Positions 1 through 64,000 of a stretch of DNA of 64,000 nt are shown piece after piece. This DNA comes from a virus. How positions within the stretch are numbered: the first letter of the stretch is position 1; the number at the start of each line of letters is the position of its first letter. A program made the translations under genes and the position numbers. The stretch is taken from positions 79,666 to 143,665 of IMG/VR virus record IMGVR_UViG_3300023184_000038; one strand, given 5' to 3'. The notes under the pieces are model-generated. The model made no database searches and was not told the origin of the DNA. It was given only the letters and a program-made list of their open reading frames with translations.

Positions 1-2
1 TT

Positions 3-2180
3 TTTACATTGATTGAAGATGCTGATGTATTAACTGGATGGAACTCTGAGGGATACGATATACCATATATGGTTAATCGTGTTACTAGGATAATGAGTAA
101 AAATGATACTAGAAAATTTTGTTTATTGGGACAACTTCCCAAACCTAGAGTATATGAAAGATATGGTAAAGAGGAAACTACATATGACTTAGTTGGACGA
201 GTACATTTAGACTATTTACAACTTTACAAAAAATATAACTATGAATCTAGACATAGTTATAAACTTGATGCCATTGGTGAAATGGAAGTAGGGGAAAATA
301 AAACTCAATACGAAGGTACACTTGATCAATTATATAACAAAGACTTTAAAAAGTTTATTGAATATAATAGGCAAGATACAATGTTATTAGTTAAAATTCA
401 TAATAAACTACAGTTTTTAGAACTTGCTAATCAAATAGCACATGAAAATACTGTGTTGTTACCAACGGTTATGGGCTCGGTTGCTATGATTGAAATGGCA
501 ATTATGAATGAGGCTCATGCCCGCGGAGTAGTTATTCCAGATAAAAAACGAAAGGTCGAAAATGCAGAAGAAACACAACCAGCGGCAGGTGCCTATGTTG
601 CTACTCCCAAAACGGGAATTCATGAATGGGTCGGCGCAGTGGACATCAATTCGCTCTACCCCTCAGCAATCCGCGCTCTTAACATGTCCCCGGAAACCAT
701 TGTTGCTCAGGTCAGACAAACTTTAACTGATCAGTACATGCTTGATAAAAGTCAACGCTTGGCACGTGAGAAAAAACGACATAAAGAAGGTGATGATGAT
801 GTTACTGGCAGTGTGCTTTGGGAAGGGCTATTTGGTAGTTTGGAATATACCTCAATTTTAAATCAAGATAGAGGTATGATGCTAACATTGGACTATGCTG
901 ACGGAACTGAAGTTGAAATGAGTGCGGCCGAAATATGGAAATTACTATTTGATAGTAATAATCCATATATGATTAGTGCTAATGGTACTATCTTTACTCA
1001 CGCAAATGAAGGTGTTATTCCAGGATTATTATCTAGGTGGTACTCGGATAGAAAAGTAATGCAGAAAAAACTTAAAGAAGCCACAACTACTGAAGATAAA
1101 GATTATTGGGATAAACGTCAACTTGTTCGTAAGATTTTGTTGAACTCTGCATATGGTGCATTGTTGAATGAACATTGCAGATTCTATGACAAACGTATTG
1201 GTCAAAGTGTAACATTATGTGGTAGGCAAATTGTAAAACACATGAGTGCTCACATTAATGAAATTATCACAGGTAACTACGATTTCACAGGTCAAGGAAT
1301 AGTGTATGGTGATACTGACTCTTGTTATTTTAGTGCATGGCCTGCAGTAAAAACAGAAGTTGAAGAAGGTAAAATGGAATGGTCAAAGGAAACTTGTATC
1401 GGATTGTATGATGGTATTGCCGAGCAAATTAACATAGAGTTTCCTGTTTTTATGGAAAAAGCATTTCATTGTCCAAGAAAAAACGGATCTATTATTCGTG
1501 CTGGAAGAGAACTAGTAGCAGACCGTAGTTTGTTTATTACTAAAAAAAGGTATGCAGTAAACATTTATGATAAAGAAGGTAAACGTTTAGATAAAGATGG
1601 TAAAATGGGATATATTAAAGCCATGGGTCTTGATTTAAAACGTGCTGATACCCCTAAATATGTACAAGAATTTTTAATGTCGGTATTAACACTGGTTTTA
1701 TCTGGCAAGCAACGTGATGATGTTATAGAAATTATTAAAACCTTTAAGCATGAAATGAGCCTGCAGGAAAGTTGGACTAAAGGTAGTCCGAAATCAGTTA
1801 ACAAACTTACTGCATATGGCAATAAAGAAGAAAATAGTAAAACAGGTAAGGCAAATATGCCAGGACATGTACGTGCTGCACTAAACTGGAATACTTTACG
1901 TAGAGTGCATAATGATAACTATTCAATGAAAATAATGGATGGTATGAAAGTAGTTGTATGTAAATTAAAACAAAATCCAATGGGATATACTTCTATAGCA
2001 TATCCTACTGATGAATTAAGATTACCGGTCTGGTTCAAAGAATTACCATTTAATGATGATGGAATGGAACGCACATTGATTGATGAAAAAATAGAAAATT
2101 TATTGGGCGTATTGTCTTGGGATTTACGTAGTAGCACTGATACTAAATCAACTTTTGATGATTTATTTTCATTTGGTTAA
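3..2180 (+). CDS. 43: DNA polymerase, family B (T4 gp43-like), 5' end truncated by window edge
   Basis: Replicative DNA polymerase with 3'-5' proofreading. The frame is open through the window edge, so the TTG at 9 is not the real start and the N-terminus with the Exo I motif is missing. Visible motifs, counted from position 9: Exo II (WNSEGYDIPY, near residue 11), Exo III (YNRQDT, about 120), polymerase motif A (DINSLYPS, about 212), motif B (NSAYGALLNE, about 378) and motif C (YGDTDS, about 433) with both catalytic aspartates. The order and spacing match T4 gp43-type enzymes. The sliding clamp follows directly, which fits a replication module. Family assignment is very sure. Confidence 0.96.
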   Translation, partial: FTLIEDADVLTGWNSEGYDIPYMVNRVTRIMSKNDTRKFCLLGQLPKPRVYERYGKEETTYDLVGRVHLDYLQLYKKYNYESRHSYKLDAIGEMEVGENKTQYEGTLDQLYNKDFKKFIEYNRQDTMLLVKIHNKLQFLELANQIAHENTVLLPTVMGSVAMIEMAIMNEAHARGVVIPDKKRKVENAEETQPAAGAYVATPKTGIHEWVGAVDINSLYPSAIRALNMSPETIVAQVRQTLTDQYMLDKSQRLAREKKRHKEGDDDVTGSVLWEGLFGSLEYTSILNQDRGMMLTLDYADGTEVEMSAAEIWKLLFDSNNPYMISANGTIFTHANEGVIPGLLSRWYSDRKVMQKKLKEATTTEDKDYWDKRQLVRKILLNSAYGALLNEHCRFYDKRIGQSVTLCGRQIVKHMSAHINEIITGNYDFTGQGIVYGDTDSCYFSAWPAVKTEVEEGKMEWSKETCIGLYDGIAEQINIEFPVFMEKAFHCPRKNGSIIRAGRELVADRSLFITKKRYAVNIYDKEGKRLDKDGKMGYIKAMGLDLKRADTPKYVQEFLMSVLTLVLSGKQRDDVIEIIKTFKHEMSLQESWTKGSPKSVNKLTAYGNKEENSKTGKANMPGHVRAALNWNTLRRVHNDNYSMKIMDGMKVVVCKLKQNPMGYTSIAYPTDELRLPVWFKELPFNDDGMERTLIDEKIENLLGVLSWDLRSSTDTKSTFDDLFSFG

Positions 2181-2187
2181 ACTGGTG

Positions 2188-2216
2188 TTGACTTGTGCAA
2201 AAAAATCCACTATAAT
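2188..2216 (+). promoter_or_regulatory. Sigma-70-type promoter for the sliding clamp gene
   Basis: TTGACT (2188-2193) and TATAAT (2211-2216) are separated by 17 bp, right after the polymerase stop codon. A purine-rich ribosome site (AAAGGA) stands before the ATG at 2267. Confidence 0.7.
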
Positions 2217-2266
2217 ACACATAGAAAATACCTAAATAGTATTACAATTTTTAATAAAGGAAAAAC

Positions 2267-2992
2267 ATGAAAGATAATTTAAAAGATTTAGTTGCTTATA
2301 CACATGGCATTGAAGGAATAGATACTGTAAAAATTACTGGTACAGATACATCAACTATTATTAATGCAGCCGCCGAAGATAAAACCGTTATAATTATCGG
2401 GGAATTTAAAAATCCTATCGCTGATTTTATTGGTACGTTTGGTATGCCTAATTTATCTAAATTAAAGACAATACTTGGATTTGATAATTATGATGAAAAT
2501 GCTAAGATCAATGTTACGCAAAGTACAACTGCTCCGGGAACTCCTGTAGGAATTCACTTTGAATCTAAAGACGGCGACTTTATTAATGATTATCGGTTTA
2601 TGAGTAAAGCCTTAGCAGAAGAAAAAGTGCGTGTAATGAAATTTAGAGGTACTACTTGGGACGTAAGTTTTGAACCCACTATCGCAGGAATAATGCGTTT
2701 AACAAAACAACAACAATCTGCCGACGATGTAAATTTTACATTGAAAGTTGAAAAGGGAGATTTAAAAATGTACTTTGGTGATTTAGGAACTCACTCAGGT
2801 AATTGTCTATTTCATCCCATGGTTACAGGCACGTTGACTAATGTATGGAAATTTCCTGTTAAACAATTTCTTGCTATTATAAATTTAGCAGGAGATAAAA
2901 TGATTCGCATTGCAGATGCCGGAGCATTAGAAATAGTAATTGACAGTGGAATTGCAAAATACACATATCTATTACCAGCAGTTATTAAATAA
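2267..2992 (+). CDS. 45: Sliding clamp, T4 gp45-like
   Basis: Probable trimeric DNA sliding clamp that tethers the polymerase and, in T4-type phages, also activates late transcription. It is 241 aa (T4 gp45 is 228 aa). The N-terminal part, with its run of short beta strands and the TIINAAAEDKTV stretch, resembles phage gp45 clamps, and it lies directly downstream of the polymerase with its own promoter. The ATG at 2267 has an AAAGGA ribosome site. There is no catalytic motif to check, so the call rests on overall similarity and context. Confidence 0.82.
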   Translation: MKDNLKDLVAYTHGIEGIDTVKITGTDTSTIINAAAEDKTVIIIGEFKNPIADFIGTFGMPNLSKLKTILGFDNYDENAKINVTQSTTAPGTPVGIHFESKDGDFINDYRFMSKALAEEKVRVMKFRGTTWDVSFEPTIAGIMRLTKQQQSADDVNFTLKVEKGDLKMYFGDLGTHSGNCLFHPMVTGTLTNVWKFPVKQFLAIINLAGDKMIRIADAGALEIVIDSGIAKYTYLLPAVIK

Positions 2993-3028
2993 CATGATTT
3001 TTGAGCAAGATAATCTAGCAAATAAAAA

Positions 3029-3397
3029 ATGATAAAGAACATTAATCGTCACGGTAAGTATATGGATGTAATTGGCGTTAATACTAACAATCACATTGTT
3101 ACCTACGGTGGAGCACAAGGTGTAGGCAATCTAAGATTCAATACTAATAATCAAAATATGGAAATATATGACGGTAATAGTTGGGCTGCACTCCATATGG
3201 GATATGTTACGGTAGGACTAACTCCTGACGCAGAATCATTACTTGATTGGGCTAGAAAAAAGCGTGATGAAGAAATGGAATTAGAAGCACTAGCCGAAAC
3301 TAATTCTACTATCAAAGACTTGATGGATACTATTAAGCAAAAGCAAGAACAATTAGAAATAGTTAAAATCTTGATTGAGAAAGAAGTAACAGTTTGA
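3029..3397 (+). CDS. Unknown protein with C-terminal coiled coil
   Basis: 122 aa, not recognised. Residues 1-55 are rich in Asn/Gly and beta-prone (GNLRFNTNNQNMEIYDG), reminiscent of short modules in phage structural proteins. Residues 75-120 are charged and look like a coiled coil. A second possible start (ATG at 3062) gives a 111-aa form; neither has a strong ribosome site. Its stop overlaps the TTG start of the DpdA-like gene by 4 nt, so the two are probably co-translated. Confidence 0.7.
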   Translation: MIKNINRHGKYMDVIGVNTNNHIVTYGGAQGVGNLRFNTNNQNMEIYDGNSWAALHMGYVTVGLTPDAESLLDWARKKRDEEMELEALAETNSTIKDLMDTIKQKQEQLEIVKILIEKEVTV

Positions 3398-5010
3398 AAC
3401 AAGACAATCTTTCAGCAAAGCATAACCCAGAGTGGGCATTGTTCTTACCCGCAGTCAGTAGTTTTTACATTGCTGGTTTGGGTAAGCAACGCAAGGGCCA
3501 GAATTATTTTGACCAAGCACGAATCCCTGCAAGTTTTAATGGTGATGTAGAGAAACTAAACTTTCTTAACAGTAAAGAAGGTCTTTACTATTACAAGTGG
3601 GGACTATACAGTGCTGGTCACGCTAATTTAGATACAACCGTTGATGATCCTAATGAATCTGTCATACGTGAACGTGAAGCAGGTACTTTCATGTTGGGAG
3701 ATAGTGGTGGATTTCAAATTTTAAAAGGTCAATGGCCAGCAGATTGGAAAGATCCTAACTGTCCTCGTGCTATGAAAAAACGTAAAGCAGTATTGAAATG
3801 GATGGATACATACATGGATTACGGTATGTGTTTAGATATCCCAAGTCAATCTGAATTTACTTATCATTTACAAGATAAGAACGGGGTTTCATTGCATGGT
3901 ATAAAAAAGATTGAGGAAGCTATTACTGCCACTCACATTAATAATGAATATTTCATTGCAAATCGTTCGGGCAAATGTAAGTTTTTAAATGTATTACAGG
4001 GGCGTGATCATACTGCTAGTGGCACTTGGTATGCTGAAATGAAAAAGTATTGCGACCCAACTATATATCCAGAAAATCATTTTAATGGATGGGCGTTTGG
4101 TGGTCAGGTAAAAATTGACCCGCATTTGATGTTAACAAGGATGGTAGATATTATCCATGACGGATTGCTACAAGAAGGTAAACACGATTTGATTCATTGT
4201 TTGGGTACAAGTATATTGGAATATGCAGTATTGTTTACTGATATACAAAAGGCAATTCGTAAATATCACAATCCAAAACTTCAAATTACATTTGATTGTG
4301 CAAGCCCATTCTTTGCCGCTGCTAAAGGGTTGGCATATTTCAATACTAATATTGAACATAATAAAAAATGGTCCTATAGCATGGAAAAGACAGCAGAGAA
4401 AAAGTCTTATGCTAATGATACTCGCAAGTTTAGGGACGCTGTATTATCTGAAAACATCCATAAAGTGTTTACAGATAGTCCAGTAACTGATATACTTACA
4501 CTTAAGGATTTGTGCTATCGTGGTCAGGGGTTTATAGGTCAACATGGTAAAGAAACTAAAACAAGTTGGGATACATTGAGTTATACATTGCTTCAAAGTC
4601 ATAATGTTTGGATGCATATGAATGCAGTTCAAGAAGCCAATCGTAAATATGAAATAGGTTTAATTCCAAAAATGTTGTCTCATCAGTTTGAGGGTGGTAG
4701 ATTTTTTACAGAATTGGTTGATGAAATCTTTTCAAAAAGTACAAAGCAAGAAGCGGTAGATTTAATTGATAAACATGATAGTTATTGGAAACAATTTCAA
4801 TCAGGTAGTCAGGGCATCAGTGGTAAGAAAACTGATAATTCTAGGACTAAGCATAAGCAATTGTATGAGGAAACGGATGATAGTTATTATCAACAATTTC
4901 AATCAGGTAGTCAGAGCAGCAGTGGTAAAAAAACTGATAATTCTAGGTCGATGTATGATGAATTGTTTGAGGAAGTTAGTAACGATATAAATGAAGTAAT
5001 AGGAAAATAA
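3394..5010 (+). CDS. dpdA: DpdA-like DNA 7-deazaguanine transglycosylase (TGT superfamily)
   Basis: Likely exchanges guanine in phage DNA for a 7-deazaguanine base. The protein is 538 aa and carries the TGT-family core motif DSGGFQ at residues 103-108 and a later GWAFGGQ segment, as in tRNA-guanine transglycosylases and phage DpdA. The TTG start overlaps the previous stop (TTGA). Genes making the precursor (folE, queD, queE) lie within 8 kb, which favours a DNA rather than a tRNA target. The C-terminus (about residues 462-529) is a 34-aa unit repeated twice, rich in Gln/Ser/Gly and probably a linker or a recent duplication. Which base it inserts cannot be read from the sequence. Confidence 0.85.
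   Translation: MKQDNLSAKHNPEWALFLPAVSSFYIAGLGKQRKGQNYFDQARIPASFNGDVEKLNFLNSKEGLYYYKWGLYSAGHANLDTTVDDPNESVIREREAGTFMLGDSGGFQILKGQWPADWKDPNCPRAMKKRKAVLKWMDTYMDYGMCLDIPSQSEFTYHLQDKNGVSLHGIKKIEEAITATHINNEYFIANRSGKCKFLNVLQGRDHTASGTWYAEMKKYCDPTIYPENHFNGWAFGGQVKIDPHLMLTRMVDIIHDGLLQEGKHDLIHCLGTSILEYAVLFTDIQKAIRKYHNPKLQITFDCASPFFAAAKGLAYFNTNIEHNKKWSYSMEKTAEKKSYANDTRKFRDAVLSENIHKVFTDSPVTDILTLKDLCYRGQGFIGQHGKETKTSWDTLSYTLLQSHNVWMHMNAVQEANRKYEIGLIPKMLSHQFEGGRFFTELVDEIFSKSTKQEAVDLIDKHDSYWKQFQSGSQGISGKKTDNSRTKHKQLYEETDDSYYQQFQSGSQSSSGKKTDNSRSMYDELFEEVSNDINEVIGK
4777..4980 (+). repeat. Two tandem 102-bp units inside the DpdA-like gene
   Basis: Copies start at 4777 and 4879. The first 69 bp of each unit are nearly identical and the last third is diverged. 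Each unit encodes 34 aa with the shared core QFQSGSQ and KKTDNSR. The reading frame is kept. Confidence 0.85.
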
Positions 5011-5011
5011 T

Positions 5012-5221
5012 ATGCCATATAAAAATCATATAACACATTTACATGAAATATGTAGAGCATCTGAAGATAAAATTAGAAGATTAGAAAGTTCTAAAGCGGA
5101 TGAAAACTACATAGAAACTGAAAAAAATCAACTAGATAAGTATTATGCTGAACTTTCTAAGTTAGATAAACTTCAGTGGATAGAAGATCATGAACGTATT
5201 AACTTTGAGGATGATAGATAA
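5012..5221 (+). CDS. Small helical protein, unknown
   Basis: 69 aa, highly charged, predicted mostly coiled coil by eye (heptad-like Leu spacing, many Lys/Glu). It starts one base after the DpdA-like stop codon and ends in a TAATG overlap with the next gene, so it belongs to the same operon. No recognised domain. Confidence 0.72.
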   Translation: MPYKNHITHLHEICRASEDKIRRLESSKADENYIETEKNQLDKYYAELSKLDKLQWIEDHERINFEDDR

Positions 5222-5673
5222 TGGATCCTGTAGAAATGGCACTGTTTGAAAAACGTGTACGAATTAGCTCTCAGGCTAAACGTATGATATATGTAACCTT
5301 TCAAAAAGAAGGGATACATTGCTATCCGGCAGCAGCAACTGATATTAATTTAAAAACAGAAAATGAATATGATGTTTCATTTTTATCTAATCCGCATAGG
5401 CATATATTTCACTTTAATGTATCAATACAAATATTTCATAATGACCGCGATATTGAATTTATTCAATTTAAACGCTGGCTTGAAAATTTGTATAAAGAAG
5501 GTACTTTGGAATTGAATCATAAAAGTTGTGAGATGATGTCAGATGATTTGTACGAACAAATATCTCGGCGCTATCCCAATCGTGATATTGTAATAACTGT
5601 CTCAGAAGATAATGAGAACGGAGCTACAATTTATTATAATGTAAGTAGACCAGTGCATTATGTTAGTATTTAA
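5221..5673 (+). CDS. Unknown protein
   Basis: 150 aa, not recognised. It has a His/Phe-rich middle (HRHIFHFNVSIQIFHNDRDI) and alternating hydrophobic residues that suggest a beta-sheet core. Translationally coupled to the previous gene by TAATG. Confidence 0.75.
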   Translation: MDPVEMALFEKRVRISSQAKRMIYVTFQKEGIHCYPAAATDINLKTENEYDVSFLSNPHRHIFHFNVSIQIFHNDRDIEFIQFKRWLENLYKEGTLELNHKSCEMMSDDLYEQISRRYPNRDIVITVSEDNENGATIYYNVSRPVHYVSI

Positions 5674-5685
5674 AGAAAGAACCCA

Positions 5686-5877
5686 ATGGCAAAATTAACT
5701 AAATTATTAAAAGTAAGTGAATCACTTAGTATCAATCGGTATGATAACGGATGGATGCTTGAAATTAGCGGTAAGGATAAAGAAAATGATTGGAAAACTA
5801 CCAAAACATTATGTAACAGTGAAGAAGAATTATTAGCAATTATTAAAGAGTGGAATTCAATCCAATTGGACAATTAA
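5686..5877 (+). CDS. Small unknown protein
   Basis: 63 aa, charged, no signal or membrane segment. AAAGAAAGA lies before the ATG. Part of the same co-directional run; no homology recognised. Confidence 0.65.
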   Translation: MAKLTKLLKVSESLSINRYDNGWMLEISGKDKENDWKTTKTLCNSEEELLAIIKEWNSIQLDN

Positions 5878-5903
5878 ATTTTATTAAACAGAAAGAAATT
5901 AAT

Positions 5904-6110
5904 ATGGCAAAACTAACTTTTCAACCTAATCCCCGCGTTCAACAACTATTTGAGGATCTTGATAAATTTAAAGAATTTTGTGTCAATTTTGGATACAAAT
6001 ATGATGAGTCAGAATTATATGACATGCGTAGTTATGCATGTAGACAATTTAATAAATTCATTACCGGTAAGGTTCCTAAAGACCAATGGCAGGAAAACGC
6101 TCGTCCATGA
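5904..6110 (+). CDS. Small unknown protein
   Basis: 68 aa. The ATG at 5904 (MAKLTFQPNP) is preferred over an in-frame ATG at 5850 that lies inside the previous gene, because AGAAAGAAA precedes it. The protein is helical with a PKDQWQENARP C-terminus. It overlaps the next start by ATGA. Confidence 0.72.
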   Translation: MAKLTFQPNPRVQQLFEDLDKFKEFCVNFGYKYDESELYDMRSYACRQFNKFITGKVPKDQWQENARP

Positions 6111-6544
6111 AAATAGTGTTGGTCACTGGTGGATTTGATCCTCTGCACAGTGGTCACATTGAGTACTTTAGGTCTGCCAAGAGTCTAGGTGATCAACTAA
6201 TTGTGGGTTTGAACAGTGACGAATGGTTGGCTCGTAAAAAGGGTCAACCTTTTATGCCGCTAAGTGAACGCAGAATTATAGTTGGCAATCTTAAAGACGT
6301 TACTGCAACAATCGTGTACAATGATGACAATGGTTCTAGTTGCAAAGCAATAGAACAATTACTACTACATTGTAGTCCAGATGATGAATTAATTTTTGCA
6401 AACGGCGGTGATAGAACTAAAGAAAATATACCCGAAATGAGTATAACTGATAGTAGAGTAAAATTTATGTTTGGGGTCGGTGGAGAAAACAAGATAAATT
6501 CCAGCAGCTGGATTTTACGCCAATGGGACAAATGGAAGAACTAA
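6107..6544 (+). CDS. Cytidylyltransferase-fold nucleotidyltransferase (first of two)
   Basis: Transfers a nucleotide from an NTP to a sugar- or polyol-phosphate. The 145-aa protein has the HxGH signature (GGFDPLHSGHIEY, residues 8-20) and a C-terminal SSSW..R loop that takes the place of the family's ISSTxxR motif. Closest families by eye are the adenylyltransferase domain of HldE and glycerol-3-phosphate cytidylyltransferase; the substrate cannot be told. The start at 6107 is chosen because it gives an ATGA overlap; an upstream ATG at 6086 adds only 7 residues. A glycosyltransferase follows by TAATG overlap, so the product may be an activated sugar. Confidence 0.88.
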   Translation: MKIVLVTGGFDPLHSGHIEYFRSAKSLGDQLIVGLNSDEWLARKKGQPFMPLSERRIIVGNLKDVTATIVYNDDNGSSCKAIEQLLLHCSPDDELIFANGGDRTKENIPEMSITDSRVKFMFGVGGENKINSSSWILRQWDKWKN

Positions 6545-7719
6545 TGAGAAAACTATATTACATGGGGCTTGAGCCCTACAAAGCAAGATACACCCTGCAG
6601 TTACAAGACTGGAATGAAACTGTATTCAAGAAAAGAAAACTTGATTATGTAATTGTGCCCGGCGAAACTCTTAGCAATGATCAAGCAATTGTAACAGGTC
6701 AAGTATTAGATGCACATGGTCGTACATACTTTGGTATGTCACAACTGATGAATTTAATCAAAATGATGAAGGCTGGAGAATTAACCAATGAAGATGTTAT
6801 TTACTTTGAGGATATGTTTCAGCCTGGAATCGAAAGCCTCCCGTATATTCTTAAGCAAATCGGTTCTGCTCACCGGCCTAGGATTTATGTTCGCTGTCTT
6901 GCTCAGTCCATTGATCCTGATGATTTTGTTCATGTATGGGGTATGCAACATTTCATGGGACATTATGAAAAAATGGTGGACTCGTTTGTAGATGGTGTAC
7001 TTGCTACTAATGAAGAAATGGTAATGCACATGAAGATTGCAGGTTGGAAGGCTCCGATCTACAATATCAGTGGATTAGCATTCGGCAAGGCAGAAGTACA
7101 AAGTCGTGTTACTGATATTAAACCATTTGCTGATCGTAAATACCGTGTAGTATTCTCTGCACGTTGGGATCAAGAGAAGCAGCCCGATTTTTATATGGAT
7201 TTGATAGAAGCATGGCATGCTCAACCTGGATTGGAAGAAGTTGAATTTTGTGTATGTAGTGGTAGTTTGTTGAAATCAAATAACGAAAGTTATATGACTC
7301 GTACCCGTGAGTTGTTTCTTGCCGGCAAACTTAAAATATATGAAAACTTAGAAAAAAATGATTACTATACTATCGTTAATGATAGTCGTGTTGTGTTTAA
7401 TTGCGCCCTTCAAGATTGGGTTTCCAACACAGTCAGTGAAGCAGATAGTCTTGGGTGTAATGTTTTATACCCTGCTTATCGGTCTTTCCCTGAAACTTTT
7501 TCTAATGACCATACCAGACTTTATGTCCCTTGGAGTATAGAGGATGCTATGGATAAGTTGGAAGCGTTATTGGACTTCCCTCACCCAAGAATGGGAGAGA
7601 TCAGTGACTACAATAATGGTACAATTGATCGTATCATTGATATTTTAGAAGGTGGTGGACAGAGTATGTTGAGAATGTCCACTGATTATAGAAAACATAC
7701 CCGCGAATCAAAATATTAA
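6544..7719 (+). CDS. Glycosyltransferase, GT-B fold candidate
   Basis: 391 aa. The C-terminal half has GT4-like features: VVFSARWDQEKQPD for the start of the nucleotide-binding domain (about residue 200) and a SEADSLGCNVLYP stretch (about 300) in the place of the usual E-rich donor-binding motif. The N-terminal half lacks recognisable motifs. The start at 6544 overlaps the previous stop (TAATG) and is preferred over the ATG at 6523. It probably uses the sugar nucleotide made by the neighbouring nucleotidyltransferase; the acceptor (DNA, capsid or host surface) is unknown. Confidence 0.75.
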   Translation: MRKLYYMGLEPYKARYTLQLQDWNETVFKKRKLDYVIVPGETLSNDQAIVTGQVLDAHGRTYFGMSQLMNLIKMMKAGELTNEDVIYFEDMFQPGIESLPYILKQIGSAHRPRIYVRCLAQSIDPDDFVHVWGMQHFMGHYEKMVDSFVDGVLATNEEMVMHMKIAGWKAPIYNISGLAFGKAEVQSRVTDIKPFADRKYRVVFSARWDQEKQPDFYMDLIEAWHAQPGLEEVEFCVCSGSLLKSNNESYMTRTRELFLAGKLKIYENLEKNDYYTIVNDSRVVFNCALQDWVSNTVSEADSLGCNVLYPAYRSFPETFSNDHTRLYVPWSIEDAMDKLEALLDFPHPRMGEISDYNNGTIDRIIDILEGGGQSMLRMSTDYRKHTRESKY

Positions 7720-7729
7720 GGAGAAAATT

Positions 7730-7918
7730 ATGAACGCACATACAGATATTAAAACACAATTGGCAGCATACGAAGCCGAACATGAAAAGTTTGAAAAAGG
7801 TAATGCAGCAGCTGGAACTCGTGCCCGTAAAGCATTGGGTGAACTAGCAAAAGCAGTTAAGGCTCGTCGTAACGAAATCACCGCAGAAAAAACAGCAAGA
7901 AAAGAAGCCAAGTCTTAA
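7730..7918 (+). CDS. Hc1-type histone H1-like DNA-binding protein
   Basis: 62 aa, Ala/Lys/Arg/Glu-rich. The segment FEKGNAAAGTRARKAL (about residues 22-37) matches the hallmark of bacterial Hc1 histone-like proteins (EKGNKAA..R.R). It is expected to bind and compact DNA. It has a strong ribosome site (AAGGAG, spacing about 7), suggesting good expression. It sits between sugar and folate-type genes, with a Lys-rich protein next. Its role in nucleoid takeover or packaging is inference. Confidence 0.75.
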   Translation: MNAHTDIKTQLAAYEAEHEKFEKGNAAAGTRARKALGELAKAVKARRNEITAEKTARKEAKS

Positions 7919-7920
7919 TA

Positions 7921-8136
7921 ATGGCAACTCGTAAAAAGAAATCAGAAGTAACTATTGATGCGTCCGGTCCGGATGTTGTACAGATAGTTAAAGGTAATCA
8001 CTTAACAGTTACTACATTTCCAAATGGCAAAACTAAATTAGTTTGGGATTGGGATGCCCTATTACAAGAAGTCAAAGAGGCTATTGCTAATGTTGAGGGA
8101 AAACCAGCAAAAAAGTCAAAGTCAACTGTAAAGTGA
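7921..8136 (+). CDS. Small Lys-rich protein, unknown
   Basis: 71 aa with basic ends (ATRKKKS at the start, [11 protein letters not shown] at the end) around a neutral core. It begins two bases after the Hc1-like gene and may be a partner nucleic-acid-binding protein, but no family is recognised. Its stop overlaps the next GTG start (GTGA). Confidence 0.72.
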   Translation: MATRKKKSEVTIDASGPDVVQIVKGNHLTVTTFPNGKTKLVWDWDALLQEVKEAIANVEGKPAKKSKSTVK

Positions 8137-8318
8137 AAACACAACAGGAAATTTGGGAATCATTTGCAAAACCCGTTTTCCCTCATCTCAATGAACATCA
8201 GTTGGCTGAATTAAAGATTGAGGCTGTAATGGATTGGGGCTTAGGCATTGACACTGAATTGAGTGTCATGTACGACAAGTACGTAATGATGAAGAATTTA
8301 ATGGATGCAACGTACTAA
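8133..8318 (+). CDS. Small unknown protein
   Basis: 61 aa with a GTG start overlapping the previous stop by 4 nt. Helical and acidic; contains WDWG-like aromatic pairs ([11 protein letters not shown]). No function recognised. Confidence 0.68.
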
Positions 8319-8319
8319 A

Positions 8320-8359
8320 GATAAATAATAATGTAAGATACACAACGGTATCTTACATT
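8320..8359 (+). promoter_or_regulatory. Late-type promoter box plus 5'-leader stem-loop upstream of folE
   Basis: GATAAATA (8320-8327) matches the T4-type late promoter core. It is followed at once by a perfect 12-bp inverted repeat (8330-8341 with 8348-8359, loop ACAACG). No long T tract follows, so a leader hairpin is more likely than a terminator, although some terminator activity is possible. Confidence 0.55.
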
Positions 8360-8392
8360 TCAAAAACAAACCATCACAAAGGAAGGTTATCT

Positions 8393-9070
8393 ATGAGTTA
8401 TAATAAAACAAAAACAGATCCAGAGTTGGGTCAAAAAGTTCATCAACACTTAGTTAAAATGGGAGTTGAAACTCCTACAAAAAAATCACCGATTTCAGAT
8501 CGTAAAGACAAGATTGCAGTAATTGAACCATTGTTTGCTGAAATTATGAAAACATTAGGTCTTGACTTGAGTGACGATAGTTTATGCGATACTCCAAAGC
8601 GTGTTGCCCGAATGTATGTCAACGAAATCTTTTGGGGATTAGACTACGATGCATTCCCAAAATGTACCGCAGTTGATAACAAAATGAAATACAACGAAAT
8701 GGTTTGCGAACGTAATATCAATGTACAAAGTAATTGTGAACATCACTTTGTAGTCATCGACGGGCTAGCAACTGTAGCATATGTTCCCAATCAAAAAGTG
8801 CTTGGATTGAGTAAAATCAATCGTATAGTAGAATACTTTAGCAAGCGTCCACAAATACAAGAACGATTGACTGAACAAGTATTTCATGCATTGCAATATA
8901 TCCTTGAAACAGAAGATGTTGCGGTTATGATAGATGCACAACATTATTGTGTTAAAAGCAGGGGAGTTGAGGATACAGGTAGTTCAACCGTTACAAGTAA
9001 ACTTGGTGGTGGATTCAAAAGTGACCCGGCTGCTAGAGCAGAATTTTATCAACTAGCAAGACAGAGATAA
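8393..9070 (+). CDS. folE: GTP cyclohydrolase I
   Basis: Converts GTP to 7,8-dihydroneopterin triphosphate, the first step of 7-deazaguanine (and folate) synthesis. 225 aa, the normal family length. Zinc ligands are visible: Cys115 in SNCEHHF, and His184/Cys186 in AQHYC. The catalytic segment [13 protein letters not shown] is intact. It has a good ribosome site (AAGGAAGG). With queD, queE and the DpdA-like gene nearby, its job here is probably deazaguanine supply rather than folate. Confidence 0.95.
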
Positions 9071-9075
9071 AATTA

Positions 9076-9192
9076 ATGGAAATTTTTATAATTATCGGTA
9101 TCAGTGCATTGGCATTGATTTTAGTTTTTATGGATAAATCATCTGATTGCAATAAAAATTGTTCTCAAGGCAGAAAGTGTGATTGTAAATAA
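9076..9192 (+). CDS. 38-aa membrane microprotein with cysteine tail
   Basis: ATG at 9076, stop at 9190-9192, TAATG overlap with the next gene. Residues 2-19 form one hydrophobic helix. The short tail holds four cysteines (DCNKNCSQGRKCDC), which could bind metal or form disulfides. It follows folE by 5 nt. Function unknown; the position between well-packed genes supports it as real. Confidence 0.6.
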   Translation: MEIFIIIGISALALILVFMDKSSDCNKNCSQGRKCDCK

Positions 9193-9428
9193 TGGGATTT
9201 CGTAAACCAATGGACTACACCAATGTTCATCATCAAATTTATATGGCTGGTGTAGAATTGCATTCTGGTCATAATGACGGATACACTACTTGGGAAATCA
9301 AAAAAGATTTACATCGTATCAAATGGTTATTAGATGAAATCATGGCTGATTCACCTACTTACGCCGACGAAAAAGAATTCTTAGATGAACATTCTAAAGT
9401 AAAGATGTGGAGAACATTAAAAAAATGA
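9192..9428 (+). CDS. Small unknown protein
   Basis: 78 aa, rich in His, Asp and aromatic residues (NVHHQIYMAGVELHSGHNDGY). Helical C-terminal half. Coupled to both neighbours by overlaps (TAATG before, ATGA after). No family recognised. Confidence 0.72.
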   Translation: MGFRKPMDYTNVHHQIYMAGVELHSGHNDGYTTWEIKKDLHRIKWLLDEIMADSPTYADEKEFLDEHSKVKMWRTLKK

Positions 9429-9883
9429 TATTCAACAAAATCAAAGAACTAAAAGAGCAAGGGCTTAGAATTGGAATCACTTTTAGCCAGTTTGATTTAC
9501 TTCACGCTGGACATATTGCTATGCTTAGCCAAGCTAAAAATCACTGTGACTATCTTATTGCTGGATTACAAAACAATGCACAGTGGGATCGTCCTGAAAA
9601 GAATGCACCCATTCAAAGTATTGTTGAAAGACAGATTAGTTTAAGTGCAGTGAGATTCGTAGATGAAATTGTAGTTTACAATACAGAAAAAGATTTGGAA
9701 GATATTCTACTTACATTACCCATTGATGTACGAATTTTAGGTGTAGAATACAAAGATAAAGATTTTACCGGTTATGGAATATGCCAACAGCGTAACATTG
9801 AATTAGTGTTCAATGGGCGTGATCACAGTTTTAGTAGTTCAAGTTTGCGTAAAAGAGTAGTTGAAGCAGCAAAGGATAAATAA
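9425..9883 (+). CDS. Cytidylyltransferase-fold nucleotidyltransferase (second of two)
   Basis: 152 aa with the signature HxGH (FSQFDLLHAGHIAM) and a C-terminal SSSSLRKR motif in the place of the family's ISSTxxR loop. It therefore resembles glycerol-3-phosphate cytidylyltransferase and the nucleotidyltransferase domain of HldE. It is only moderately like the paralogue at 6107, so the two may act on different phosphates. The start at 9425 gives an ATGA overlap; an ATG at 9407 would lie inside the previous gene. Substrate not deducible. Confidence 0.88.
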   Translation: MIFNKIKELKEQGLRIGITFSQFDLLHAGHIAMLSQAKNHCDYLIAGLQNNAQWDRPEKNAPIQSIVERQISLSAVRFVDEIVVYNTEKDLEDILLTLPIDVRILGVEYKDKDFTGYGICQQRNIELVFNGRDHSFSSSSLRKRVVEAAKDK

Positions 9884-9929
9884 TATAACCGGTCTCTTAT
9901 GGGCTCATCCCGGTATAAAAATTCTGCGT

Positions 9930-9950
9930 CCTATGCTATAATAACATAGG
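9930..9950 (+). promoter_or_regulatory. Inverted repeat around a -10 box, before queD
   Basis: CCTATG (9930-9935) and CATAGG (9945-9950) flank TATAAT (9937-9942). As DNA it looks like an operator over the promoter; as RNA its right arm covers part of the AGGAG ribosome site of queD. No good -35 box is visible. Confidence 0.4.
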
Positions 9951-9958
9951 AGAACAAC

Positions 9959-10435
9959 ATGGCAAAATATATTTCAACAAAGACCTATAATCAACTAGGT
10001 CCGGTTGCATATCGTCAATGGCGTGCAGACAGTCATTGTAATTTAATACACGGATATGCATTAAGTTTTCATTTAGAATTTGAATGTGATACACTTGACG
10101 CACGTAATTGGTGCATGGACTTTGGTGGTTTAAAACCGTTAAAAGGCTTATTAGAAGATTGGTTTGATCACACTCTATTAGTGGCACAAGATGATCCAAT
10201 GCGTGAACATTTACTAAACTTGGGTAAGTTAAAACTAGCAAAGATAACTGAAGTAGAAAAGACTGGATGTGAGGGAATTGCAGCCTTTTTGTACGAATAT
10301 ATTAATACCATCTTTTTACCTAATTACGGTGAGAAAGACCGAGTATGGTGTAGTAAAGTAGAAGTCAGAGAAACAGATAGTAATATGGCTATGCGAGTGG
10401 GTCATAGAGAAGATAATGAATATCTAAATGATTGA
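9959..10435 (+). CDS. queD: QueD-like 6-carboxytetrahydropterin synthase
   Basis: Expected to convert dihydroneopterin triphosphate to 6-carboxy-tetrahydropterin. 158 aa. The active-site region reads SHCNLIHGYAL: Cys27 and the following HG are kept, but the usual third zinc histidine (HGH) is Tyr33. The later FDHTLLVAQDD segment (about residues 49-59) matches the family's FDHxxLN motif. CEGIA replaces the usual PTxEN motif. It is thus a divergent phage form; activity is likely from its place between folE and queE but not proven. Its stop overlaps the next gene by 8 nt. Confidence 0.82.
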   Translation: MAKYISTKTYNQLGPVAYRQWRADSHCNLIHGYALSFHLEFECDTLDARNWCMDFGGLKPLKGLLEDWFDHTLLVAQDDPMREHLLNLGKLKLAKITEVEKTGCEGIAAFLYEYINTIFLPNYGEKDRVWCSKVEVRETDSNMAMRVGHREDNEYLND

Positions 10436-11105
10436 TATACAGTATATTAATAGCAATGTTGCAATGTCCGATATAGTTGCCGACATTGTTGAATATACTA
10501 TTAAACATTCTATTGGCCCTTGCAAAATTGCATTTCCTACAGGTAATACACCCATAGAAATGTATGCCAACTTAGTATTACGTCCAATCAATTGGGAAAA
10601 CACATATAGTTTTCAATTAGATGAATATGTGGGGCTACCTAACGGTCATCCCAAGCTGTATACTCAATTTATGTATGAACATTTATATTCTAAAGTAAAT
10701 ATTAATCAATTGCATATATTTTCTCCAATACTTAATATTAACTATGATAACATTATTAATACTCACGGTGGATTAGATTTAGCAATATTGGGATTGGGGC
10801 ACAACGGACATATAGCCTTTAATGAACCGGGTTCGGAATTTAATTCAGTTACTCGGCAAATTGTGTTGGAAGAATCCACTAGAGTAAACAATAGTAAATG
10901 GTTTAAATCGTTAAATGAAGTTCCAACTACTGCAATGACAATGGGATTGTCTACTATAATGAGTGCCAGACATATTGTATTAATGGTACAAGGTATTAAT
11001 AAATTTACAATGCTTAAACAAGCACTATGGGGCAAAAGAACTGAACATATTCCATGTAGTGTACTTCAAACTCATTCTAATATTAAAGTATTATATTGTG
11101 ATTAA
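10428..11105 (+). CDS. nagB: NagB-like glucosamine-6-phosphate deaminase
   Basis: Interconverts glucosamine-6-phosphate and fructose-6-phosphate plus ammonia. 225 aa, shorter than E. coli NagB (266 aa) but with the core motifs: FPTGNTP (phosphate binding, about 36-42), LDEY (64-67, proton-transfer Asp) and GHNGHIAFNEPG (124-135) with the catalytic His and Glu. The Asp of the E. coli motif is Asn, as in some Bacillus-type enzymes. Overlaps queD. An amino-sugar enzyme in a phage is unusual; it may supply an amino sugar for the glycosyltransferases in this block. Confidence 0.88.
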   Translation: MIDIQYINSNVAMSDIVADIVEYTIKHSIGPCKIAFPTGNTPIEMYANLVLRPINWENTYSFQLDEYVGLPNGHPKLYTQFMYEHLYSKVNINQLHIFSPILNINYDNIINTHGGLDLAILGLGHNGHIAFNEPGSEFNSVTRQIVLEESTRVNNSKWFKSLNEVPTTAMTMGLSTIMSARHIVLMVQGINKFTMLKQALWGKRTEHIPCSVLQTHSNIKVLYCD

Positions 11106-11122
11106 TTTGGTAATCTTAGTAT

Positions 11123-11150
11123 TGAGTTTCTATTAAATCTGTGCTATAAT
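11123..11150 (+). promoter_or_regulatory. Sigma-70-type promoter for queE
   Basis: TTGAGT (11123-11128) and TATAAT (11145-11150), 16 bp apart, followed by AAAGGA before the ATG at 11187. Confidence 0.6.
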
Positions 11151-11186
11151 GTCAAAAAATGTTTATATCATTAAAGGAATAGTACA

Positions 11187-12035
11187 ATGGCAAAATTAAA
11201 AGTAGCAGAACTCTTCTATAGTATACAGGGAGAAGGTAGATATATGGGTGTCCCTTCAGTCTTTCTACGCACATTTGGATGTAACTTCAAATGTGCAGGA
11301 TTTGGTATGCCTAAGGGTGAACTAAGTCGTGAAGTAGAAGATATTGCTGCCAATATACATTTATATAATCAGTATACGCAACTTCCATTAGTTAGTACTG
11401 GATGCGATAGTTATGCTAGTTGGGATCCAAGATTCAAAGACTTGAGTCCAGTACTTACTACTGATAGTATTGTTGACAGTATTATGTCTATGCTTCCACA
11501 CAATCGTTGGATGGAAGAACATCTGGTTATCACAGGAGGTGAACCTTTACTAGGATGGCAGCGTAGTTATATTGATTTACTTTCACATGACAAGATGAAA
11601 GGGTTACAAGAACTAACTTTTGAAACAAATGGTACTCAATCTCTACAACAAGAATTGAAAAGTTATTTGCAGCAGTGGGGAATTAATCGTTCTAGAGGTG
11701 CAATTACATTTAGTGTTAGTCCTAAACTTAGTATTAGTGGTGAGAAGTGGGAAGAAGCAATATGTCCTGACATCATTAATGAGTACTCACAAACGGGTCG
11801 TACATATTTAAAGTTTGTTGTTGCAACTAAACAAGATGTAGAGGAAGCACAAACAGCCGTTAATCAATATCGTACTAATGGATTTAGAGGGCATGTGTAT
11901 TTGATGCCATGTGGTGGCGTTGAAAGTGTGTATAACTTGAATGCAAAAAATGTTGCACTTGAAGCAATGCGTTTAGGCTGGCGTTATAGTGATAGACTTC
12001 AAGTCCCACTGTTCAAAAACGAGTGGGGAACTTGA
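11187..12035 (+). CDS. queE: QueE-like radical SAM 7-carboxy-7-deazaguanine synthase
   Basis: Rearranges 6-carboxytetrahydropterin to 7-carboxy-7-deazaguanine using a [4Fe-4S] cluster and SAM. 282 aa. Starts with the family hallmark FYSIQGEGRYMG and contains TGGEPLL. The cluster motif is unusual: Cys32 and Cys36 keep CX3C, but the expected next Cys is Phe39, and the motif resumes 36 residues later as GCDSYASWD (Cys73), the equivalent of the WCDT segment. So the ligand pattern is probably CX3C-X36-C with an inserted loop. queC, for the step to preQ0, is not in the window. Confidence 0.9.
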   Translation: MAKLKVAELFYSIQGEGRYMGVPSVFLRTFGCNFKCAGFGMPKGELSREVEDIAANIHLYNQYTQLPLVSTGCDSYASWDPRFKDLSPVLTTDSIVDSIMSMLPHNRWMEEHLVITGGEPLLGWQRSYIDLLSHDKMKGLQELTFETNGTQSLQQELKSYLQQWGINRSRGAITFSVSPKLSISGEKWEEAICPDIINEYSQTGRTYLKFVVATKQDVEEAQTAVNQYRTNGFRGHVYLMPCGGVESVYNLNAKNVALEAMRLGWRYSDRLQVPLFKNEWGT

Positions 12036-12280
12036 TGCCCTCAATTGATTGGACTACACAATCAGCTAGTGACTATCATTTCAAACAAAGAACTGTGGGT
12101 AAACAATTAAAGTTTACTCTAATACCTAGACTATGCCATATAACAAAGCGTAGAATATGGCTAGAGTATGCATATTGTGTTACTGCAATGTACAGAAGCG
12201 GTGATATTAACTTTGATTATGAAAATCGTTGGTATAGTAAAGATGAATATTTAATAGCAAGATTAAGGGATTTAATATGA
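12035..12280 (+). CDS. Small unknown protein
   Basis: 81 aa with a TGATG overlap onto queE; an upstream GTG at 12023 is less likely. Basic and aromatic (RRIWLEYAYCVTAMYR). Typical of small phage proteins that read like accessory or structural pieces. Coupled by ATGA to the next gene. Confidence 0.72.
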   Translation: MPSIDWTTQSASDYHFKQRTVGKQLKFTLIPRLCHITKRRIWLEYAYCVTAMYRSGDINFDYENRWYSKDEYLIARLRDLI

Positions 12281-12456
12281 AGTTTGAAATGCGTTGGCTT
12301 GTGGTTGAGGCGCCATCTGGCCCTGAAAAGATATTGCAATATCGTTATGAAAGAGAAATAACAGATTACAGTATAGAAAACCCAAGAACAGGATCCTTTG
12401 TTAAAAGAAATGAGTTAACTGATTGGATTACTGTTACAACAGTAGATGAGGTATAA
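12277..12456 (+). CDS. Small unknown protein (59 aa)
   Basis: ATGA overlap with the previous stop; ends at TAA 12454-12456, one base before the next ATG. Sequence is beta-prone (MRWLVVEAP, DWITVTTVDEV). Its fit between two coupled genes supports it. No family recognised. Confidence 0.65.
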   Translation: MKFEMRWLVVEAPSGPEKILQYRYEREITDYSIENPRTGSFVKRNELTDWITVTTVDEV

Positions 12457-12457
12457 A

Positions 12458-13819
12458 ATGCGAACATATAATAAACGAATAGCATTTCTAATTAGTGACC
12501 AGCATTTTATTACGCATGGTGGGATAGGGCAGTTTGCTAAAGGTTTTACTGAATTAGGAGACCGCATCAATTGGAAAGTTGACATTATCTTAGACAAAGA
12601 ACCAACAAACGATTTATCTATACTAGTTAAATCATTGGGTGCAAATATCATATATACAGATTCTGGTCTACGCTATTCTGACCATACTGCTACGTTTGCT
12701 TTTAAAGATAGTATTAATTTTGAAAAAATGGTTAATTTCAGAAAAAGCATTATGCTTGCGTTAGAAACTAATATTTATGATATGATTATTTGTAACACGC
12801 AAGAAGCAATGAGTGCAGCATATTCTATGGGGTTAGGAAAATATATTCCAGTAGTATTTTACACACATTCGTATAGTATGGTTTTTAGAGATGAGCAAGA
12901 TTTTAGTGATGTTTGTATAGATGAATATCATAACTTTTTCAATAAGCATATGGAACTATCTCATAGTTTTGTTGGAACTCAAAGTCAAAAGAATGTTGAT
13001 GAGATGACTAAGTATGGTGCAAAGAATGTATCACTATTGCGTATGCCATTAAGTGAACGAGAATTGTTAGTACGCAATGATAATCCGCGCAAAGGTGTAT
13101 TGTTTATTGGACGATGGGAAGAACGAAAAAATCCAGAAGCATATATTCGTGTTATGAAAGAATGTAAATTGCCTTGCAGAGTAATGACCAATAAAACAGG
13201 TGCTAAAAAATTTGAAAAAGCATTTGCTGATAATAACATCACAGATTATGAAATCAAAATAAGTATTATTGGCAAAGAAAAAGTAGATTTTATTAAAAGT
13301 TGTAGTGTATTTTTTATGCCAGCATTAGGAGAAAACTATCCGTTTGCGTTTAGTGAATGTTTGGGACATATGCCATGTGTTGTGTTAGATAATCAAGATT
13401 GGTCTAATAATTTTGACGAAAAATATTTTTATAAAGAAAAATTAAACAATGTATCAATGTTAATTCAACGATTATACAATACTACAAATTACTACGATAC
13501 CGGAGCATTAGAATATATTAAATTACTAGATGACGATACCGCTATAGGCTGGATAAAATTTTTAGATAAGTTTGTTTCTAAAAAAAGTAATACTAATTCA
13601 GCAAAAATAAATTCGACAGAAACAGTATGTTATCAAGACTATATTAAAGAATTAAACAGAGGGCATTTAGCCCGTGAAGATATTGAAAGTGTATTGGCAA
13701 ATCGTCATAAATTTATTATCAATGTATATACAGATGATAATACGTATTTAAGTAAAGATCCAAAATTTAAGCCAATAGAAGAACAGTCACCTAGTGTGTC
13801 ATTATTTGAATGGGTATGA
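12458..13819 (+). CDS. Glycosyltransferase, GT4-like
   Basis: 453 aa. GT-B signs: an N-terminal ITHGGIGQFAKG loop (donor/acceptor glycine loop), LFIGRWEERKNPE (start of the C-terminal nucleotide-binding domain) and GENYPFAFSECLGHMP, the E-x7-E-like motif of GT4 enzymes. The last 90 residues have no clear match. Start at 12458 is preferred because upstream in-frame codons lie in the previous gene. It overlaps the epimerase gene, so sugar synthesis and transfer are probably coupled. Confidence 0.82.
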   Translation: MRTYNKRIAFLISDQHFITHGGIGQFAKGFTELGDRINWKVDIILDKEPTNDLSILVKSLGANIIYTDSGLRYSDHTATFAFKDSINFEKMVNFRKSIMLALETNIYDMIICNTQEAMSAAYSMGLGKYIPVVFYTHSYSMVFRDEQDFSDVCIDEYHNFFNKHMELSHSFVGTQSQKNVDEMTKYGAKNVSLLRMPLSERELLVRNDNPRKGVLFIGRWEERKNPEAYIRVMKECKLPCRVMTNKTGAKKFEKAFADNNITDYEIKISIIGKEKVDFIKSCSVFFMPALGENYPFAFSECLGHMPCVVLDNQDWSNNFDEKYFYKEKLNNVSMLIQRLYNTTNYYDTGALEYIKLLDDDTAIGWIKFLDKFVSKKSNTNSAKINSTETVCYQDYIKELNRGHLAREDIESVLANRHKFIINVYTDDNTYLSKDPKFKPIEEQSPSVSLFEWV

Positions 13820-14652
13820 TGAAAAAAGTATTAATAACAGGTAATTCAGGTTATATCGGTAGTCATCTTTCCAAGATGTTAGCAGATTCTTATGAAGTAT
13901 ATGGGTTAGATATTACCCTTCCACAGACAGATCGGCTTAAAGATTGGTATAATATTGATATTCGTAAATTATTTACTATTGACCAAGAATTTGATGCAGT
14001 AATACATTTAGCAGCCTTAGTTAATGTAGGTGAAAGTGAGCAGCAACCCATAAGTTATTATATTACCAATTTGAATGGGACGATGAATGTCATCAATAAG
14101 ATTAAGACAAAGAATTTTATTTTTGCAAGTACTGGCGCAGCAGCGGGATGTGAGAGTGCATATGGTATTAGTAAACGTGCTGCGGAAGATGTGGTGCGTG
14201 AATATTGCACTATACATAATCCCAAAGATTACACAATATTTAGGTTCTATAACGTAATTGGTAGTGATGGTTTTTTGCCAACTAATCCAGACGGGTTGAT
14301 GTATAATTTAATGAAATCAAAAGAAAAGGGCGAATTTACTATTTTTGGGAATGACTATGATACCCGAGATGGAACTTGCATACGTGATTATGTACATGTT
14401 AATGAGATATGTGAAGCATTAGGTAGTGCTATTGAGAGGCCAAGTAATCAAATAGAATGTTTAGGGCATGGAGTAGGTTATACTGTTGCCGAGATAGTTA
14501 ATACGTTCAAAAAAGTAAACAATATACCTAATATTAATTTACTTACTAAGATAGGTCCAAGAAGAAAGGGTGACTTAGCAGTATCTGTATTAGATAATGT
14601 GTCACCCTATATGAAGAATCTTTATACTTTAGAGCAGTTACTTAAAGTTTAA
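13816..14652 (+). CDS. NAD-dependent sugar epimerase/dehydratase (SDR family)
   Basis: 278 aa. Rossmann motif GNSGYIGSH (about residues 9-17), active-site YGISK (Tyr-x3-Lys) and a C-terminal substrate domain with RDYVHVNE, as in UDP-glucose 4-epimerases. It probably epimerises or dehydrates a nucleotide sugar made in this block. Three closely spaced ATGs exist (13810, 13816, 13819); 13816 is taken. The gene converges on the minus-strand gene that ends at 14649, overlapping by 4 nt. Exact substrate unknown. Confidence 0.9.
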   Translation: MMKKVLITGNSGYIGSHLSKMLADSYEVYGLDITLPQTDRLKDWYNIDIRKLFTIDQEFDAVIHLAALVNVGESEQQPISYYITNLNGTMNVINKIKTKNFIFASTGAAAGCESAYGISKRAAEDVVREYCTIHNPKDYTIFRFYNVIGSDGFLPTNPDGLMYNLMKSKEKGEFTIFGNDYDTRDGTCIRDYVHVNEICEALGSAIERPSNQIECLGHGVGYTVAEIVNTFKKVNNIPNINLLTKIGPRRKGDLAVSVLDNVSPYMKNLYTLEQLLKV

Positions 14653-16394
14653 GAAGCCCATTTTTTATAGGGCTTTGGTAATTTATTTTCCGCCACACCT
14701 TGCTTTCTAATCTTAACATTACCCCTCATTCGGTCAACACTTTCAGGAGTAGGAATATTTAGGCTACGGAACTGAGCTGTGCCTTGTGCAGCAACTGGTC
14801 CTCCATGTAAACTATCACGCTCTTCACCTTTGCTGTTACGCCACTTACCGTCAGTGCCTTGTGTCAGTGGTTCTTTTGTTTGATAGTCTCGTGGAACAAA
14901 CGGTGCATTTGCACTAGGCTCTGGACTTGGGCTAGGTGATGAAGTAGATGCTGCTTTCCAGCCAGCCGCGTTCATTGCGTCTACAGTTTGATCACCGGGC
15001 TGTTTGCCGTCAGCTTTTCCATTTACAATTCGCAAATACGAAGCCATTCCATACTGTGTACCAGAGCCTGCTGGCTTTTCAATCCAGTATGTTTTGCTTT
15101 GTGTATCAAGAACAGCTGGATAATTCTGACCATTATAGTTAGTAGTTGTTAAAGTAAATCCATTACCTAAATCTTTTTCATTTGCCGGCGGTCCTCCAGC
15201 AGTGGCACCAGTATTACTAAAATCATTTATATTAGCTCCTGGTGGCAATCGTGGACGAATTGGTGCTTCAGCAGAGGCACCAGTATTACTAAAATCATTT
15301 ATATTAGCTCCTGGTGGCAATCGTGGACGAATTGGTGCTTCATCTTCTTCTGTCACACCTTGCTTCTTATATACATCCTTGAATGCTTTATTAAAAATGT
15401 CAGTAGCTTGCTTAGTTGTTTTTTTAGCAGTGGTTGGCGTGGCAGTATGTTGTGGGTCAGAGTCGCTATAGTGGTCTCTTGAACCATATGTGCTATGACT
15501 TCTTGTGCCATCAGATTTCATACGTCCTTTGGGTTCTTGACTATGCATTTCCGCCACATCAGATTCTGGTTTCTTCTGCCCGTACATGTCTTTTCCATCT
15601 TTATCATAATGAGTTGGGGGAAAATCATACGCTTTATTATGAATATCTTGCCTGGCCCATCTATTCATCTCACGCGGCCGGGGAATTAATTTTACCGTAG
15701 GCGTATGCTTATCTTTCAATGCCCAGTTATTCATTCCTTCCGCCACACCTTGCTCTAAACGATTCTGCGCTTTAGCAAATCCTGCAACACTGCGGTTGGC
15801 TTTTTCTGGACTACGCTTTGTTGGGTCTGCTTTATGTTTCATAGAGTCGGAACTTACTTTTTGTTGATAACTCTTTAGTGCATTATTGCTAACTTCCGCC
15901 ACACCTTGCTCGGCCATTCCTAACTTACGCATTACCGCCGGAGAAGCGATTTTGTTTTTTATACAATTGGGATATTTTTTCCCAAACATAGTTTTCATGC
16001 CTTCTTTGTGATATCCTTTCCAGCAAGCTTCGTCTAAACTTTTCTGTGAGTGATCTCCGTGTGTTTCACACATACCACAGTCTTCACAGACCATTTCCAT
16101 CTCAATGCTTTCGTTGTGTTTCTTTTTACCAGCGCAATGAGCCTTTTGACTAAATCCTTTGGGATGTGAGCAATTGATACTGCTTTTATATTTTTGACTC
16201 CATCCCTCATTATAGTTATCATACTTATTACGAACAGCATCTAACTTTTTTTCACTAGCACCTTCACGTCCTGCTTTGGCTAATGCCTTCATACCATTTT
16301 TGCCATACTTTTCATTGCCCTTGGCAGCACGACTCATTGGTCGTTTATTCTCTATTACTTTTTCTGTGCTAACAATTATGTGATTTATTTTCAT
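14649..16394 (-). CDS. Large low-complexity protein, probable packaged head protein (MKIN/GVAE type)
   Basis: 581 aa, starting MKINHIIVSTE. Residues 18-130 are Lys-rich with a Cys/His cluster (CEDCGMCETHGDH) that could bind zinc. Four copies of QGVAE or QGVTE are spread through the chain, often at the edges of low-complexity blocks; they fit a V-x-E processing site for a prohead protease. A 24-aa unit (starting EAPIRPRLPPG) is duplicated. Most of the rest is Gly/Ser/Thr/Pro-rich. By analogy with T4 internal proteins it may be carried into the capsid; this is inference. Follows the 160-aa gene by a 4-nt overlap. Confidence 0.75.
   Translation of the reverse strand: MKINHIIVSTEKVIENKRPMSRAAKGNEKYGKNGMKALAKAGREGASEKKLDAVRNKYDNYNEGWSQKYKSSINCSHPKGFSQKAHCAGKKKHNESIEMEMVCEDCGMCETHGDHSQKSLDEACWKGYHKEGMKTMFGKKYPNCIKNKIASPAVMRKLGMAEQGVAEVSNNALKSYQQKVSSDSMKHKADPTKRSPEKANRSVAGFAKAQNRLEQGVAEGMNNWALKDKHTPTVKLIPRPREMNRWARQDIHNKAYDFPPTHYDKDGKDMYGQKKPESDVAEMHSQEPKGRMKSDGTRSHSTYGSRDHYSDSDPQHTATPTTAKKTTKQATDIFNKAFKDVYKKQGVTEEDEAPIRPRLPPGANINDFSNTGASAEAPIRPRLPPGANINDFSNTGATAGGPPANEKDLGNGFTLTTTNYNGQNYPAVLDTQSKTYWIEKPAGSGTQYGMASYLRIVNGKADGKQPGDQTVDAMNAAGWKAASTSSPSPSPEPSANAPFVPRDYQTKEPLTQGTDGKWRNSKGEERDSLHGGPVAAQGTAQFRSLNIPTPESVDRMRGNVKIRKQGVAENKLPKPYKKWAS
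15204..15347 (-). repeat. 72-bp tandem duplication within the 581-aa gene
   Basis: Two near-identical 72-bp units encode the 24-aa block with core IRPRLPPGANINDF. The frame is kept. It looks recent, because the DNA hardly differs between copies. Confidence 0.85.
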
Positions 16395-16873
16395 TTACTA
16401 CCCTTTTCTTTATATGCCCAACGAGGTCCACCACCGCCGCCACCTGTTTCATTAAACCATGCATTGGATTCAGCTTGAGGTAAAGATTTTAGCCATTTAG
16501 AAAGCACTCCGGCCGCTGGGATCTTTCCATTTTTGTCAACAAATCTAGTGGAAATGACTCCTTTACGATTATCACCTATTTGCGGACTCAGCCAAACGCC
16601 ATTCCACGCAGGTTCCCACATCATTATTTTTGTTGGATTGAATTCCCATTTTGTTGGGGAGAGCGGTCTAAGCAGATACACAGTTCCAGTTCCTCCGGGC
16701 GATGGGTTTGGAATTTCTTTATAATTACCTTTGGGAATTTGAATTGAAGCTTGACCAATCTTGCTTGCAGGGACCATATGGGTCCAGTTACTGGGTACAA
16801 CATCATTACCACTACCTTTAGCAGTAGTTGCGGCAGGTGCTCCCTGAGATGCCAGCCACTCTAGTGGACTCAT
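16391..16873 (-). CDS. Unknown protein, Gly/Trp-rich
   Basis: 160 aa. Several Trp residues and a glycine run (GGGGGGPRW) near the C-terminus. The N-terminus MSPLEWLASQG could be helical. It is joined to both neighbours by 4-nt overlaps, so it belongs with the two large putative internal proteins. No domain recognised. Confidence 0.72.
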   Translation of the reverse strand: MSPLEWLASQGAPAATTAKGSGNDVVPSNWTHMVPASKIGQASIQIPKGNYKEIPNPSPGGTGTVYLLRPLSPTKWEFNPTKIMMWEPAWNGVWLSPQIGDNRKGVISTRFVDKNGKIPAAGVLSKWLKSLPQAESNAWFNETGGGGGGPRWAYKEKGSK

Positions 16874-18468
16874 TGTTCATCCTTCATCAGGAACCCTAGT
16901 TTTTTCATGGCTGTCAGATAGGCTCTCCACAATTTATCAGGCCAACCGGTTGGTCGTTCGTAAGTCTTTCCGTCTACGGTTGCACGTTTTGGTAAAGGGC
17001 CAATATCTTGCACTGGATCTCCTGATTTACCCCAGGGCTTGTCGGTTGCTGCAACTGCCAGTGCTGGCAATTGACCAGACATAGCCTTCTCTCTAAGGTC
17101 TTCTATACCATCTATTGTTGCTTTTATATCTACTTTTAAATCGGCATCAGTAGTATCTAGTCCAAAATAACGCACAAGTATAGGCAACTGTTTTTTAATT
17201 ATATCAACATCTTCTTTTGATATAAATCCAGCTGCTACAGCCTGTCCAACTGTACCTGCCTGCCCGGCTCCGCCTTCAGGTCCTCCGCCAGGCACACCGC
17301 CTTCAGGTCCTCCGCCAGGCACACCGCCTTCAGGTCCTCCGCCAGGCACACCGCCTTCAGGTCCTCCGGGAGGTTTATCTTCTGGTTTTTCTTCTTTGTT
17401 ATTCCACCAGTCCCATAATGCTTTACCACCTTCATATGCTCCCCATAAGCCTAATCCCACGCTTCCAGCTTTTCCTAACTTACCAAGACCACTACCAATA
17501 CTACGCATTGGATTACGGGCAGCAGCTGCTGCGGTCCGTCTAGCAGTTGATTGAGCTGTAATTGCTGCCCTTCTAGCTGCCTGGGCTGCTCTATTCCTAG
17601 CGCCGGGACTGCCACCTCGGACTAGTCTACCAAGTCCCCGAACTAACGGAGCAATAAATTCATTTAATTGTTCTGGCTTATTTTCAATTAAAATAGTAAA
17701 AATTCTAATTTGTTCAGCAGGTGAAAATTCATGTAGATTTTCAGATATCAGCCTACGTTTGAGAGTATTTCTACTTTCTGTTGTTACCTTATATTTTTTA
17801 AGAATATTGTTTAATTGAGTCAATGCAGTAGTTAAATCAGCGGCAGGGCCGATATCTTTATCTGCATTTCCTGATTTACCCCTAAGATTGCCCGCTGCTG
17901 CAGCACCTGCTGCACCACCTGCAGTATTTGCACCCGCCTCGGCATCCATTCTATCAGCAATTCGTTCAGCTTGTGCTGCTGCGTCCGGTGCTTGATTTGC
18001 TGTAGTTGATGAATCAGTAGAAGAGTTTCCTGCTTGATTTGGTGTATCTGAGGAATCAGTAGAAGAGTTTCCTGCTTGATTTGGTGTATCTGGGTAAGGT
18101 TCAAACTTGTAAGGGGCAGAGTCAGTGCCGGGCCCAGGATCTTTACCGGCTTGGTTAGTTCCCGAAACACCGCGGCTAGTACCAAACGTTCCAAAATTAG
18201 AAGAAGCATTGTTAGGAGATGTGCTAAATATTGGTTCATCTGGCTTTCCACCAACTACACTCTTAACTGTATTCAAGTTGCTTGTACCAACGTTTAGTTC
18301 TTTTGCTTTTGCTTGATCGTCGGGGTCTTTAAAATAACTTAGTGGAGGCTTTTCACCGGGCATTCTGGCTAAAATATACGGATCTTTACGGTCTGCATTA
18401 CCCAACCATTTTTCTTGTTCGGGAGTAGGAGTCCATTCTTCCCGCAAAATTAATTCATTTATTTTCAT
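16870..18468 (-). CDS. Large low-complexity protein with MKIN N-terminus and amphipathic segment
   Basis: 532 aa, starting MKINELILREE, where LREE could be a prohead-protease cut site. Residues 120-160 hold imperfect repeats of NQAGNSSTDSS. Residues 280-350 are Ala/Arg-rich, then a glycine-patterned stretch (GSGLGKLGKAGSVGLGLWG) resembling membrane-active peptides. Residues 365-395 repeat GGVPGGGPE. The C-terminal 120 residues are more globular. It could be an ejected or internal head protein that interacts with membrane or DNA; this is inference. A late-type promoter box lies just upstream. Confidence 0.72.
   Translation of the reverse strand: MKINELILREEWTPTPEQEKWLGNADRKDPYILARMPGEKPPLSYFKDPDDQAKAKELNVGTSNLNTVKSVVGGKPDEPIFSTSPNNASSNFGTFGTSRGVSGTNQAGKDPGPGTDSAPYKFEPYPDTPNQAGNSSTDSSDTPNQAGNSSTDSSTTANQAPDAAAQAERIADRMDAEAGANTAGGAAGAAAAGNLRGKSGNADKDIGPAADLTTALTQLNNILKKYKVTTESRNTLKRRLISENLHEFSPAEQIRIFTILIENKPEQLNEFIAPLVRGLGRLVRGGSPGARNRAAQAARRAAITAQSTARRTAAAAARNPMRSIGSGLGKLGKAGSVGLGLWGAYEGGKALWDWWNNKEEKPEDKPPGGPEGGVPGGGPEGGVPGGGPEGGVPGGGPEGGAGQAGTVGQAVAAGFISKEDVDIIKKQLPILVRYFGLDTTDADLKVDIKATIDGIEDLREKAMSGQLPALAVAATDKPWGKSGDPVQDIGPLPKRATVDGKTYERPTGWPDKLWRAYLTAMKKLGFLMKDEQ
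17274..17368 (-). repeat. 27-bp tandem repeat, 3.5 copies
   Basis: Perfect 27-bp units at 17274, 17301 and 17328 plus a partial fourth copy encode the GGVPGGGPE repeats of the 532-aa protein. High GC compared with its surroundings. Confidence 0.92.
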
Positions 18469-18487
18469 TTTAGTTTACCTTGTTTAG

Positions 18488-18496
18488 TATTTATCA
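18488..18496 (-). promoter_or_regulatory. Late-type promoter box TGATAAATA
   Basis: On the minus strand TGATAAATA stands 20-28 nt before the MKINELIL start codon, with AAGG in between. Its first three bases are the stop codon of the upstream gene. Confidence 0.5.
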
Positions 18497-20035
18497 ATGC
18501 CTTAACAATAGAGTACTTAATACACCTGGATCGTTTGCACTAACATCCCCTTCACCGGGAGCAACAATAACATTGTACTTCATGCCAGTTGGAATTGAAT
18601 TTCTTTTGGACATGTATTCAGTATAACTTAATATACTTGATGCACTAATGCCGTATTCGTTTGCAATACGTTGTTTCATTTGAGCAAGAGCCTCAGGACT
18701 AGCAGGTTGCCATGCACCATCTGATGTCTTTTTCAAGTTACCCTTTTCATCCTTAGCCAACAAGTCATAAAATAGTTTTTCAGGCACTATACGACTATTC
18801 TTAGTTTTATCTAAGTTTGGATCTTGTGCCTTAATTTGTTTCTCTTGTGTAGTATTAGCACCTTCACTCCAATTGATAATAAAGTTAGGCGGCTTATTAG
18901 CCAATGCTGCTCCGGCCATCTTAGTGTAAGCATAGAATCTAACATCAGGATGTTTAGCAGCCATTTTCAATGCTAAATCTAAGTATTCTGGACTAAAGAA
19001 GTCACCAGCATCATGCCAGCGAACTGTTGTTTGCCAACCATTAGGGAATTTCTTATCACCCTTTGCTGCTGCTTGTGCCTCAACAGAGATTTCATTGCTT
19101 AGTTGATTAAAGAAACCATCTGGATCATTCAATAGATATGTTAGTATTCTTCCGTCACTTTGCCATGCTGCCTTAAATTGAATCTTACCGCCCTTCATGG
19201 CAAAGCACTCTACTTTACAAGAGCCAGCACCGGGACAAGTATTAACAACGATTAACTTATTGGTTTGTTCATCTAGTGCAATTCCTACTAATGCTGCGAA
19301 TCCAACATTAAAAAATTGTTCAAACTCTCCATTACTATGCTTCATCTTTTCATTTTGCTTTAGTAACGCTTTGGGACGAATTGCCAATGTTTGTTTAATT
19401 TTATCCTCATCATATGTTTGACCATCTGGACTTAAGTATGTAACTACACTACTACGATGGATGTAAGGCATTTTGTATTTGTCTGTTTTAGTTTTACCAG
19501 TAGTATACTTTTCGTTGCCTTTCTTATCTACTTTGATATTACCTGCTTTATCTAAGTCGGGTGTGCCAACGATACGTTTCATGTAGTCTTGAAACTCTTG
19601 GCTATCTAAATCACGAGTTTGTGCTGGCAGTTTGGTTGCTTCGTCTACATCTTTATACACACTACCTGCTTTATGTGCTGCATCAGTATAAGTACCGTGT
19701 AGTTTTTGTAACTGAGATAATGCTTTAGGTCCGTGAGTTTTTAAAATTTCAGCATATGCTTTGTCAGATGCTGCTTTGTTCGGGACTCTACCACCGCCGC
19801 CGTGATTTAAATAGGCTTTATGATATGCTGTCTTAGCATCAGATTCATTGATCTGTCCTAATCCAGATAGTTTACGAATTCTATCTAAGTGTTCTTGGCC
19901 TTCCGCCACACCTTCTTCTTCATCTGGCATATCACTTGCACTAGCAACAAATTGTTGGGGAGTCATAATTTTTATTCCCGATGGTGCGCCTGCTAAATTA
20001 GAATTAGTTGACTCTAATATATCATTTATTTTCAT
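18494..20035 (-). CDS. MKIN-tagged protein with GP88-like domain
   Basis: 513 aa from the ATG at 20035, which has a GGAG ribosome site; an ATG at 20068 would add 11 residues without one. It starts MKINDILEST and has EEEGVAEGQ near residue 50, again matching the N-terminal tag plus GVAE theme. The C-terminal half contains CPGAGSCKVECFAMKG and a later WHDAGDFFSPEYL ... DVRFYAYTKM segment, which I recognise as the phage GP88-like family (Cys-rich, of unclear enzymatic role). So a possible enzyme appears fused to a head-targeting leader. Confidence 0.78.
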   Translation of the reverse strand: MKINDILESTNSNLAGAPSGIKIMTPQQFVASASDMPDEEEGVAEGQEHLDRIRKLSGLGQINESDAKTAYHKAYLNHGGGGRVPNKAASDKAYAEILKTHGPKALSQLQKLHGTYTDAAHKAGSVYKDVDEATKLPAQTRDLDSQEFQDYMKRIVGTPDLDKAGNIKVDKKGNEKYTTGKTKTDKYKMPYIHRSSVVTYLSPDGQTYDEDKIKQTLAIRPKALLKQNEKMKHSNGEFEQFFNVGFAALVGIALDEQTNKLIVVNTCPGAGSCKVECFAMKGGKIQFKAAWQSDGRILTYLLNDPDGFFNQLSNEISVEAQAAAKGDKKFPNGWQTTVRWHDAGDFFSPEYLDLALKMAAKHPDVRFYAYTKMAGAALANKPPNFIINWSEGANTTQEKQIKAQDPNLDKTKNSRIVPEKLFYDLLAKDEKGNLKKTSDGAWQPASPEALAQMKQRIANEYGISASSILSYTEYMSKRNSIPTGMKYNVIVAPGEGDVSANDPGVLSTLLLRH

Positions 20036-20051
20036 ATGTCTCCGTAAATCA

Positions 20052-20080
20052 TTTACTTTATTAGGCAAATATGCTATAAT
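20052..20080 (+). promoter_or_regulatory. Promoter for the UV endonuclease gene
   Basis: TTTACT (20052-20057) and TATAAT (20075-20080), 17 bp apart, 30 nt before the ATG at 20111. Moderate -35 match. Confidence 0.5.
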
Positions 20081-20086
20081 ATACTA

Positions 20087-20095
20087 TATTTATCA
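20087..20095 (-). promoter_or_regulatory. Late-type promoter box TGATAAATA
   Basis: Minus-strand TGATAAATA about 52 nt before the ATG at 20035. It faces the plus-strand uvsE promoter, so the 75-bp gap is a divergent control region. Confidence 0.5.
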
Positions 20096-20110
20096 CTACT
20101 GGCAATTCTT

Positions 20111-21145
20111 ATGACAAATAATCATATCAAACGTATTGGGTTTGCGTGTAAGTTTTCTGAAGTTAATACTAAAAACTTTGTAGTTAGTGTGCCTGAATTA
20201 AACACGGGCGGCACAACTTTAACTTGGTTAAAACGTCAAAAACAAGAAGTAGCAGAACAAAAATTGTGGGATACTATGGAAAAAAATATAACCCATACTC
20301 ATAATCTTGTAATGAAAGTTGGATCCCTTGTACCGGACCTCAGAATGGTTAGATTAACTAGCGATATGCTAACTGCATATACCCATCCTGATTGGGAATA
20401 TTTTTATAAACGCCATGATGTGATTACCCGTATGGAAGAATTATTCACTAAAGTGGGCAATTCTGCTAGAGAAAATGATGTTAGATTGTCTTTTCATCCG
20501 GGACAATTTACTGTTTTAGCAAGCGCAAGTGATGATATCATAAATAACAGTATTAAAGAGTTTGAATATCATGCGGATATGGCTCGTAGTATGGGGTATG
20601 GTAAACAGTTTCAAGACTTTAAAATCAATGTTCATATTTCAGGTAGACGAGGTCCGCAAGGAATCAAAGATGTAATGAAACGTCTAACCGTAGAAGCTAG
20701 AAATATGATTACTATTGAAAATGATGAAATGACATGGGGAATTGATTCAAGTATGGAATTGATAGATACTTGTGCATTGGTACTAGATATACATCATCAT
20801 TGGATTAAAACTGGAGAATATATTGAAAATAATGATGATCGTATTAAAAGGATTTGTGATAGTTGGCGTGGCGTGCGCCCTGTTATACATTACTCCGTTA
20901 GTCGTGATGACTTACTTGTTGGCCATTCCCGATTACAGCGCCCCGCTCTTTTTCCGTTAATGGAGTCCGGGCATAATAAACAAAAACTTAGAGCACATTC
21001 TGATTTTTATTGGAATGATGCAGTCAATGATTGGGCATTGACTCACTGGCAATGGGCGGATATTGTCTGTGAGAGCAAAGCAAAAAATCTTGCCTCATTT
21101 GCATTATATGAACTACGTAAGGATAAAGAATGTTCAACAAATTAA
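20111..21145 (+). CDS. uvsE: UV DNA damage endonuclease (UVDE/UvsE family)
   Basis: TIM-barrel nuclease that nicks DNA 5' of UV photoproducts without a glycosylase step. 344 aa. Family landmarks in order: RIGFACK at the N-terminus, SFHPGQFTVLAS (metal-ligand His, about residue 120), NVHISGRRG, IENDEMTWG (metal-ligand Glu, about 198), LDIHHHW (about 224) and VIHYSVSRDD (about 260). The metal-binding His/Glu set looks complete. Overlaps the next gene by 16 nt. It would protect phage DNA in sunlit water. Confidence 0.92.
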   Translation: MTNNHIKRIGFACKFSEVNTKNFVVSVPELNTGGTTLTWLKRQKQEVAEQKLWDTMEKNITHTHNLVMKVGSLVPDLRMVRLTSDMLTAYTHPDWEYFYKRHDVITRMEELFTKVGNSARENDVRLSFHPGQFTVLASASDDIINNSIKEFEYHADMARSMGYGKQFQDFKINVHISGRRGPQGIKDVMKRLTVEARNMITIENDEMTWGIDSSMELIDTCALVLDIHHHWIKTGEYIENNDDRIKRICDSWRGVRPVIHYSVSRDDLLVGHSRLQRPALFPLMESGHNKQKLRAHSDFYWNDAVNDWALTHWQWADIVCESKAKNLASFALYELRKDKECSTN

Positions 21146-21591
21146 AAAATATATTTAGTAAATCTAAACCAGTCATCTCTACTGTAGAAACAATTCCTAG
21201 TAGTGTAACTTCAAGTATACCAAAAGAAAAAAGAAAAAGAAAGCCAAAAGAAAAAAAAGAAGAGAAAATTTTAAGTGCTAAAGAATTAGCCACTAGCAAC
21301 GGAGAACCATATGTTAACATTGTTAAAATGGATATTGATCATGATGATATTAATAGTGGTTCTGTAGAATTAGATTTCAATGACAAATTTGTTTTAAACT
21401 TAATTCGTGCAGGTTACAAAATAAAAACTACTGATACTGATAATGATATAGTTGATCGGTGGTGGATTGGACTGTGTAGGGCGACCGTACTGGAAACGTT
21501 TGATCAGGAAATGGGAGATCCAGATAAGAGAAACAGCTATCGTAATGTACGAACTAAAGATTTGGGTGATGGGCGTACAGAAGTCAGTTAA
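21130..21591 (+). CDS. Conserved phage protein of unknown function
   Basis: 153 aa. Residues 34-48 are strongly basic (KEKRKRKPKEKKEEK), then a globular part with LATSNGEPYVNIVKM and VELDFNDKFVLNLIRAGY. I recognise this second part as a type common in T4-like environmental phages, with no known role. A late-gene or structural-accessory role is possible but unsupported. Confidence 0.72.
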   Translation: MFNKLKNIFSKSKPVISTVETIPSSVTSSIPKEKRKRKPKEKKEEKILSAKELATSNGEPYVNIVKMDIDHDDINSGSVELDFNDKFVLNLIRAGYKIKTTDTDNDIVDRWWIGLCRATVLETFDQEMGDPDKRNSYRNVRTKDLGDGRTEVS

Positions 21592-21620
21592 CAATTTGGT
21601 TAAGCACACTAAAAAAGTTG

Positions 21621-21681
21621 TTGACAATAAAGAAAAAACAGTGTATAATACACGCATTGTTAGACAATAGTGTTTAACAAT
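21621..21681 (+). promoter_or_regulatory. Sigma-70 promoter with start-site hairpin
   Basis: Perfect TTGACA (21621-21626) and TATAAT (21644-21649), spacing 17. A 7-bp inverted repeat, ATTGTTA (21656-21662) with TAACAAT (21675-21681), begins right at the expected transcription start. Confidence 0.7.
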
Positions 21682-21706
21682 AAAAAACTTTCTTAAGGAA
21701 AATAAA

Positions 21707-23020
21707 ATGGCAACAGTAAATGCAACCGCTGTAAAAACAGCAACAGCAAAAACAACCGCTAATAAAACTTCACTGACAGTATTGAATGGTCAATCTGTTG
21801 CTGTGGTAATTGCATCGGTACCCTCTGAAAAGACTAAACTAGTGTGGCGTCCAAACCGTCAGAAGGTAAATATTAGTCAATTAGATAATGTCTTGGCTAA
21901 GACTAAATCTCAATTAAAGAACAAAAATGTCGTTGACTTGACTAATGAAATTTCGGGTTACAAGAAGTTTCAAAATATTATTGCTTTCTTAAAGGCAAAC
22001 AACATTAAATTTAAGGTTGTAGACATACCTAAATTTGAGAATCACAAACTCCGTGCTTTAATCATCCCTGAGGAAGTACAACGTCTATTAGATAAACCTC
22101 ATTGTGCTAAAATCAGTAGCGGGTTTGATCCTCGCTTACTAAGCCCTATCTTTATTGTGCGACTGAAGGGCACTAATCAATTGCTGGTTATCGACAGTAT
22201 GCACACATTAACTGTAGTTGGTTCATTTGCAAAAGAAGGTATTTGGGATAACGTTCCTGCAGATTGGCTTGACTTTGAATATCCATGCTGGGTAGTAGAT
22301 ACTGACCAAGAGAGTTTTTCTCTATTGGCTGGTCTCTATCGTAACGGTGAAGGTTCTAAGCCTTGGGACGAATTTGACTATCATCGTGTTCATGTTCGTA
22401 GCTATCGTTTGTATGGGGACAATGGTCTTAATGACAAATACAAACTAGCTGCTGAGAAACAAACTCATTGTGAAAGTGAAGATACGATTCCAATGGCACC
22501 TAATCATCCTCATGCAGGTCGTGCCGGTACGTTGACTCATATCAAGGCTTTGACTAGCTTTACTGATGATGATATGGATAAATTCAAATTCATTATTTCA
22601 ACGAATAACAAATACTGGCATGGTTCAGAAGTGGACTCGCAAGCATTTGGTTTCTATGGTCACTTGTATGCAGGACTAATGAATGGCAACGTGCCTATGA
22701 AGGGTAAAGCGTTTGATGAATTCATGAAGAATATTCATGCTATCGTTAAAACTTTCTTTGTTGGGTTTCCTGAGTTGCGTAGCATCACCGCAGAAACACA
22801 CAAGGCATGGTTGAAGATTCAAGGCAAAGATGCAAAGACTCCACCTTATAACTGTGCATTAGCATTGGTACTTAAAATGTACAAGAAAATGCACGGTAAG
22901 CACTTGGTTACTACTGATGTAAGTGATTTCATTTATACACCAGCACCGGGAATCACGCATGATATCTATGATTCTCTTCCGCTGAATATTCGTCAGAATG
23001 TCGGTAACTACACTCTCTAA
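21707..23020 (+). CDS. ParB/Srx-like phage protein (tentative)
   Basis: 437 aa. The N-terminal 30 residues are Ala/Thr/Lys-rich and probably disordered. Around residue 165, LLVIDSMHTLTVV resembles the ParB-like (V..GxHR) nucleotide-binding motif, preceded by IIPEEVQRLLDKP, which fits the usual ParB N-domain layout. It has its own strong promoter and a TAAGGA ribosome site, which suggests high expression. DNA binding or partition-like activity is inference; the match is weak. Confidence 0.6.
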   Translation: MATVNATAVKTATAKTTANKTSLTVLNGQSVAVVIASVPSEKTKLVWRPNRQKVNISQLDNVLAKTKSQLKNKNVVDLTNEISGYKKFQNIIAFLKANNIKFKVVDIPKFENHKLRALIIPEEVQRLLDKPHCAKISSGFDPRLLSPIFIVRLKGTNQLLVIDSMHTLTVVGSFAKEGIWDNVPADWLDFEYPCWVVDTDQESFSLLAGLYRNGEGSKPWDEFDYHRVHVRSYRLYGDNGLNDKYKLAAEKQTHCESEDTIPMAPNHPHAGRAGTLTHIKALTSFTDDDMDKFKFIISTNNKYWHGSEVDSQAFGFYGHLYAGLMNGNVPMKGKAFDEFMKNIHAIVKTFFVGFPELRSITAETHKAWLKIQGKDAKTPPYNCALALVLKMYKKMHGKHLVTTDVSDFIYTPAPGITHDIYDSLPLNIRQNVGNYTL

Positions 23021-23450
23021 TCACGGGTGGTTCTATAACATTATCCAAGCACAAACTCTTGTGCTTGGATATGGTATTACACTCAGGGATCTACCCGTTG
23101 ACAGATTGTTAGAATATTCTAACCACGTTGCGGCTGCACAACAGTTTTGTAATTTATATTATGGTGATGTTCATCAGATTAAAGATTTAGAACGATACGT
23201 TAAAAAACAATGGGCAGAATATAGACTTGAACTAAGCAATGATAAACTAGAATGGTTAGATCCAGTACATGGAATTAACCTCAAGGATCTAGAAAATTTT
23301 GTTGCTGATAGAATCATCAATTACCCATATGACACTATCAGAAAAGTAAAGTCAAAGTTTCTCCCGTTTACTATTAATAACCCACTACTGTTCTCTAACA
23401 TCAATTCCAATCCTGATATGTTTTTGGAAGAGGTCAAGTTGACAAAATAA
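22998..23450 (+). CDS. Unknown protein
   Basis: 150 aa, mostly helical. Its start overlaps the ParB-like gene by 23 nt, and no later ATG is available near the stop of that gene. No motif recognised. Likely same transcript as the upstream gene. Confidence 0.7.
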   Translation: MSVTTLSNHGWFYNIIQAQTLVLGYGITLRDLPVDRLLEYSNHVAAAQQFCNLYYGDVHQIKDLERYVKKQWAEYRLELSNDKLEWLDPVHGINLKDLENFVADRIINYPYDTIRKVKSKFLPFTINNPLLFSNINSNPDMFLEEVKLTK

Positions 23451-23467
23451 TTTTATTATGCTATACT
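23439..23467 (+). promoter_or_regulatory. Sigma-70 promoter giving a probable leaderless mRNA
   Basis: TTGACA (23439-23444) and TATACT (23462-23467), 17 bp apart. The ATG of the RNase H gene is at 23474, where transcription should start, and no ribosome site is present. Confidence 0.65.
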
Positions 23468-23473
23468 ACTGAT

Positions 23474-24469
23474 ATGAAATACGCACTAATAGATACCGCA
23501 AATACCTTCTTCCGTGCTAGGCACATTGCATCACGCAATAGTACTGCGGAAGAAAAAGTAGCGATGGCCTTACATCTTACATTGGCTAGCACAAATCAAA
23601 TTGTGCGTAAGTTCCAAATTGACCATGTGGCTTTTTTATTGGAGGGAAAATCGTGGAGAAAATCCTACTATGCTCCGTATAAAAGGAATCGTGTTGTAGA
23701 TACAATGTCTCAAACAGAGGCAGAGGTTGAAGAAAACACCATGTTTTGGCAAACATATGACACCTTCACGACCTGGCTCAAAGAGAAGACAAACACAAGT
23801 GTCTTGCGTGATCCAAACGCTGAGGCTGATGACTTGATTGCACGTTTTATACACTTGCATCCAGAAGATGAACATTTCATTATCAGTAGCGATACTGACT
23901 TTCTACAATTAATTGGTCCAAACGTAAAACAGTACAACGGTATTACAAATGAATTAATTACACTTGAGGGCTACCTGAAGGATAATGGTAAGCCTGTATT
24001 AAATAAAGAAAAGAAACCTAAACTACTTGAGGATCCACAATATATACTATTCCGGAAATGCATGAGGGGAGATTCAACCGACAATGTGTTCAGTGCTTTT
24101 CCCGGGGTGCGTGAGAAAGGTAGCAAAAATAAAGTTGGATTGATTGAGGCATACGCTGATAGAACTAAGCAAGGCTATGCGTGGAACAATATGCAATTGC
24201 AGCATTGGCAGGACCACAATGGTGTGGAACACCGTGTGCGTGACGACTATGAACGAAATCGCAAATTAATTGATCTTACCGCTCAACCCGATGATATTAA
24301 ACTGTCAGTAGATACAAACATTCGTGAAGGTGTTCGTAGAACTACTACCCCGCAAGTTGGTATTCACTTGATGAAGTTTGCTGGAAAATATGAATTGAAT
24401 AAAATTGCTGATAATGCTGATACCTATGCAAGGTGGCTTAATAGCCCATATCAAGGAGTACTAAAATGA
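23474..24469 (+). CDS. rnh: T4 RNase H-like 5'-3' exonuclease (FEN/PIN fold)
   Basis: Removes RNA primers and 5' flaps at the lagging strand. 331 aa (T4 RNase H is 305). Metal-binding acidic residues are visible: Asp in LIDTANTFFRAR at the start, EADDLIARF and SSDTDFLQL around residues 117-141, and the GDSTDNVF helix-loop near 199. A good -35/-10 pair lies directly against the start codon, so translation may be leaderless. Confidence 0.9.
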   Translation: MKYALIDTANTFFRARHIASRNSTAEEKVAMALHLTLASTNQIVRKFQIDHVAFLLEGKSWRKSYYAPYKRNRVVDTMSQTEAEVEENTMFWQTYDTFTTWLKEKTNTSVLRDPNAEADDLIARFIHLHPEDEHFIISSDTDFLQLIGPNVKQYNGITNELITLEGYLKDNGKPVLNKEKKPKLLEDPQYILFRKCMRGDSTDNVFSAFPGVREKGSKNKVGLIEAYADRTKQGYAWNNMQLQHWQDHNGVEHRVRDDYERNRKLIDLTAQPDDIKLSVDTNIREGVRRTTTPQVGIHLMKFAGKYELNKIADNADTYARWLNSPYQGVLK

Positions 24470-24485
24470 TTTTTGTAGTGGAAGC

Positions 24486-24731
24486 ATGAACGAAGTACAG
24501 TACAAAGCACATGAAGAATGGGCCAAGCAGAGAGTAGAAATTGCCGAGCGTGAGACAGATCAGGCTTTGCATTTGGTTGCAATGGCGCATTTGAATTTAA
24601 TACAACATCTCAATTACGGGTTTGACCCAAAGACTGCACATAGCACCTTGATCAGTGTGGGTCAAATATACCCTAAACTAAAAGTAAAGATGGATGAATT
24701 AACTTGGGAATTAGAGAATAAAAACGTTTGA
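24486..24731 (+). CDS. Small helical protein, unknown
   Basis: 81 aa, long amphipathic helices, rich in Ala/Glu/His. It follows the RNase H gene by 16 nt with GTGGAAG before the ATG. No family recognised. Confidence 0.68.
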   Translation: MNEVQYKAHEEWAKQRVEIAERETDQALHLVAMAHLNLIQHLNYGFDPKTAHSTLISVGQIYPKLKVKMDELTWELENKNV

Positions 24732-24762
24732 TATTGGCACAAGATAATTTGACCAAACTTCT

Positions 24763-24790
24763 TGTTTTATATCCTAAAATGATATATAAT
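24763..24790 (+). promoter_or_regulatory. Possible promoter upstream of the ATC-start gene
   Basis: TTGTTT (24763-24768) and TATAAT (24785-24790), 16 bp apart. The -10 is perfect and the -35 weak. An AAGGAG ribosome site lies downstream at 24804-24809. Confidence 0.5.
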
Positions 24791-24816
24791 AGTAGAATAT
24801 TATAAGGAGAACTATC

Positions 24817-25659
24817 ATCGCACAACATACACACTACTGGAGTTGCAGTCCTTTTGCAGATTGGATTCGTGGTACTAAAAAACTTAGTTCCGGAACAACC
24901 GAAGAATGGGATAACTGGACAACTCGGGCTCAAATAAAACACAATTTTCGCTACTGGTTGGCTGAGGAAGCACTTGGACATATCCAAGATTTTGTAACAT
25001 GGCCTGTAAGGACTCTATATGATATCAAATACTACATTAACAACCGTTGGGTTACTCGTACTAATAGTCTTACCGCTCATCCCCGGGATATTAAGCCGGG
25101 TAAATGGCAGGACGTGGGGAACCGCTTTTTGCCTTGCCTATTCAATGAGTTGGTGGATTTTGTTGAGATAGAAACTGCATGGAGCCACATTGCTTGGGGT
25201 AGTAAAGAAGATCGTGCTAAATATAATCCTCCATTCTATGCTACGGGTTGGTTCCGTTGGAGAACATGGCGTAGTCCTCAAGCCGGACTAGATCATCTTG
25301 ATTGGGCAATGACACTTACTAATGTAGAATGGTTAGCCGAAGATAAAAAAGGTGAGGCAGTGCTAACCAGTCAGGCAATTTCAGCAAAAGAAATCAAAGA
25401 ACTTTATATATGGTGGACCACTGTATATCACAATCGTCCAGATCCTATGGATGCAAGTGGTTGGAGTGATCACTGTGAAGCCATGCGGTTGAAATTTCCC
25501 GGCAGTTTCTTTTCCAGTTTAAACAGTAAAGATCCAGAAGATAAAAAAGCCAGTGATAAAGCGCATAAACTTATGCAAAAAATTGAAAAAGCCTACGAAA
25601 AAGAAGATACTGAAATGCTGATTCGTTTAATTAAAGCCAGAGATAGTTTGTGGACTTGA
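24817..25659 (+). CDS. Conserved phage protein with probable ATC start codon
   Basis: About 280 aa if started at ATC 24817. The frame is open back to a stop at 24793, with no ATG, GTG or TTG before a TTG at 24958. The residues encoded before 24958 (HYWSCSPFADWIRGTKK and onward) look fully protein-like, match my recollection of the N-terminus of a conserved phage family, and sit 7 nt behind a perfect AAGGAG. ATC is therefore the best start (24814 ATC is the alternative). The protein is Trp-rich with LYDIKYYINNRW in the middle. Function unknown. Confidence 0.75.
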   Translation: MAQHTHYWSCSPFADWIRGTKKLSSGTTEEWDNWTTRAQIKHNFRYWLAEEALGHIQDFVTWPVRTLYDIKYYINNRWVTRTNSLTAHPRDIKPGKWQDVGNRFLPCLFNELVDFVEIETAWSHIAWGSKEDRAKYNPPFYATGWFRWRTWRSPQAGLDHLDWAMTLTNVEWLAEDKKGEAVLTSQAISAKEIKELYIWWTTVYHNRPDPMDASGWSDHCEAMRLKFPGSFFSSLNSKDPEDKKASDKAHKLMQKIEKAYEKEDTEMLIRLIKARDSLWT

Positions 25660-25660
25660 T

Positions 25661-26110
25661 ATGAAAAAGATATACTATGAAAAGATTGGGCGCAGGTATG
25701 TCCCTGTTAGTGAATACAACAGTGAATACTTTGACAGTTTTTCAAAAGGCAATCATTTGGTCATGTGCTATCCCGGCGGGCAAAGTCGTAGATACAACAT
25801 TGACCCTAACTATGCTGCTATGATTGCTGCAGGAAGAGTAGCCGCGGATGAAATTACTCGTGCTATACACCTGGCTAGTGAACTTAAACCGCAATCAACT
25901 CCTATCACTGAAGGTCAGCGTAAGGCTTGGAATAAATTATCTAAAGAGTTTGGCGATGACCGGTTTGCTTTGCAGCATGGTAGTGCCAGAGATTTAGCAG
26001 AAGCTGGGGTGAATACTATGATGATAGAAGCAGATAAATTAATGACTAACCCTGCTGTAAAGAAAGCCTACGACCATTTCTTATTAGTTGCTGAATTAAC
26101 AAAGGATTAA
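25661..26110 (+). CDS. Conserved small phage protein, unknown
   Basis: 149 aa. The N-terminal YYEKIGRRYVPVSEY and the YPGGQSRR segment are of a type seen in many T4-like phages; no role is known. Starts one base after the previous stop, so it is co-transcribed. Confidence 0.75.
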   Translation: MKKIYYEKIGRRYVPVSEYNSEYFDSFSKGNHLVMCYPGGQSRRYNIDPNYAAMIAAGRVAADEITRAIHLASELKPQSTPITEGQRKAWNKLSKEFGDDRFALQHGSARDLAEAGVNTMMIEADKLMTNPAVKKAYDHFLLVAELTKD

Positions 26111-26112
26111 AA

Positions 26113-26469
26113 ATGACTACTCAAATACCTGTACAGGGAATCATGTTAGATGCTGACTATGGCCAAAGCAAATCTTACACTATTGCTTGCGATTGTCACG
26201 ACGGTGATCATCAGGTGCATATGTGGATAGAACTAGATAGTGAACAAGATATTAACTTGGTTAATATGACATTCTATGTCAACACCACTACTCCATTTTG
26301 GAAACAAGGGTTTAGTCGTTTTAAAGCTGCATGGGATATTCTTGTACACGGATATAGAGAAGATCAACACACATTACTATTAAGCAAACAAGCAGCATTG
26401 AATGTTGCAAATACCATTACTCAAGTGGTAAAGGAGTTAGAAACTCATGACAACTCTAAAAATGAATAA
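26113..26469 (+). CDS. Conserved small phage protein with CDCHDGDH motif
   Basis: 118 aa. CDCHDGDHQVHMW near residue 24 clusters Cys, His and Asp and could bind a metal. Otherwise beta-prone, then a helical C-terminus. Starts 2 nt after the previous gene. Function unknown. Confidence 0.72.
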   Translation: MTTQIPVQGIMLDADYGQSKSYTIACDCHDGDHQVHMWIELDSEQDINLVNMTFYVNTTTPFWKQGFSRFKAAWDILVHGYREDQHTLLLSKQAALNVANTITQVVKELETHDNSKNE

Positions 26470-26647
26470 TCTATGCTGCCAACTACCAAAATCATATTCG
26501 GAAGAGTATGATTGTTACTTTTGCGAATCGTGTAATACATGGTCAGAAGATAAGTGTGATGATATCAACTGTGAATATTGTATTAATAGACCAGTATTTC
26601 CAAACGACTATCATCACGTTCAGGTAAACAAAGGAGTAGAATCATGA
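26462..26647 (+). CDS. Small zinc-ribbon-like protein
   Basis: 61 aa from the ATG at 26462 (overlap of 8 nt with the previous gene); an ATG at 26447 is the alternative. Eight cysteines, including CYFCESC and CDDINCEYC, suggest one or two zinc sites. It may bind nucleic acid or protein. Ends in an ATGA-type overlap with the next gene. Confidence 0.68.
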   Translation: MNNLCCQLPKSYSEEYDCYFCESCNTWSEDKCDDINCEYCINRPVFPNDYHHVQVNKGVES

Positions 26648-27039
26648 TTAATTCAGAAGAATTAAGTGAATTAGCCAAAGCAACCATAGCAGCGAGTATA
26701 TGGAGACCAGACAGTGTTACAGATGAGCCGGAAGTTAAGCTATCACAATGGAGAGTATACTTAGTAAAAGCTGATATAGACTCTACAGGAGATACTATTC
26801 ATTTTGTGGGGGCTGCGGGATATCGCTATAGTGAGGGCAGGGTATGTAGTCCGGTACAGACATATGACCCTACTACCAAAAAAGGTATAACCCGTAGCGG
26901 CAGAATATATGAATTAGTTGGGCCATCTGGACACAATCGTGATGCATTGTATGTATGGAATCGTTGGTTAGCCAGATTTAATCCAATTCCAGAAATAGTT
27001 GATTTGACTGACACATACAGTAATAACAGTAATGCCTAG
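26644..27039 (+). CDS. Unknown protein
   Basis: 131 aa, beta-rich by eye, with a helical N-terminus (EELSELAKATIAASIW). Overlaps both neighbours. No family recognised. Confidence 0.7.
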   Translation: MINSEELSELAKATIAASIWRPDSVTDEPEVKLSQWRVYLVKADIDSTGDTIHFVGAAGYRYSEGRVCSPVQTYDPTTKKGITRSGRIYELVGPSGHNRDALYVWNRWLARFNPIPEIVDLTDTYSNNSNA

Positions 27040-27280
27040 TCTAGCAGAATATTTTGAAAAAAATAGATATAAATCTAAATTTGAATTTATGGCTAGGGTA
27101 ACTGGATTACATAATAAAATTAGATGGGTTGGCAGTGTGGGTAACGATACGATTATTAGTGAAGCCGAAGGCCCGGTCTTACATATTTTATTAGATTTGC
27201 CATTAAAAATTAATGGAGTATATCAATATATTTTAGTAACTAAACATACAACCGTTAAACGATTAATAGAAATAAAATGA
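27032..27280 (+). CDS. Unknown small protein
   Basis: 82 aa, basic, mixed alpha/beta. Overlaps the previous gene by 8 nt and the next by ATGA. No motif. Confidence 0.68.
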   Translation: MPSLAEYFEKNRYKSKFEFMARVTGLHNKIRWVGSVGNDTIISEAEGPVLHILLDLPLKINGVYQYILVTKHTTVKRLIEIK

Positions 27281-27567
27281 TTAATTTTAATTTTCATATA
27301 ACAAATCCTTTTAGTAAAAGGTGGGATATACTTAGTAGTAAGCATGGCAATATAACCAAAAATAAAGCATGGGAGATAAACAGTTATGCTACCTCTGCAA
27401 TACTATCTGTAACTTTTGAAGTTTTAATGTGTTCTGACCATGCAGGGATACGTTTACAATTTGGATTACTAGGATATGAGATAGAATTACATATATATGA
27501 TTCTCGGCATTGGAACTATACTACCAACACTTGGGAAACTGAGGCAACATTAAAGGAATATAAATGA
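27277..27567 (+). CDS. Unknown small protein
   Basis: 96 aa with several Trp and Tyr residues and beta-prone segments (SVTFEVLMCSDHAG, LQFGLLGYEIELH). ATGA overlap on both sides. Resembles small phage proteins of unknown function. Confidence 0.7.
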   Translation: MINFNFHITNPFSKRWDILSSKHGNITKNKAWEINSYATSAILSVTFEVLMCSDHAGIRLQFGLLGYEIELHIYDSRHWNYTTNTWETEATLKEYK

Positions 27568-28019
27568 CAAAAAACGCATTAATAGCCAAGCCTATTGTTA
27601 AGAATCAATTTTGGATTATTACCAATGGTAAAGAAAAAGTAGGAAATGTACTAGCAAACGGATCCGGATTTGAATTGAAACTTAACGGTAATAAAACTCA
27701 ATTTAAAAATACAAATGCTATTGCTAAAAAGGCAAATATTGAATTCACCTCATCAAAAATTAATAAGGTATCTTCAGAAGTTAAATTCTCTAAATATCCC
27801 ACAACTAACCGGGTGTTTAATTCTATATTAGATATTAAAAGAAAACTGCATATATATACTAAAACACAAAAAAGTAAATGTTATTATGCAGCCGGATGGT
27901 ATTCTATTAAACAAAACACAGAATATACTACTATATTCTGTCCAAAATATATTTTTATACAAAGATATCCATATTATGGCCCGTTTATGAATGCTGATGA
28001 TGTAAAAATTGATAAATAA
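27564..28019 (+). CDS. Unknown basic protein
   Basis: 151 aa, Lys/Asn-rich. The pattern of short strands and a final FCPKYIFIQRYPYYGPF segment suggests a small beta domain. Ends KIDK. ATGA overlap with the previous gene. No family recognised. Confidence 0.7.
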   Translation: MTKNALIAKPIVKNQFWIITNGKEKVGNVLANGSGFELKLNGNKTQFKNTNAIAKKANIEFTSSKINKVSSEVKFSKYPTTNRVFNSILDIKRKLHIYTKTQKSKCYYAAGWYSIKQNTEYTTIFCPKYIFIQRYPYYGPFMNADDVKIDK

Positions 28020-28022
28020 TTG

Positions 28023-28226
28023 ATGAATAATTTAAAGAACTTTATTGATAAAGTTTCCTATGTAGAATCAAGACAGGGTAAAACTTTGGCGTTATCTATA
28101 ACTGAAGCCAGAGCGTTGCGTGATGATTTATCTAAATTGTTATTAGATACATATGAAGTTGGACAACACAAAGTAAGTTTGCCGGAACCTACCTTTCAAG
28201 TGGAATTAATAGGTAGGAAATTTTAA
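28023..28226 (+). CDS. Small unknown protein
   Basis: 67 aa. ATG at 28023 preferred over a TTG at 28020. Helical, with conserved-looking SITEARALRDDLSKLLLD. The sequence resembles small helical phage proteins that recur in this genome type; role unknown. Confidence 0.68.
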   Translation: MNNLKNFIDKVSYVESRQGKTLALSITEARALRDDLSKLLLDTYEVGQHKVSLPEPTFQVELIGRKF

Positions 28227-28526
28227 ATGTCACGAACGCAACCAAAAATACTAATTGAGTTAGTAGATAAAATCACATATAAATGTGATCAAATTGTTGA
28301 GGCGGCCGGCATATGGGCAGTATTTTATGATGCCCAACCAATAAATTTAAAATCTCAACATTATTTAGATAGCGAAGCTACTCCAAAATATAAAAAGACA
28401 AGTTTTTCTAATCCTGGCCATGCAAGGAATTTATGTCGTAAATTAAATTTGCAGTTTAAGACGAATAAATTTTCTGTAGTGTTTATGAATTCAGGTACCC
28501 GGGTATATCCCGATGACCAACCGTAA
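28227..28526 (+). CDS. Unknown small protein
   Basis: 99 aa, starts directly after the previous stop. Contains SNPGHARNLCRKLN, a helix-like basic segment. Overlaps the next gene by 14 nt. Confidence 0.7.
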   Translation: MSRTQPKILIELVDKITYKCDQIVEAAGIWAVFYDAQPINLKSQHYLDSEATPKYKKTSFSNPGHARNLCRKLNLQFKTNKFSVVFMNSGTRVYPDDQP

Positions 28527-28923
28527 GACACTAAAAGAAACTATTACTTCCGCTGTTGTATTACAACTGCCAAATACTTATTCGGATTTCAACGGTATTC
28601 CGGTAGATAAATTATTATTTAAATGGTGGTTTACCGGACGATCAGATGGGTTACGACTTACTGAGTTTGGCGATTCTATGTTTAGATTAGCAGAAATTGA
28701 ATGTTATACAGTTGATTTTCAACGAAGAACAGACATGTCGGACCATGCATATATGTTGGAACTTACTAAAAAAATTAAATGTCCATATTATTTGGGAGTA
28801 AATAAGAGTGAAGATAAAAAGAAAATCCCCTATATCAAATTATATGATAGTAAAATTGCAATGCTTATTAGTTTATACGGAACTCTAGTAGAATACTTAG
28901 ATTCAATAAAGGTAAAATCATGA
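28513..28923 (+). CDS. Unknown protein
   Basis: 136 aa. The middle (KWWFTGRSDGLRLTEFG) is aromatic and may be a small structured domain. I recall similar segments in other phages without a function. ATGA overlap with the next gene. Confidence 0.7.
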   Translation: MTNRKTLKETITSAVVLQLPNTYSDFNGIPVDKLLFKWWFTGRSDGLRLTEFGDSMFRLAEIECYTVDFQRRTDMSDHAYMLELTKKIKCPYYLGVNKSEDKKKIPYIKLYDSKIAMLISLYGTLVEYLDSIKVKS

Positions 28924-29093
28924 CCGAAGAAAAGAAAAGCAAAAATCCATTCATAGCAATGGCACAAGAAGCTAAAAAGAAAAACACAGTTAGTCCTGGA
29001 TTAGGTAAGGCTACTAAACAACAAGGACCTAAAGTAAACACTAAGGGCTTTGGTAAATCCTCAGTTATGCGTAGAACTGGGCGAGGAGGATAA
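28920..29093 (+). CDS. Small basic protein ending RRTGRGG
   Basis: 57 aa, ATGA overlap with the previous stop. Lys-rich with FIAMAQEAKKK near the N-terminus and a VMRRTGRGG C-terminus, a tail I recognise from other small phage proteins. Could bind nucleic acid. Its stop codon lies in the late-type promoter box that follows. Confidence 0.65.
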   Translation: MTEEKKSKNPFIAMAQEAKKKNTVSPGLGKATKQQGPKVNTKGFGKSSVMRRTGRGG

Positions 29094-29116
29094 ATATTGT
29101 GTCAACGAATATGACA
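29089..29116 (+). promoter_or_regulatory. Late-type promoter box with short leader hairpin
   Basis: GGATAAATA (29089-29097) is followed by TGTCA/TGACA pairing (about 29100-29116) near the expected start of transcription. An AAAAGGAAC ribosome site precedes the ATG at 29180. Confidence 0.45.
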
Positions 29117-29179
29117 GCATCCGCGTTGTATATATATAGAGTAATTGTCTCTATTCATTTAACTTAAAAGGAACAAAAA

Positions 29180-29515
29180 ATGAAACTAGTACTAGCATTA
29201 ATCGCATCTTTAGGGATTGCATCCGCTTTCGCACAAACAGCCGCACCCGCTGCGGCCCCGGCCAAGAAAGAAGAAGCTAAAAAGACTCCAGCCGACAAGG
29301 TTGAGGCAACGGCACCAGCCGCGGCTAAACCAGTAGCAGCACCGGCAGCAGCAAAATGTGATCCTGTTAAAGATAAGGATTGCAAAGAAGTAAAAATGGC
29401 TAAGAAAAAAGAAGCAGATAAAAAACCCGAAGCAAAAGCTGCGGATGTTAAGCCTGCAAAAAGTGATGCCAAAGAGCCAGCAAAGGCTGCTGATAGCACT
29501 CCGGTTAAAAAATAA
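29180..29515 (+). CDS. Secreted Ala/Lys/Pro-rich protein
   Basis: 111 aa with a clear signal peptide (MKLVLALIASLGIASAFAQ, cut after AFA). The mature part is almost wholly Ala, Lys, Pro and Glu with two cysteines (KCDPVKDKDCKE), so it is likely extended and periplasmic. Its codons are richer in G+C than the neighbours', and similar low-complexity secreted proteins occur in betaproteobacteria, so host origin is likely. Role unknown; binding to the cell wall or phage decoration are possibilities. Confidence 0.8.
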   Translation: MKLVLALIASLGIASAFAQTAAPAAAPAKKEEAKKTPADKVEATAPAAAKPVAAPAAAKCDPVKDKDCKEVKMAKKKEADKKPEAKAADVKPAKSDAKEPAKAADSTPVKK

Positions 29516-29726
29516 TCAGGTAGTAGAAGAAGAAGATGATGATACAAATGGACCTGACAATGTATATATTGCTACTGCATATAAACGACCTAAAAATAGT
29601 TTGATTACGATATCGGAAGATGACGTTGAACTAACTGAATATGTAAAAACAAGATTATTAATAGCCAGGGCATTTGCTATCAAAAAATATCAAGCGAAAA
29701 GAAATGAAAATTTCTCGATAGGATAA
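29445..29726 (+). CDS. Small unknown protein, start uncertain
   Basis: Up to 93 aa. The C-terminal part (about residues 25-93), beyond the upstream gene, looks like real protein (TEYVKTRLLIARAFAIKK). The N-terminal part overlaps the secreted-protein gene by 71 nt. Starts at ATG 29445 or 29466 need this overlap; a TTG inside the unique part would give only about 41 aa. A frameshift link to the gene before is another possibility. Confidence 0.5.
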   Translation: MLSLQKVMPKSQQRLLIALRLKNNQVVEEEDDDTNGPDNVYIATAYKRPKNSLITISEDDVELTEYVKTRLLIARAFAIKKYQAKRNENFSIG

Positions 29727-29760
29727 ATAGATATGAAGTTAGGGTTCTTCTTAAAAACCC
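29722..29760 (+). promoter_or_regulatory. Late-type promoter with conserved leader stem-loop (copy 1)
   Basis: GATAAATA is followed by a block nearly identical to 31179-31217. A 5-bp stem (29742-29746 with 29756-29760, GGGTT/AACCC) closes the loop CTTCTTAAA. In the other copy the stem is GAGTT/AATTC with the same loop. Confidence 0.6.
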
Positions 29761-29778
29761 ACCTTTAAGGAATGTTTA

Positions 29779-31176
29779 ATGTCGGACCAAGATAGAATAC
29801 ATAAAGTAATTTCTATTACAAATACTATAAGTCCAACGTTTTGCTTTGCCAAATGGCATCATTCTACTATATATTTACATACACAAAAAACACATAGTTG
29901 TTATCATCCCGCTCCGCATGCAATTCCCATAACAGAATTAATTGAAAACCCAGCAGCATTGCATAATACGCAACAAAAAAAAAATGAACGCAAATTGATG
30001 CTGGATGGTGTCAGCCCCAATGGGTGCCAATATTGTCAAAACATTGAGGCAATTGGTCCTGACTATATTAGTGACCGGCATATTAAAAATGCAATATATT
30101 ACACTCCCGACCGTCAATTAGAAATTACTAATGGAAATTGGAATAATAATATTAATCCTGCATACATTGAGGTAGCATTTAGCAATGAGTGTAATTTTAA
30201 ATGTGGATATTGTAGTCCAGAGTCTAGTTCTAGTTTTTACAATGAACTTAAAAAATTTGGACCATATTATATGTCAGCCAATCATACACTAAGTTTGGAT
30301 AATACATTTGTTCAAATAGAAAATAAAAATACATACATTGATTCTTGGTGGAAATGGTGGCCGGAAATGTCAACCACTCTTAAAACTCTACGAATTACCG
30401 GAGGTGAACCATTATTACATAAAAGCACATGGAATTTATTTGATAAATTAATAAAAGATCCAAAACCTGAATTAGAGTTAAACTTAAATAGTAACTTTGG
30501 AGTAAAATCTATTATAGTTGACAAATTAATTGAAAACGTAAATTTACTTAAAGAGACTAAATCCATTAAACAATTTAAATTATTTTCTAGCATGGATACA
30601 TGGGGTACTAGGGCCGAATATATCCGTACAGGATTAGACTTAACCTTATGGGAACAGAATCTGGATACTTTTATTAGAAATACCCATTCTGAAGTTTCAA
30701 TAATGTGTACGTTTAATATATTAAGTGTTACTTCATTTATTTCTTTTTTACAAAAAGTATTGGACTGGCGCACTACATATAACTCTATAATTAAGGTTGA
30801 CCGCAGCGGCCGGCCTAATTATAGAAAAATAAGATTTGATACTCCTTATCTAAAAGAACCAATCCAATATGATATGCACCTTTTACCAAAAGAAGAATTT
30901 CTTTATTATTTTGATAATATAGTAGATTTTATCAAGTGTAATCTAGATGAAGAAGATATTACAAAATTTTCAAATATGGAATATGAAAAGTTTCGAAGGG
31001 TGCGTGATTACTTTGCCACAGTACAATACAATACCGATAAACTAGTAGAAGGACGAACGTGCTTTTATAAATGGTTTACAGAATATGACCTTAGAAGAAA
31101 TACTAACTTATTGACAGTATTTCCGGAAATGACAGATTTTTATACACAATGTAAAAATCAAGATAATATCACCTAA
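29779..31176 (+). CDS. Radical SAM protein (twitch/SPASM-like)
   Basis: 465 aa. Cluster motif CNFKCGYC (Cys138, Cys142, Cys145; CX3CX2C) and the SAM-binding ITGGEPLLH, typical of radical SAM enzymes. The N-terminal region has a Cys pair (GCQYCQ, about 77-80) and a CYHP segment, which suggests an auxiliary cluster or zinc site. Such stand-alone phage radical SAM proteins have unknown substrates. A second one lies at 50606. The gene has its own late-type promoter and TAAGGA ribosome site. Confidence 0.85.
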   Translation: MSDQDRIHKVISITNTISPTFCFAKWHHSTIYLHTQKTHSCYHPAPHAIPITELIENPAALHNTQQKKNERKLMLDGVSPNGCQYCQNIEAIGPDYISDRHIKNAIYYTPDRQLEITNGNWNNNINPAYIEVAFSNECNFKCGYCSPESSSSFYNELKKFGPYYMSANHTLSLDNTFVQIENKNTYIDSWWKWWPEMSTTLKTLRITGGEPLLHKSTWNLFDKLIKDPKPELELNLNSNFGVKSIIVDKLIENVNLLKETKSIKQFKLFSSMDTWGTRAEYIRTGLDLTLWEQNLDTFIRNTHSEVSIMCTFNILSVTSFISFLQKVLDWRTTYNSIIKVDRSGRPNYRKIRFDTPYLKEPIQYDMHLLPKEEFLYYFDNIVDFIKCNLDEEDITKFSNMEYEKFRRVRDYFATVQYNTDKLVEGRTCFYKWFTEYDLRRNTNLLTVFPEMTDFYTQCKNQDNIT

Positions 31177-31178
31177 AT

Positions 31179-31217
31179 GATAAATAGATATGAAGTTAGA
31201 GTTCTTCTTAAAAATTC
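31179..31217 (+). promoter_or_regulatory. Late-type promoter with conserved leader stem-loop (copy 2)
   Basis: Same block as 29722-29760. The stem (31199-31203 with 31213-31217) differs at paired positions yet still pairs, with one G-U, around the identical loop CTTCTTAAA. Confidence 0.6.
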
Positions 31218-31244
31218 AACACTAACACACACAGAAGAAAAAAT

Positions 31245-31430
31245 ATGTTAAACCAATTAGCAGGTTATTTTCATAACCTATTCAATAAATTCGGCAGGCC
31301 CCAGACTTATGGCTCTGCACTAGAAGAATATATAGTAAGCCATTCCCCAAAAAATACATGTGACATAGATCGGTTGATCCATCAATTTGAAATTTCTCAA
31401 AAGAAAAATACCGGGAGATTATGGTTGTGA
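31245..31430 (+). CDS. Small unknown protein
   Basis: 61 aa, begins MLNQLAGYFHNLFNKFGRP, amphipathic N-terminal helix, otherwise charged. Expressed from the late-type promoter just upstream. No family recognised. Confidence 0.65.
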   Translation: MLNQLAGYFHNLFNKFGRPQTYGSALEEYIVSHSPKNTCDIDRLIHQFEISQKKNTGRLWL

Positions 31431-31528
31431 CTTACTAGTGACTAGTTACTGACGAAGAATGGGAGAGGTTGAATTACCCTGAAAAATTTCAACCCAAAAC
31501 TAAATAACATACATTCAAAGGATCCATT

Positions 31529-31774
31529 ATGTTTACACCTGATTTTTATATTGATTTACTACAATCCTCAAAAAGGATGGCAACTAATCAAATTTACAAA
31601 GACGAGAGATTAAATAAGGTTGCCAACAACTTTATAGATGCCCAAACAGTCTTTGCAAAGATGATGGTAAAGAATACAATAGAGATGTTGTCTTATGCTG
31701 CGGACAGCATGAGCAAAACAATTTATCCTCATAGTGAGGATGAAACAGTCAAGGTAAAGACTGAGAAAAAATAA
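31529..31774 (+). CDS. Small helical protein, unknown
   Basis: 81 aa. Mostly amphipathic helix with a Lys-rich tail; its layout (short N-term, long helices, charged end) resembles small phasin-like or coiled phage proteins. AAAGGA before the ATG. Likely abundant late protein, but this is a guess. Confidence 0.68.
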   Translation: MFTPDFYIDLLQSSKRMATNQIYKDERLNKVANNFIDAQTVFAKMMVKNTIEMLSYAADSMSKTIYPHSEDETVKVKTEKK

Positions 31775-31814
31775 GCCAGTTCACACACACCGACATTAAC
31801 ACAAGGAGAATAAT

Positions 31815-32069
31815 ATGTCATTACCCGAAGTAAAATTCAACAAAAACGGTTACGAGATTCGTACTCAGATTCTAGATATGGCTAAAGGCCTTATTTCTGA
31901 AGAATATCATTCTAAGTTCAACGGCTGGGAAATGACTGTTGCTAAGGATGAAAAAACTGGCAAGCTAGTTACTACAGTAGGTATGCCTGAATTTCCAGGA
32001 CTTGACAAGGTTTTAGAAACTGCTGAAAAAATGTATGCTTTTGTAAACCAAAATACAACTAAGAAGTAA
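31815..32069 (+). CDS. Conserved small phage protein, unknown
   Basis: 84 aa. The N-terminal FNKNGYEIRTQILDMAKGL and the PEFPGLDKVLETAEKMYAFV segment are of a type I recall from many T4-like environmental phages. Strong ribosome site (AAGGAG). A stem-loop follows the gene. Function unknown; perhaps virion-associated. Confidence 0.75.
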   Translation: MSLPEVKFNKNGYEIRTQILDMAKGLISEEYHSKFNGWEMTVAKDEKTGKLVTTVGMPEFPGLDKVLETAEKMYAFVNQNTTKK

Positions 32070-32082
32070 TTCTTACCAAAAA

Positions 32083-32108
32083 GAATGCCCTATTGATTTA
32101 GGGCATTC
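32083..32108. terminator. Stem-loop between genes, possible terminator
   Basis: Perfect 9-bp inverted repeat (32083-32091 with 32100-32108). No T tract follows on the plus strand, but on the minus strand it is followed by TTTTT. It may stop antisense transcription or mark the 3' end of the mRNA. Confidence 0.45.
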
Positions 32109-32113
32109 CTGCC

Positions 32114-32142
32114 TTGACAGTAAATATGGGTTGTGATATACT
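32114..32142 (+). promoter_or_regulatory. Sigma-70 promoter for the 463-aa lipoprotein gene
   Basis: TTGACA (32114-32119) and TATACT (32137-32142), spacing 17. Confidence 0.65.
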
Positions 32143-32173
32143 ATACTCTTCATTAATTTGCAAGTAATATGTT

Positions 32174-33565
32174 ATGAAAAATATAATTTTACTAAGTTTA
32201 TTTATTTTAACGGGTTGCGGGGGCGGTGGCGGTTCCGAAGTTGCTGATAAAATAGATCGATTGCCGATATCAACGCAAGTAAAACCGATCGAGACAATAA
32301 ATTTTGCAACAACTGCATGTTCAGTGCCATCCTACAAATACGGCGAGGTACAATTTCCAATAGAATATTTGAATACAACTACGTTAACAATTAATAATTC
32401 TACCCAACGATTACCAAATTCTGTCAATCGGGCCCTGGCTACTAAAGATGATTGGCCTAGTCGAGGTGGTCCTTGGGCCTTTAAGGCTGATTCAGGATGT
32501 AATAACCAATCAACTTATGCTTATAATTTATGGAAAGAAACTCTAACCCGTATTGCCTCTGCAGGTGCTGACAGAGTTTATATATACAATCGTGGTGATT
32601 GGGATGATTTAACAAAATCAGTTTGGACAGGAGTTAATCAAGCAGTATCCAATGAGGAATTAAAATTTATTGTGGATGAGGCTACAAAAAGAAAACTTAA
32701 AGTGTATTATATATGGCAGTTGGCTGACCATGACATAACACCAAATCATAATCGTATTCCTACTTCTGATGAAAATAATACCTTATCTTTAGTTGATTTA
32801 ACTAAATTAATGAATGCATGGCATAAATTATTGTTAGAACAAGCCGCATACGCTAATAAAATTGGTATTTCGGGAATGTCGGTTGATGTAACCTTAAATA
32901 CGTTTATTTCAAGTGAAAATAGAGAGTACTGGGTAACAAAAACAGTTGATATAATAAATGACGTTAGAAAGATATATTTTGGTGAACTTATTTACGGTGC
33001 CGGACGTTCTAGGGTTCCCAACGAACATTTAACTGTTAATATTCTTGATCATAGAATTGTTTCAAAAGTTGATGCGGTAATGATCCCATTGCATATTGAT
33101 ATGAGTACCGTAATGCAACACGATAGTGCCTCATATAAAAATTTAACAATGCAATTTTTAAAAGAGGCAAAAATTGATATAGATAAGCAACTAAACGGAG
33201 TTCCATTTAATGTTCCAATTATATTTGCGGGTCACAAAACTTCCACCAATGAAAATAAAGATATTGAGGATTCATTTTGTGTAGCAGATTATAATTGGAC
33301 TTCCACGACGGTTCAGCTAGAATGTATACAACGGTCTATTTTATCAAATTTTCATAAACAGGCAAACGCAATTCAAGGAATATTTGAGGCTATTATTTCT
33401 CAACTATATTTTACAAATAATTACACGATATTAATTGATGGATATTGGTTTACTGATGATTTAATTCCGGGTAATGATATTCATACAGGGTTTCCTAATT
33501 TATCTAGGTCTATTCGGAATAAACCTGCAGAAAACATAGTTAAAAATTGGTTTTCCAAAGGTTGA
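32174..33565 (+). CDS. Lipoprotein with possible glycoside-hydrolase-like TIM barrel
   Basis: 463 aa. Lipobox LFILTGC followed by a glycine run, so it is probably lipid-anchored in the host envelope. The middle has alternating strands and helices with DRVYIYNRGDWDD, LKVYYIWQL and GMSVDVTLN, a layout seen in TIM-barrel hydrolases acting on polysaccharide. No exact family is recognised. The stop codon TGA lies inside the next promoter's TTGACA. Could change the host surface after infection (inference). Confidence 0.68.
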   Translation: MKNIILLSLFILTGCGGGGGSEVADKIDRLPISTQVKPIETINFATTACSVPSYKYGEVQFPIEYLNTTTLTINNSTQRLPNSVNRALATKDDWPSRGGPWAFKADSGCNNQSTYAYNLWKETLTRIASAGADRVYIYNRGDWDDLTKSVWTGVNQAVSNEELKFIVDEATKRKLKVYYIWQLADHDITPNHNRIPTSDENNTLSLVDLTKLMNAWHKLLLEQAAYANKIGISGMSVDVTLNTFISSENREYWVTKTVDIINDVRKIYFGELIYGAGRSRVPNEHLTVNILDHRIVSKVDAVMIPLHIDMSTVMQHDSASYKNLTMQFLKEAKIDIDKQLNGVPFNVPIIFAGHKTSTNENKDIEDSFCVADYNWTSTTVQLECIQRSILSNFHKQANAIQGIFEAIISQLYFTNNYTILIDGYWFTDDLIPGNDIHTGFPNLSRSIRNKPAENIVKNWFSKG

Positions 33566-33590
33566 CATTAAATGGATTTGGTGATATAAT
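33562..33590 (+). promoter_or_regulatory. Cassette promoter, copy 1 (first array)
   Basis: TTGACA-17-TATAAT, within the repeated block TTGACATTAAATGG...GATATAATAGA. The TGA of the -35 is the stop of the lipoprotein gene. Confidence 0.82.
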
Positions 33591-33622
33591 AGAGTCTTAG
33601 TCAGTAAAGAAAAGGAAATAAA

Positions 33623-33853
33623 ATGCAAGTAGGAACACTTATCAAGTCTTTTGACTTCCCCGGAAATCTAAACTGCTACATGATTGGTACCGTTACAAAG
33701 GTCGTAGATGACCTCATTACATGCGTAACTATACGTCAAGTATTTGACGGTAAGGCATTACCCCTTGAAGAATTCAATAAGGAATTCCGTACAGGGGTGC
33801 AGGGCTCTGGTATGTTTGACGACAAGTTTGAACGTGTCATAATCTTAGGTTGA
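33623..33853 (+). CDS. Cassette gene: small conserved phage protein
   Basis: 76 aa, beta-rich, ending in Gly whose stop is in the next promoter. The AAAAGGAAA ribosome site is good. Single gene between two cassette promoters. Function unknown. Confidence 0.75.
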   Translation: MQVGTLIKSFDFPGNLNCYMIGTVTKVVDDLITCVTIRQVFDGKALPLEEFNKEFRTGVQGSGMFDDKFERVIILG

Positions 33854-33878
33854 CATTAAATGGTTTTGGGTGTATAAT
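33850..33878 (+). promoter_or_regulatory. Cassette promoter, copy 2
   Basis: TTGACA (33850-33855), 17 bp, TATAAT (33873-33878). Contains the previous stop codon. Followed by the conserved CTTAAACAGTTAATTAA stretch. Confidence 0.82.
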
Positions 33879-33911
33879 AGACTCTTAAACAGTTAATTAA
33901 TGGACAGTATT

Positions 33912-34166
33912 ATGCAACAGACATACCTCTATTTCACACCGGAATTTGTCAAGGAAGTCCTGCAGATGCACGATTTCCATTGTGTCTTTGAACTGGATGC
34001 ACCCGATCACATCTTTGCCAGGCTGATGACAGCCGAGTTCTACTCAACCCGAGATGTCCGTGAACGTGAGGCTGAGTTTAAACAATGCTGGGCACTAAGC
34101 GAGATATACTGCCCACACGAAGGCATTGACCGTCGTAGCGAATACGGAATAGAGACCGTAGGTTGA
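33912..34166 (+). CDS. Cassette gene: small unknown protein
   Basis: 84 aa. The ATG at 33912 fits the ribosome-site spacing seen in sister cassettes better than the ATG at 33900. Acidic, with YFTPEFVKEVLQMHDF at the start and several His/Cys. Ends in Gly, stop inside the next promoter. Confidence 0.7.
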   Translation: MQQTYLYFTPEFVKEVLQMHDFHCVFELDAPDHIFARLMTAEFYSTRDVREREAEFKQCWALSEIYCPHEGIDRRSEYGIETVG

Positions 34167-34191
34167 CATTAAATGGATTTTGTGATATAAT
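34163..34191 (+). promoter_or_regulatory. Cassette promoter, copy 3
   Basis: TTGACA (34163-34168), 17 bp, TATAAT (34186-34191), previous stop inside the -35. Confidence 0.82.
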
Positions 34192-34224
34192 AGATACTTA
34201 GACAGTTAATTAAAGGACTACACA

Positions 34225-34491
34225 ATGGCTAAAAAAATCTCTATCAAAGTTTTCGCAGATCCAAGTCATGCATGGGCCCGCTTCCCTAAATCACATTTGG
34301 TAGCACTTGGTATTGAGAATAAGATTTCTACTTACAGTTACCAAAACGGCACTAATGCTTTCTTGGAAGAAGACTGTGATTTGCCAGTACTGGTTAACGC
34401 ACTCCGGCAGCGTGGATATGAAATTAAATTCAACGAAAGCCATGCTAATAAGCAAAGCAAAATCCGCAATTACTCTACATACCGGGCTTGA
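34225..34491 (+). CDS. Cassette gene: small conserved phage protein
   Basis: 88 aa, basic, alpha/beta. Starts MAKKISIKVFADPSHAW, and AAAGGAC stands before the ATG. Seems conserved among such phages; role unknown. Its stop is in the next promoter. Confidence 0.75.
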   Translation: MAKKISIKVFADPSHAWARFPKSHLVALGIENKISTYSYQNGTNAFLEEDCDLPVLVNALRQRGYEIKFNESHANKQSKIRNYSTYRA

Positions 34492-34516
34492 CATTAAATA
34501 GGTTTTGTGATATAAT
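34488..34516 (+). promoter_or_regulatory. Cassette promoter, copy 4
   Basis: TTGACA (34488-34493), 17 bp, TATAAT (34511-34516), previous stop inside the -35. AAAGGAC ribosome site follows. Confidence 0.82.
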
Positions 34517-34549
34517 AGACTCTTAAACAGTTAATTAAAGGACATTGAA

Positions 34550-34834
34550 ATGACTAAGCAAGATTACACAATGTATATTTACAAAGCAGACAAGCGCACC
34601 AAAACTGGCGAACGTTTGTTCTCGACCACTGTTTGGGTGGCACGTTCCGAAAAAGGTATGCGGCAAGAGTGCAACGAACTCTACAACTTGTACCCTGCTA
34701 CCAAAGGCTGGCGTTTTGAATATGTGCCTACAATGAAAACTGTACGTAACTTGATGTCCGGAGTTGATATCCAAATTCCACACGACACTCCCTGGGCTTG
34801 TAATCCTTCTAGCGAAACTTATTGGTCAACTTAA
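34550..34834 (+). CDS. Cassette gene: small unknown protein
   Basis: 94 aa, basic and aromatic, with WVARSEKGMRQECNELYNLYP in the centre split over strand and helix. AAAGGAC before ATG. The next gene follows after 10 nt without a promoter. Confidence 0.73.
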   Translation: MTKQDYTMYIYKADKRTKTGERLFSTTVWVARSEKGMRQECNELYNLYPATKGWRFEYVPTMKTVRNLMSGVDIQIPHDTPWACNPSSETYWST

Positions 34835-34844
34835 GGAAAATAAA

Positions 34845-35528
34845 ATGGCACGTACCCCAGTATCTACTTTTTCATACCCCTCAGAATTGGTTTGGGCAGC
34901 AGCCGCAGCCGCACATAGGGTAGTTGGTACTTATATTAAAGTTAGTTCACCAATCGGTACTGAATCATCGGATAATAAGCAGTCTCCGGCTAAGCCACTG
35001 GCAGTCGCAGTTGTTCAGTCTAACCGTACCATAATGGAAAAGTTTATTGCAGAGAAATCTGTAACTGATGCTGACCTGGAAGAAGGTGAAAAAATTCGTA
35101 AATTTTTTCAGGGGTTGACTTTTCAAATTCTTAAAGGTAAAGTGTTATCCGATTTTGACAATAACGCCCTGGCAATAAGTTGCCGAGACACCATTACGTC
35201 TAATTATGAATTGGCAGTAATTGCTAGTTTGCCTGCAGGATATGAACGTGGGCAAAAAAGAGCAAATATTCAAGGTCGCATTGACTTTGCTAAGGGCGGA
35301 TTTATTGCTAAAGTGGGAGATAAGATTACTCTTAATATTGAAGTGCTTAAATCTGTATACTCTCAACAATGGGGAGTTTTTTACAGTACTGCAATTACTG
35401 ATAATGACCAAGTACTTTTCTTCAGTTACAAAACTGAATTAGCGGCTGGTGCTTTTATTAAAATATCGTGTACAGTTAAGGCTCACCGGGACAATTTAAC
35501 TCAACTTAACCGTGTAAAAATTCTTTAA
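34845..35528 (+). CDS. Unknown protein
   Basis: 227 aa from ATG 34845 (MARTPVSTFSYP), which has AAGGAAA upstream; an in-frame ATG at 34764 lies inside the previous gene. Beta-rich C-terminal half (KITLNIEVLKSV, AFIKISCTVKAH) that might be an OB-like domain; nucleic-acid binding is a guess. Confidence 0.73.
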   Translation: MARTPVSTFSYPSELVWAAAAAAHRVVGTYIKVSSPIGTESSDNKQSPAKPLAVAVVQSNRTIMEKFIAEKSVTDADLEEGEKIRKFFQGLTFQILKGKVLSDFDNNALAISCRDTITSNYELAVIASLPAGYERGQKRANIQGRIDFAKGGFIAKVGDKITLNIEVLKSVYSQQWGVFYSTAITDNDQVLFFSYKTELAAGAFIKISCTVKAHRDNLTQLNRVKIL

Positions 35529-35543
35529 TTTTAAAGATAATCA

Positions 35544-35678
35544 ATGAATGAACAATTAAGAAAACTAGTAGAACGAGCCGGCGCGCCTGCTGATGTACTA
35601 AATGAAATTTGGTTTCATATATTTTGTCAAAAGTTTGCCAATCTGTTACTTGCTGAAATGGAAGATGATTTTAAATGA
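35544..35678 (+). CDS. 44-aa protein related to the MNERI family
   Basis: MNEQLRKLVERAG at the start and FCQKFANLLLAEM near the end echo the MNERI...KFAELIVREC proteins at 53733-54354. A likely short paralogue. ATGA overlap with the next gene. Confidence 0.6.
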   Translation: MNEQLRKLVERAGAPADVLNEIWFHIFCQKFANLLLAEMEDDFK

Positions 35679-35773
35679 ATTCTACTTTAGCGTATCGGAT
35701 TGAGATATTTCTTGTTATGTTTGTAACAATATTTTTTACTTTAATTTATATGGGAGTTTTTTATGAAAAATAA
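35675..35773 (+). CDS. 32-aa membrane microprotein
   Basis: ATGA start overlap; one hydrophobic helix (about residues 10-29) and little else. Overlaps the next gene by 11 nt. Real by position, function unknown. Confidence 0.5.
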   Translation: MNSTLAYRIEIFLVMFVTIFFTLIYMGVFYEK

Positions 35774-35924
35774 TATACTGTATTACAGTTTGGGTATGTT
35801 ACTATTGACCTTCATTACAGGATGTAGTACAATAGCAGGTACAGTGCATGGAATAGGAGATGATGTTAAATCAGGAACTGAAACATTGTCCGGTTGGATC
35901 AAACCCTCTAAACAAGCAAAATAA
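35763..35924 (+). CDS. Entericidin-like small lipoprotein
   Basis: 53 aa. Signal with lipobox LTFITGC, then STIAGTVHGIGDDVKSG, which resembles the C-T-x-G-x-G-x-D pattern of entericidin-family lipoproteins. It would be an outer-envelope lipoprotein in the infected cell. Entericidins are toxin/antidote-type peptides, but that role is not shown here. Confidence 0.65.
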   Translation: MKNNILYYSLGMLLLTFITGCSTIAGTVHGIGDDVKSGTETLSGWIKPSKQAK

Positions 35925-35925
35925 T

Positions 35926-36051
35926 ATGAATTTTATTAGTGGATTAATTATTGGTATCATTATTGCTACCGTGGGTATTAGTGGTTTGGCCAACATTGCA
36001 GATAGGGCAGTTGATAAAACCAAAGTAATACTCAAGGAACATATTAAATAA
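35926..36051 (+). CDS. 41-aa membrane microprotein
   Basis: ATG 35926 (MNFISGLIIGIIIATVG) directly after the lipoprotein stop; an upstream in-frame ATG at 35860 is inside the previous gene. One membrane helix, then a charged helix. Confidence 0.62.
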   Translation: MNFISGLIIGIIIATVGISGLANIADRAVDKTKVILKEHIK

Positions 36052-36057
36052 TGTTAT

Positions 36058-36294
36058 ATGTTAAGATTTTTACCTGTGATTATAAAACCACTAGCGGTGA
36101 TTCTATTCGTGTCAATTCTAGTAGTACAGTGGGTAAAAGTAGATAATTCCAAATATGATGATAGTGATTTTATTTCAATTGTTTACCAATGTTCAGAATT
36201 AAATAAATATGACCATGTGCCTAGGCAAGTAGATATAGAATGTGAATTTCGTAGAGAAAACAAACAGCGTAACTTAAAGAAAGTAGTACCATGA
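36058..36294 (+). CDS. Small membrane-anchored protein
   Basis: 78 aa. Hydrophobic residues 3-24 form a signal anchor; the rest is soluble with two cysteines (QCSEL, ECEF) that could pair in the periplasm. Overlaps the ligase start by ATGA. Possibly a spanin-like or envelope protein; unproven. Confidence 0.65.
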   Translation: MLRFLPVIIKPLAVILFVSILVVQWVKVDNSKYDDSDFISIVYQCSELNKYDHVPRQVDIECEFRRENKQRNLKKVVP

Positions 36295-37631
36295 GCGCAA
36301 GTTGGATTAATAAATTAAATGAATCAGATAGCCGTTTACATAAGCAAAACGTAATTGCACAGGCGCTATCAGCGAGTGTCCTTGGTAGTACTAACGCAAC
36401 TAATTTTTTGATGCTGGCAAAGGCCTGTTATAATCCATATGTAACATATGGTGTTAAACAAATTTCAAATACAGTTGGAATTGTTGGAACTAAAAATCCA
36501 TGGGAAGATTTTGTAGACCTATTGGAAAATCTTAGTTTACGCAAAATTACTGGCAATGCTGCCCGTGATGCTATTCAAGACCTTGCAGAACAATTTGATA
36601 GTGAAGAATGGAATACATTTTTGGCTCCGGTATTACGCCGAGACCTTCGTGCAGGACTTACTGAAAATACAATTAATAAAATTTGTAAAAACACAAAATT
36701 TGAAATTCCAGTATTTAGTTGTCAACTTGCAACTAATTGTGAGGGGCGCCCTGAGATGAAGGGCATCAAACGTCTTGAACCCAAACTAGATGGTGTTCGT
36801 ATGTTATTGATGGTTATCCCAGGTGCTAGTGAAGGATTGACTACGATCTGTTTTAGTCGTAACGGTAAAACTTTTGAAAACTTCACTCATATTGAAGATC
36901 AGATTCGTGATAATTGGCTTAAACTAGTTCGCAAAGCCGCAACTACTAGTAATTTAAGTATGGGGTTTGTACTTGACGGTGAAGTGATTGGTAATAGTTT
37001 CCAAGAACTGATGCGACAAGCACGCCGTAAAACAGGTGTACAAGCAGAGGATAGTGTCTACAATGTGTTTGACATTTTGCCACTAGAGGCTTTCCGTGAA
37101 GGTCATTGGAATACACAACTAGAAAAACGTATTAGAATTCTTGATGATATGCGTCCCATCATTGATACCATGCCTAACGTTGAACTCTTGCCACATATTA
37201 TGGTTGACTTAGATACAGCCGCAGGTAAAGATCAACTTGAACGTTATGCTAAGGATAATGTTAATGCCGGATTTGAAGGCATTATGATTAAAGAAATGGA
37301 AGCCCCTTATATCTGTAAGCGGTCAACAGATTGGATGAAATGGAAGCCTACAATTACAGTAGATTTAGAAGTTGTTGGTATGGAGGAAGGCACTGGCCGA
37401 AATGTTGGAAGATTGGGTGCATTAATTTGCAGTGGAATTGATGATGGTAAAGAAATAACAGTCAATGTTGGCAGTGGATTTAGTGATAAAGACCGAGATG
37501 ATTATTATCTCAATCGTAATATTATACTTGGACGCACTGCCGAAGTGATGTGCGATATTATTACACAAAATAGTGACGGTACATATTCTTTACGTTTTCC
37601 GCGTTTTGTTAGATTTCGTGATGATAAATGA
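36291..37631 (+). CDS. 30: ATP-dependent DNA ligase (T4 gp30-like)
   Basis: Seals nicks in phage DNA. 446 aa (T4 ligase 487). The adenylation motif EPKLDGVR puts the catalytic Lys near residue 165. Later motifs include LDGEV (motif III-like, about 228), EGIMIKE (motif IV, about 327) and KWKP (motif V, about 350). All nucleotidyl-transfer residues appear present. ATGA overlap with the gene before. Confidence 0.95.
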   Translation: MSASWINKLNESDSRLHKQNVIAQALSASVLGSTNATNFLMLAKACYNPYVTYGVKQISNTVGIVGTKNPWEDFVDLLENLSLRKITGNAARDAIQDLAEQFDSEEWNTFLAPVLRRDLRAGLTENTINKICKNTKFEIPVFSCQLATNCEGRPEMKGIKRLEPKLDGVRMLLMVIPGASEGLTTICFSRNGKTFENFTHIEDQIRDNWLKLVRKAATTSNLSMGFVLDGEVIGNSFQELMRQARRKTGVQAEDSVYNVFDILPLEAFREGHWNTQLEKRIRILDDMRPIIDTMPNVELLPHIMVDLDTAAGKDQLERYAKDNVNAGFEGIMIKEMEAPYICKRSTDWMKWKPTITVDLEVVGMEEGTGRNVGRLGALICSGIDDGKEITVNVGSGFSDKDRDDYYLNRNIILGRTAEVMCDIITQNSDGTYSLRFPRFVRFRDDK

Positions 37632-37662
37632 TAATTGATAAATATTTAACAAAGGACCAATA

Positions 37663-37866
37663 ATGTTTTTGAATCGGCTTGATATAGAAAAAATAGGTAG
37701 AATTAGTAAATCATTTTCAAATTCAGAAGTGTTTGAAATCAAGCAAGATACCAGATCAGGCATTGGAGCGGTCACTACATTACATGTGCAAACTACTATA
37801 CATGGACTTGAAGGGGATTTTGAAGGAGAATTTGTAATAACTATTAGTTCTACTGAAAGTTGGTAA
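37663..37866 (+). CDS. Small unknown protein
   Basis: 67 aa, beta-rich C-terminus (TTLHVQTTIHGLEG). A TGATAAATA late-type box lies about 20 nt before the ATG, and CAAAGGA serves as ribosome site. Confidence 0.65.
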   Translation: MFLNRLDIEKIGRISKSFSNSEVFEIKQDTRSGIGAVTTLHVQTTIHGLEGDFEGEFVITISSTESW

Positions 37867-37885
37867 TATACATCTGGGCAACAAC

Positions 37886-38083
37886 ATGAATATAACAAAA
37901 ATTTCTGACCAAAACAATATAATGTTTCGTCAACAGACGATTAATAATTTGGATAAACGACATGAGGCGCTGAGAATAGAAGAACTAAGAGTCCGAGAGG
38001 ATATTAAAGCAAATCAGGCCAAACGAATTGAATTGAACCGGGAGTTAGGGAGACCTGGACAGAATATTGATACATTAGCATGA
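37886..38083 (+). CDS. Small coiled-coil protein
   Basis: 65 aa, almost wholly charged helix with heptad-like pattern (EALRIEELRVREDIKANQ). ATGA overlap with the following microprotein. Unknown role. Confidence 0.62.
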   Translation: MNITKISDQNNIMFRQQTINNLDKRHEALRIEELRVREDIKANQAKRIELNRELGRPGQNIDTLA

Positions 38084-38154
38084 TATTATTAATTGGATTT
38101 GTTATTGGATTACTGTTCGGAGTTGCTTTTTTACTTTGGTACCGGAATAGATAA
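38080..38154 (+). CDS. 24-aa membrane microprotein
   Basis: ATGA overlap with the previous stop. A single hydrophobic helix (ILLIGFVIGLLFGVAFLLW) ending YRNR. Too short to judge by homology. Confidence 0.45.
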   Translation: MILLIGFVIGLLFGVAFLLWYRNR

Positions 38155-38176
38155 ATTTATATATGGAAGTTCTTTG

Positions 38177-38428
38177 ATGAATCACGCTGCAATACTTGAA
38201 GAGGATACTATGGAAAAGCCAAAATCAGCTGACGGGGTGTCAGGCATGTTGCTTAAAACAATGGATGGGAAATTTATTTTCCGAGTATATAATTTTTATG
38301 ATTTTAAGGATTATACTATTGAACATAGTGATTTAAACATAACTATAAATGATCCTGATGCATATTTTTATATGGATTCTGTATTAGATCATAGTCCAGC
38401 AACTTTAGGTATTACCAAGGATAAATAA
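38177..38428 (+). CDS. Small unknown protein
   Basis: 83 aa from the ATG at 38177 (MNHAAILEEDT), with GGAAG upstream; longer in-frame starts overlap the microprotein. Acidic, beta-prone. Ends TKDK with TAATG coupling. Confidence 0.65.
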   Translation: MNHAAILEEDTMEKPKSADGVSGMLLKTMDGKFIFRVYNFYDFKDYTIEHSDLNITINDPDAYFYMDSVLDHSPATLGITKDK

Positions 38429-38649
38429 TGACTTATGTAACAGTAGAAGCCGAAATTGATTTAAGTGAAATTGACTTAGAAGATTTAATTGAAGAACTAG
38501 AAAGTCGTAATGCATATGAAAATAAAACAGAATCAGAATTGTATCGGTCATTACTTACTATTATTTGGCAAAAACGTAGAGCAGGTAATGTTAGTTATGA
38601 TAAAGAGCTTGACACATTAATTTATGATGTACTAGGTCATGTTATATGA
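38428..38649 (+). CDS. Small acidic protein, unknown
   Basis: 73 aa, very acidic N-terminal half (EIDLSEIDLEDLIEELE). Overlaps both neighbours (TAATG, then ATGA). Its charge could mimic DNA, but there is no further support. Confidence 0.68.
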   Translation: MTYVTVEAEIDLSEIDLEDLIEELESRNAYENKTESELYRSLLTIIWQKRRAGNVSYDKELDTLIYDVLGHVI

Positions 38650-38849
38650 CATCCAATTTAATTGGACAACTATATAAGTTTGAAGATGGCAATACAATTG
38701 AAATAATTCAAATAAAACAACGTGATGACGGGGATAGTGCTACCGATTGGGTTACCTTTCATGTTCAACAGGGAAACGGCATTCCACAAAAATTGTTGAT
38801 GACACACGCTGAATTTATATCAACTTACGGGCATTTGTTTACTAAGTAA
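38646..38849 (+). CDS. Small unknown protein
   Basis: 67 aa, beta-rich and SH3-like in appearance (LIGQLYKFEDGNTIEIIQIK). ATGA overlap. Function unknown. Confidence 0.66.
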   Translation: MTSNLIGQLYKFEDGNTIEIIQIKQRDDGDSATDWVTFHVQQGNGIPQKLLMTHAEFISTYGHLFTK

Positions 38850-38888
38850 GAGTATACCATACGTTCGGTATTGACTAAATATTATGGT

Positions 38889-40520
38889 ATGTTTAAAAAA
38901 ATAATAAATCTTTCTAATCTAACTCTTTTAGTTGCGTTGGCTCTTAGTACCATTGCAGCCTATTATAGTATTATTGGTCTTACGGCAATCTTTGCTGCTG
39001 CCGTAATACCTATTATAATTATGGGTTCTATTTTAGAAATAGCCAAAATTACTGCAACAGTTTGGTTACGAAGATATTGGAACAAAGCAGGATTGATAAT
39101 TAAACTGTATCTAGTGCCTGCAATAATTTCTTTAGCAGTTATAACAAGTATGGGAATATTTGGCTTTTTAAGTAAAGCGCATATGGACCAAAATATACCA
39201 ACCGGTGATATAGCAGCCAAAGTTGCTTTACTAGACGAAAAAGTTAAAACGCAAAGAGACAATATTAAATCTGCTAGGGAAGCCCTTGCCCAAATGGATA
39301 CCCAAGTTAATAATGTAATGAATAAGGGTGACACTGAAAAATCAGCCGAACGTAGCGTTCAAATTAGGCGGCAACAAGCAACTGAACGCGGTAAACTACA
39401 AAAAGAAATAGAAATTGCTAATATCGCTATTGGAAAGTTGAATGAAGAAAAAGCACCCATTGCTAGTCAATTACGCAAAGTGGAAGCAGAGGTCGGTCCC
39501 GTAAAATATATTGCTGCATTAATTTACGGAGATAATCCAGACCAAAATCTCTTAGAAAGTGCAGTACGATGGGTTATCATATTACTTGTTATTGTGTTTG
39601 ACCCATTGGCAATTGCTTTGGTATTAGCAGCAAATCAAAGTAAAGATTGGGATGATGAGACTGAAGAAATTAAAAAAATAGATACCTTTTTTAATAATGG
39701 TAAGAAAATTTCTCAACATTTAGATGAAAATGAAAAGGTAGTTGAAGATGAATCTATACTACAAAAGCATCCATATCTAACTAAAAAGTTTGAAAATTTT
39801 AAAAATCTCAACCCAATAGTTGCTCCACCTTCTTATGAAGCCGACGACGGGCCACTGAGTGGTAGTCAAATTGACCAACTTAAAAAAACAGTAGAACCTC
39901 AACTTTCATTTGTTCAAGGAGACTATAATGTATCTCATCCAACTCTTAAAAATTGGAATATAGATGCTAATATATTACCGCCCAAAGAAGAGTATAAAGA
40001 AGTAACTGAATTTGAAGGAATTAAGGATCCAATTACAAAAGAATGGGAACAAACGGGTCCAGAGTACACTGTACAAATACCAATTAATCCTACAAAAATT
40101 GAAACTGAGGGAGTAACCGTTATTCCTGAATATTACATATCAGGTGATTATGCAGTTTATCAAGGTAAAAATATGCATGTAAATGTGTTAAAAGACCTAC
40201 GCCCTGATTTATTTAAATTAACTGCGGATTTAACTACTACGCCCGGTATCATTACTACAAAATTTGGAACTTCTTTTCCCAAAATAGCAAATCGTGGTGA
40301 TATTTTTGTTAGAGTAGATGCATTACCAAACTTGGTTTTTAAATTTAATGGATCCAGTTGGATAGCAGTAAATAAAAATCAATCGGACACCTACCTTTTT
40401 AATCAAGAATACATTAAGTATTTAATTGAAAAAATAGACTGCGGTGAATATGACATTGACCTTCTTTCAGAACATGAAAAACTTCAAATAGAAGAATATT
40501 TAAGTAACCAAAAAAGTTGA
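38889..40520 (+). CDS. Multi-pass membrane protein with coiled-coil and long soluble tail
   Basis: 543 aa from ATG 38889 (TTG 38871 would add 6). Three hydrophobic helices lie in residues 10-105, then an 80-residue coiled coil (about 130-200), a fourth membrane helix (about 230-250) and a 290-residue soluble tail. The N-terminal half (LTAIFAAAVIPIIIMGSILE) is of a type I recall from many T4-like phages. Both start codons lack a ribosome site, and an inverted repeat covers the start. Role unknown; perhaps a host membrane reorganiser or infection-stage envelope protein. Confidence 0.72.
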   Translation: MFKKIINLSNLTLLVALALSTIAAYYSIIGLTAIFAAAVIPIIIMGSILEIAKITATVWLRRYWNKAGLIIKLYLVPAIISLAVITSMGIFGFLSKAHMDQNIPTGDIAAKVALLDEKVKTQRDNIKSAREALAQMDTQVNNVMNKGDTEKSAERSVQIRRQQATERGKLQKEIEIANIAIGKLNEEKAPIASQLRKVEAEVGPVKYIAALIYGDNPDQNLLESAVRWVIILLVIVFDPLAIALVLAANQSKDWDDETEEIKKIDTFFNNGKKISQHLDENEKVVEDESILQKHPYLTKKFENFKNLNPIVAPPSYEADDGPLSGSQIDQLKKTVEPQLSFVQGDYNVSHPTLKNWNIDANILPPKEEYKEVTEFEGIKDPITKEWEQTGPEYTVQIPINPTKIETEGVTVIPEYYISGDYAVYQGKNMHVNVLKDLRPDLFKLTADLTTTPGIITTKFGTSFPKIANRGDIFVRVDALPNLVFKFNGSSWIAVNKNQSDTYLFNQEYIKYLIEKIDCGEYDIDLLSEHEKLQIEEYLSNQKS

Positions 40521-40545
40521 TATTAATCGTCAACTATGATATAAT
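40517..40545 (+). promoter_or_regulatory. Sigma-70 promoter overlapping the upstream stop
   Basis: TTGATA (40517-40522), 17 bp, TATAAT (40540-40545). The TGA in the -35 ends the 543-aa gene, the same design as the cassette promoters but with a different spacer. Confidence 0.65.
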
Positions 40546-40575
40546 ATCTGTATTGTAACTTTATCGGATTATTTT

Positions 40576-41235
40576 ATGAAATTTCATGTTATTACTATTG
40601 CTGTTCTACTAGCAGTTTCAGGTTGTTCCTCAACCAAAGAAGCCAAAATAGAAGGTGCCCCAATAACAGCATTAACCGCTCAAAAACTTAGTACTAGTTT
40701 TAAACGACAAGGTGTAAAAATTGAATGGGATTGTATTTGGGGTACAGGGATGTTTGATGCAACTTGTATTAAAACTAATATTAAATCTATTGAAGTAACC
40801 GGATATGCTACATCATTTGGCAACAGTGAGGTAATGCGTGAACAATCCTTTAAAGTTGCTCATGATGTTGCACTAGATAAACTTATTAGATTTGTAAAAC
40901 AAGATATTACTAGTAACCGTGTTGTTTCTACATTGGGCAAAAATGTTGAAAAAGCGCAAGACCGAATTAAAAATCGTATTAAAGCCGATGAGGATGTTGC
41001 GATGAGTGACGAGGATATTGGTAAAGATACAAATTTTGCTGTTCGTGAAAACACAAATGACACAGTTCGTAATTTTACAGAAACAGTTAGAACAAATTCT
41101 CAAGGAATTATCCGCGGTGCAAGAGCAATTGATGAAAATATTGTTGATAGGCAAACAGTAGCAGTGACAATCCGTTGGGATACTGCAAGCGAAAAAGCAT
41201 CAATATATTTGCGTAAACGGTTTATCTCTAATTAA
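40576..41235 (+). CDS. Lipoprotein, unknown (first of a pair)
   Basis: 219 aa with lipobox LLAVSGC, so probably an envelope lipoprotein. The rest is alpha/beta with charged helices (about 100-150). No domain recognised. The neighbour at 41238 is also a lipoprotein, 2 nt away, so they may act as a pair. Confidence 0.74.
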   Translation: MKFHVITIAVLLAVSGCSSTKEAKIEGAPITALTAQKLSTSFKRQGVKIEWDCIWGTGMFDATCIKTNIKSIEVTGYATSFGNSEVMREQSFKVAHDVALDKLIRFVKQDITSNRVVSTLGKNVEKAQDRIKNRIKADEDVAMSDEDIGKDTNFAVRENTNDTVRNFTETVRTNSQGIIRGARAIDENIVDRQTVAVTIRWDTASEKASIYLRKRFISN

Positions 41236-41237
41236 TA

Positions 41238-42254
41238 ATGTTTAAATTATTCATTCTGGCATCATGCCTGGTGCTAGTATCATGTGCCTCTACTTCAAAT
41301 TCAATTCAAAATAATGCAACACGGGTAATTGGAAAAGGAAACACATTTGAAGAGGCAAAACAAAATGCCTTTAAGGAAGCAATTGAATTTAAAGTGGGTT
41401 CACTTATATTAAGTGAAAGAGAAACATTAAATATGAAATTGGTGAAAGATGAAATATTAGTGTACAGTGCAGGATATATAGATGATTATTCCATTATTAA
41501 TCAATCTACTCAAAATAATTATGTCTATGTGACTATGGATGTATTAGTAGCAGACAGTAAGTTAAATTACCGATTGTTATCTTCTGGAATAAAAATCAAA
41601 GAAATTAACGGCGAAAAAATTCATACTCAATATAATTCATTAATTGCTGAAAGAAAAAGTGGTGATGATATACTAGCAAGAGTATTAAATGATTATCCAA
41701 AACGAGCATTTAATATTACCCAAGGTGTGCATTATTTTAAAATTGATTCAAATCGTAATGGTTTATTAATCATCCCATATGATATGGGATGGAATTATAA
41801 TTATATTGTTTCATTAAATGAAGCCTTATCTTTATTGTCAACTGAAAATCGCACATCTGTAACAGGTAAAGTAACTATTATGGCAAAAGACCCCAAAGAT
41901 TTTATTATAGGTAAACGCACCATATATAAGTTTGATGAACTGCATAGACTAAACCAATTAAATCAAGCCATGACATGGGAAAATACAGCACATATTCAAG
42001 TAACTATTCAAGATAGAAATTTATACCCAATATATCAATCATGCTATGAATCACAAAGTATTAACGGAATGAAACCGTCATTTTATCATTCTGGAAATGA
42101 CTTTGTAATTAAAGGAAATGAACGAGACCAAGACAATATTATTATACCCATTGGACTCAATTCAAAATTAAATACAATACTTAAAGATAGTTATAGAATA
42201 GAATTATCACTTGTAACATATAATAATTGTATTGGTGGGATTAAAAAGAGATAA
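41238..42254 (+). CDS. Lipoprotein, unknown (second of a pair)
   Basis: 338 aa with lipobox CLVLVSC (acylated Cys about 16). Residues 30-80 (GKGNTFEEAKQNAFKEAIE) resemble the A-rich helix of LPP20/FlgO-type envelope proteins, which often read as GxG..xxAxxxAL. The C-terminal part has no match. Codon use and the envelope theme are unusual for T4-like phages. clpX follows after 8 nt. Confidence 0.7.
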   Translation: MFKLFILASCLVLVSCASTSNSIQNNATRVIGKGNTFEEAKQNAFKEAIEFKVGSLILSERETLNMKLVKDEILVYSAGYIDDYSIINQSTQNNYVYVTMDVLVADSKLNYRLLSSGIKIKEINGEKIHTQYNSLIAERKSGDDILARVLNDYPKRAFNITQGVHYFKIDSNRNGLLIIPYDMGWNYNYIVSLNEALSLLSTENRTSVTGKVTIMAKDPKDFIIGKRTIYKFDELHRLNQLNQAMTWENTAHIQVTIQDRNLYPIYQSCYESQSINGMKPSFYHSGNDFVIKGNERDQDNIIIPIGLNSKLNTILKDSYRIELSLVTYNNCIGGIKKR

Positions 42255-42262
42255 GTAATTAT

Positions 42263-43468
42263 ATGACCACAGAACTTAAATTAAGCCATTGCTCTTTTTG
42301 CGGTAGCCACAAAGATAAAGTAAAGAAATTAATAGTAAGTGAGGATGTTGCTATTTGTAGTGATTGTATTGACTTGTGCAATCAATTAATGATAGATGAT
42401 ATTACTGAAAAAATGCCCGAAATTAAATCAGAATATCAGTATGATCCTATTACTATAAAAGAATATTTAGATGAACATATTATAGGGCAAAAAAATGCTA
42501 AAGTGGTATTAAGTGTAGCAATCGCCAATCATTATAAACGCATACGAAGCCCTTCACCTGATTTAGAAATTCAAAAAGGAAATGTATTGTTAATTGGACC
42601 AACTGGTTCAGGTAAAACATTGTTGGCTAAAACAGTAGCAAAGTATCTTAAAGTTCCATTTGTAGTAGCCGATGCAACTAGTTTAACTGAAGCCGGATAT
42701 GTTGGAGATGATGTAGAAAGTATGATTTCTATGTTGTTGAACTCTGCTGGTGGCGATGTAAAACTTGCAGAACAAGGAATTGTATTTATTGATGAAATTG
42801 ATAAAATTGCTAGAAAAAGCGAAAGTACTAGTATTACCCGAGATGTGTCCGGTGAGGGAGTGCAACAAGCATTGCTGAAAATGGTAGAAGGTACTATTTG
42901 CCGTATACCCGCAGGTGGTGGGAGAAAAGCACCAAACGGTGATATGATTGAAGTTAATACAAAAAATATTTTATTTATAGGCGGCGGAGCGTTTGTTGGA
43001 TTAAAGGAAATCATCAATAATAGATTGAATGGAACCAGTATTGGGTTTGGTGCTGACATTAAAGATAAGCAAAAAGAAAGCGAGTTACATTTAGTATCAC
43101 CTGATGATTTAACTAGTTTTGGAATGATTCCGGAATTTATCGGTAGATTTACCACAACGGTAAGTGTGGCAAATCTAACTAAAGCCGAATTAATTAAAGT
43201 TTTAACTAGTGTAAAAAACAATTATATTGACCAATACAAGTATTTGTTAAGTATTGATGGTATTGAATTGAACTTTACCAATGATGCATTAGGACAATTG
43301 GCTGAAAATACGCTTAAATTGAATACAGGGGCACGAGGGTTACATACTGAAATAGAAAAGGTATTAATGCATCATATGTACAATACTAAACAATACCGCA
43401 GTGATAAAATTACTACATTAGAAATCACTCAGGAACAGGTATTAGAACCCAAAGTAGTTAACGGTTAA
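42263..43468 (+). CDS. clpX: ClpX, AAA+ unfoldase of the ClpXP protease
   Basis: Unfolds tagged substrates and feeds ClpP. 401 aa, close to bacterial ClpX (424). The N-terminal zinc domain has Cys10, Cys13, Cys32 and Cys35. Walker A GPTGSGKT (about 112-119), Walker B VFIDEIDK (about 173-180), the RDVSGEGVQQALLK segment and the C-terminal small domain are complete. The ClpP-binding IGF loop is present (SIGFGADI, about 259). So it should couple to a ClpP, including the phage one at 50019. An apparently full, functional ClpX in a phage is unusual. Confidence 0.96.
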   Translation: MTTELKLSHCSFCGSHKDKVKKLIVSEDVAICSDCIDLCNQLMIDDITEKMPEIKSEYQYDPITIKEYLDEHIIGQKNAKVVLSVAIANHYKRIRSPSPDLEIQKGNVLLIGPTGSGKTLLAKTVAKYLKVPFVVADATSLTEAGYVGDDVESMISMLLNSAGGDVKLAEQGIVFIDEIDKIARKSESTSITRDVSGEGVQQALLKMVEGTICRIPAGGGRKAPNGDMIEVNTKNILFIGGGAFVGLKEIINNRLNGTSIGFGADIKDKQKESELHLVSPDDLTSFGMIPEFIGRFTTTVSVANLTKAELIKVLTSVKNNYIDQYKYLLSIDGIELNFTNDALGQLAENTLKLNTGARGLHTEIEKVLMHHMYNTKQYRSDKITTLEITQEQVLEPKVVNG

Positions 43469-43502
43469 CCAAAATAATATATTTGTTAATATTTTCCTGT
43501 TA

Positions 43503-43544
43503 GAATAAATACATATTGTAATACGCCGATGGTCGGGTATTACA
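43503..43544 (+). promoter_or_regulatory. dnaK leader: late-type promoter plus structured hairpin
   Basis: AATAAATA (43504-43511) then a stem-loop: 8-bp outer helix (43517-43524 with 43537-43544), one bulged G at 43525, 4-bp inner helix CCGA/TCGG and loop TGG. The inner part is shared with the hsp20 leader while the outer helix has other bases. Confidence 0.7.
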
Positions 43545-43576
43545 TAAAATCATCTTGCTTAATAAAGGAGAAAACG

Positions 43577-45451
43577 ATGAGCAAAGTTATAGGTATCGAT
43601 TTAGGTACAACAAATTCATGTGTAGCAATAATTGAAAATGGCGCTACAAAAATAATTGAAAATTCTGAAGGAAACCGTACTACACCAAGTATAGTAGCAT
43701 ATGCCAATGGTGAGATTTTAGTAGGAGCTTCCGCAAAAAGACAAGCGGTAACTAATCCCAAAAATACTATCTATGCTAGTAAACGACTAATTGGTCGTAA
43801 ATTTAAAGAAGATGCTGTTCAAAAAGATATCAATTTAATGCCCTACAAAATTGTTGCGGCAGATAATGGTGATGCTTGGGTAGAAGTCAATGACGATAAA
43901 TTGGCTCCGCCTCAAATCTCAGCAGAGGTTCTTCGTAAAATGAAAAAAACGGCTGAGGATTATTTGGGTGAAACAGTAACTCAAGCCGTTATCACTGTTC
44001 CAGCATACTTTAATGATAGTCAACGACAAGCAACTAAAGACGCAGGAAAAATTGCAGGACTAGAGGTGCTACGAATTATCAATGAACCAACTGCGGCAGC
44101 ACTAGCCTACGGTATGGATAAAGAAGATAAACGTGACCGCAAAATTGCAGTTTATGATTTAGGTGGTGGTACATTTGACGTAAGCATTATTGAAATTGCT
44201 AATGTAGATAATGATAAACAAATTGAGGTTCTCTCAACTAACGGTGATACCTTCTTAGGCGGTGAAGATTTTGACCAGCGTATTATGGATTATCTAGTAG
44301 ATGAATTCAAGAAAGATACTGGGGTCGACCTGAAAAAAGATGTATTAGCATTACAACGATTAAAAGAAGCGGCTGAAAAAGCCAAAATAGAATTATCTAG
44401 TTCGGTACAAACTGATGTTAATTTGCCATATATTACAGCAGATGCTAGTGGACCTAAGCATATGAATGTAAAACTTACTAGAAGTAAATTAGAACAACTA
44501 GTAGAAGAATTAATTCAACGCAGTATTGGTCCGTGCAAAATTGCAATGGCTGATGCAAAGGTTACCACAACTGATATTGATGAAGTTATTTTGGTTGGTG
44601 GTATGACTCGTATGCCAAAAGTACAAGAAGTTGTTGAAAAATTGTTTGGAAAAGCTCCTCGTAAAGATGTTAATCCAGATGAGGCTGTAGCCGCTGGCGC
44701 TGCTATTCAAGGTGATGTATTGGGAGGAGGAAGGACTGATGTTTTACTATTAGATGTTACTCCGTTAAGTTTGGGCATTGAAACTATGGGCGGAATTATG
44801 TCTAAATTAATTCAAAAAAATACTACTATTCCCACAAAGGCATCACAAACATTTTCAACTGCTGAAGATAATCAACCGGCCGTTACTGTTAAAGCATTTC
44901 AAGGAGAACGTGAGTTAGTTCAACACAATAAATTATTGGGAGAGTTTAATTTAGAAGGTATTGCACCAGCTAGACGCGGCCAACCCCAAATTGAAATTGC
45001 GTTTGATATTGATGCTAATGGTATTATGCATGTAAGTGCTAAAGATAAAAACACCGGTAAAGAAAACAAAATCACTATTAAATCTAATAGCGGGTTAAGT
45101 GAAGCCGAGATTCAAACCATGATCAAAGATGCGGAACTCAACGCTGAAGAAGACAAAAAACAACGTGAATTGATTGAGGCACGTAATAACGCTGAGTCAT
45201 CATTACACCAAGTTAAAGAAGATATAGACAAATACAGCGAATTGATTAGTCCTGAAGAAAAAACCAACATTGATGATACTGTGCAGGCTATTAAAGATGC
45301 TATCACGGGAACAGATGTTAAAATTATCACTGATAGTATTCCTAAATTATATGAGGCAATGAAGCCGCTTATTGCTAAAAAACATGAGGCTGAAGAAAAA
45401 TCTAAAAATAAAGAAGATACTACAGTAGTTGATGCTGAAATTGTATCATAA
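43577..45451 (+). CDS. dnaK: DnaK, Hsp70 chaperone
   Basis: ATP-driven chaperone. 624 aa from ATG 43577 ([14 protein letters not shown]), with an AAAGGAG ribosome site; an ATG at 43529 would add 16 residues, part of which lies in the leader hairpin. Phosphate-1 loop GIDLGTTNS, phosphate-2 loop [11 protein letters not shown], adenosine motif [10 protein letters not shown], the [15 protein letters not shown] substrate-domain start and a VVDAEIVS C-terminus are all intact. Near full length. Betaproteobacterial in character. No dnaJ or grpE in the window, so host co-chaperones are probably used. Confidence 0.97.
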
Positions 45452-45471
45452 TATATTGCATAATATACTAT

Positions 45472-45509
45472 GATAAATATGTGTGAGTGCCGATAGTCGG
45501 GCTCACACA
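45472..45509 (+). promoter_or_regulatory. hsp20 leader: late-type promoter plus structured hairpin
   Basis: GATAAATA (45472-45479) followed by an 8-bp outer helix (45480-45487 with 45502-45509), a T-G wobble pair (45488/45501), a bulged G at 45489, inner helix CCGA/TCGG and loop TAG. Same architecture as the dnaK leader. Confidence 0.7.
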
Positions 45510-45537
45510 GTCATATTTGCTTATAAGGAGAAATAAA

Positions 45538-45999
45538 ATGACAAAAACTTTAACCCTTCGTTCCGCTGATATTCCAGCATTTCACAAATTTGGTATCGGT
45601 TTCGATAACATGTTTGACGAACTATTGCGAGTAAATGCTCAACAATCAAACAATAATTATCCACCGTACAACATTGTGCAAATCAATGAGGACGAATTTA
45701 TGATTAGTATTGCTGTTGCAGGATTCGGGCACGATAATCTAACAGTTACTAAGGAAAAAAACTTCTTAATAATTGACGGTGCACATAGTACCGACACTGT
45801 TAATACCAACACTATTAACTATCTACATAGAGGTATCAGTGAAAGAAATTTCCGTAGGGAATTTCAATTAGCCGATCATGTGGAAATTACTAATGCTCAT
45901 TTAGAGTTAGGCATACTTAATCTTTATCTAAAACGTGAAGTTCCCGAGGCACAAAAGCCCAGGAATATACAAATTACAGTTGCCGGCCCTACGTTATAG
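45538..45999 (+). CDS. ibpA: IbpA-like small heat-shock protein (Hsp20)
   Basis: Holdase that binds unfolding proteins. 153 aa from ATG 45538 (AAGGAG upstream); an ATG at 45487 overlaps the leader hairpin. The alpha-crystallin domain starts at YPPYNIVQINEDEFMISIAVAGF (in two parts, about residues 40-62), with YLHRGISERNFRREF typical of IbpA/IbpB, and the conserved GxL segment near the end is replaced by GILNL. It pairs with dnaK both in position and in leader design. Confidence 0.93.
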   Translation: MTKTLTLRSADIPAFHKFGIGFDNMFDELLRVNAQQSNNNYPPYNIVQINEDEFMISIAVAGFGHDNLTVTKEKNFLIIDGAHSTDTVNTNTINYLHRGISERNFRREFQLADHVEITNAHLELGILNLYLKREVPEAQKPRNIQITVAGPTL

Positions 46000-46046
46000 T
46001 AGTTGGATCGTCTGTACAGTATTCAAATAAGACTAACCAAAACTAT

Positions 46047-46074
46047 TTGCATAATGAAATAAATACTGTATAAT
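46047..46074 (+). promoter_or_regulatory. Promoter upstream of clpS
   Basis: TTGCAT (46047-46052) and TATAAT (46069-46074), 16 bp apart. An AAATAAATA stretch lies between. The first hairpin of the leader begins directly after the -10. Confidence 0.55.
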
Positions 46075-46101
46075 AGCAGTGTGCAATAACTGCACATTGC
46101 T
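46075..46101 (+). other. Start-site stem-loop in clpS leader
   Basis: 11-bp helix (46075-46085 with 46091-46101, one G-U pair), loop ATAAC. It sits where the transcript should begin. Confidence 0.65.
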
Positions 46102-46142
46102 ATAAATTACAACTGGTAACTAAATAGTATAATAGAGAGGAA

Positions 46143-46162
46143 ATGTACAACATGTTGTACAT
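46143..46162. repeat. 20-nt perfect palindrome in clpS leader
   Basis: ATGTACAACATGTTGTACAT equals its own reverse complement. As DNA it could be a dimeric repressor site; as RNA a long hairpin before the clpS ribosome site (AAAGGGA). Confidence 0.7.
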
Positions 46163-46181
46163 AATTTAAAAAGGGAAATAC

Positions 46182-46490
46182 ATGTCTAATATAGAAACTA
46201 AAGTAAAAATCAAACCAAATCTTGGATTGCAGGAACCGCCCTTATTCAAAATAATTTACATTAACGATGAAGTAACTAGTATGGAATTTGTAGTAACATC
46301 CTTGATTGATTATTTTAGTTATAATACAGATACTGCTGCTGTTATAACTAAAAGCATACATGATCAGGGTAGTGCAGTTGTTGCTATTTTACCGTATGAA
46401 ATAGCAGAACAAAAGGGAATAGAAGTTACATTAAATGCTAGACAAAATGGATTTCCATTACAAATTAAAGTAGAATCTGACGCTAATTAA
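46182..46490 (+). CDS. clpS: ClpS, N-end rule adaptor
   Basis: Delivers N-degron substrates to ClpAP in bacteria. 102 aa, normal length. The pocket residues are recognisable: FKIIYINDEVTSMEF carries Asn28, Asp29 (the third acidic residue is Glu30) and Met34, and the later SIHDQG has the His60 of the substrate pocket. No clpA is visible, so it may act with host ClpA or redirect host N-end-rule degradation. Tail-to-tail with the minus-strand gene, overlapping by 4 nt. Confidence 0.92.
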   Translation: MSNIETKVKIKPNLGLQEPPLFKIIYINDEVTSMEFVVTSLIDYFSYNTDTAAVITKSIHDQGSAVVAILPYEIAEQKGIEVTLNARQNGFPLQIKVESDAN

Positions 46491-47185
46491 AAATTTATTT
46501 CAACTCGTTTAGCCCAATAGGGATTGCGTTTGAAATAAGAATTATTAATATAGTTGATACCATTAAAATTGGTATCAACTATTTTTCCATAAGTACCGTA
46601 TATCCAACTAACAACTTTTTTTTCAGTATCACTACCTAATACAAGATTTAATGGTAGTTGATTTTTAATAAAGCCCGGTTCTTCACCAAAATATAGTTCA
46701 ATTCCGGGCACTGAGTTAGTAACTATTATGATACGTTTAACATCAACATGTCTTTGTAATTTTTCAATTGAATTTTTTAGATAGGTTATGTCCTCATATC
46801 CTAAAAATTCAAGTTCAGCAGTAGTTTTTAAATCAGTATTGTTTGTAGTATTATACTGTCCAGTTGCTCCGATAATAGCAACCCCGTCGATTATAGCCAC
46901 ATTGTGGTACAATATAGCAGTTTTTGCAACATGCCGGCACATTGAAGAAAGTTTAGCAGTTCTTTCTGCCATATCTTCTACATCTTTATATTCCAATGTA
47001 CCGGGAATATAGAATATACCCTGATAAAATCTACTTAAATGTACTAGAGTTTGATATATTGTTCGTAGATCGTCACTTATGTTTCCAGCCACAATACAAT
47101 ATAAACTAGTGGCTTTGTTTTCCCAGTTAAACGTTTCCTCTGGCAAAAGATTTAAATCACTAATTACATCAAACCCTATATTCAT
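46487..47185 (-). CDS. Degenerate metallophosphoesterase-fold protein (probably inactive)
   Basis: 232 aa. Its layout follows the metallophosphoesterase fold: VISDLNL where DxH is expected, VAGNISD where GD is expected, IPGTLEY in place of GNHE, TNSVPG in place of GHxxP, and LGSDTEK in place of GHxH. Only the first Asp (Asp10) of the metal ligands survives. So it is probably a non-catalytic relative of the intact enzyme at 55814, kept as a structural or binding protein. I recall similar dead versions in related phages. Confidence 0.7.
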   Translation of the reverse strand: MNIGFDVISDLNLLPEETFNWENKATSLYCIVAGNISDDLRTIYQTLVHLSRFYQGIFYIPGTLEYKDVEDMAERTAKLSSMCRHVAKTAILYHNVAIIDGVAIIGATGQYNTTNNTDLKTTAELEFLGYEDITYLKNSIEKLQRHVDVKRIIIVTNSVPGIELYFGEEPGFIKNQLPLNLVLGSDTEKKVVSWIYGTYGKIVDTNFNGINYINNSYFKRNPYWAKRVEINF

Positions 47186-47191
47186 ATAGAA

Positions 47192-47617
47192 TTATTTAGT
47201 AACTTTTTTAACCCTAGGTTGTTTGAGTGCTATAACATTAGAGGTTGTTGTTTTAGATGTTTTTGCCGGAGTTGCTGCAACTGCCGGTTTAACCACTTTA
47301 GTTTTAGCTTTAGCAATTTTCTTCTCTGAGGAATCAACTATACCGTCTTTATTCAAGTCTAACTTTTCTACCCAAACTGCTTTTTCTTCGGAAGAAACAA
47401 CCCCATCTTTATTTAAATCTCGGGTATCTTTAGTGTTTACCATTTCAGTAACAACTGGTTTAGTTTCTACAACTGCGGGAATAACGGGTTCTACTATTGG
47501 TGGTTCTATTTTATAAGGGACACTAAAATTCATATTAGATGTTTCTTCCTTCTTTTCTCTGAAGAAAAACCACCATACTAATACTGCTACCACCAAAACT
47601 GCTACAATAATTTCCAT
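47192..47617 (-). CDS. Membrane-anchored EF-hand (dockerin-like) protein
   Basis: 141 aa from ATG 47617, which has a GGAG ribosome site; an ATG at 47635 gives 6 more residues. One N-terminal membrane helix (3-19), then a Pro/Val-rich linker, then two 12-residue calcium loops: D67 to E78 and D87 to E98, both of the form DLNKDG[VI]V...E. The last 40 residues are Lys/Ala/Thr-rich. It should bind Ca2+ just outside the membrane. Follows the degenerate phosphoesterase in an operon. Confidence 0.8.
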   Translation of the reverse strand: MEIIVAVLVVAVLVWWFFFREKKEETSNMNFSVPYKIEPPIVEPVIPAVVETKPVVTEMVNTKDTRDLNKDGVVSSEEKAVWVEKLDLNKDGIVDSSEKKIAKAKTKVVKPAVAATPAKTSKTTTSNVIALKQPRVKKVTK

Positions 47618-47694
47618 TTTTAATCTCCTAAACATCTATTTAATATCGGGAAAAAGATTGTATTTTTTTTAATTTATGTGAGCATAAATAGAGT

Positions 47695-49215
47695 ATGCGT
47701 GATATACTTAATATTTTAGAAACACTAGTTACCGAGGGGTCTATTTTATCTGCCGGTGAAATTGCCAAATACCCTGCACGGTTTAATAAATTTATACAAA
47801 ATATAACAGATGGTAGACCTTTTTATACCACTGACGGGGAAGAAGTCATAATCAATCCAAATGAAGCTACTAGATTTTTAGAGTTACATAATGACCCAGA
47901 TGGGTCTAAATTTAAGGGCGCTCTTAAGGCAATAGTAGATGATGGTAGAGAATTGCCTCTTAGTAAATTTGTAAAAACTAAAGAATTTGGGGGTGAGGGT
48001 TTAACTGGCCAAGCCGGAGAAATTGCAGGCAAAGAATCTGCACAATTAAAACCAAAACAAATAGGCATTACCGGACAAAATATTCCGTCGTATGAATTCG
48101 GAAACATGATTGTAAATAATACCATATTACAAAGTACTCCGCAAGGACAGGCTGTTATTCAAATGGCATATAGTATTATGGCTGATGAAGATCCAGTAAT
48201 ACCCGAAGAATTTAGAACAAAAGATAATGTCAAAATTCTTAAAGCAATAGTTGATTATGCAGGCGAGTATTTGGGAGTATTAGCATTGTTGTATAATAAA
48301 ACTCGTTTTCCTAAAAAGCAAGACTTTTTAACTTGGTTGGGAGGCACGGTAGATGATTTTGTATTAAATTTTCCTGAGGATGAAAATAATAATTTAGCTG
48401 ATAGCTTTGCTGCGATATCAAATCCAACAACTAGCCATAGTATTAATATATCAAGTAAAGGTACAGGTGGGGGTGCCGCCCCGGCAATATCAGGCCTTAA
48501 AATTCCTGACCACATTAGAGATAATCCAAAATTAGCAGGTGCATTAGAATTTATTGATTTATGTAAGGAAGAAGGAACTATGTCAGTTGCCTTTAAGGGA
48601 ATGAATTTAGTACATAAATATGCTCCAAAAGCAATTCCAAAAGAATTTCGCAAATATTTACCATGGTCACAATCAGCTATGCAAGTGATTTTTAATAATT
48701 ATAAAACTTTTAAAAAACCCGGATATATTCCGTTACTAAAATATTATCCATTATGGGAAAACACAAGATTTACAAGTGATGCAAGTGATGCAGGTAAACT
48801 TACATATGTAGTTAATAAAGCAGTACTAACTGCTATGAATGAAAATAAAGCCATGCCTGAATTTGAACAGGCAATTATGGAAATTTTAGATATGAATTTT
48901 ATACAACAATATACTGATTATCAAGGAAATAAATCCGGTATTATTAAATTTTCAACACAATGGCCTGCTAAATTAGATGGTCATATAACAGTAGAAGCTA
49001 AAATGTCGGCAGGTAGTCCAACCTCAGGGGGATTTAGTTTTAAATTAAGTAGAACTACGGCAAAATCTGATTACGGAGATGAAGAGCAGGGATCCGAATC
49101 GGAAGACGATGTAGTTGGTGGAATGCCTTTGGGAGGGTTGTCTGCTGCTGCTTCAAATATCGTTAATCCATCAAATAAGAAAAAAGAAATCGGAACACGT
49201 ACTAAACGAAAATAG
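47695..49215 (+). CDS. Large unknown protein, candidate packaged or structural protein
   Basis: 506 aa. Starts MRDILNILETLVTEG, which has the same helical, Ile/Leu/Glu character as the MKIN leaders, with LVTE as a possible cut site. Gly/Ala-rich linker around 260-275, then a globular C-terminal half with QWPAKLDGHITVEAKM, a pattern I recall from other T4-like phages. The ATAAATA box ends only 4 nt before the ATG, so it may be a leaderless late gene or chance. Confidence 0.7.
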   Translation: MRDILNILETLVTEGSILSAGEIAKYPARFNKFIQNITDGRPFYTTDGEEVIINPNEATRFLELHNDPDGSKFKGALKAIVDDGRELPLSKFVKTKEFGGEGLTGQAGEIAGKESAQLKPKQIGITGQNIPSYEFGNMIVNNTILQSTPQGQAVIQMAYSIMADEDPVIPEEFRTKDNVKILKAIVDYAGEYLGVLALLYNKTRFPKKQDFLTWLGGTVDDFVLNFPEDENNNLADSFAAISNPTTSHSINISSKGTGGGAAPAISGLKIPDHIRDNPKLAGALEFIDLCKEEGTMSVAFKGMNLVHKYAPKAIPKEFRKYLPWSQSAMQVIFNNYKTFKKPGYIPLLKYYPLWENTRFTSDASDAGKLTYVVNKAVLTAMNENKAMPEFEQAIMEILDMNFIQQYTDYQGNKSGIIKFSTQWPAKLDGHITVEAKMSAGSPTSGGFSFKLSRTTAKSDYGDEEQGSESEDDVVGGMPLGGLSAAASNIVNPSNKKKEIGTRTKRK

Positions 49216-49224
49216 GAGAAAAGT

Positions 49225-49956
49225 GTGGCAATACGTAGAGCAAAATTTGATTGGTCATCAATAACTCGCTACGAACTTGTAAACTACTTTTGGTCTCTTT
49301 CACCAAAAATAACAAATATACCGTTATCAACTACAAAATTTCATAGTATATTAAGAAATCATATTCAAAAATCTTTTCCAATTAAAATCAAAAAACTTAA
49401 AGACAATAAAGTTAATACTGATTTAGTTTGGATTGGAGGAACTTATTATAGTGATTTGGATAAAACTAAAAAAAATTCAATTGAATTAGTCATTGTATAT
49501 AATACTTTAGATAAAATTAATATTCCGGCAAGACGATATCATCGTACTTGTATTGGTTTAGCAAACACAGTGATGCATGAATTAATTCATATGCGTCAAT
49601 ATCGCCGTAGAAAATTTAAAGTTCTTCCCGATTATGCCAGCAATGCTGATAAAACAGAACAACGTGAAGAACAATCTTATTTGGGAAACAGTGATGAAAT
49701 AGATGCATATAGTTATAACATAGCATGTGAATTAATGGATAAATTTAAATACGATACTGCTAAAGTTGTAAATTATTTAAACGAAGATCAAAAAAAAACA
49801 CAAAGAAAACATAATAGTTGGAGAATGTATCTTAAGGCATTTAATCATGACCATGAACATGTTATTATTAAACGAGTTAAAAAGAAAGTGGTTCGTTATC
49901 TTCCATATGCTGTATCCGGTAAACCCTATAAAAACAAAGATTGGATTAGTATATAA
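49225..49956 (+). CDS. HExxH zinc metallopeptidase-like protein
   Basis: 243 aa with a GTG start and a GGAGAAA ribosome site. HELIH at about residues 118-122 (zinc ligands and catalytic Glu), and NSDEIDAYSYN about 35 residues later may give the third ligand. The rest is basic, with a Lys/Arg C-terminus. It resembles phage-encoded peptidases of unknown target. Follows the 506-aa gene by 9 nt, so it may process it. Confidence 0.75.
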   Translation: MAIRRAKFDWSSITRYELVNYFWSLSPKITNIPLSTTKFHSILRNHIQKSFPIKIKKLKDNKVNTDLVWIGGTYYSDLDKTKKNSIELVIVYNTLDKINIPARRYHRTCIGLANTVMHELIHMRQYRRRKFKVLPDYASNADKTEQREEQSYLGNSDEIDAYSYNIACELMDKFKYDTAKVVNYLNEDQKKTQRKHNSWRMYLKAFNHDHEHVIIKRVKKKVVRYLPYAVSGKPYKNKDWISI

Positions 49957-49966
49957 CCAAAATCGT

Positions 49967-49995
49967 TTGACTTCTAATTGAGATTGCTGTAAAAT
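49967..49995 (+). promoter_or_regulatory. Sigma-70 promoter for clpP
   Basis: TTGACT (49967-49972) and TAAAAT (49990-49995), spacing 17, with AAAGGAA before the ATG at 50019. Confidence 0.65.
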
Positions 49996-50018
49996 AAGAC
50001 TTTATTTAAAGGAATCTT

Positions 50019-50606
50019 ATGTCACTAGTCCCAATGGTGTTAGAACAAACAAGCAAAGGTGAGCGTAGTTACGATATCTACAGCCGCATGTTGCGTGACC
50101 GTGTTATTTTGCTTGAAGGTGAAGTACATGATCAAATGGCAAATCTAGTTGTTGCCCAATTACTTTACTTAGAAAGTGAAGGAGATAAAGATATCTCTAT
50201 CTATATTAATAGTCCCGGAGGTAGTGTAACTGCTGGTATGGCAATTTATGACTGTATTCAATTTATCAAACCTGATGTTATGACTATTGTTATGGGTCAA
50301 GCATGTAGTATGGGTAGTTTACTTGCACAAGCCGGTGCTAAGGGTAAGCGTTATATGTTGCCCAATGCTCGGCACATGATTCATCAGCCTAGTGGCGGCG
50401 CACGTGGTCAAGCTACTGACATGGAAATTCAAGTAAAAGAAATTCTAGCAATGAAAAAGAGTCTTACTCAAATTTATGTTGACCACAATAGTATTGGTAA
50501 AACATATGATGAGTTATCTAAGGATATGGAACGTGATTTCTTTATGAGTGCTACCGAAGCAGTAGCATATGGATTAGCAGATTCTGTACTGAAAAAGCGC
50601 CCATAA
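50019..50606 (+). CDS. clpP: ClpP, serine protease subunit
   Basis: Forms the tetradecameric chamber protease with ClpX or ClpA. 195 aa. Full triad: Ser97 in GQACSMGS, His122 in MIHQPSGG, Asp173 in ERDFF. The oxyanion glycine segment SPGGSV is present. The N-terminal loop [11 protein letters not shown] matches bacterial ClpP, where it contacts ClpX. Its own promoter separates it from clpX by 6.5 kb. TAATG overlap with the radical SAM gene. Confidence 0.97.
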
Positions 50607-51649
50607 TGGATTGCGCTAGACTTGAGCATTTTGCCAAACTTAGTCCGCCATGGCGCGGATTTGCTTCAACTGCTGTAATTAGTGGATGTTGTGTTATGGT
50701 CAGTCCCCCGTTTTTTTCTAGTTATAGTGAAATGATAAGCAGTCAATGGTTAAAAAATATAAAAGATTCATTTAAAGAAAATAAATTTCCGCGTGAATGT
50801 ATTCGATGCCAACAAAAAGAAGAAATTAATATATGCAGCGATAGGATGCTTTATAATGAAGATATGAAAAGGCAAACTAATACTGACTATCTAACTGTAG
50901 ATTTAATGTTAGATAATATTTGTAATACGGCATGCCAATTTTGTAGTCCAGCTGTTAGCACTAAAATAGGTTCACTTGTATCTTCTAATTATGAAATAAA
51001 AAATGTTTCTCCGTATTTTAATGATAAAGTATTGCCCATTGACAGAATAACTAGATTAGACTTCACTGGCGGGGAACCAAGTAATAGTAAAAATATAAAA
51101 AAAGTATTAAAAAGTTTGCCACCTAATGTAAAATCAATTAGAGTCAATACTAATTGTACTTCATTTATGGATGAGTTAATTCCTACAGCTGAAACAGGTA
51201 TCTCTATTAACATTACTATAAGTTTGGATGGAGTAGGAAAGGTACAAGAATATATGAGATGGCCCACCAATTGGAACATTTTTTATGATGTTTTAGAAAA
51301 ATATAAAAAATTTGCAAGTAATTATAGTTCAGTTAATATCCATTTATATACCACACTTACTGCATTAAATGTTTATGATTTTGATAATATTATAAACTTT
51401 GCAAAAGAACATAGTATTGGTCATAGTTTTAATAATATAGCTGTACCCAAAGCCTTGTTGATAACCACTGTAAATTCATTTACTTTAGCAGCTAAACAAA
51501 AATTTGCTAAAGAAGAAAATCCAATTTTGAATTCTTTTTCTAAACTAATTGCTAGTGGAAATAACAATCAACTTGAGTTTGATATGTTTGTTAAGGACCA
51601 AGATTTTTTAAGAAAAATCAATATAAGAGACTACATAACTTACGGTTGA
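50606..51649 (+). CDS. Radical SAM-like protein (second, twitch type)
   Basis: 347 aa. CX3CX2C motif CNTACQFC near residue 106, then DFTGGEPSNS. An N-terminal Cys pair (CIRCQQKEEINIC, about 66-78) resembles the first radical SAM protein's auxiliary site. Shorter than the 465-aa paralogue. Coupled to clpP by TAATG, which hints at a link to protein modification or turnover, unproven. Its stop is inside the first promoter of the second cassette array. Confidence 0.82.
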   Translation: MDCARLEHFAKLSPPWRGFASTAVISGCCVMVSPPFFSSYSEMISSQWLKNIKDSFKENKFPRECIRCQQKEEINICSDRMLYNEDMKRQTNTDYLTVDLMLDNICNTACQFCSPAVSTKIGSLVSSNYEIKNVSPYFNDKVLPIDRITRLDFTGGEPSNSKNIKKVLKSLPPNVKSIRVNTNCTSFMDELIPTAETGISINITISLDGVGKVQEYMRWPTNWNIFYDVLEKYKKFASNYSSVNIHLYTTLTALNVYDFDNIINFAKEHSIGHSFNNIAVPKALLITTVNSFTLAAKQKFAKEENPILNSFSKLIASGNNNQLEFDMFVKDQDFLRKINIRDYITYG

Positions 51650-51674
51650 CATTAAATGGTTTTGGTGATATAAT
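51646..51674 (+). promoter_or_regulatory. Cassette promoter, copy 5 (second array)
   Basis: TTGACA (51646-51651), 17 bp, TATAAT (51669-51674); the same TTGACATTAAATGG block as at 33 kb. Previous stop inside the -35. Confidence 0.82.
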
Positions 51675-51708
51675 AGACTCTTAAACAGTTAATCACTAGG
51701 AGTTAATT

Positions 51709-51966
51709 ATGAAAGCATTGCAAGCATACATTGACCAAAAGAATCGTTGGAATTCGTTGTTCAAAGGTCCACAGTTTGAAATTAAAACTGCACAAGGTCG
51801 TCAGGAAGTTGCTAACAGTTTAGACGCTGCCCTCAGCCCTGAAAATCTCTCTTGCGACGGTGAACTGCCACGCAGTCAGGTTCAGGCTAAGTATCGTCAA
51901 TTGTCACAAGTTGTAAAAGAACTCCAAAAACTGGATTCTACAGTGAAATTTTGCGAGTTTGCTTAA
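51709..51966 (+). CDS. Cassette gene: small unknown protein
   Basis: 85 aa, helical and basic, with QAYIDQKNRWNSLFKGP at the N-terminus. Ribosome site TAGGAG. No family recognised. Confidence 0.73.
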   Translation: MKALQAYIDQKNRWNSLFKGPQFEIKTAQGRQEVANSLDAALSPENLSCDGELPRSQVQAKYRQLSQVVKELQKLDSTVKFCEFA

Positions 51967-51977
51967 GGCCTAGAGGC

Positions 51978-52006
51978 TTGACATTAAATGGTGTTTGTGA
52001 TATAAT
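51978..52006 (+). promoter_or_regulatory. Cassette promoter, copy 6
   Basis: TTGACA (51978-51983), 17 bp, TATAAT (52001-52006). Here the -35 lies 11 bp after the previous stop. Confidence 0.82.
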
Positions 52007-52039
52007 AGACACTTAGACAGTAAACAAACGGAGTCTTTT

Positions 52040-52378
52040 ATGATGATTGAAACAGAAACTAATCACAAGTCTGCAGGTCAATTTGCTTGGTTCGCTGAAC
52101 GTGACGCTAGAATGCGTAGTGCAGTTAATCGTTATTTGTTTACTCAGCTACAACAACTTCGGGCTGAACAAGTGAAATTGGGACTAGAAATGGTTTATAG
52201 TGCTGCTAGAGTTTACATTGAATTTCGTAAAACATTTATCAGTGTTAAAGTAGATCATCCCACAGTGCGAGATCGTAAGAACCTAGCAATGCTAGAAACT
52301 TGCTACAAAACCGAAAATTTTGAAAAAGGCAAAACAGCACAGGGAATTACCTATCGTCTGTTTCGTAAACGTAAATAG
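52040..52378 (+). CDS. Cassette gene: small unknown protein
   Basis: 112 aa, basic, helical. ACGGAG ribosome site, ATG 52040 (52043 also possible). A second half with YIEFRKTFISVKVDHP looks like a small alpha/beta domain. Role unknown. Confidence 0.72.
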   Translation: MMIETETNHKSAGQFAWFAERDARMRSAVNRYLFTQLQQLRAEQVKLGLEMVYSAARVYIEFRKTFISVKVDHPTVRDRKNLAMLETCYKTENFEKGKTAQGITYRLFRKRK

Positions 52379-52380
52379 AC

Positions 52381-52397
52381 TTGACATTAAAAACAAA
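52381..52397 (+). promoter_or_regulatory. Truncated cassette promoter (copy 7, no -10)
   Basis: TTGACATTAAAAACAAAAC keeps the start of the repeated block, but the spacer diverges and no -10 box is present. Looks like a remnant of a cassette boundary. Confidence 0.6.
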
Positions 52398-52403
52398 ACG
52401 AAA

Positions 52404-52568
52404 ATGTCTTATATTCAACAAGCAATCCGCGAATGGGTTTGGATCGTAGGCGCAGAACGGCAGGATCAGCAATGGCTCCTGACAGACTACGATACATGGG
52501 AACCCAATCCGCACTATCACGGTCCTGATCAGGGTCATCCCGAGGATTACTACGATTATGCAGCTTGA
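52404..52568 (+). CDS. Cassette gene: small conserved phage protein
   Basis: 54 aa from ATG 52404 (MSYIQQAIREWVW), just after the truncated promoter; a longer in-frame start overlaps the previous gene. The NPHYHGPDQGHPEDY tail is of a type I recall from other phages. It is acidic, His/Tyr-rich. Stop inside the next -35. Confidence 0.72.
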   Translation: MSYIQQAIREWVWIVGAERQDQQWLLTDYDTWEPNPHYHGPDQGHPEDYYDYAA

Positions 52569-52593
52569 CATTAAATGGTTTTGGTGATATAAT
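52565..52593 (+). promoter_or_regulatory. Cassette promoter, copy 8
   Basis: TTGACA (52565-52570), 17 bp, TATAAT (52588-52593), previous stop inside the -35. Confidence 0.82.
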
Positions 52594-52626
52594 AGACACT
52601 TAGACAGTTACTTAAAGGACTAAAAA

Positions 52627-52899
52627 ATGCGTACAAAAACTATCATTGACGGCTTGAAAAATTCTCAGAAATTCCGTGTAATTTTCAAGGGTGATGGCAG
52701 TGAAAACGACATTGGCATGTATATGTCTATCCAGCAAATGACTGAAATGTTTGCTACAGTTAATGCCCGAGTATTGTGCTGGGACGCACTTTTGCAATTG
52801 GGTCGTATGCGGTATTTTGCTCAAAAAGACGGCAATCCTGTTCCGTCAGGTCTTGGCACTACTATCCGCGGTAAACAAATTCAAGTTGATCTTGTTTAA
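52627..52899 (+). CDS. Cassette gene: small unknown protein
   Basis: 90 aa, AAAGGAC ribosome site. Alpha/beta with a basic N-terminus; ends IRGKQIQVDLV. No function recognised. Confidence 0.72.
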   Translation: MRTKTIIDGLKNSQKFRVIFKGDGSENDIGMYMSIQQMTEMFATVNARVLCWDALLQLGRMRYFAQKDGNPVPSGLGTTIRGKQIQVDLV

Positions 52900-52901
52900 G
52901 G

Positions 52902-52930
52902 TTGACATTAAATGGTTTTGGGTGTATAAT
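52902..52930 (+). promoter_or_regulatory. Cassette promoter, copy 9
   Basis: TTGACA (52902-52907), 17 bp, TATAAT (52925-52930); begins 3 bp after the previous stop. Confidence 0.82.
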
Positions 52931-52964
52931 ACATACTTAGACAGTTAACAAACAGGAGTAAGTT

Positions 52965-53204
52965 ATGCAAGTTTACCAACTTATTGAGCAATTAGAGTAC
53001 TTGGATCCTAATGCTGAAGTCCACTTCTCTTACAACTACGGCGATCACTGGCACACCCAAGTTGCTCCAACTGTGGACCAAGTGTCTACGGGTGTGGTAA
53101 AGTACAGTGCCTACCACAGCATGGACAAGCTGATGGACGAAAACGAAATGTACGAAGATGAGGGCGACTTTGAAGGTACTCGCCGTGTGGTAGTAATCGG
53201 TTGA
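52965..53204 (+). CDS. Cassette gene: small conserved phage protein
   Basis: 79 aa, acidic. The N-terminal LIEQLEYLDPNAEVHFSYN is common to a phage family with no known role. ACAGGAG ribosome site; ends in Gly with the stop inside the next promoter. Confidence 0.76.
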   Translation: MQVYQLIEQLEYLDPNAEVHFSYNYGDHWHTQVAPTVDQVSTGVVKYSAYHSMDKLMDENEMYEDEGDFEGTRRVVVIG

Positions 53205-53229
53205 CATTAAATGGTTTTGGTGATATAAT
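53201..53229 (+). promoter_or_regulatory. Cassette promoter, copy 10
   Basis: TTGACA (53201-53206), 17 bp, TATAAT (53224-53229), previous stop inside the -35. Confidence 0.82.
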
Positions 53230-53263
53230 AGAATCTTAAACAGTTAATTACAGGAGTTAGAAA

Positions 53264-53731
53264 ATGGGTACACGTTCACGAATTGGTGTCATGCATGGTG
53301 ACAAACTGAAAAGCGTTTACTGTCATTGGGATGGTTATCTACAACACAATGGTCTCATCCTGCAAAATCATTATGATAGTGCTAAGGCAAATCATTTGGT
53401 TTCGCTCGGTTACATATCTAGTCTAAGAGAAGAAATTGGTGTAGAACATCCCTTCAGTCAGTTTGATGTTACCCCAAACTTGTCTCAAGCCGAGTACTAC
53501 GAAAAGTACGACAAGATGACTACCTTCTATGGTCGTGATCGTAAAGAAACTGATACAGATTTTACTGTGGATCAAACGTTTGAAGAATTTTTGAGCAAGG
53601 ATTACGATTACGAATACTATTACATCATGCGTGATGGTGTGTGGTATGTTGGTGTTGCATATGCAACTGACAACATGGTCCCAGGACAACTGTATGTCTT
53701 GTCTGAAAAATTGACTATGGTAGAGGCATAA
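53264..53731 (+). CDS. Cassette gene: conserved phage protein (GTRSRIG family)
   Basis: 155 aa. The start MGTRSRIGVMHGD with VYCHWDGYLQHNG is a widely shared phage protein type I recognise, of unknown function. His, Asp and Glu residues suggest possible metal binding. CAGGAG ribosome site. The MNERI paralogues follow after 1 nt. Confidence 0.78.
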   Translation: MGTRSRIGVMHGDKLKSVYCHWDGYLQHNGLILQNHYDSAKANHLVSLGYISSLREEIGVEHPFSQFDVTPNLSQAEYYEKYDKMTTFYGRDRKETDTDFTVDQTFEEFLSKDYDYEYYYIMRDGVWYVGVAYATDNMVPGQLYVLSEKLTMVEA

Positions 53732-53732
53732 T

Positions 53733-53939
53733 ATGAACGAACGAATTACACTACTTGCTCTCAAAGCATCAAACCCAAAGACTGGTTGGCTTGACCGTCA
53801 GAAGTTCGCCGAGTTGATTGTGCGGGAATGTAAAGAGAACTTTGCTAAAGTTTGGTATGAACAAGGTTTGGATATTCGTGGTGCAGAACTAGGTAGGTTT
53901 ATGACACGGTTTGAACAACATTTCGGAGTGAAAGAATGA
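53733..53939 (+). CDS. MNERI-family small protein, copy 1
   Basis: 68 aa. Starts MNERI, has FAELIVRECKENF in the middle and ends QHFGVKE. One of three tandem paralogues. Unknown function, helical. The next ATG overlaps its stop. Confidence 0.75.
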   Translation: MNERITLLALKASNPKTGWLDRQKFAELIVRECKENFAKVWYEQGLDIRGAELGRFMTRFEQHFGVKE

Positions 53940-54124
53940 ACGAACGAATTAAAGAAATAATGTTTCAGTCTGGATTGGGCTATATGAGCAGTGCCCATCC
54001 AATTCTTGTAGAAAAGTTCGCCGAGTTGATTGTCAGGGAATGTATGTGTATTTCTGATAGTATCGGTGAGCATGGGTATATCGCTGCTGAAGAAATGGGA
54101 AAACATTTCGGAGTTGAAGAATGA
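53936..54124 (+). CDS. MNERI-family small protein, copy 2
   Basis: 62 aa with MNERI, KFAELIVREC and KHFGVEE. Overlaps neighbours by ATGA on both sides. The DNA for FGVEE carries the GGAG that serves the next gene. Confidence 0.75.
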   Translation: MNERIKEIMFQSGLGYMSSAHPILVEKFAELIVRECMCISDSIGEHGYIAAEEMGKHFGVEE

Positions 54125-54354
54125 ACGAACGAATCATAGAACTGGCTGAACAGGCCGGCTTTGAAAATGGACACCAAGATCGCTATGGAAATTCATTGTC
54201 ACAAGAATTAGAAAAGTTCGCCGAGTTGATTGTGAGGCAATGCGTCTTGGAAATCAAGATGACGATGGTGCGTGACGGATATGATACCAAGCATTACCTA
54301 CAATCTCTAAAACACATTGACCATATTTGTAAACATTTCGGAGTTGAAGAATGA
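54121..54354 (+). CDS. MNERI-family small protein, copy 3
   Basis: 77 aa with MNERI, KFAELIVRQC and KHFGVEE. The longest of the three, with an extra middle segment. Overlaps the membrane-protein gene by ATGA. Confidence 0.75.
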   Translation: MNERIIELAEQAGFENGHQDRYGNSLSQELEKFAELIVRQCVLEIKMTMVRDGYDTKHYLQSLKHIDHICKHFGVEE

Positions 54355-54551
54355 AATTGCCGATCAGTCCAGGCTGGTGGATGGTTTATGTTAGTGGCAT
54401 ATATTTTATTGCAGGAATGTTAAATATATTTGTTTACCGCGTTTGCGAACCAGAGTTGATACAATTGACATATTGTGTTATACTGAGTCTCCCGCTGTTC
54501 ATACCACCGTTGAGTCGGTTGGTCGGTGTCAAACTTTTATTTCGGAGTTGA
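54351..54551 (+). CDS. Small membrane protein
   Basis: 66 aa with about two hydrophobic helices (about 8-28 and 38-60). Its 3' end again carries the TTTCGGAGTTGAAGAAT sequence of the MNERI genes in another frame use, supplying the next ribosome site. Confidence 0.6.
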   Translation: MKLPISPGWWMVYVSGIYFIAGMLNIFVYRVCEPELIQLTYCVILSLPLFIPPLSRLVGVKLLFRS

Positions 54552-54557
54552 AGAATA

Positions 54558-54893
54558 ATGGAAGCAGTAGTAGAAACAACACAATGGTCGGGGGATGTTC
54601 AGCCCAATCATAAATACTTGCTTGATGGTGCTAAGGTTCTTGCATATATCAAGCAAGGTTCTACTACACCTTTCTATTTCAAAAATCCGATCACAATTGA
54701 CAAGCGTGGTCGCAAATTTGTACCACTCAAGAGTAATCCTTTCAAGGTAAAAGAAAAGGCTACAGTTATCAAAGTGTCCGGTAGCAAAGGTCAGGTCTAC
54801 TCAATTGATACAGAAAATAAAACCTGTGATTGTATGGGATTTCAGTTTAGGGCAACTTGTAAACATTTACAATTAATAAACAATGCACAATGA
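54558..54893 (+). CDS. SWIM zinc-finger protein
   Basis: 111 aa. C-terminal CDCMGFQFRATCKH gives the C-x-C-x(n)-C-x-H zinc pattern of SWIM domains, which bind DNA or protein. The N-terminal 80 residues are beta-rich, basic and unassigned. Overlaps the next gene by 11 nt. Confidence 0.8.
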   Translation: MEAVVETTQWSGDVQPNHKYLLDGAKVLAYIKQGSTTPFYFKNPITIDKRGRKFVPLKSNPFKVKEKATVIKVSGSKGQVYSIDTENKTCDCMGFQFRATCKHLQLINNAQ

Positions 54894-55068
54894 ATTTAAT
54901 ACCTGGTTAACAGAAAATGATATCCTACGGATTTGGAATGTGATTCAAGGAATCTTGCCAAATATCGCAACATCTATAGACGAAATAAATGAATTCAACA
55001 GACTAGTAAATCATGTTGCAATGATTAAAAGTGGCGGCAATGGATATCTCACTGCCACTTTACAATAA
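54883..55068 (+). CDS. Small unknown protein
   Basis: 61 aa, helical, acidic. Overlaps the SWIM gene by 11 nt. No motif. An AATAAATA late-type box at its end may serve the next gene. Confidence 0.65.
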   Translation: MHNEFNTWLTENDILRIWNVIQGILPNIATSIDEINEFNRLVNHVAMIKSGGNGYLTATLQ

Positions 55069-55092
55069 ATAGTAATTTAAAAGGAAACACTT

Positions 55093-55767
55093 ATGTATGC
55101 AAATTATGACTATCGGGAAGCGGCTGAAATTAATTCCGCAATGGGACGAGTATACGGTCATATGAGTTTGGCAGTACTAACCTCTATGCTTATCAGTTGG
55201 TTTGTGGGCTCTAGTCCAGAACTACTACAATTCTTTTTTACCGGTATCCTTAAATGGATTGTAATTTTTGCTCCATTGGTGGCAATATTTGTCATTGGAT
55301 TCTTAATGGACAAAGTAGGTAAGCAAGGAGCACAGATGATGCTACACGGATTTGCTGCATTGATGGGATTGAGTTTTGCAACAACCTTTGCAGTTTACAC
55401 AATGGGATCAATTGTAAATGCATTTATGGGTGCAGCAGTGCTGTTTGGGGTACTCAGTGGATATGGATATTTTACCAAACGCAGTTTAGATAGTATTGGT
55501 AAATGGATGTTTGTGGGATTGATTACCATTATAATTGCTAGTATAATAAATGTATTCATCGGCAGTAGTGTAGGACAAATGGTAATTAGTGCATTGGCAA
55601 TTGTTATATTTCTTGGACTAACTGCATATGACACACAAAAGATTCGTGAAGAATTAAGTTTTGACACCAATGGTGTTGCTGAAGTTAAAGGTGCATTAAC
55701 TTTATATCTTGACTTCATTAATATTTTTATTAACTTGTTACAATTGTTTGGTGGTAAAAAAGATTGA
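55093..55767 (+). CDS. BAX inhibitor-1/YccA-like membrane protein
   Basis: 224 aa with seven hydrophobic helices by eye. GRVYGHMSLAV near the start and LTAYDTQKIREE near the end are BI-1/UPF0005 signatures. Bacterial relatives (YccA) restrain the FtsH protease or conduct Ca2+. In a phage with its own proteases it may modulate membrane proteolysis; this is inference. Late-type box AATAAATA (55064-55071) and AAAGGAAA precede it. Confidence 0.85.
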   Translation: MYANYDYREAAEINSAMGRVYGHMSLAVLTSMLISWFVGSSPELLQFFFTGILKWIVIFAPLVAIFVIGFLMDKVGKQGAQMMLHGFAALMGLSFATTFAVYTMGSIVNAFMGAAVLFGVLSGYGYFTKRSLDSIGKWMFVGLITIIIASIINVFIGSSVGQMVISALAIVIFLGLTAYDTQKIREELSFDTNGVAEVKGALTLYLDFINIFINLLQLFGGKKD

Positions 55768-55792
55768 CATTATATCTAATATGTGTTAAAAT
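55764..55792 (+). promoter_or_regulatory. Sigma-70 promoter overlapping the upstream stop
   Basis: TTGACA (55764-55769), 17 bp, TAAAAT (55787-55792). The TGA inside the -35 ends the BI-1-like gene. Confidence 0.68.
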
Positions 55793-55813
55793 AGCATTTT
55801 ATCGGAAATAATT

Positions 55814-56659
55814 ATGACTAAGTTAGCGATTTGCTCGGACATCCATTTAGAATTCGCAGACATTAACCTTCAAAATACAGAGAAGGCTGATGTTTTGATA
55901 CTAGCCGGCGATATTATGATCGCACAGGATCTCCACGACTTTCCAGAGCAAAATGTTAGAACTGCCGCTATGCTTGAAATGCTTAGTACCAGACAGGAAA
56001 AGGTGCAACGGTTCCGTGACTTTATGAAACGTTGTAGTTTTCAATTTCCAAAAGTAATTTACATTATGGGTAATCATGAATTTTACCATGGTAAGTTCCA
56101 TGCGTCTATTGATTACATGCGTGAAGAATGCTCAAAATATAGTAATTTTCATTTTTTAGAAAATGATACAGTAAAAATTAATGATATTACTTTTATAGGA
56201 AGCACTCTTTGGACTGACTGTAATAATAATGATCCATTAACTATACAATCATTACGGGGTATGATGAATGACTTTCGAGTCATTAGAAATGACCACGCTG
56301 AGTATCGTAGCCTTAGACCAGAAGATATTATAGTTAGACATAGGAAAAGTATGTCTTATATTACTGATACATTGGCTTCCTTAACAGATAGCAAAATTGT
56401 AATGGTTGGACATCATGCCCCAACAAGTCAAAGTATTGCAGATGAGTATAAAAAAGATTTTCTAATGAACGGCGGATATGCTAGTAACTTAAGTGAATTT
56501 ATTTTAAATCACCCTGAAATTGTTCTATGGATACATGGACATATGCATTTACCTTCTGACTACCTAGTGGGAACTACCCGGGTAGTAGCAAATCCTCGCG
56601 GATACGCGGGGCATGAAGAGCAAGCAGATAAGTTTCAATTAAAGTTTTTGGACATATAA
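55814..56659 (+). CDS. Metallophosphoesterase, intact active site
   Basis: 281 aa calcineurin-type phosphoesterase. Ligand motifs complete: CSDIHLE (Asp9, His11), LAGDI (Asp33), MGNHEFYHG (Asn, His), VGHHAPT and HGHMHLP. It could be a nuclease, phosphatase or cyclic-nucleotide enzyme. Intact partner to the degenerate version at 46487. Own promoter; ribosome site weak (TCGGAAA). Confidence 0.9.
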   Translation: MTKLAICSDIHLEFADINLQNTEKADVLILAGDIMIAQDLHDFPEQNVRTAAMLEMLSTRQEKVQRFRDFMKRCSFQFPKVIYIMGNHEFYHGKFHASIDYMREECSKYSNFHFLENDTVKINDITFIGSTLWTDCNNNDPLTIQSLRGMMNDFRVIRNDHAEYRSLRPEDIIVRHRKSMSYITDTLASLTDSKIVMVGHHAPTSQSIADEYKKDFLMNGGYASNLSEFILNHPEIVLWIHGHMHLPSDYLVGTTRVVANPRGYAGHEEQADKFQLKFLDI

Positions 56660-56683
56660 CGAAAGTTAAATACCCGTAATCTG

Positions 56684-56736
56684 TTGTATATACTTATATT
56701 ATGTAATATAATACTATCACGTTGTTAGTCACAACG
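56684..56736 (+). promoter_or_regulatory. Promoter and start-site hairpin of the HTH gene
   Basis: TTGTAT (56684-56689), 17 bp, TATAAT (56707-56712), then CGTTGT (56720-56725) paired with ACAACG (56731-56736), starting right where transcription should begin. Confidence 0.62.
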
Positions 56737-56757
56737 AATTTTTAGAAGGAAATTAAA

Positions 56758-57015
56758 ATGACCGTAACTAAGCAAGCTCGCCTAATCAAGGCACTTCAAA
56801 ATGGTGAGCAACTCACCGCAAAGCAAATCACCCATCGTTTTGGGATTTCTAATCCTACTGCAACCGTAAGCGATATTCGCTTTTCTGGATTTGCAGTATA
56901 CGCTAATAAGCGTACAAATAAACTTGGTCAAACCTTTACCAAGTACCGTTTGGGAACACCTGCTCGTGCAGTAGTAGCCGCCGGATATCGTGCATTGGCA
57001 CAAGCCGCAGTCTAA
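56758..57015 (+). CDS. Winged-helix/HTH DNA-binding protein
   Basis: 85 aa. LIKALQNGEQLTAKQITHRFG, then NPTATVSDIRFSGF, make a helix-turn-helix (about residues 9-47) with a following wing (QTFTKYRLG). Likely a phage regulator. It is a single-gene unit with its own promoter, leader hairpin and a clear terminator. Confidence 0.8.
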   Translation: MTVTKQARLIKALQNGEQLTAKQITHRFGISNPTATVSDIRFSGFAVYANKRTNKLGQTFTKYRLGTPARAVVAAGYRALAQAAV

Positions 57016-57031
57016 TTTTATTAGACTTAGC

Positions 57032-57058
57032 AAAAGAGGGTGATTATCACCCTTTTTT
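57032..57058 (+). terminator. Rho-independent terminator
   Basis: GGGTGA/TCACCC stem (57038-57043 with 57047-57052, loop TTA) extended by A-T pairs and followed by TTTTTT. It ends the HTH gene transcript and is the clearest terminator in the window. Confidence 0.88.
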
Positions 57059-57059
57059 G

Positions 57060-57088
57060 TTGCCGGTAATTGTATAGTATGCTATAAT
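57060..57088 (+). promoter_or_regulatory. Promoter giving a probable leaderless mRNA
   Basis: TTGCCG (57060-57065), 17 bp, TATAAT (57083-57088). The ATG is at 57095, where transcription should start; no ribosome site is present. Confidence 0.6.
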
Positions 57089-57094
57089 ACATCT

Positions 57095-57610
57095 ATGAAT
57101 ATTTTTCATAAAATAATGATAAAATTAGATAGGTATAGATTAATACCTGATCGAAGAACCGGAGCAGATTATATGCATCGGTATTATATATTTTTAAAAA
57201 ATCGCAAATGGTTTCCATTCAATATAACTTTACATAAAATTGTTCGTAGTGATGATCCAATTTTGCATGACCATCCATGGTCTTACTTGACAGTTATCCT
57301 TAAAGGTGGTTATTGGGAACATACCCCGATATTTGATACTAATGGCAAGATGCTTACTGAATTTCAAACATGGCGCGGACCTGGGTCTATAATTTATCGT
57401 AAAGCAAATGAATATCATTGGCTAGAATTAGATGAAGATAAACCTGCTACTACATTATTCTTTATGGGAGCCCAGCAAAGAGAATGGGGTTTTTTAACTA
57501 AAACTAAAGCAGGAAAAAATCGGTGGATTAGAAATGACTATTATCTTTCTGATTGGAAATCTTATCATAAAAAATATGTAGAATCAAAATTAACAACAGG
57601 AAAGAAATAA
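57095..57610 (+). CDS. Cupin-like protein
   Basis: 171 aa. LHDHPWSYLTVILKGGYWE (about residues 54-72) has the HxH cupin metal motif followed by the typical conserved glycines, and a later YHWLEL segment may give the final His. Could be a sugar or amino-acid dioxygenase or epimerase-type enzyme. Appears to start on a leaderless mRNA. Confidence 0.75.
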   Translation: MNIFHKIMIKLDRYRLIPDRRTGADYMHRYYIFLKNRKWFPFNITLHKIVRSDDPILHDHPWSYLTVILKGGYWEHTPIFDTNGKMLTEFQTWRGPGSIIYRKANEYHWLELDEDKPATTLFFMGAQQREWGFLTKTKAGKNRWIRNDYYLSDWKSYHKKYVESKLTTGKK

Positions 57611-57613
57611 ATT

Positions 57614-57931
57614 ATGTACATTACATTAACAAATGCGGCTGCTGCTCACAAAGGGGCTAAAATTGCAATCAACACCAATTTGATAGCAACAATCCATACA
57701 ACAATGGTTGAACGAGAGTCAAATGTATGGGAAGAAATTACTTATATTTTTTGTCCGCCATACGGTACTTGGGAAGTATCAGAATCGCACGACCATGTGG
57801 TGTCAGAATTAAATAAAATGCAAAGCAGTATACCCAATCTTGCTAGTTTAGTGGCAATGACAATTGCACAACCAAAACAACAACCTAGTAATGTTAACAC
57901 AGACGTAAATCGCAATGAACGACAACACTAA
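57614..57931 (+). CDS. Small conserved phage protein, unknown
   Basis: 105 aa. The beginning LTNAAAAHKGAKIAINTNLIATIH and FCPPYGTWEVSES (two separate parts) are familiar from related phages with no role assigned. Overlaps the MazG-like gene by 17 nt. Confidence 0.74.
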   Translation: MYITLTNAAAAHKGAKIAINTNLIATIHTTMVERESNVWEEITYIFCPPYGTWEVSESHDHVVSELNKMQSSIPNLASLVAMTIAQPKQQPSNVNTDVNRNERQH

Positions 57932-58196
57932 AGAAATCTTACTTATTCTACAAGAAGAATGTGCTGAGGTAACTCAAGCAGTTAGTAAATGTTTTAGATT
58001 TGGTATGTATAAAATAAAACCAAATAAACCAATGACCAACATACAAATGTTAGAAGAAGAAGTTGGAGACTTAATGGCCATGGTAGAGTTACTAACAGAT
58101 TTGAATATTGGTATCACCCAAGAAGGAATACATGAGGCTAAAATGAAAAAGTTTGAAAAGTTGAAAACGTGGTCTAACCTAATTATTAATAAATAA
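57915..58196 (+). CDS. MazG-like nucleotide pyrophosphohydrolase
   Basis: 93 aa. EECAEV (ExxE) and EEVGDL (ExxD) are the metal-binding pairs of the all-alpha MazG family. It may clean up non-canonical or stringent-response nucleotides in the infected cell. Short, single-domain form as in other phages. Confidence 0.84.
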   Translation: MNDNTKEILLILQEECAEVTQAVSKCFRFGMYKIKPNKPMTNIQMLEEEVGDLMAMVELLTDLNIGITQEGIHEAKMKKFEKLKTWSNLIINK

Positions 58197-58200
58197 TTGT

Positions 58201-58575
58201 ATGGATATAACTTTTATTGATATATTAATTTTTTGCATTGGCTGGTTTCTAGGATCCAGATGGATGGCATTTAATATTATGTTGTATATTACAACTACTT
58301 GTAAAAAACATAATATTACTATACCCGGTATTACTACTGATAGTTCTTTACCAAAAGTTATCACCACTAATACTATATTACGTACTGAAACAGTAAACGG
58401 AGTATTGTTTTTGTATAATAAAACTACACAGGCTTTTTTATGTCAAGCAAACACCTTAGAAGAAATTGCTAGTTTATATAAAAAATATCATACTGATAAA
58501 CTTGCTGCCGTAATACACAATAATAAAAATATTTGGTTTAAAGACGGTGAGGTGCATGTTGATGAACTCAATTAG
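58201..58575 (+). CDS. Membrane-anchored unknown protein
   Basis: 124 aa. One N-terminal hydrophobic segment (about 3-30), then a soluble alpha/beta part. Starts 4 nt after the MazG-like gene without clear ribosome site. Unknown. Confidence 0.66.
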   Translation: MDITFIDILIFCIGWFLGSRWMAFNIMLYITTTCKKHNITIPGITTDSSLPKVITTNTILRTETVNGVLFLYNKTTQAFLCQANTLEEIASLYKKYHTDKLAAVIHNNKNIWFKDGEVHVDELN

Positions 58576-58795
58576 TCATATGGCATTAACCTTGTCAGAT
58601 AATAAAAAAACTACTAAATTTATTAGTAAAAAAGAGTATAATAGATTTTATAAAGAATACATTTTTGATAAACTTCAGAATATATTATACGGTGCGGCAT
58701 TTTGTAAAAAATTTAATATTCGTAATCCTATACTAAGTATGATACAAGATGAAAAAACCGCAAGACATTGGATAGAAACTAGTTATATTAAATGA
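58562..58795 (+). CDS. Small conserved phage protein, unknown
   Basis: 77 aa from ATG 58562 (GGTGAGG upstream); 58547 and 58580 are possible too. [16 protein letters not shown] and HWIETSYI are of a family shared by many phages. Basic, helical. ATGA overlap with the ferredoxin gene. Confidence 0.68.
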
Positions 58796-59115
58796 CACAT
58801 TTAGTTACTGAACAATGTATTAAGTGCAAGCATACAGATTGCGTTACGGTTTGTCCTGTGGATTGCTTTAAAGAGGGACCGAATTTTTTAGTAATTGATC
58901 CTGATGAATGTATTGATTGCGGAGTGTGTATACCCGAGTGCCCGGTAGATGCTATTGTAACCGATGACGATAAAAATGTAAATGTGCCTTTTTGGTTTGA
59001 ACTTAACAGTAGGTTGAGTAGAAAATGGCCAGTTATAACTAAAGAAAAAGCACCATTGCCTGATGCTGAATTTTGGAAAGATAAACCTAATAAATTAGAA
59101 TTGCTAGAAGAATGA
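58792..59115 (+). CDS. fdxA: 7Fe ferredoxin, FdxA type
   Basis: Electron carrier with one [3Fe-4S] and one [4Fe-4S] cluster. 107 aa, the usual FdxA length. Cysteines at 9, 12, 17, 21, 25, 40, 43, 46 and 50 match the FdxA pattern ([17 protein letters not shown], then [12 protein letters not shown]). The C-terminal extension with FWFELN is also typical. Looks betaproteobacterial. It might give electrons to the phage radical SAM enzymes. A phage FdxA is unusual. Confidence 0.94.
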
Positions 59116-59564
59116 AGAATAAATTTATTAAGTATTATATGGATGTTGCACAATTAACAAGCACCTTAAGTTATGCAACTAGATTGCAAGTTGGTGCTGT
59201 AATAGTTAAGGGTCACAAGATACTTGCTACTGGATATAATGGAATGCCTGCAGGATGGGATAATAACTGCGAGGATGAGATTGGGCATGTGCTAGATGAT
59301 GCCAATCACATTGTTGAGATTAGATTAAAAACCAAACAAGAAGTTTTACATGCAGAAAGTAATGCTCTGATGAAGGTTGCTAGTAGTACTGAATCTAGCG
59401 AAAATTCTACTATGTTTTGTACTCATGCACCGTGCATTCACTGTGCTAAATTAATTTATCAAAGCGGCATTAATAGTTTATATTATCGCAATACTTACCG
59501 TGATACTGCAGGACTAGAATTCTTAGAAAAGAGCGGAGTAAGTGTTACCCAGTATTGCACCTAA
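59112..59564 (+). CDS. dCMP deaminase-like zinc deaminase
   Basis: Makes dUMP from dCMP for dTTP synthesis. 150 aa. Zinc motif HAESN (His80, catalytic Glu82) and PCIHC (Cys108, Cys111) are intact, as in phage dCMP deaminases. ATGA overlap with fdxA. A closely related deoxycytidylate or cytidine specificity cannot be excluded. Confidence 0.92.
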
Positions 59565-59748
59565 ATATTCTGTATTAATTAATTTAAAGTTCGGAGAATT
59601 AACCGGGCTTATTAATTGGTGCCAATTAGAATGCGAAAAAAAGTGGGACTATAGTATAGTAGATATGGCAGGTTCTTTACCAGGTAAATATGAGTTTAAT
59701 TTTACTGATAAAACTGACTACATCAATTTTATTCTTTGGAAAAAATAA
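59542..59748 (+). CDS. Small unknown protein
   Basis: 68 aa, GTG start with GCGGAG upstream, overlapping the deaminase by 23 nt. Trp/Lys-rich C-terminus (FNFTDKTDYINFILWKK). Similar small proteins exist in related phages; unknown function. Convergent with the minus-strand peptidase gene. Confidence 0.68.
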   Translation: MLPSIAPKYSVLINLKFGELTGLINWCQLECEKKWDYSIVDMAGSLPGKYEFNFTDKTDYINFILWKK

Positions 59749-59754
59749 GTTTAA

Positions 59755-60498
59755 TTAACTTATGTTCTTTTGTGAAAGAAGTTCCGCTTCTGGAATTCTT
59801 GTTTTAGTATTTTTACTTCCCAATAATATCACCGTACGCACTCCGTATACAGTATCTAACATCATAACGATACATCCACCGCTTTTATTAATAAATCCAG
59901 TTTTACTAACAATAAAGTGATATCCTTTACCAACCAATGAGTTTGTATTTCTAAAATCAGCCCATTTATTTTTATTGATTAGCCAGCGAATTATATTTTT
60001 ATTGCTGGCTTCAGTAATAATATTATATTTACTAGCAGCAGACACTAGTTTAATCAAGTCCTCAGCAGTACTTACATTAGTCTGTAATAGTCCAGTAGGG
60101 TCACTAAAGACTGTATTACTCATTTGTAATGTTTCCGCTTTAGCATTCATTGCTGCTACACATGCAGAATTACCTCCTGGATAATAATCACATAACATTT
60201 TGGCTGCTGTATTATCAGATTTTACAATGGCTAATTCAATTAATGTTAGTCTTGTTAATTTTTTGTTATAAAGTTTTTTAGGTATAATTTCTGTTAAAGA
60301 TTGATTACTGTCTAATATAATCATTGCTGTCATTAATTTTGTAATACTAGCAATAGACCGTATCTCAGAAGTATTAGTTCCTTCTAGAATTTTTCCCGTT
60401 GCATCTGTGATTGCCCATGCGTGAGCAGTTACCTCAGGTTGAGACACGGCAACTATATGATATAGGGCTAGTAAACTAGCAATAATATATTTCTTCAA
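59755..60498 (-). CDS. Serine D,D-peptidase (penicillin-binding protein, S11 family)
   Basis: 247 aa from TTG 60498; a TTG at 60573 is the alternative and overlaps the upstream gene. Signal peptide-like N-terminus (KKYIIASLLALYHIVAVSQ). All three motifs are present: Ser51-I-T-K54, Ser94-D-N96, K199-T-G201. It should cut or trim peptidoglycan cross-links in the periplasm, like PBP7 or DacA. Belongs to a minus-strand wall/lysis cluster. Start uncertain because there is no ribosome site. Confidence 0.9.
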   Translation of the reverse strand: MKKYIIASLLALYHIVAVSQPEVTAHAWAITDATGKILEGTNTSEIRSIASITKLMTAMIILDSNQSLTEIIPKKLYNKKLTRLTLIELAIVKSDNTAAKMLCDYYPGGNSACVAAMNAKAETLQMSNTVFSDPTGLLQTNVSTAEDLIKLVSAASKYNIITEASNKNIIRWLINKNKWADFRNTNSLVGKGYHFIVSKTGFINKSGGCIVMMLDTVYGVRTVILLGSKNTKTRIPEAELLSQKNIS

Positions 60499-60505
60499 AC
60501 TTATT

Positions 60506-60838
60506 TTATAAAATTTTATAAGAATTCTTATAAGAATTCTTATATGGAACTGTAGTAAACTCGTTCCCACCAAACACTATGCAACTAATAGATTCTTTAA
60601 TATTAGATGCTACTAGAGTCCAAGATGCTACTATCGGATTACTCCACAATGTCATCACTGTATTATCATTTATTTTCCCCATAGCCACTGGGATTTCTTT
60701 GTATTTTTGATTTAATGTCGCAAACACTTCAACTGAAGTATAACACCTTTCATTAATAATTGCTTGTTGTTCGGGGGTTTGTTGCCCAAAAATAGGGAAC
60801 GGAGTGATACTGAGTAGTATAACTAATAGATATTTCAT
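60506..60838 (-). CDS. Small secreted protein, unknown
   Basis: 110 aa with signal peptide (YLLVILLSITPFPIFG). A type I recognise from other phages (MTLWSNPIVASWTLVA segment). C-terminus is a short repeat (YKNSYKNSYK) caused by a 12-bp DNA repeat. Its 3' end abuts the peptidase gene. Confidence 0.72.
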   Translation of the reverse strand: MKYLLVILLSITPFPIFGQQTPEQQAIINERCYTSVEVFATLNQKYKEIPVAMGKINDNTVMTLWSNPIVASWTLVASNIKESISCIVFGGNEFTTVPYKNSYKNSYKIL

Positions 60839-60841
60839 CTA

Positions 60842-60985
60842 TTATTTATCAGGTATGGGTGTTTGTTTAGTTGATACTTTATCTTTGATTTCTTTTAATA
60901 GTTTTTCTACCATTGGACTGGGATGATGCCGGTGATATAATTTTGCAGGTTCTTTTACTTTGGGTTTTCTTTTAAACCAACTCAT
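60842..60985 (-). CDS. 47-aa basic protein, lysis cluster
   Basis: ATG at 60985, stop 60842-60844. MSWFKRKPKVKEPAKLY is strongly basic; PSPMVEKLLKEIKD helical. A common small phage protein type I recall. No membrane segment. GATAAATA overlaps its stop. Confidence 0.62.
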   Translation of the reverse strand: MSWFKRKPKVKEPAKLYHRHHPSPMVEKLLKEIKDKVSTKQTPIPDK

Positions 60986-61022
60986 ATGTTTTTTCCATAC
61001 AAATTTCTTTTTAAATTTCTTT

Positions 61023-61247
61023 TTACCAAGTCATAGCAGTGCTAGATATCTTACGCAATCCAATATTAATTAGACTCATAGCAACCATTTGATATTCTGG
61101 TGGAAGTACAAATCCCCATTTAGCCTGTACCGCAATAAAGAGCCCGGCTACTACATTAGCCCAAAATGTTTTGCTATAATACCATTTTTTACCAGTCATT
61201 TCTCCATCGATAACCTCTACTACTGCCGCATTTATATTTGGTGTCAT
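61023..61247 (-). CDS. Holin-like small membrane protein
   Basis: 74 aa. WYYSKTFWANVVAGLFIAV then PPEYQMVAMSLINIGLRKIS is a pattern of a phage family often placed beside lysis genes. One or two membrane helices (about 25-45 and 52-70). Likely holin or antiholin; unproven. TGATAAATA (61275-61283) lies upstream. Confidence 0.62.
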   Translation of the reverse strand: MTPNINAAVVEVIDGEMTGKKWYYSKTFWANVVAGLFIAVQAKWGFVLPPEYQMVAMSLINIGLRKISSTAMTW

Positions 61248-61273
61248 TTTATATCCTTTTTAAATTATCATTA

Positions 61274-61921
61274 CTATTTATCAATCATTAATTGGTTAAC
61301 GAACTCTAAAAGTAAAGTATGGTGACGGCCTTCATGCCAATGTCCGGACATTTGCTTATAACTATCATACCAAAACTTTTCACTTTCCGGATGGCATCCT
61401 ATTAATCCAATGCGTCCTTGTATAATAGCCATGGGATTACCATTAGCATATGTGGCTACTGTGGTAAATTTTGATGAGTTACCAACTAATGCACAGCCGT
61501 CATTAAAAAACATTTTGTCAGGTTGTCCATTCCATGTAATTGAAATTGCCTTTGTGTGTGGTCTACGGGTATCTGACAGTGGTTGTTTATAATATTGTAC
61601 AGCATCAACTTCATCTAAAATGTTAAAGTAATGACTTCCTGCCCAATATGCGCCCATACATATTCCTAAATATCTGCCGCCATTGTTAACAAAATTTTTA
61701 ATTAAGTGTTTACTATTTTTTAATAGATAGTCGTATGAATCTGAATTTCCAAATCCTCCTGGAAATGCAACCATATCAACTTCATCAAAAAATCCTTTTT
61801 CTAATGTATGCTTAGAAAAGATTTTAAAATTATACTCACTAGACAACGCCTTAATAATACCATTTCCAGATTGTGTACTACACATTGGTTGGTGTACAAA
61901 CAATGCAATTGTCTGTTTCAT
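61274..61921 (-). CDS. Glutamine-amidotransferase-like protein (BPL-N domain type)
   Basis: 215 aa. FPGGFGNSDSYDYLL, then GGRYLGICMGAYWAG (nucleophile-elbow Cys about 97) and GCHPESEKFW (His near the C-terminus) follow the class I glutamine amidotransferase-like fold of the biotin-protein ligase N-terminal domain. The function of this subfamily is not known. Its neighbours are a racemase and peptidase, so a wall-related job is possible. Confidence 0.78.
   Translation of the reverse strand: MKQTIALFVHQPMCSTQSGNGIIKALSSEYNFKIFSKHTLEKGFFDEVDMVAFPGGFGNSDSYDYLLKNSKHLIKNFVNNGGRYLGICMGAYWAGSHYFNILDEVDAVQYYKQPLSDTRRPHTKAISITWNGQPDKMFFNDGCALVGNSSKFTTVATYANGNPMAIIQGRIGLIGCHPESEKFWYDSYKQMSGHWHEGRHHTLLLEFVNQLMIDK
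61275..61283 (-). promoter_or_regulatory. Late-type promoter box TGATAAATA
   Basis: Minus-strand TGATAAATA about 30 nt before the holin-like ATG. It overlaps the stop of the gene at 61274-61921. Confidence 0.45.
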
Positions 61922-61922
61922 G

Positions 61923-62066
61923 TTACCTAGTAAGTAGTTTAAACAATATTAGGTCTCTTGCATCTTCTCTTGCACTTAATGCAACTTCTGCTGCACTTGG
62001 TGTCCAAGCTGAAGCACAAGTTGATGCAAATACTGCAATTACAAATATAAACGATGTTAGTTTCAT
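61923..62066 (-). CDS. 47-aa secreted protein
   Basis: ATG at 62066, stop 61923-61925, one nt from the next start. Signal peptide (KLTSFIFVIAVFASTCASA, cut before W20), then a short amphipathic helix rich in Ala/Arg/Glu. Unknown; could be a periplasmic peptide. Confidence 0.58.
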   Translation of the reverse strand: MKLTSFIFVIAVFASTCASAWTPSAAEVALSAREDARDLILFKLLTR

Positions 62067-62067
62067 G

Positions 62068-62775
62068 TTAGTTTTTCCTTTTAAATTCTCGTATAACAGC
62101 CTTTACTAAACTGTCAATGCTGTTAATGATTGGTGTATCCTGTACTGTATCTTCTTTAATAGACAGTGGTATTTCTGTACAGCCTAATACCACTGATTTT
62201 GCTCCCTTGTCAATAAGACTATGAATAATCGTCATGAACATTGAGTGTGCTTCTGCAATCTGATTGGCTTTGATTAAATCAATTGCGGGCTGTACTTGCG
62301 TATCCATTTGTTCTTTAGTGGGTGTGATACAATCCCACCCTAATTTATTCAGTTGATATTGATACAATCCATATTCAATTGTTGCTTTTGTACCTATAAT
62401 ACCTATTTTATCATTAGTAATTTTTATGTCACGCAATGCGTCAGCCACACTATCAACAATATGAATAATTTTTGCGTTCCAAGCGGCTATTTTTTCCAAA
62501 TGAGAAAACCAAAAATGTGCTGTATTACACGGGATAACAATAGTTGTACATCCTGCTATTTTTAATCCTTGTATCCCTGCCAACAGATAGGGTAGCGGTC
62601 GGTCATCTCCATTCAACATACTTGTACTACGATCCGGAACAGTTGGATCACTCCATAGCACAAACGGGATATGATCTTGATCTTTAGTTGCTGGGGTTTT
62701 TGCAACAAGTCTAGTTACAAATTCGTTGCTAGCCGCTGGTCCCATCCCGCCTAGTATACCAAGTTTTTTAATCAT
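62068..62775 (-). CDS. Aspartate/glutamate racemase family protein
   Basis: 235 aa. Two catalytic cysteines are in place: PCNTAHFW (Cys83) and GCTEIPL (Cys199), with N-terminal GILGGMGPAAS. Fits cofactor-independent amino-acid racemases (aspartate or glutamate). It might supply D-amino acids or disturb wall precursor pools. Next to a D,D-peptidase in a phage, this is notable. Confidence 0.92.
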   Translation of the reverse strand: MIKKLGILGGMGPAASNEFVTRLVAKTPATKDQDHIPFVLWSDPTVPDRSTSMLNGDDRPLPYLLAGIQGLKIAGCTTIVIPCNTAHFWFSHLEKIAAWNAKIIHIVDSVADALRDIKITNDKIGIIGTKATIEYGLYQYQLNKLGWDCITPTKEQMDTQVQPAIDLIKANQIAEAHSMFMTIIHSLIDKGAKSVVLGCTEIPLSIKEDTVQDTPIINSIDSLVKAVIREFKRKN

Positions 62776-62834
62776 ATTAAAATTAATATAATTATTATGA
62801 ATATAATACCGGCGATGACTGCGGGTAATCTCAT
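62772..62834 (-). CDS. 20-aa hydrophobic microprotein
   Basis: ATG 62834, stop overlapping the racemase start by ATGA. MRLPAVIAGIIFIIIILILI is one membrane helix. TAATAAATA lies just before. Too short to be sure. Confidence 0.38.
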   Translation of the reverse strand: MRLPAVIAGIIFIIIILILI

Positions 62835-62842
62835 TATATTTA

Positions 62843-63802
62843 TTATTGTGTACCGCTTGCTGCGGCTAAAAAATATTTAGCCGAACTAAGTGGACCACGT
62901 ACACTAGCAGTTGCAGTATCGGTTGCATATGTTATTCGTTGTACTAATGAAGTACTCGGCCTGCCACCACCAAACCAGCCATCAGTTGTATTACCTGCTG
63001 CGGCTAAATTATAGTTAGTCGCACTAAGTGGACCACGCACTGACGCGGTTGCAGTATCGGTTGCATATGTAATTCGGTTTACGATTGTGGTTTCGCCGCC
63101 AGATGATTTGCCGCCACCAAACCAGCCATCAGTAGTATTACCTGCTGCGGCTAAAACACGTTTACCCTGACTAAGTGGTCCACGTACACTTGCCGTTGCA
63201 GTATCGGTTGCATATGTTATTCGGTCTACTGTTGAAAGGGCGATACCGGCTTCGCCGCCGCCAAACCATCCATAATCACTATTACCTGCTGCGGCTAAAT
63301 ACGATTTACTCGAACTAAGTGGCCCGCGCACACTTGCCGTTGCGGTATCGGTTGCATATGTTATTCGGTCTACTCTTGACACCGCGCCGCCGGGGTAGGC
63401 TCCACCAAACCATCCGTCAGTAGTATTACCTGCTGCGGCTAACCCATATCTAGCTAAACTAAGCGGACCGCGTACACTTGCCGTTGCGGTATCCGTTGCA
63501 TATGTGATTCGGTCTACAGTTGAAAAAGTTAATGGATTGGTAAACCCCGGATTATTAGTATACCCGCCTCCAAACCAACCATCAGTAAAATTACCCGCAG
63601 CGGCTAATTTAGTTCTAGTCCCACTAAGCGGACCACGTACTGTAGCGGTTGCAGTATCGGTTGCGAATGTGATTCGGTCTACGGTTGAGGTATATGGAAA
63701 TTGGCCACCGCCAAACCAAGCCGCAGTGTAGTCTACAGGTGCCTCTGTAAAAGTAAATCCACCTGAAAAAGATAGCCCTGCTGTTAATGTTAATCCTGAC
63801 AT
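62843..63802 (-). CDS. Repeat protein with six propeller/kelch-like units, probable tail or surface protein
   Basis: 319 aa. After about 30 residues, a 40-45-aa unit recurs six times: GWFGGG...VDRITYATDTATASVRGPLS...LAAAGN. This layout suggests a six-bladed beta-propeller or a repetitive fibre. It is Gly/Ala/Thr-rich with few charges, suits a virion surface protein, and follows a TATAAATA late promoter. Host binding is inference. Confidence 0.76.
   Translation of the reverse strand: MSGLTLTAGLSFSGGFTFTEAPVDYTAAWFGGGQFPYTSTVDRITFATDTATATVRGPLSGTRTKLAAAGNFTDGWFGGGYTNNPGFTNPLTFSTVDRITYATDTATASVRGPLSLARYGLAAAGNTTDGWFGGAYPGGAVSRVDRITYATDTATASVRGPLSSSKSYLAAAGNSDYGWFGGGEAGIALSTVDRITYATDTATASVRGPLSQGKRVLAAAGNTTDGWFGGGKSSGGETTIVNRITYATDTATASVRGPLSATNYNLAAAGNTTDGWFGGGRPSTSLVQRITYATDTATASVRGPLSSAKYFLAAASGTQ
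62860..63740 (-). repeat. Six imperfect 120-150-bp repeats in the tail-protein gene
   Basis: Each unit holds near-identical DNA for YATDTATASVRGPLS, separated by more variable loops. Copy number could change by recombination. Confidence 0.85.
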
Positions 63803-63823
63803 AGTATAATCCTTGTTATGTTA

Positions 63824-63831
63824 TATTTATA
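63824..63831 (-). promoter_or_regulatory. T4-type late promoter TATAAATA
   Basis: Exact T4 late consensus on the minus strand, 22-29 nt before the repeat-protein ATG, with AAGG as ribosome site in between. Confidence 0.65.
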
Positions 63832-63857
63832 ATTGCATCTGGCGGACGCAGACAATT

Positions 63858-63998
63858 TTATTTTTTATCAAACAATAAACTTGACGCAACAATTAGTACA
63901 GTCTGTGCTATCTCTATTTGTTCTGGTTGCTCTTTCCAACCTACACTTATTTGTCCTATAAACAAGCCTGGATCTGCTGGTACGCTTATACGACACAT
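63858..63998 (-). CDS. End of an unknown gene, probably continuing past the window
   Basis: The frame runs to the window edge; an ATG at 63998 gives 46 aa (PADPGLFIGQISVGWKEQPE in the middle), but the gene may begin farther out. Unrecognised. Confidence 0.5.
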   Translation of the reverse strand: MCRISVPADPGLFIGQISVGWKEQPEQIEIAQTVLIVASSLLFDKK

Positions 63999-64000
63999 GT

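Follow-up and report, generated by a model that had tools for sequence, protein, structure and literature searches.

Modules shuffled at a fixed 15-bp linker in putative packaged head proteins of uncultured T4-like phages

We analysed a window of 64,000 nt, positions 79,666 to 143,665 of IMGVR_UViG_3300023184_000038 (full record, 143,665 bp). As the initial annotation had described, three minus-strand genes encode proteins of 581, 532 and 513 aa that begin with MKIN, sharing the first codons ATG AAA ATA AAT; a 160-aa ORF starting with MSPLEW also belongs to the cluster.

14649..16394, minus strand: 581-aa multi-cassette ORF, MKIN start
16391..16873, minus strand: 160-aa ORF without leader or linker, start MSPLEWLAS
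16870..18468, minus strand: 532-aa ORF, GGPEGGVP repeats, GVAE linker absent
18494..20035, minus strand: 513-aa GP88-domain protein, inside a 524-codon TTG ORF

Two of these proteins contain a recurrent motif, hereafter called the linker.

14688..14702, minus strand: linker copy CAAGGTGTGGCGGAA (QGVAE), in the 581-aa protein
15348..15362, minus strand: degenerate linker CAAGGTGTGACAGAA (QGVTE), two mismatches, in the 581-aa protein
15738..15752, minus strand: linker copy CAAGGTGTGGCGGAA (QGVAE), in the 581-aa protein
15894..15908, minus strand: linker copy CAAGGTGTGGCGGAA (QGVAE), in the 581-aa protein
19901..19915, minus strand: linker copy GAAGGTGTGGCGGAA (EGVAE), one mismatch, in the 513-aa protein

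In the 581-aa protein, linkers occupy residues 163-167, 215-219, 345-349 (the variant) and 565-569, and module junctions lie at E63/G64, leading into the WSQKYKSSINCSHPK module, and at E122/A123, leading into the ACWKGYHKEGMK module (a slash marks a junction or candidate cut site). At least five QGVAE or EGVAE motifs had been counted initially, which is true only with the variant included, since four are exact [QE]GVAE and the fifth reads QGVTE. Nor do all three proteins carry the motif: the 581-aa protein has four of the five copies and the 513-aa protein the remaining one, and GVAE was not found in the 532-aa protein. The copies had also been placed at the edges of low-complexity blocks; what they flank are modules, and the real tandem repeats are at 15190-15342, 17268-17368 and 17989-18092. 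The underlying observation is real and extends further than reported. It had been overlooked that the copies are identical as DNA, not just as peptide, and that modules are shuffled.

The four exact copies in the window use a single codon set, GGT GTG GCG GAA, with rare codons (GCG at 6% and GTG at 17% of normal usage), and the 12-mer GGTGTGGCGGAA occurs four times against 0.00 expected from 100 dinucleotide shuffles. Throughout the record, about 10 linker copies, variants included, were found in four ORFs only, all in frame. This record and related uncultured phages together yielded 387 in-frame copies of the 15-bp core CAAGGTGTGGCGGAA in 129 ORFs. A fully degenerate EQGVAEG pattern gave 136 matches, of which 95 had exactly the GGT GTG GCG GAA string, and the reversed pattern, used as a control, gave no match in 25 genomes. 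Within the linker, conservation is highest at the P1 glutamate (808/912). When right-hand junctions of GP88 proteins were compared between orthologues, four-fold codons were moderately more conserved in the linker (84%) than downstream (65%); the strong evidence for fixed linker DNA is its identity across unrelated junctions, not this codon conservation.

The linker is intragenic. Its DNA was absent from 12 isolate genomes, and thus no cultured carrier was found, while GTDB cellular genomes gave 70 single, scattered, chance-like matches, leading us to reject a host or prophage origin. The strings QGVAEG and GVAEG had no match in a phage context in the literature searched, and the linker therefore seems undescribed there. 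A stem-loop or RNA element was rejected because the folding check detected no stable hairpin or RNA fold at the linker, and an internal translation start (AAGGTG within the linker) was rejected because a downstream ATG was not enriched in the base profile.

The linker marks module junctions: one module meets different partners across it, and homology stops there. More than one downstream partner was seen for 49 of 66 upstream clusters, and more than one upstream partner for 51 of 65 downstream clusters. With linkers masked, homology ended within 3 aa of the linker in both proteins in 12-14% of cases, compared to 0.4% at random. Linkers are spaced by a median of about 68 aa in arrays reaching ten linkers, and the proteins carrying them combine several distinct domains per polypeptide in mosaic architectures. 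In the window and linker proteins, Pfam detected GP88, GNAT, DUF5661, DUF6321 and, weakly, DUF5872; few modules were identified by Pfam and PHROGs, most matching no Pfam family. Cyanophage isolates share modules that lack linker DNA, indicating that the linker is not needed for module use.

Shuffling was also apparent in the family of the 513-aa protein.

18842..19363, minus strand: GP88 (PF17338) domain match, E=6.5e-25
19640..19642, minus strand: E132 codon, invariant, preceding the conserved core ATKLPA

This protein consists of a constant leader (MKINDILE/), a hypervariable cassette site at about residues 40-125 and a constant core (E132/ATKLPA), E8 and E132 being invariant in 36 homologues. 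Across the family, leader and core are constant, and the insert region ranges from 9 to 487 aa with 0 to 7 linkers; empty and filled alleles of the site are both uninterrupted in-frame ORFs. The linker proteins are an exceptionally clear natural example of domain shuffling in which empty and filled alleles both occur. The core domain is shared with PF17338, from which the leader resembling a capsid targeting sequence (CTS-like leader) and the cassette insertion site set the 513-aa protein apart; the nearest isolates matched only 25-30% of it. In an AlphaFold model (36 sequences; mean pLDDT 57), leader and linker region scored below 50, which is weakly consistent with flexibility.

Candidate leaders, of about 7-19 aa and ending in a prohead-protease-type site, were present at the level of the group and, in the window, in the 513- and 532-aa proteins, while the 581-aa protein had no clean I/L-x-E end.

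16350..16394, minus strand: N terminus of the 581-aa protein, MKINHIIVSTEKVIE/, sole, weak site V-I-E15/N
18439..18468, minus strand: leader MKINELILRE/ of the 532-aa protein, L-R-E, next residue E
20012..20035, minus strand: leader MKINDILE/ of the 513-aa protein, E8 invariant in 36 homologues

A CTS-like leader was found in 33 of 89 linker ORFs (37%), compared to 82 of 903 neighbouring ORFs (9%; p=2.5e-11) and 2% of shuffled sequences. The proposed leader, about 9 residues long, reads M[KR]xx(E/D/N)(I/L/F)(I/L)xE. Among 309 leaders collected with the CTS-like pattern, 234 had glutamate at residue 9; the search pattern itself dictates some of the P3 residues (I 154, L 105, V 31).

A module found behind QGVAE/ in one phage can stand behind a leader end or another glutamate site elsewhere, with unrelated DNA. 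The WSQKYKSSINCSHP module, for example, was preceded by glutamate in 23 of 23 cases, including the leaders MKINEILTE/, MKANEFITE/ and MRANEIFTE/. At junctions without linker DNA, defined as having at least 8 of 15 mismatches to the linker, P1 was glutamate in 48% (mean of 81 families) against 6-12% when other offsets were taken; for [ILVM]xE the values were 27% and 0-8%. Glutamate is thus present at just about half of these junctions, some of which may be eroded linkers. The initial annotation had cited the I/L-x-E cut of T4 internal proteins; the window motif reads V-A-E, so that P3 of the linker is V and not I or L, and the gp23 sites of these phages themselves look like L-x-E/.

Among the relatives, all contigs with gp23 (4/4) also encode a gp21-type Peptidase_S77. 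The prohead protease gene that the initial annotation proposed to look for was not detected in the 143.7-kb record, which likewise gave no match to gp23. The record carries T4-type tail sheath, tail tube and head-closure genes and lacks the gp20-gp23 block; it is therefore probably incomplete, and the protease is accordingly documented in relatives only. Regarding virions, the 581-aa protein shares a module with the cyanophage S-SCSM1 protein QFG06285.1, labelled a virion protein in its record, and S-SCSM1 has a mass-spectrometric virion proteome of 45 detected proteins. A head protein of phage PA5oct starts with MKINDIITE, and its record bears an ESI-MS/MS note.

In our view, sequence comparison makes it probable that the proteins belong to the T4-type internal proteins packaged in the head, that they are organized as arrays of cassettes cut at V/I/L-x-E, and that the cassettes are shuffled at the linker. 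The carriers form an extensive family of aquatic T4-like phages, whose linker proteins appear to be packed into the head. The leader of about 9 residues would target the protein to the prohead core, where a gp21-type protease would cut after the leader glutamate; QGVAE/ and other V/I/L-x-E/ junctions would serve as further cut sites, releasing within the head small modules that would then be delivered into the host. Modules would be exchanged, duplicated or lost, always in frame, by homologous recombination between linkers over short homology; this continual exchange is, we propose, why a single 15-bp DNA sequence is maintained at the junction. Comparative data support the processing of linker proteins. 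That the proteins are packaged and cleaved at VAE/, that separate peptides are released and that recombination takes this route is what we infer. The earlier proposal of packaged proteins cut at V-A-E into several peptides gains from this support, with the reservation that the 532-aa protein has no such motif and the 581-aa leader is not clean.

Linker DNA identity and module shuffling require no protease, and the linker could instead be a mere recombination or fusion joint, a flexible, fold-neutral peptide whose DNA serves as a shared crossover between polyvalent effectors acting uncut. N4 vRNAP-type proteins are packaged uncut (PMC5512222), and linkers sit between domains (none of five Pfam domain matches checked includes one) and in low-confidence regions of the weak AlphaFold model. 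We regard this as unlikely, since a pure spacer would predict neither the persistence of P1 glutamate where linker DNA is missing, nor its top conservation among linker residues, nor the same modules directly after CTS-like leaders ending in glutamate.

The fixed core, similar-sized cassettes, arrays of up to ten linkers and empty or filled sites recall integron cassettes and a site-specific recombinase acting on the linker. This is improbable: unlike for integron arrays, no dedicated integrase was found, tyrosine recombinase (PF00589) and resolvase (PF00239) being detected in 0 of 18 linker-bearing contigs, where positive controls were detected and UvsX/RecA matched in 8; these contigs are partial, and a recombinase may thus have been missed. 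Moreover, the linker has no stem-loop, and its flanking bases carry almost no information in the base profile. Slightly less probable still is that the DNA motif itself is functional, as a recombination hotspot or a packaging or regulatory site, with the peptide as a passenger. Codon identity does far exceed usage; however, a passenger would be expected in other frames and between genes, whereas every exact 17-mer copy (137/137) falls within a long ORF and is read in the same frame of the coding strand, and the P1 glutamate codon varies less at amino-acid-changing positions than at the third. Assembly chimeras at a short repeat, conceivable since every linker-bearing record is metagenomic, are the least credible explanation, as 61 of 324 distinct junctions came from more than one locus (not all count, some pairs being from the same contig or possible re-assemblies), some came from different metagenome accessions (for example L032/L073 and L112/L288/L289), and the ORF runs unbroken and in frame in filled and empty alleles alike.

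Among known systems, PeSLs are intergenic promoter and stem-loop units that shuffle genes. In contrast to these, the linker lies within genes, forms no stem-loop and shuffles protein segments in frame. The PeSL, a mobile regulatory cassette of T4-type phages (Arbiol 2010; Comeau 2014; cited in PMC4503421), resembles the linker as a short conserved sequence that promotes the shuffling of modules in their genomes. Recombination in T4 uses 6-10 bp of microhomology (PMC9391042). The T4 CTS comprises 10 residues and is cut after L/I-x-E (PMC9026906). Like the gp21-cut IPI-IPIII and Alt of T4 (PMC9026906), the proteins described here have a short leader with glutamate at about residue 9-10, highly diverse cargo behind a conserved leader, and a gp21-type protease and gp23, here in relatives; I or L is usual at P3 of the collected leaders, in part through the pattern used to collect them. 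T4 internal proteins are single, small, injected proteins with one known leader cut, whereas many of the present ones carry several internal candidate cut sites, which would release several modules, at junctions of fixed DNA encoding V-A-E. Polyvalent proteins are likewise multidomain and mosaic in order and are thought to be packaged and injected, but in the passages of PMC5512222 consulted they are given neither a shared interdomain linker nor a uniform prohead-protease site; conversely, the domains characteristic of them (zincin MPTase, ArdC-N and others) had no Pfam match in the window and linker proteins. Head proteins of SPN3US and phiKZ (PMC10052503) also have a gp21-like protease and several A-x-E sites per protein; there the sites remove propeptides, while here they separate recurring shuffled modules.

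Analogues of T4 internal proteins appear here as combinatorial polyproteins with a readable code, a leader followed by modules ending in QGVAE, which seems to let the phage recombine at will what it delivers into bacteria. Tentatively, at somewhat below even chances, one 15-bp sequence may be both cassette crossover site and protease-site code, forming a dedicated evolvability system that changes cleavable-polyprotein payloads of injected mini-proteins. With leader and linker as a sequence handle, candidates for packaged effectors can be listed across many uncultured phages; the majority of these candidates match no known family. A second dispersed coding repeat encodes the MSPLEWLAS start of the 160-aa ORF.

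The window's minus strand carries one cluster of four ORFs, in which GC content reaches 0.39 to 0.44 against about 0.34. The three long ORFs start with MKIN, just as the initial annotation described.

14649-16394, minus strand, 581-aa ORF
16391-16873, minus strand, 160-aa ORF
16870-18468, minus strand, 532-aa ORF
18494-20035, minus strand, 513-aa ORF, GP88-domain protein (PF17338)
15190-15342, 72-bp tandem repeat, in frame within the 581-aa gene
17268-17368 and 17989-18092, 27-bp and 42-bp tandem repeats, in frame within the 532-aa gene
20111-21145, plus strand, adjoining the cluster, match to PHROG endonuclease family phrog_8420 (E=2.8e-77); the product looks like a UV-damage endonuclease

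At least five QGVAE or EGVAE motifs had been reported in the three long proteins. Four exact copies were found, the fifth being a QGVTE variant; the 581-aa protein holds four of these five sites and the 513-aa protein one, and [QE]GVAE is absent from the 532-aa protein. All four exact copies are encoded GGT GTG GCG GAA, and the exact linker DNA was expected 0.00 times in the window (100 shuffles). In the rest of G000, the whole 143,665-bp record, in which the window spans 79666-143665, the repeat is confined to two plus-strand ORFs (54848-58204 and 74519-75679). A search of IMG/VR for EQGVAEG in any codon spelling gave matches in at least 119 stretches, and 95 of 136 among the matches listed had exactly these codons, although within the same ORFs GCG accounts for 6% of Ala codons and GTG for 17% of Val codons. 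In the base profile, built from matches chosen by similarity and hence sharpened partly by selection, 15 bp are conserved, their neighbors partly so, and the flanks are at background. All 137 exact 17-mers were in frame within ORFs of at least 90 aa. The reversed pattern occurred in none of 25 genomes, the linker DNA in none of 12 isolates, and the 70 matches in 84,980 GTDB control genomes were all single and scattered. What is conserved is thereby a DNA linker and not the peptide alone.

The initial observation was mostly right in detail, and the phenomenon is larger than was proposed: we counted at least 387 linkers in at least 129 ORFs, up to ten in one ORF, with a median spacing of 68 aa and none inside the five Pfam domain matches checked. 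Modules exchange partners at the linker. Among the matches listed, 49 of 66 upstream flank clusters had more than one downstream partner and 51 of 65 downstream clusters more than one upstream partner; with linkers masked, homology ended within 3 aa of the linker in both proteins in 12 to 14% of cases, versus 0.4% at random points. Assembly chimeras could mimic such shuffling but are unlikely, since 61 of the 324 distinct junctions were recovered at two or more loci, although some of these were the same contig or re-assemblies. The clearest case is the 513-aa GP88 protein. In 71 full-length relatives, the leader MNFKELxEGxEPKMPGAPxGIQIMTPQQF... and the core E/ATKLPA... (slash, putative cut) are constant, while the region between them spans 9 to 487 aa with zero to seven linkers and differing cassettes, some alleles being empty of any cassette; E8, ending the leader, and E132, starting the core, are invariant in 36 homologues. 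At another locus, L020, the cassettes are very short and repeated (SKYPWLDSPRKKPEP, 15 to 20 aa), which suggests unequal crossing-over at the linkers.

The proposal that these proteins are packaged and cut at V-A-E was partly supported. Using starts predicted by a simple rule, and with several patterns tried, all significant, CTS-like N termini were found in 37% of linker ORFs versus 9% of other ORFs of the same loci and 2% of shuffled N termini (p=2.5e-11). In T4, IPIII can be packaged with its first 10 residues alone, and the cleavage site of gp21 follows L/I-x-E (PMC9026906). The key test concerned the residues before modules, defined by position after QGVAE/, where these occur and the linker DNA is absent (8 or more of its 15 bases mismatched). 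Glu occupied P1 in 48% of such junctions (mean, 81 families) versus 6 to 12% at other offsets, and [ILVM]xE was found in 27% versus 0 to 8%. Both figures are probably underestimates, because an offset of a few residues in some families leaves their Glu slightly displaced; other linker-less junctions may be eroded linkers, which would act in the opposite direction. The WSQKYKSSINCSHP module, which follows E63 in the 581-aa protein, had Glu at 23 of 23 linker-less junctions, among them those with the leaders MKINEILTE/, MKINDILNE/, MKANEFITE/ and MRANEIFTE/. P1 Glu is also the best-conserved linker residue (808/912). The weakest step of the cutting model is V at P3, since only about 10% of leaders have it.

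Outside the window, G000 72483-78770 (L005) is a plus-strand run of genes with MRA.EFI.E-type leaders; at 73134-78770, the CTS-like leaders of ORFs neighboring linker ORFs include the series MRAKEFIVE, MRATEFITE, MRANEFITE and MRYTEFIIE. The run, of apparent LRV/HEAT repeat, GNAT-like, ParB-like, kinase-like and peptidase-like types, adjoins a Dps/ferritin gene and a DUF6321 gene, and probably encodes further packaged proteins.

G000 is a linear virus record with PHROGs matches to T4-type tail sheath, tail tube and head-closure genes and a DnaB-like helicase gene, and is therefore from a T4-superfamily phage. A prohead protease gene had been suggested as a search target; neither gp21 nor gp23 was matched anywhere in the 143,665 bp, so the record is probably incomplete. 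Peptidase_S77 was encoded in all four contigs where gp23 was found, in regions also carrying portal, core and scaffold genes, named by gene order and T4 resemblance. Aligned with T4, the gp23 N termini of these contigs probably have L-x-E/ ahead of the (N/S/T)A(T/S)(A/T)G block. By gp23, the closest isolates are jumbo phages (65 to 68% identity), among them PA5oct, Phosso and Serratia BF; in PA5oct, a small portal-adjoining protein starts MKINDIITE, and its record bears an ESI-MS/MS note. Modules of the 581-aa protein also occur in cyanophage proteins encoded close to terminase or capsid genes. One module-sharing protein, S-SCSM1 QFG06285.1, is a virion protein by its database label; for this genome, 45 virion proteins are reported from mass spectrometry (PMC9602691). 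Two small proteins of cyanophage isolates have T4-like leaders: Bellamy gp122 (L371) has MKSFKQFQE/SWSNKYKK directly before the WSxKYKKSIDC module, and S-SM2 SSM2_108 (L369) has MKTLKQFLKE/, with that module near its C terminus; both phages are cultured, and the proteins are therefore testable. Nucleotidyltransferase-like proteins (CTP_transf_like; G000 65413-66354 and locus L090) are encoded in relatives by ORFs with linkers; virion proteomes of cyanophages are reported to include NMNAT-like proteins.

Our best reading is that of T4-type packaged internal proteins: the leader would direct the protein to packaging, the prohead protease would cut at V/I/L-x-E sites, and recombination between short homologies at the linker would swap the cassettes. 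In T4, microhomologies of 6 to 10 bp serve as recombination sites (PMC9391042); 8 of 18 contigs searched had a UvsX/RecA match and none a tyrosine or serine recombinase. We regard the system as a variation on T4-type packaged proteins; if cutting and recombination at the linker were both shown, it would be of a new kind.

A second dispersed coding repeat of about 26 bp (ATGAGTCCACTAGAGTGGCTGGCATC), encoding MSPLEWLAS, was identical at two sites:

window 16848-16873, minus strand, start of the 160-aa ORF
G000 70973-70998, plus strand, inside a LysM/Hydrolase_2 protein

It recurs at loci L215/L279/L359 and L280/L360.
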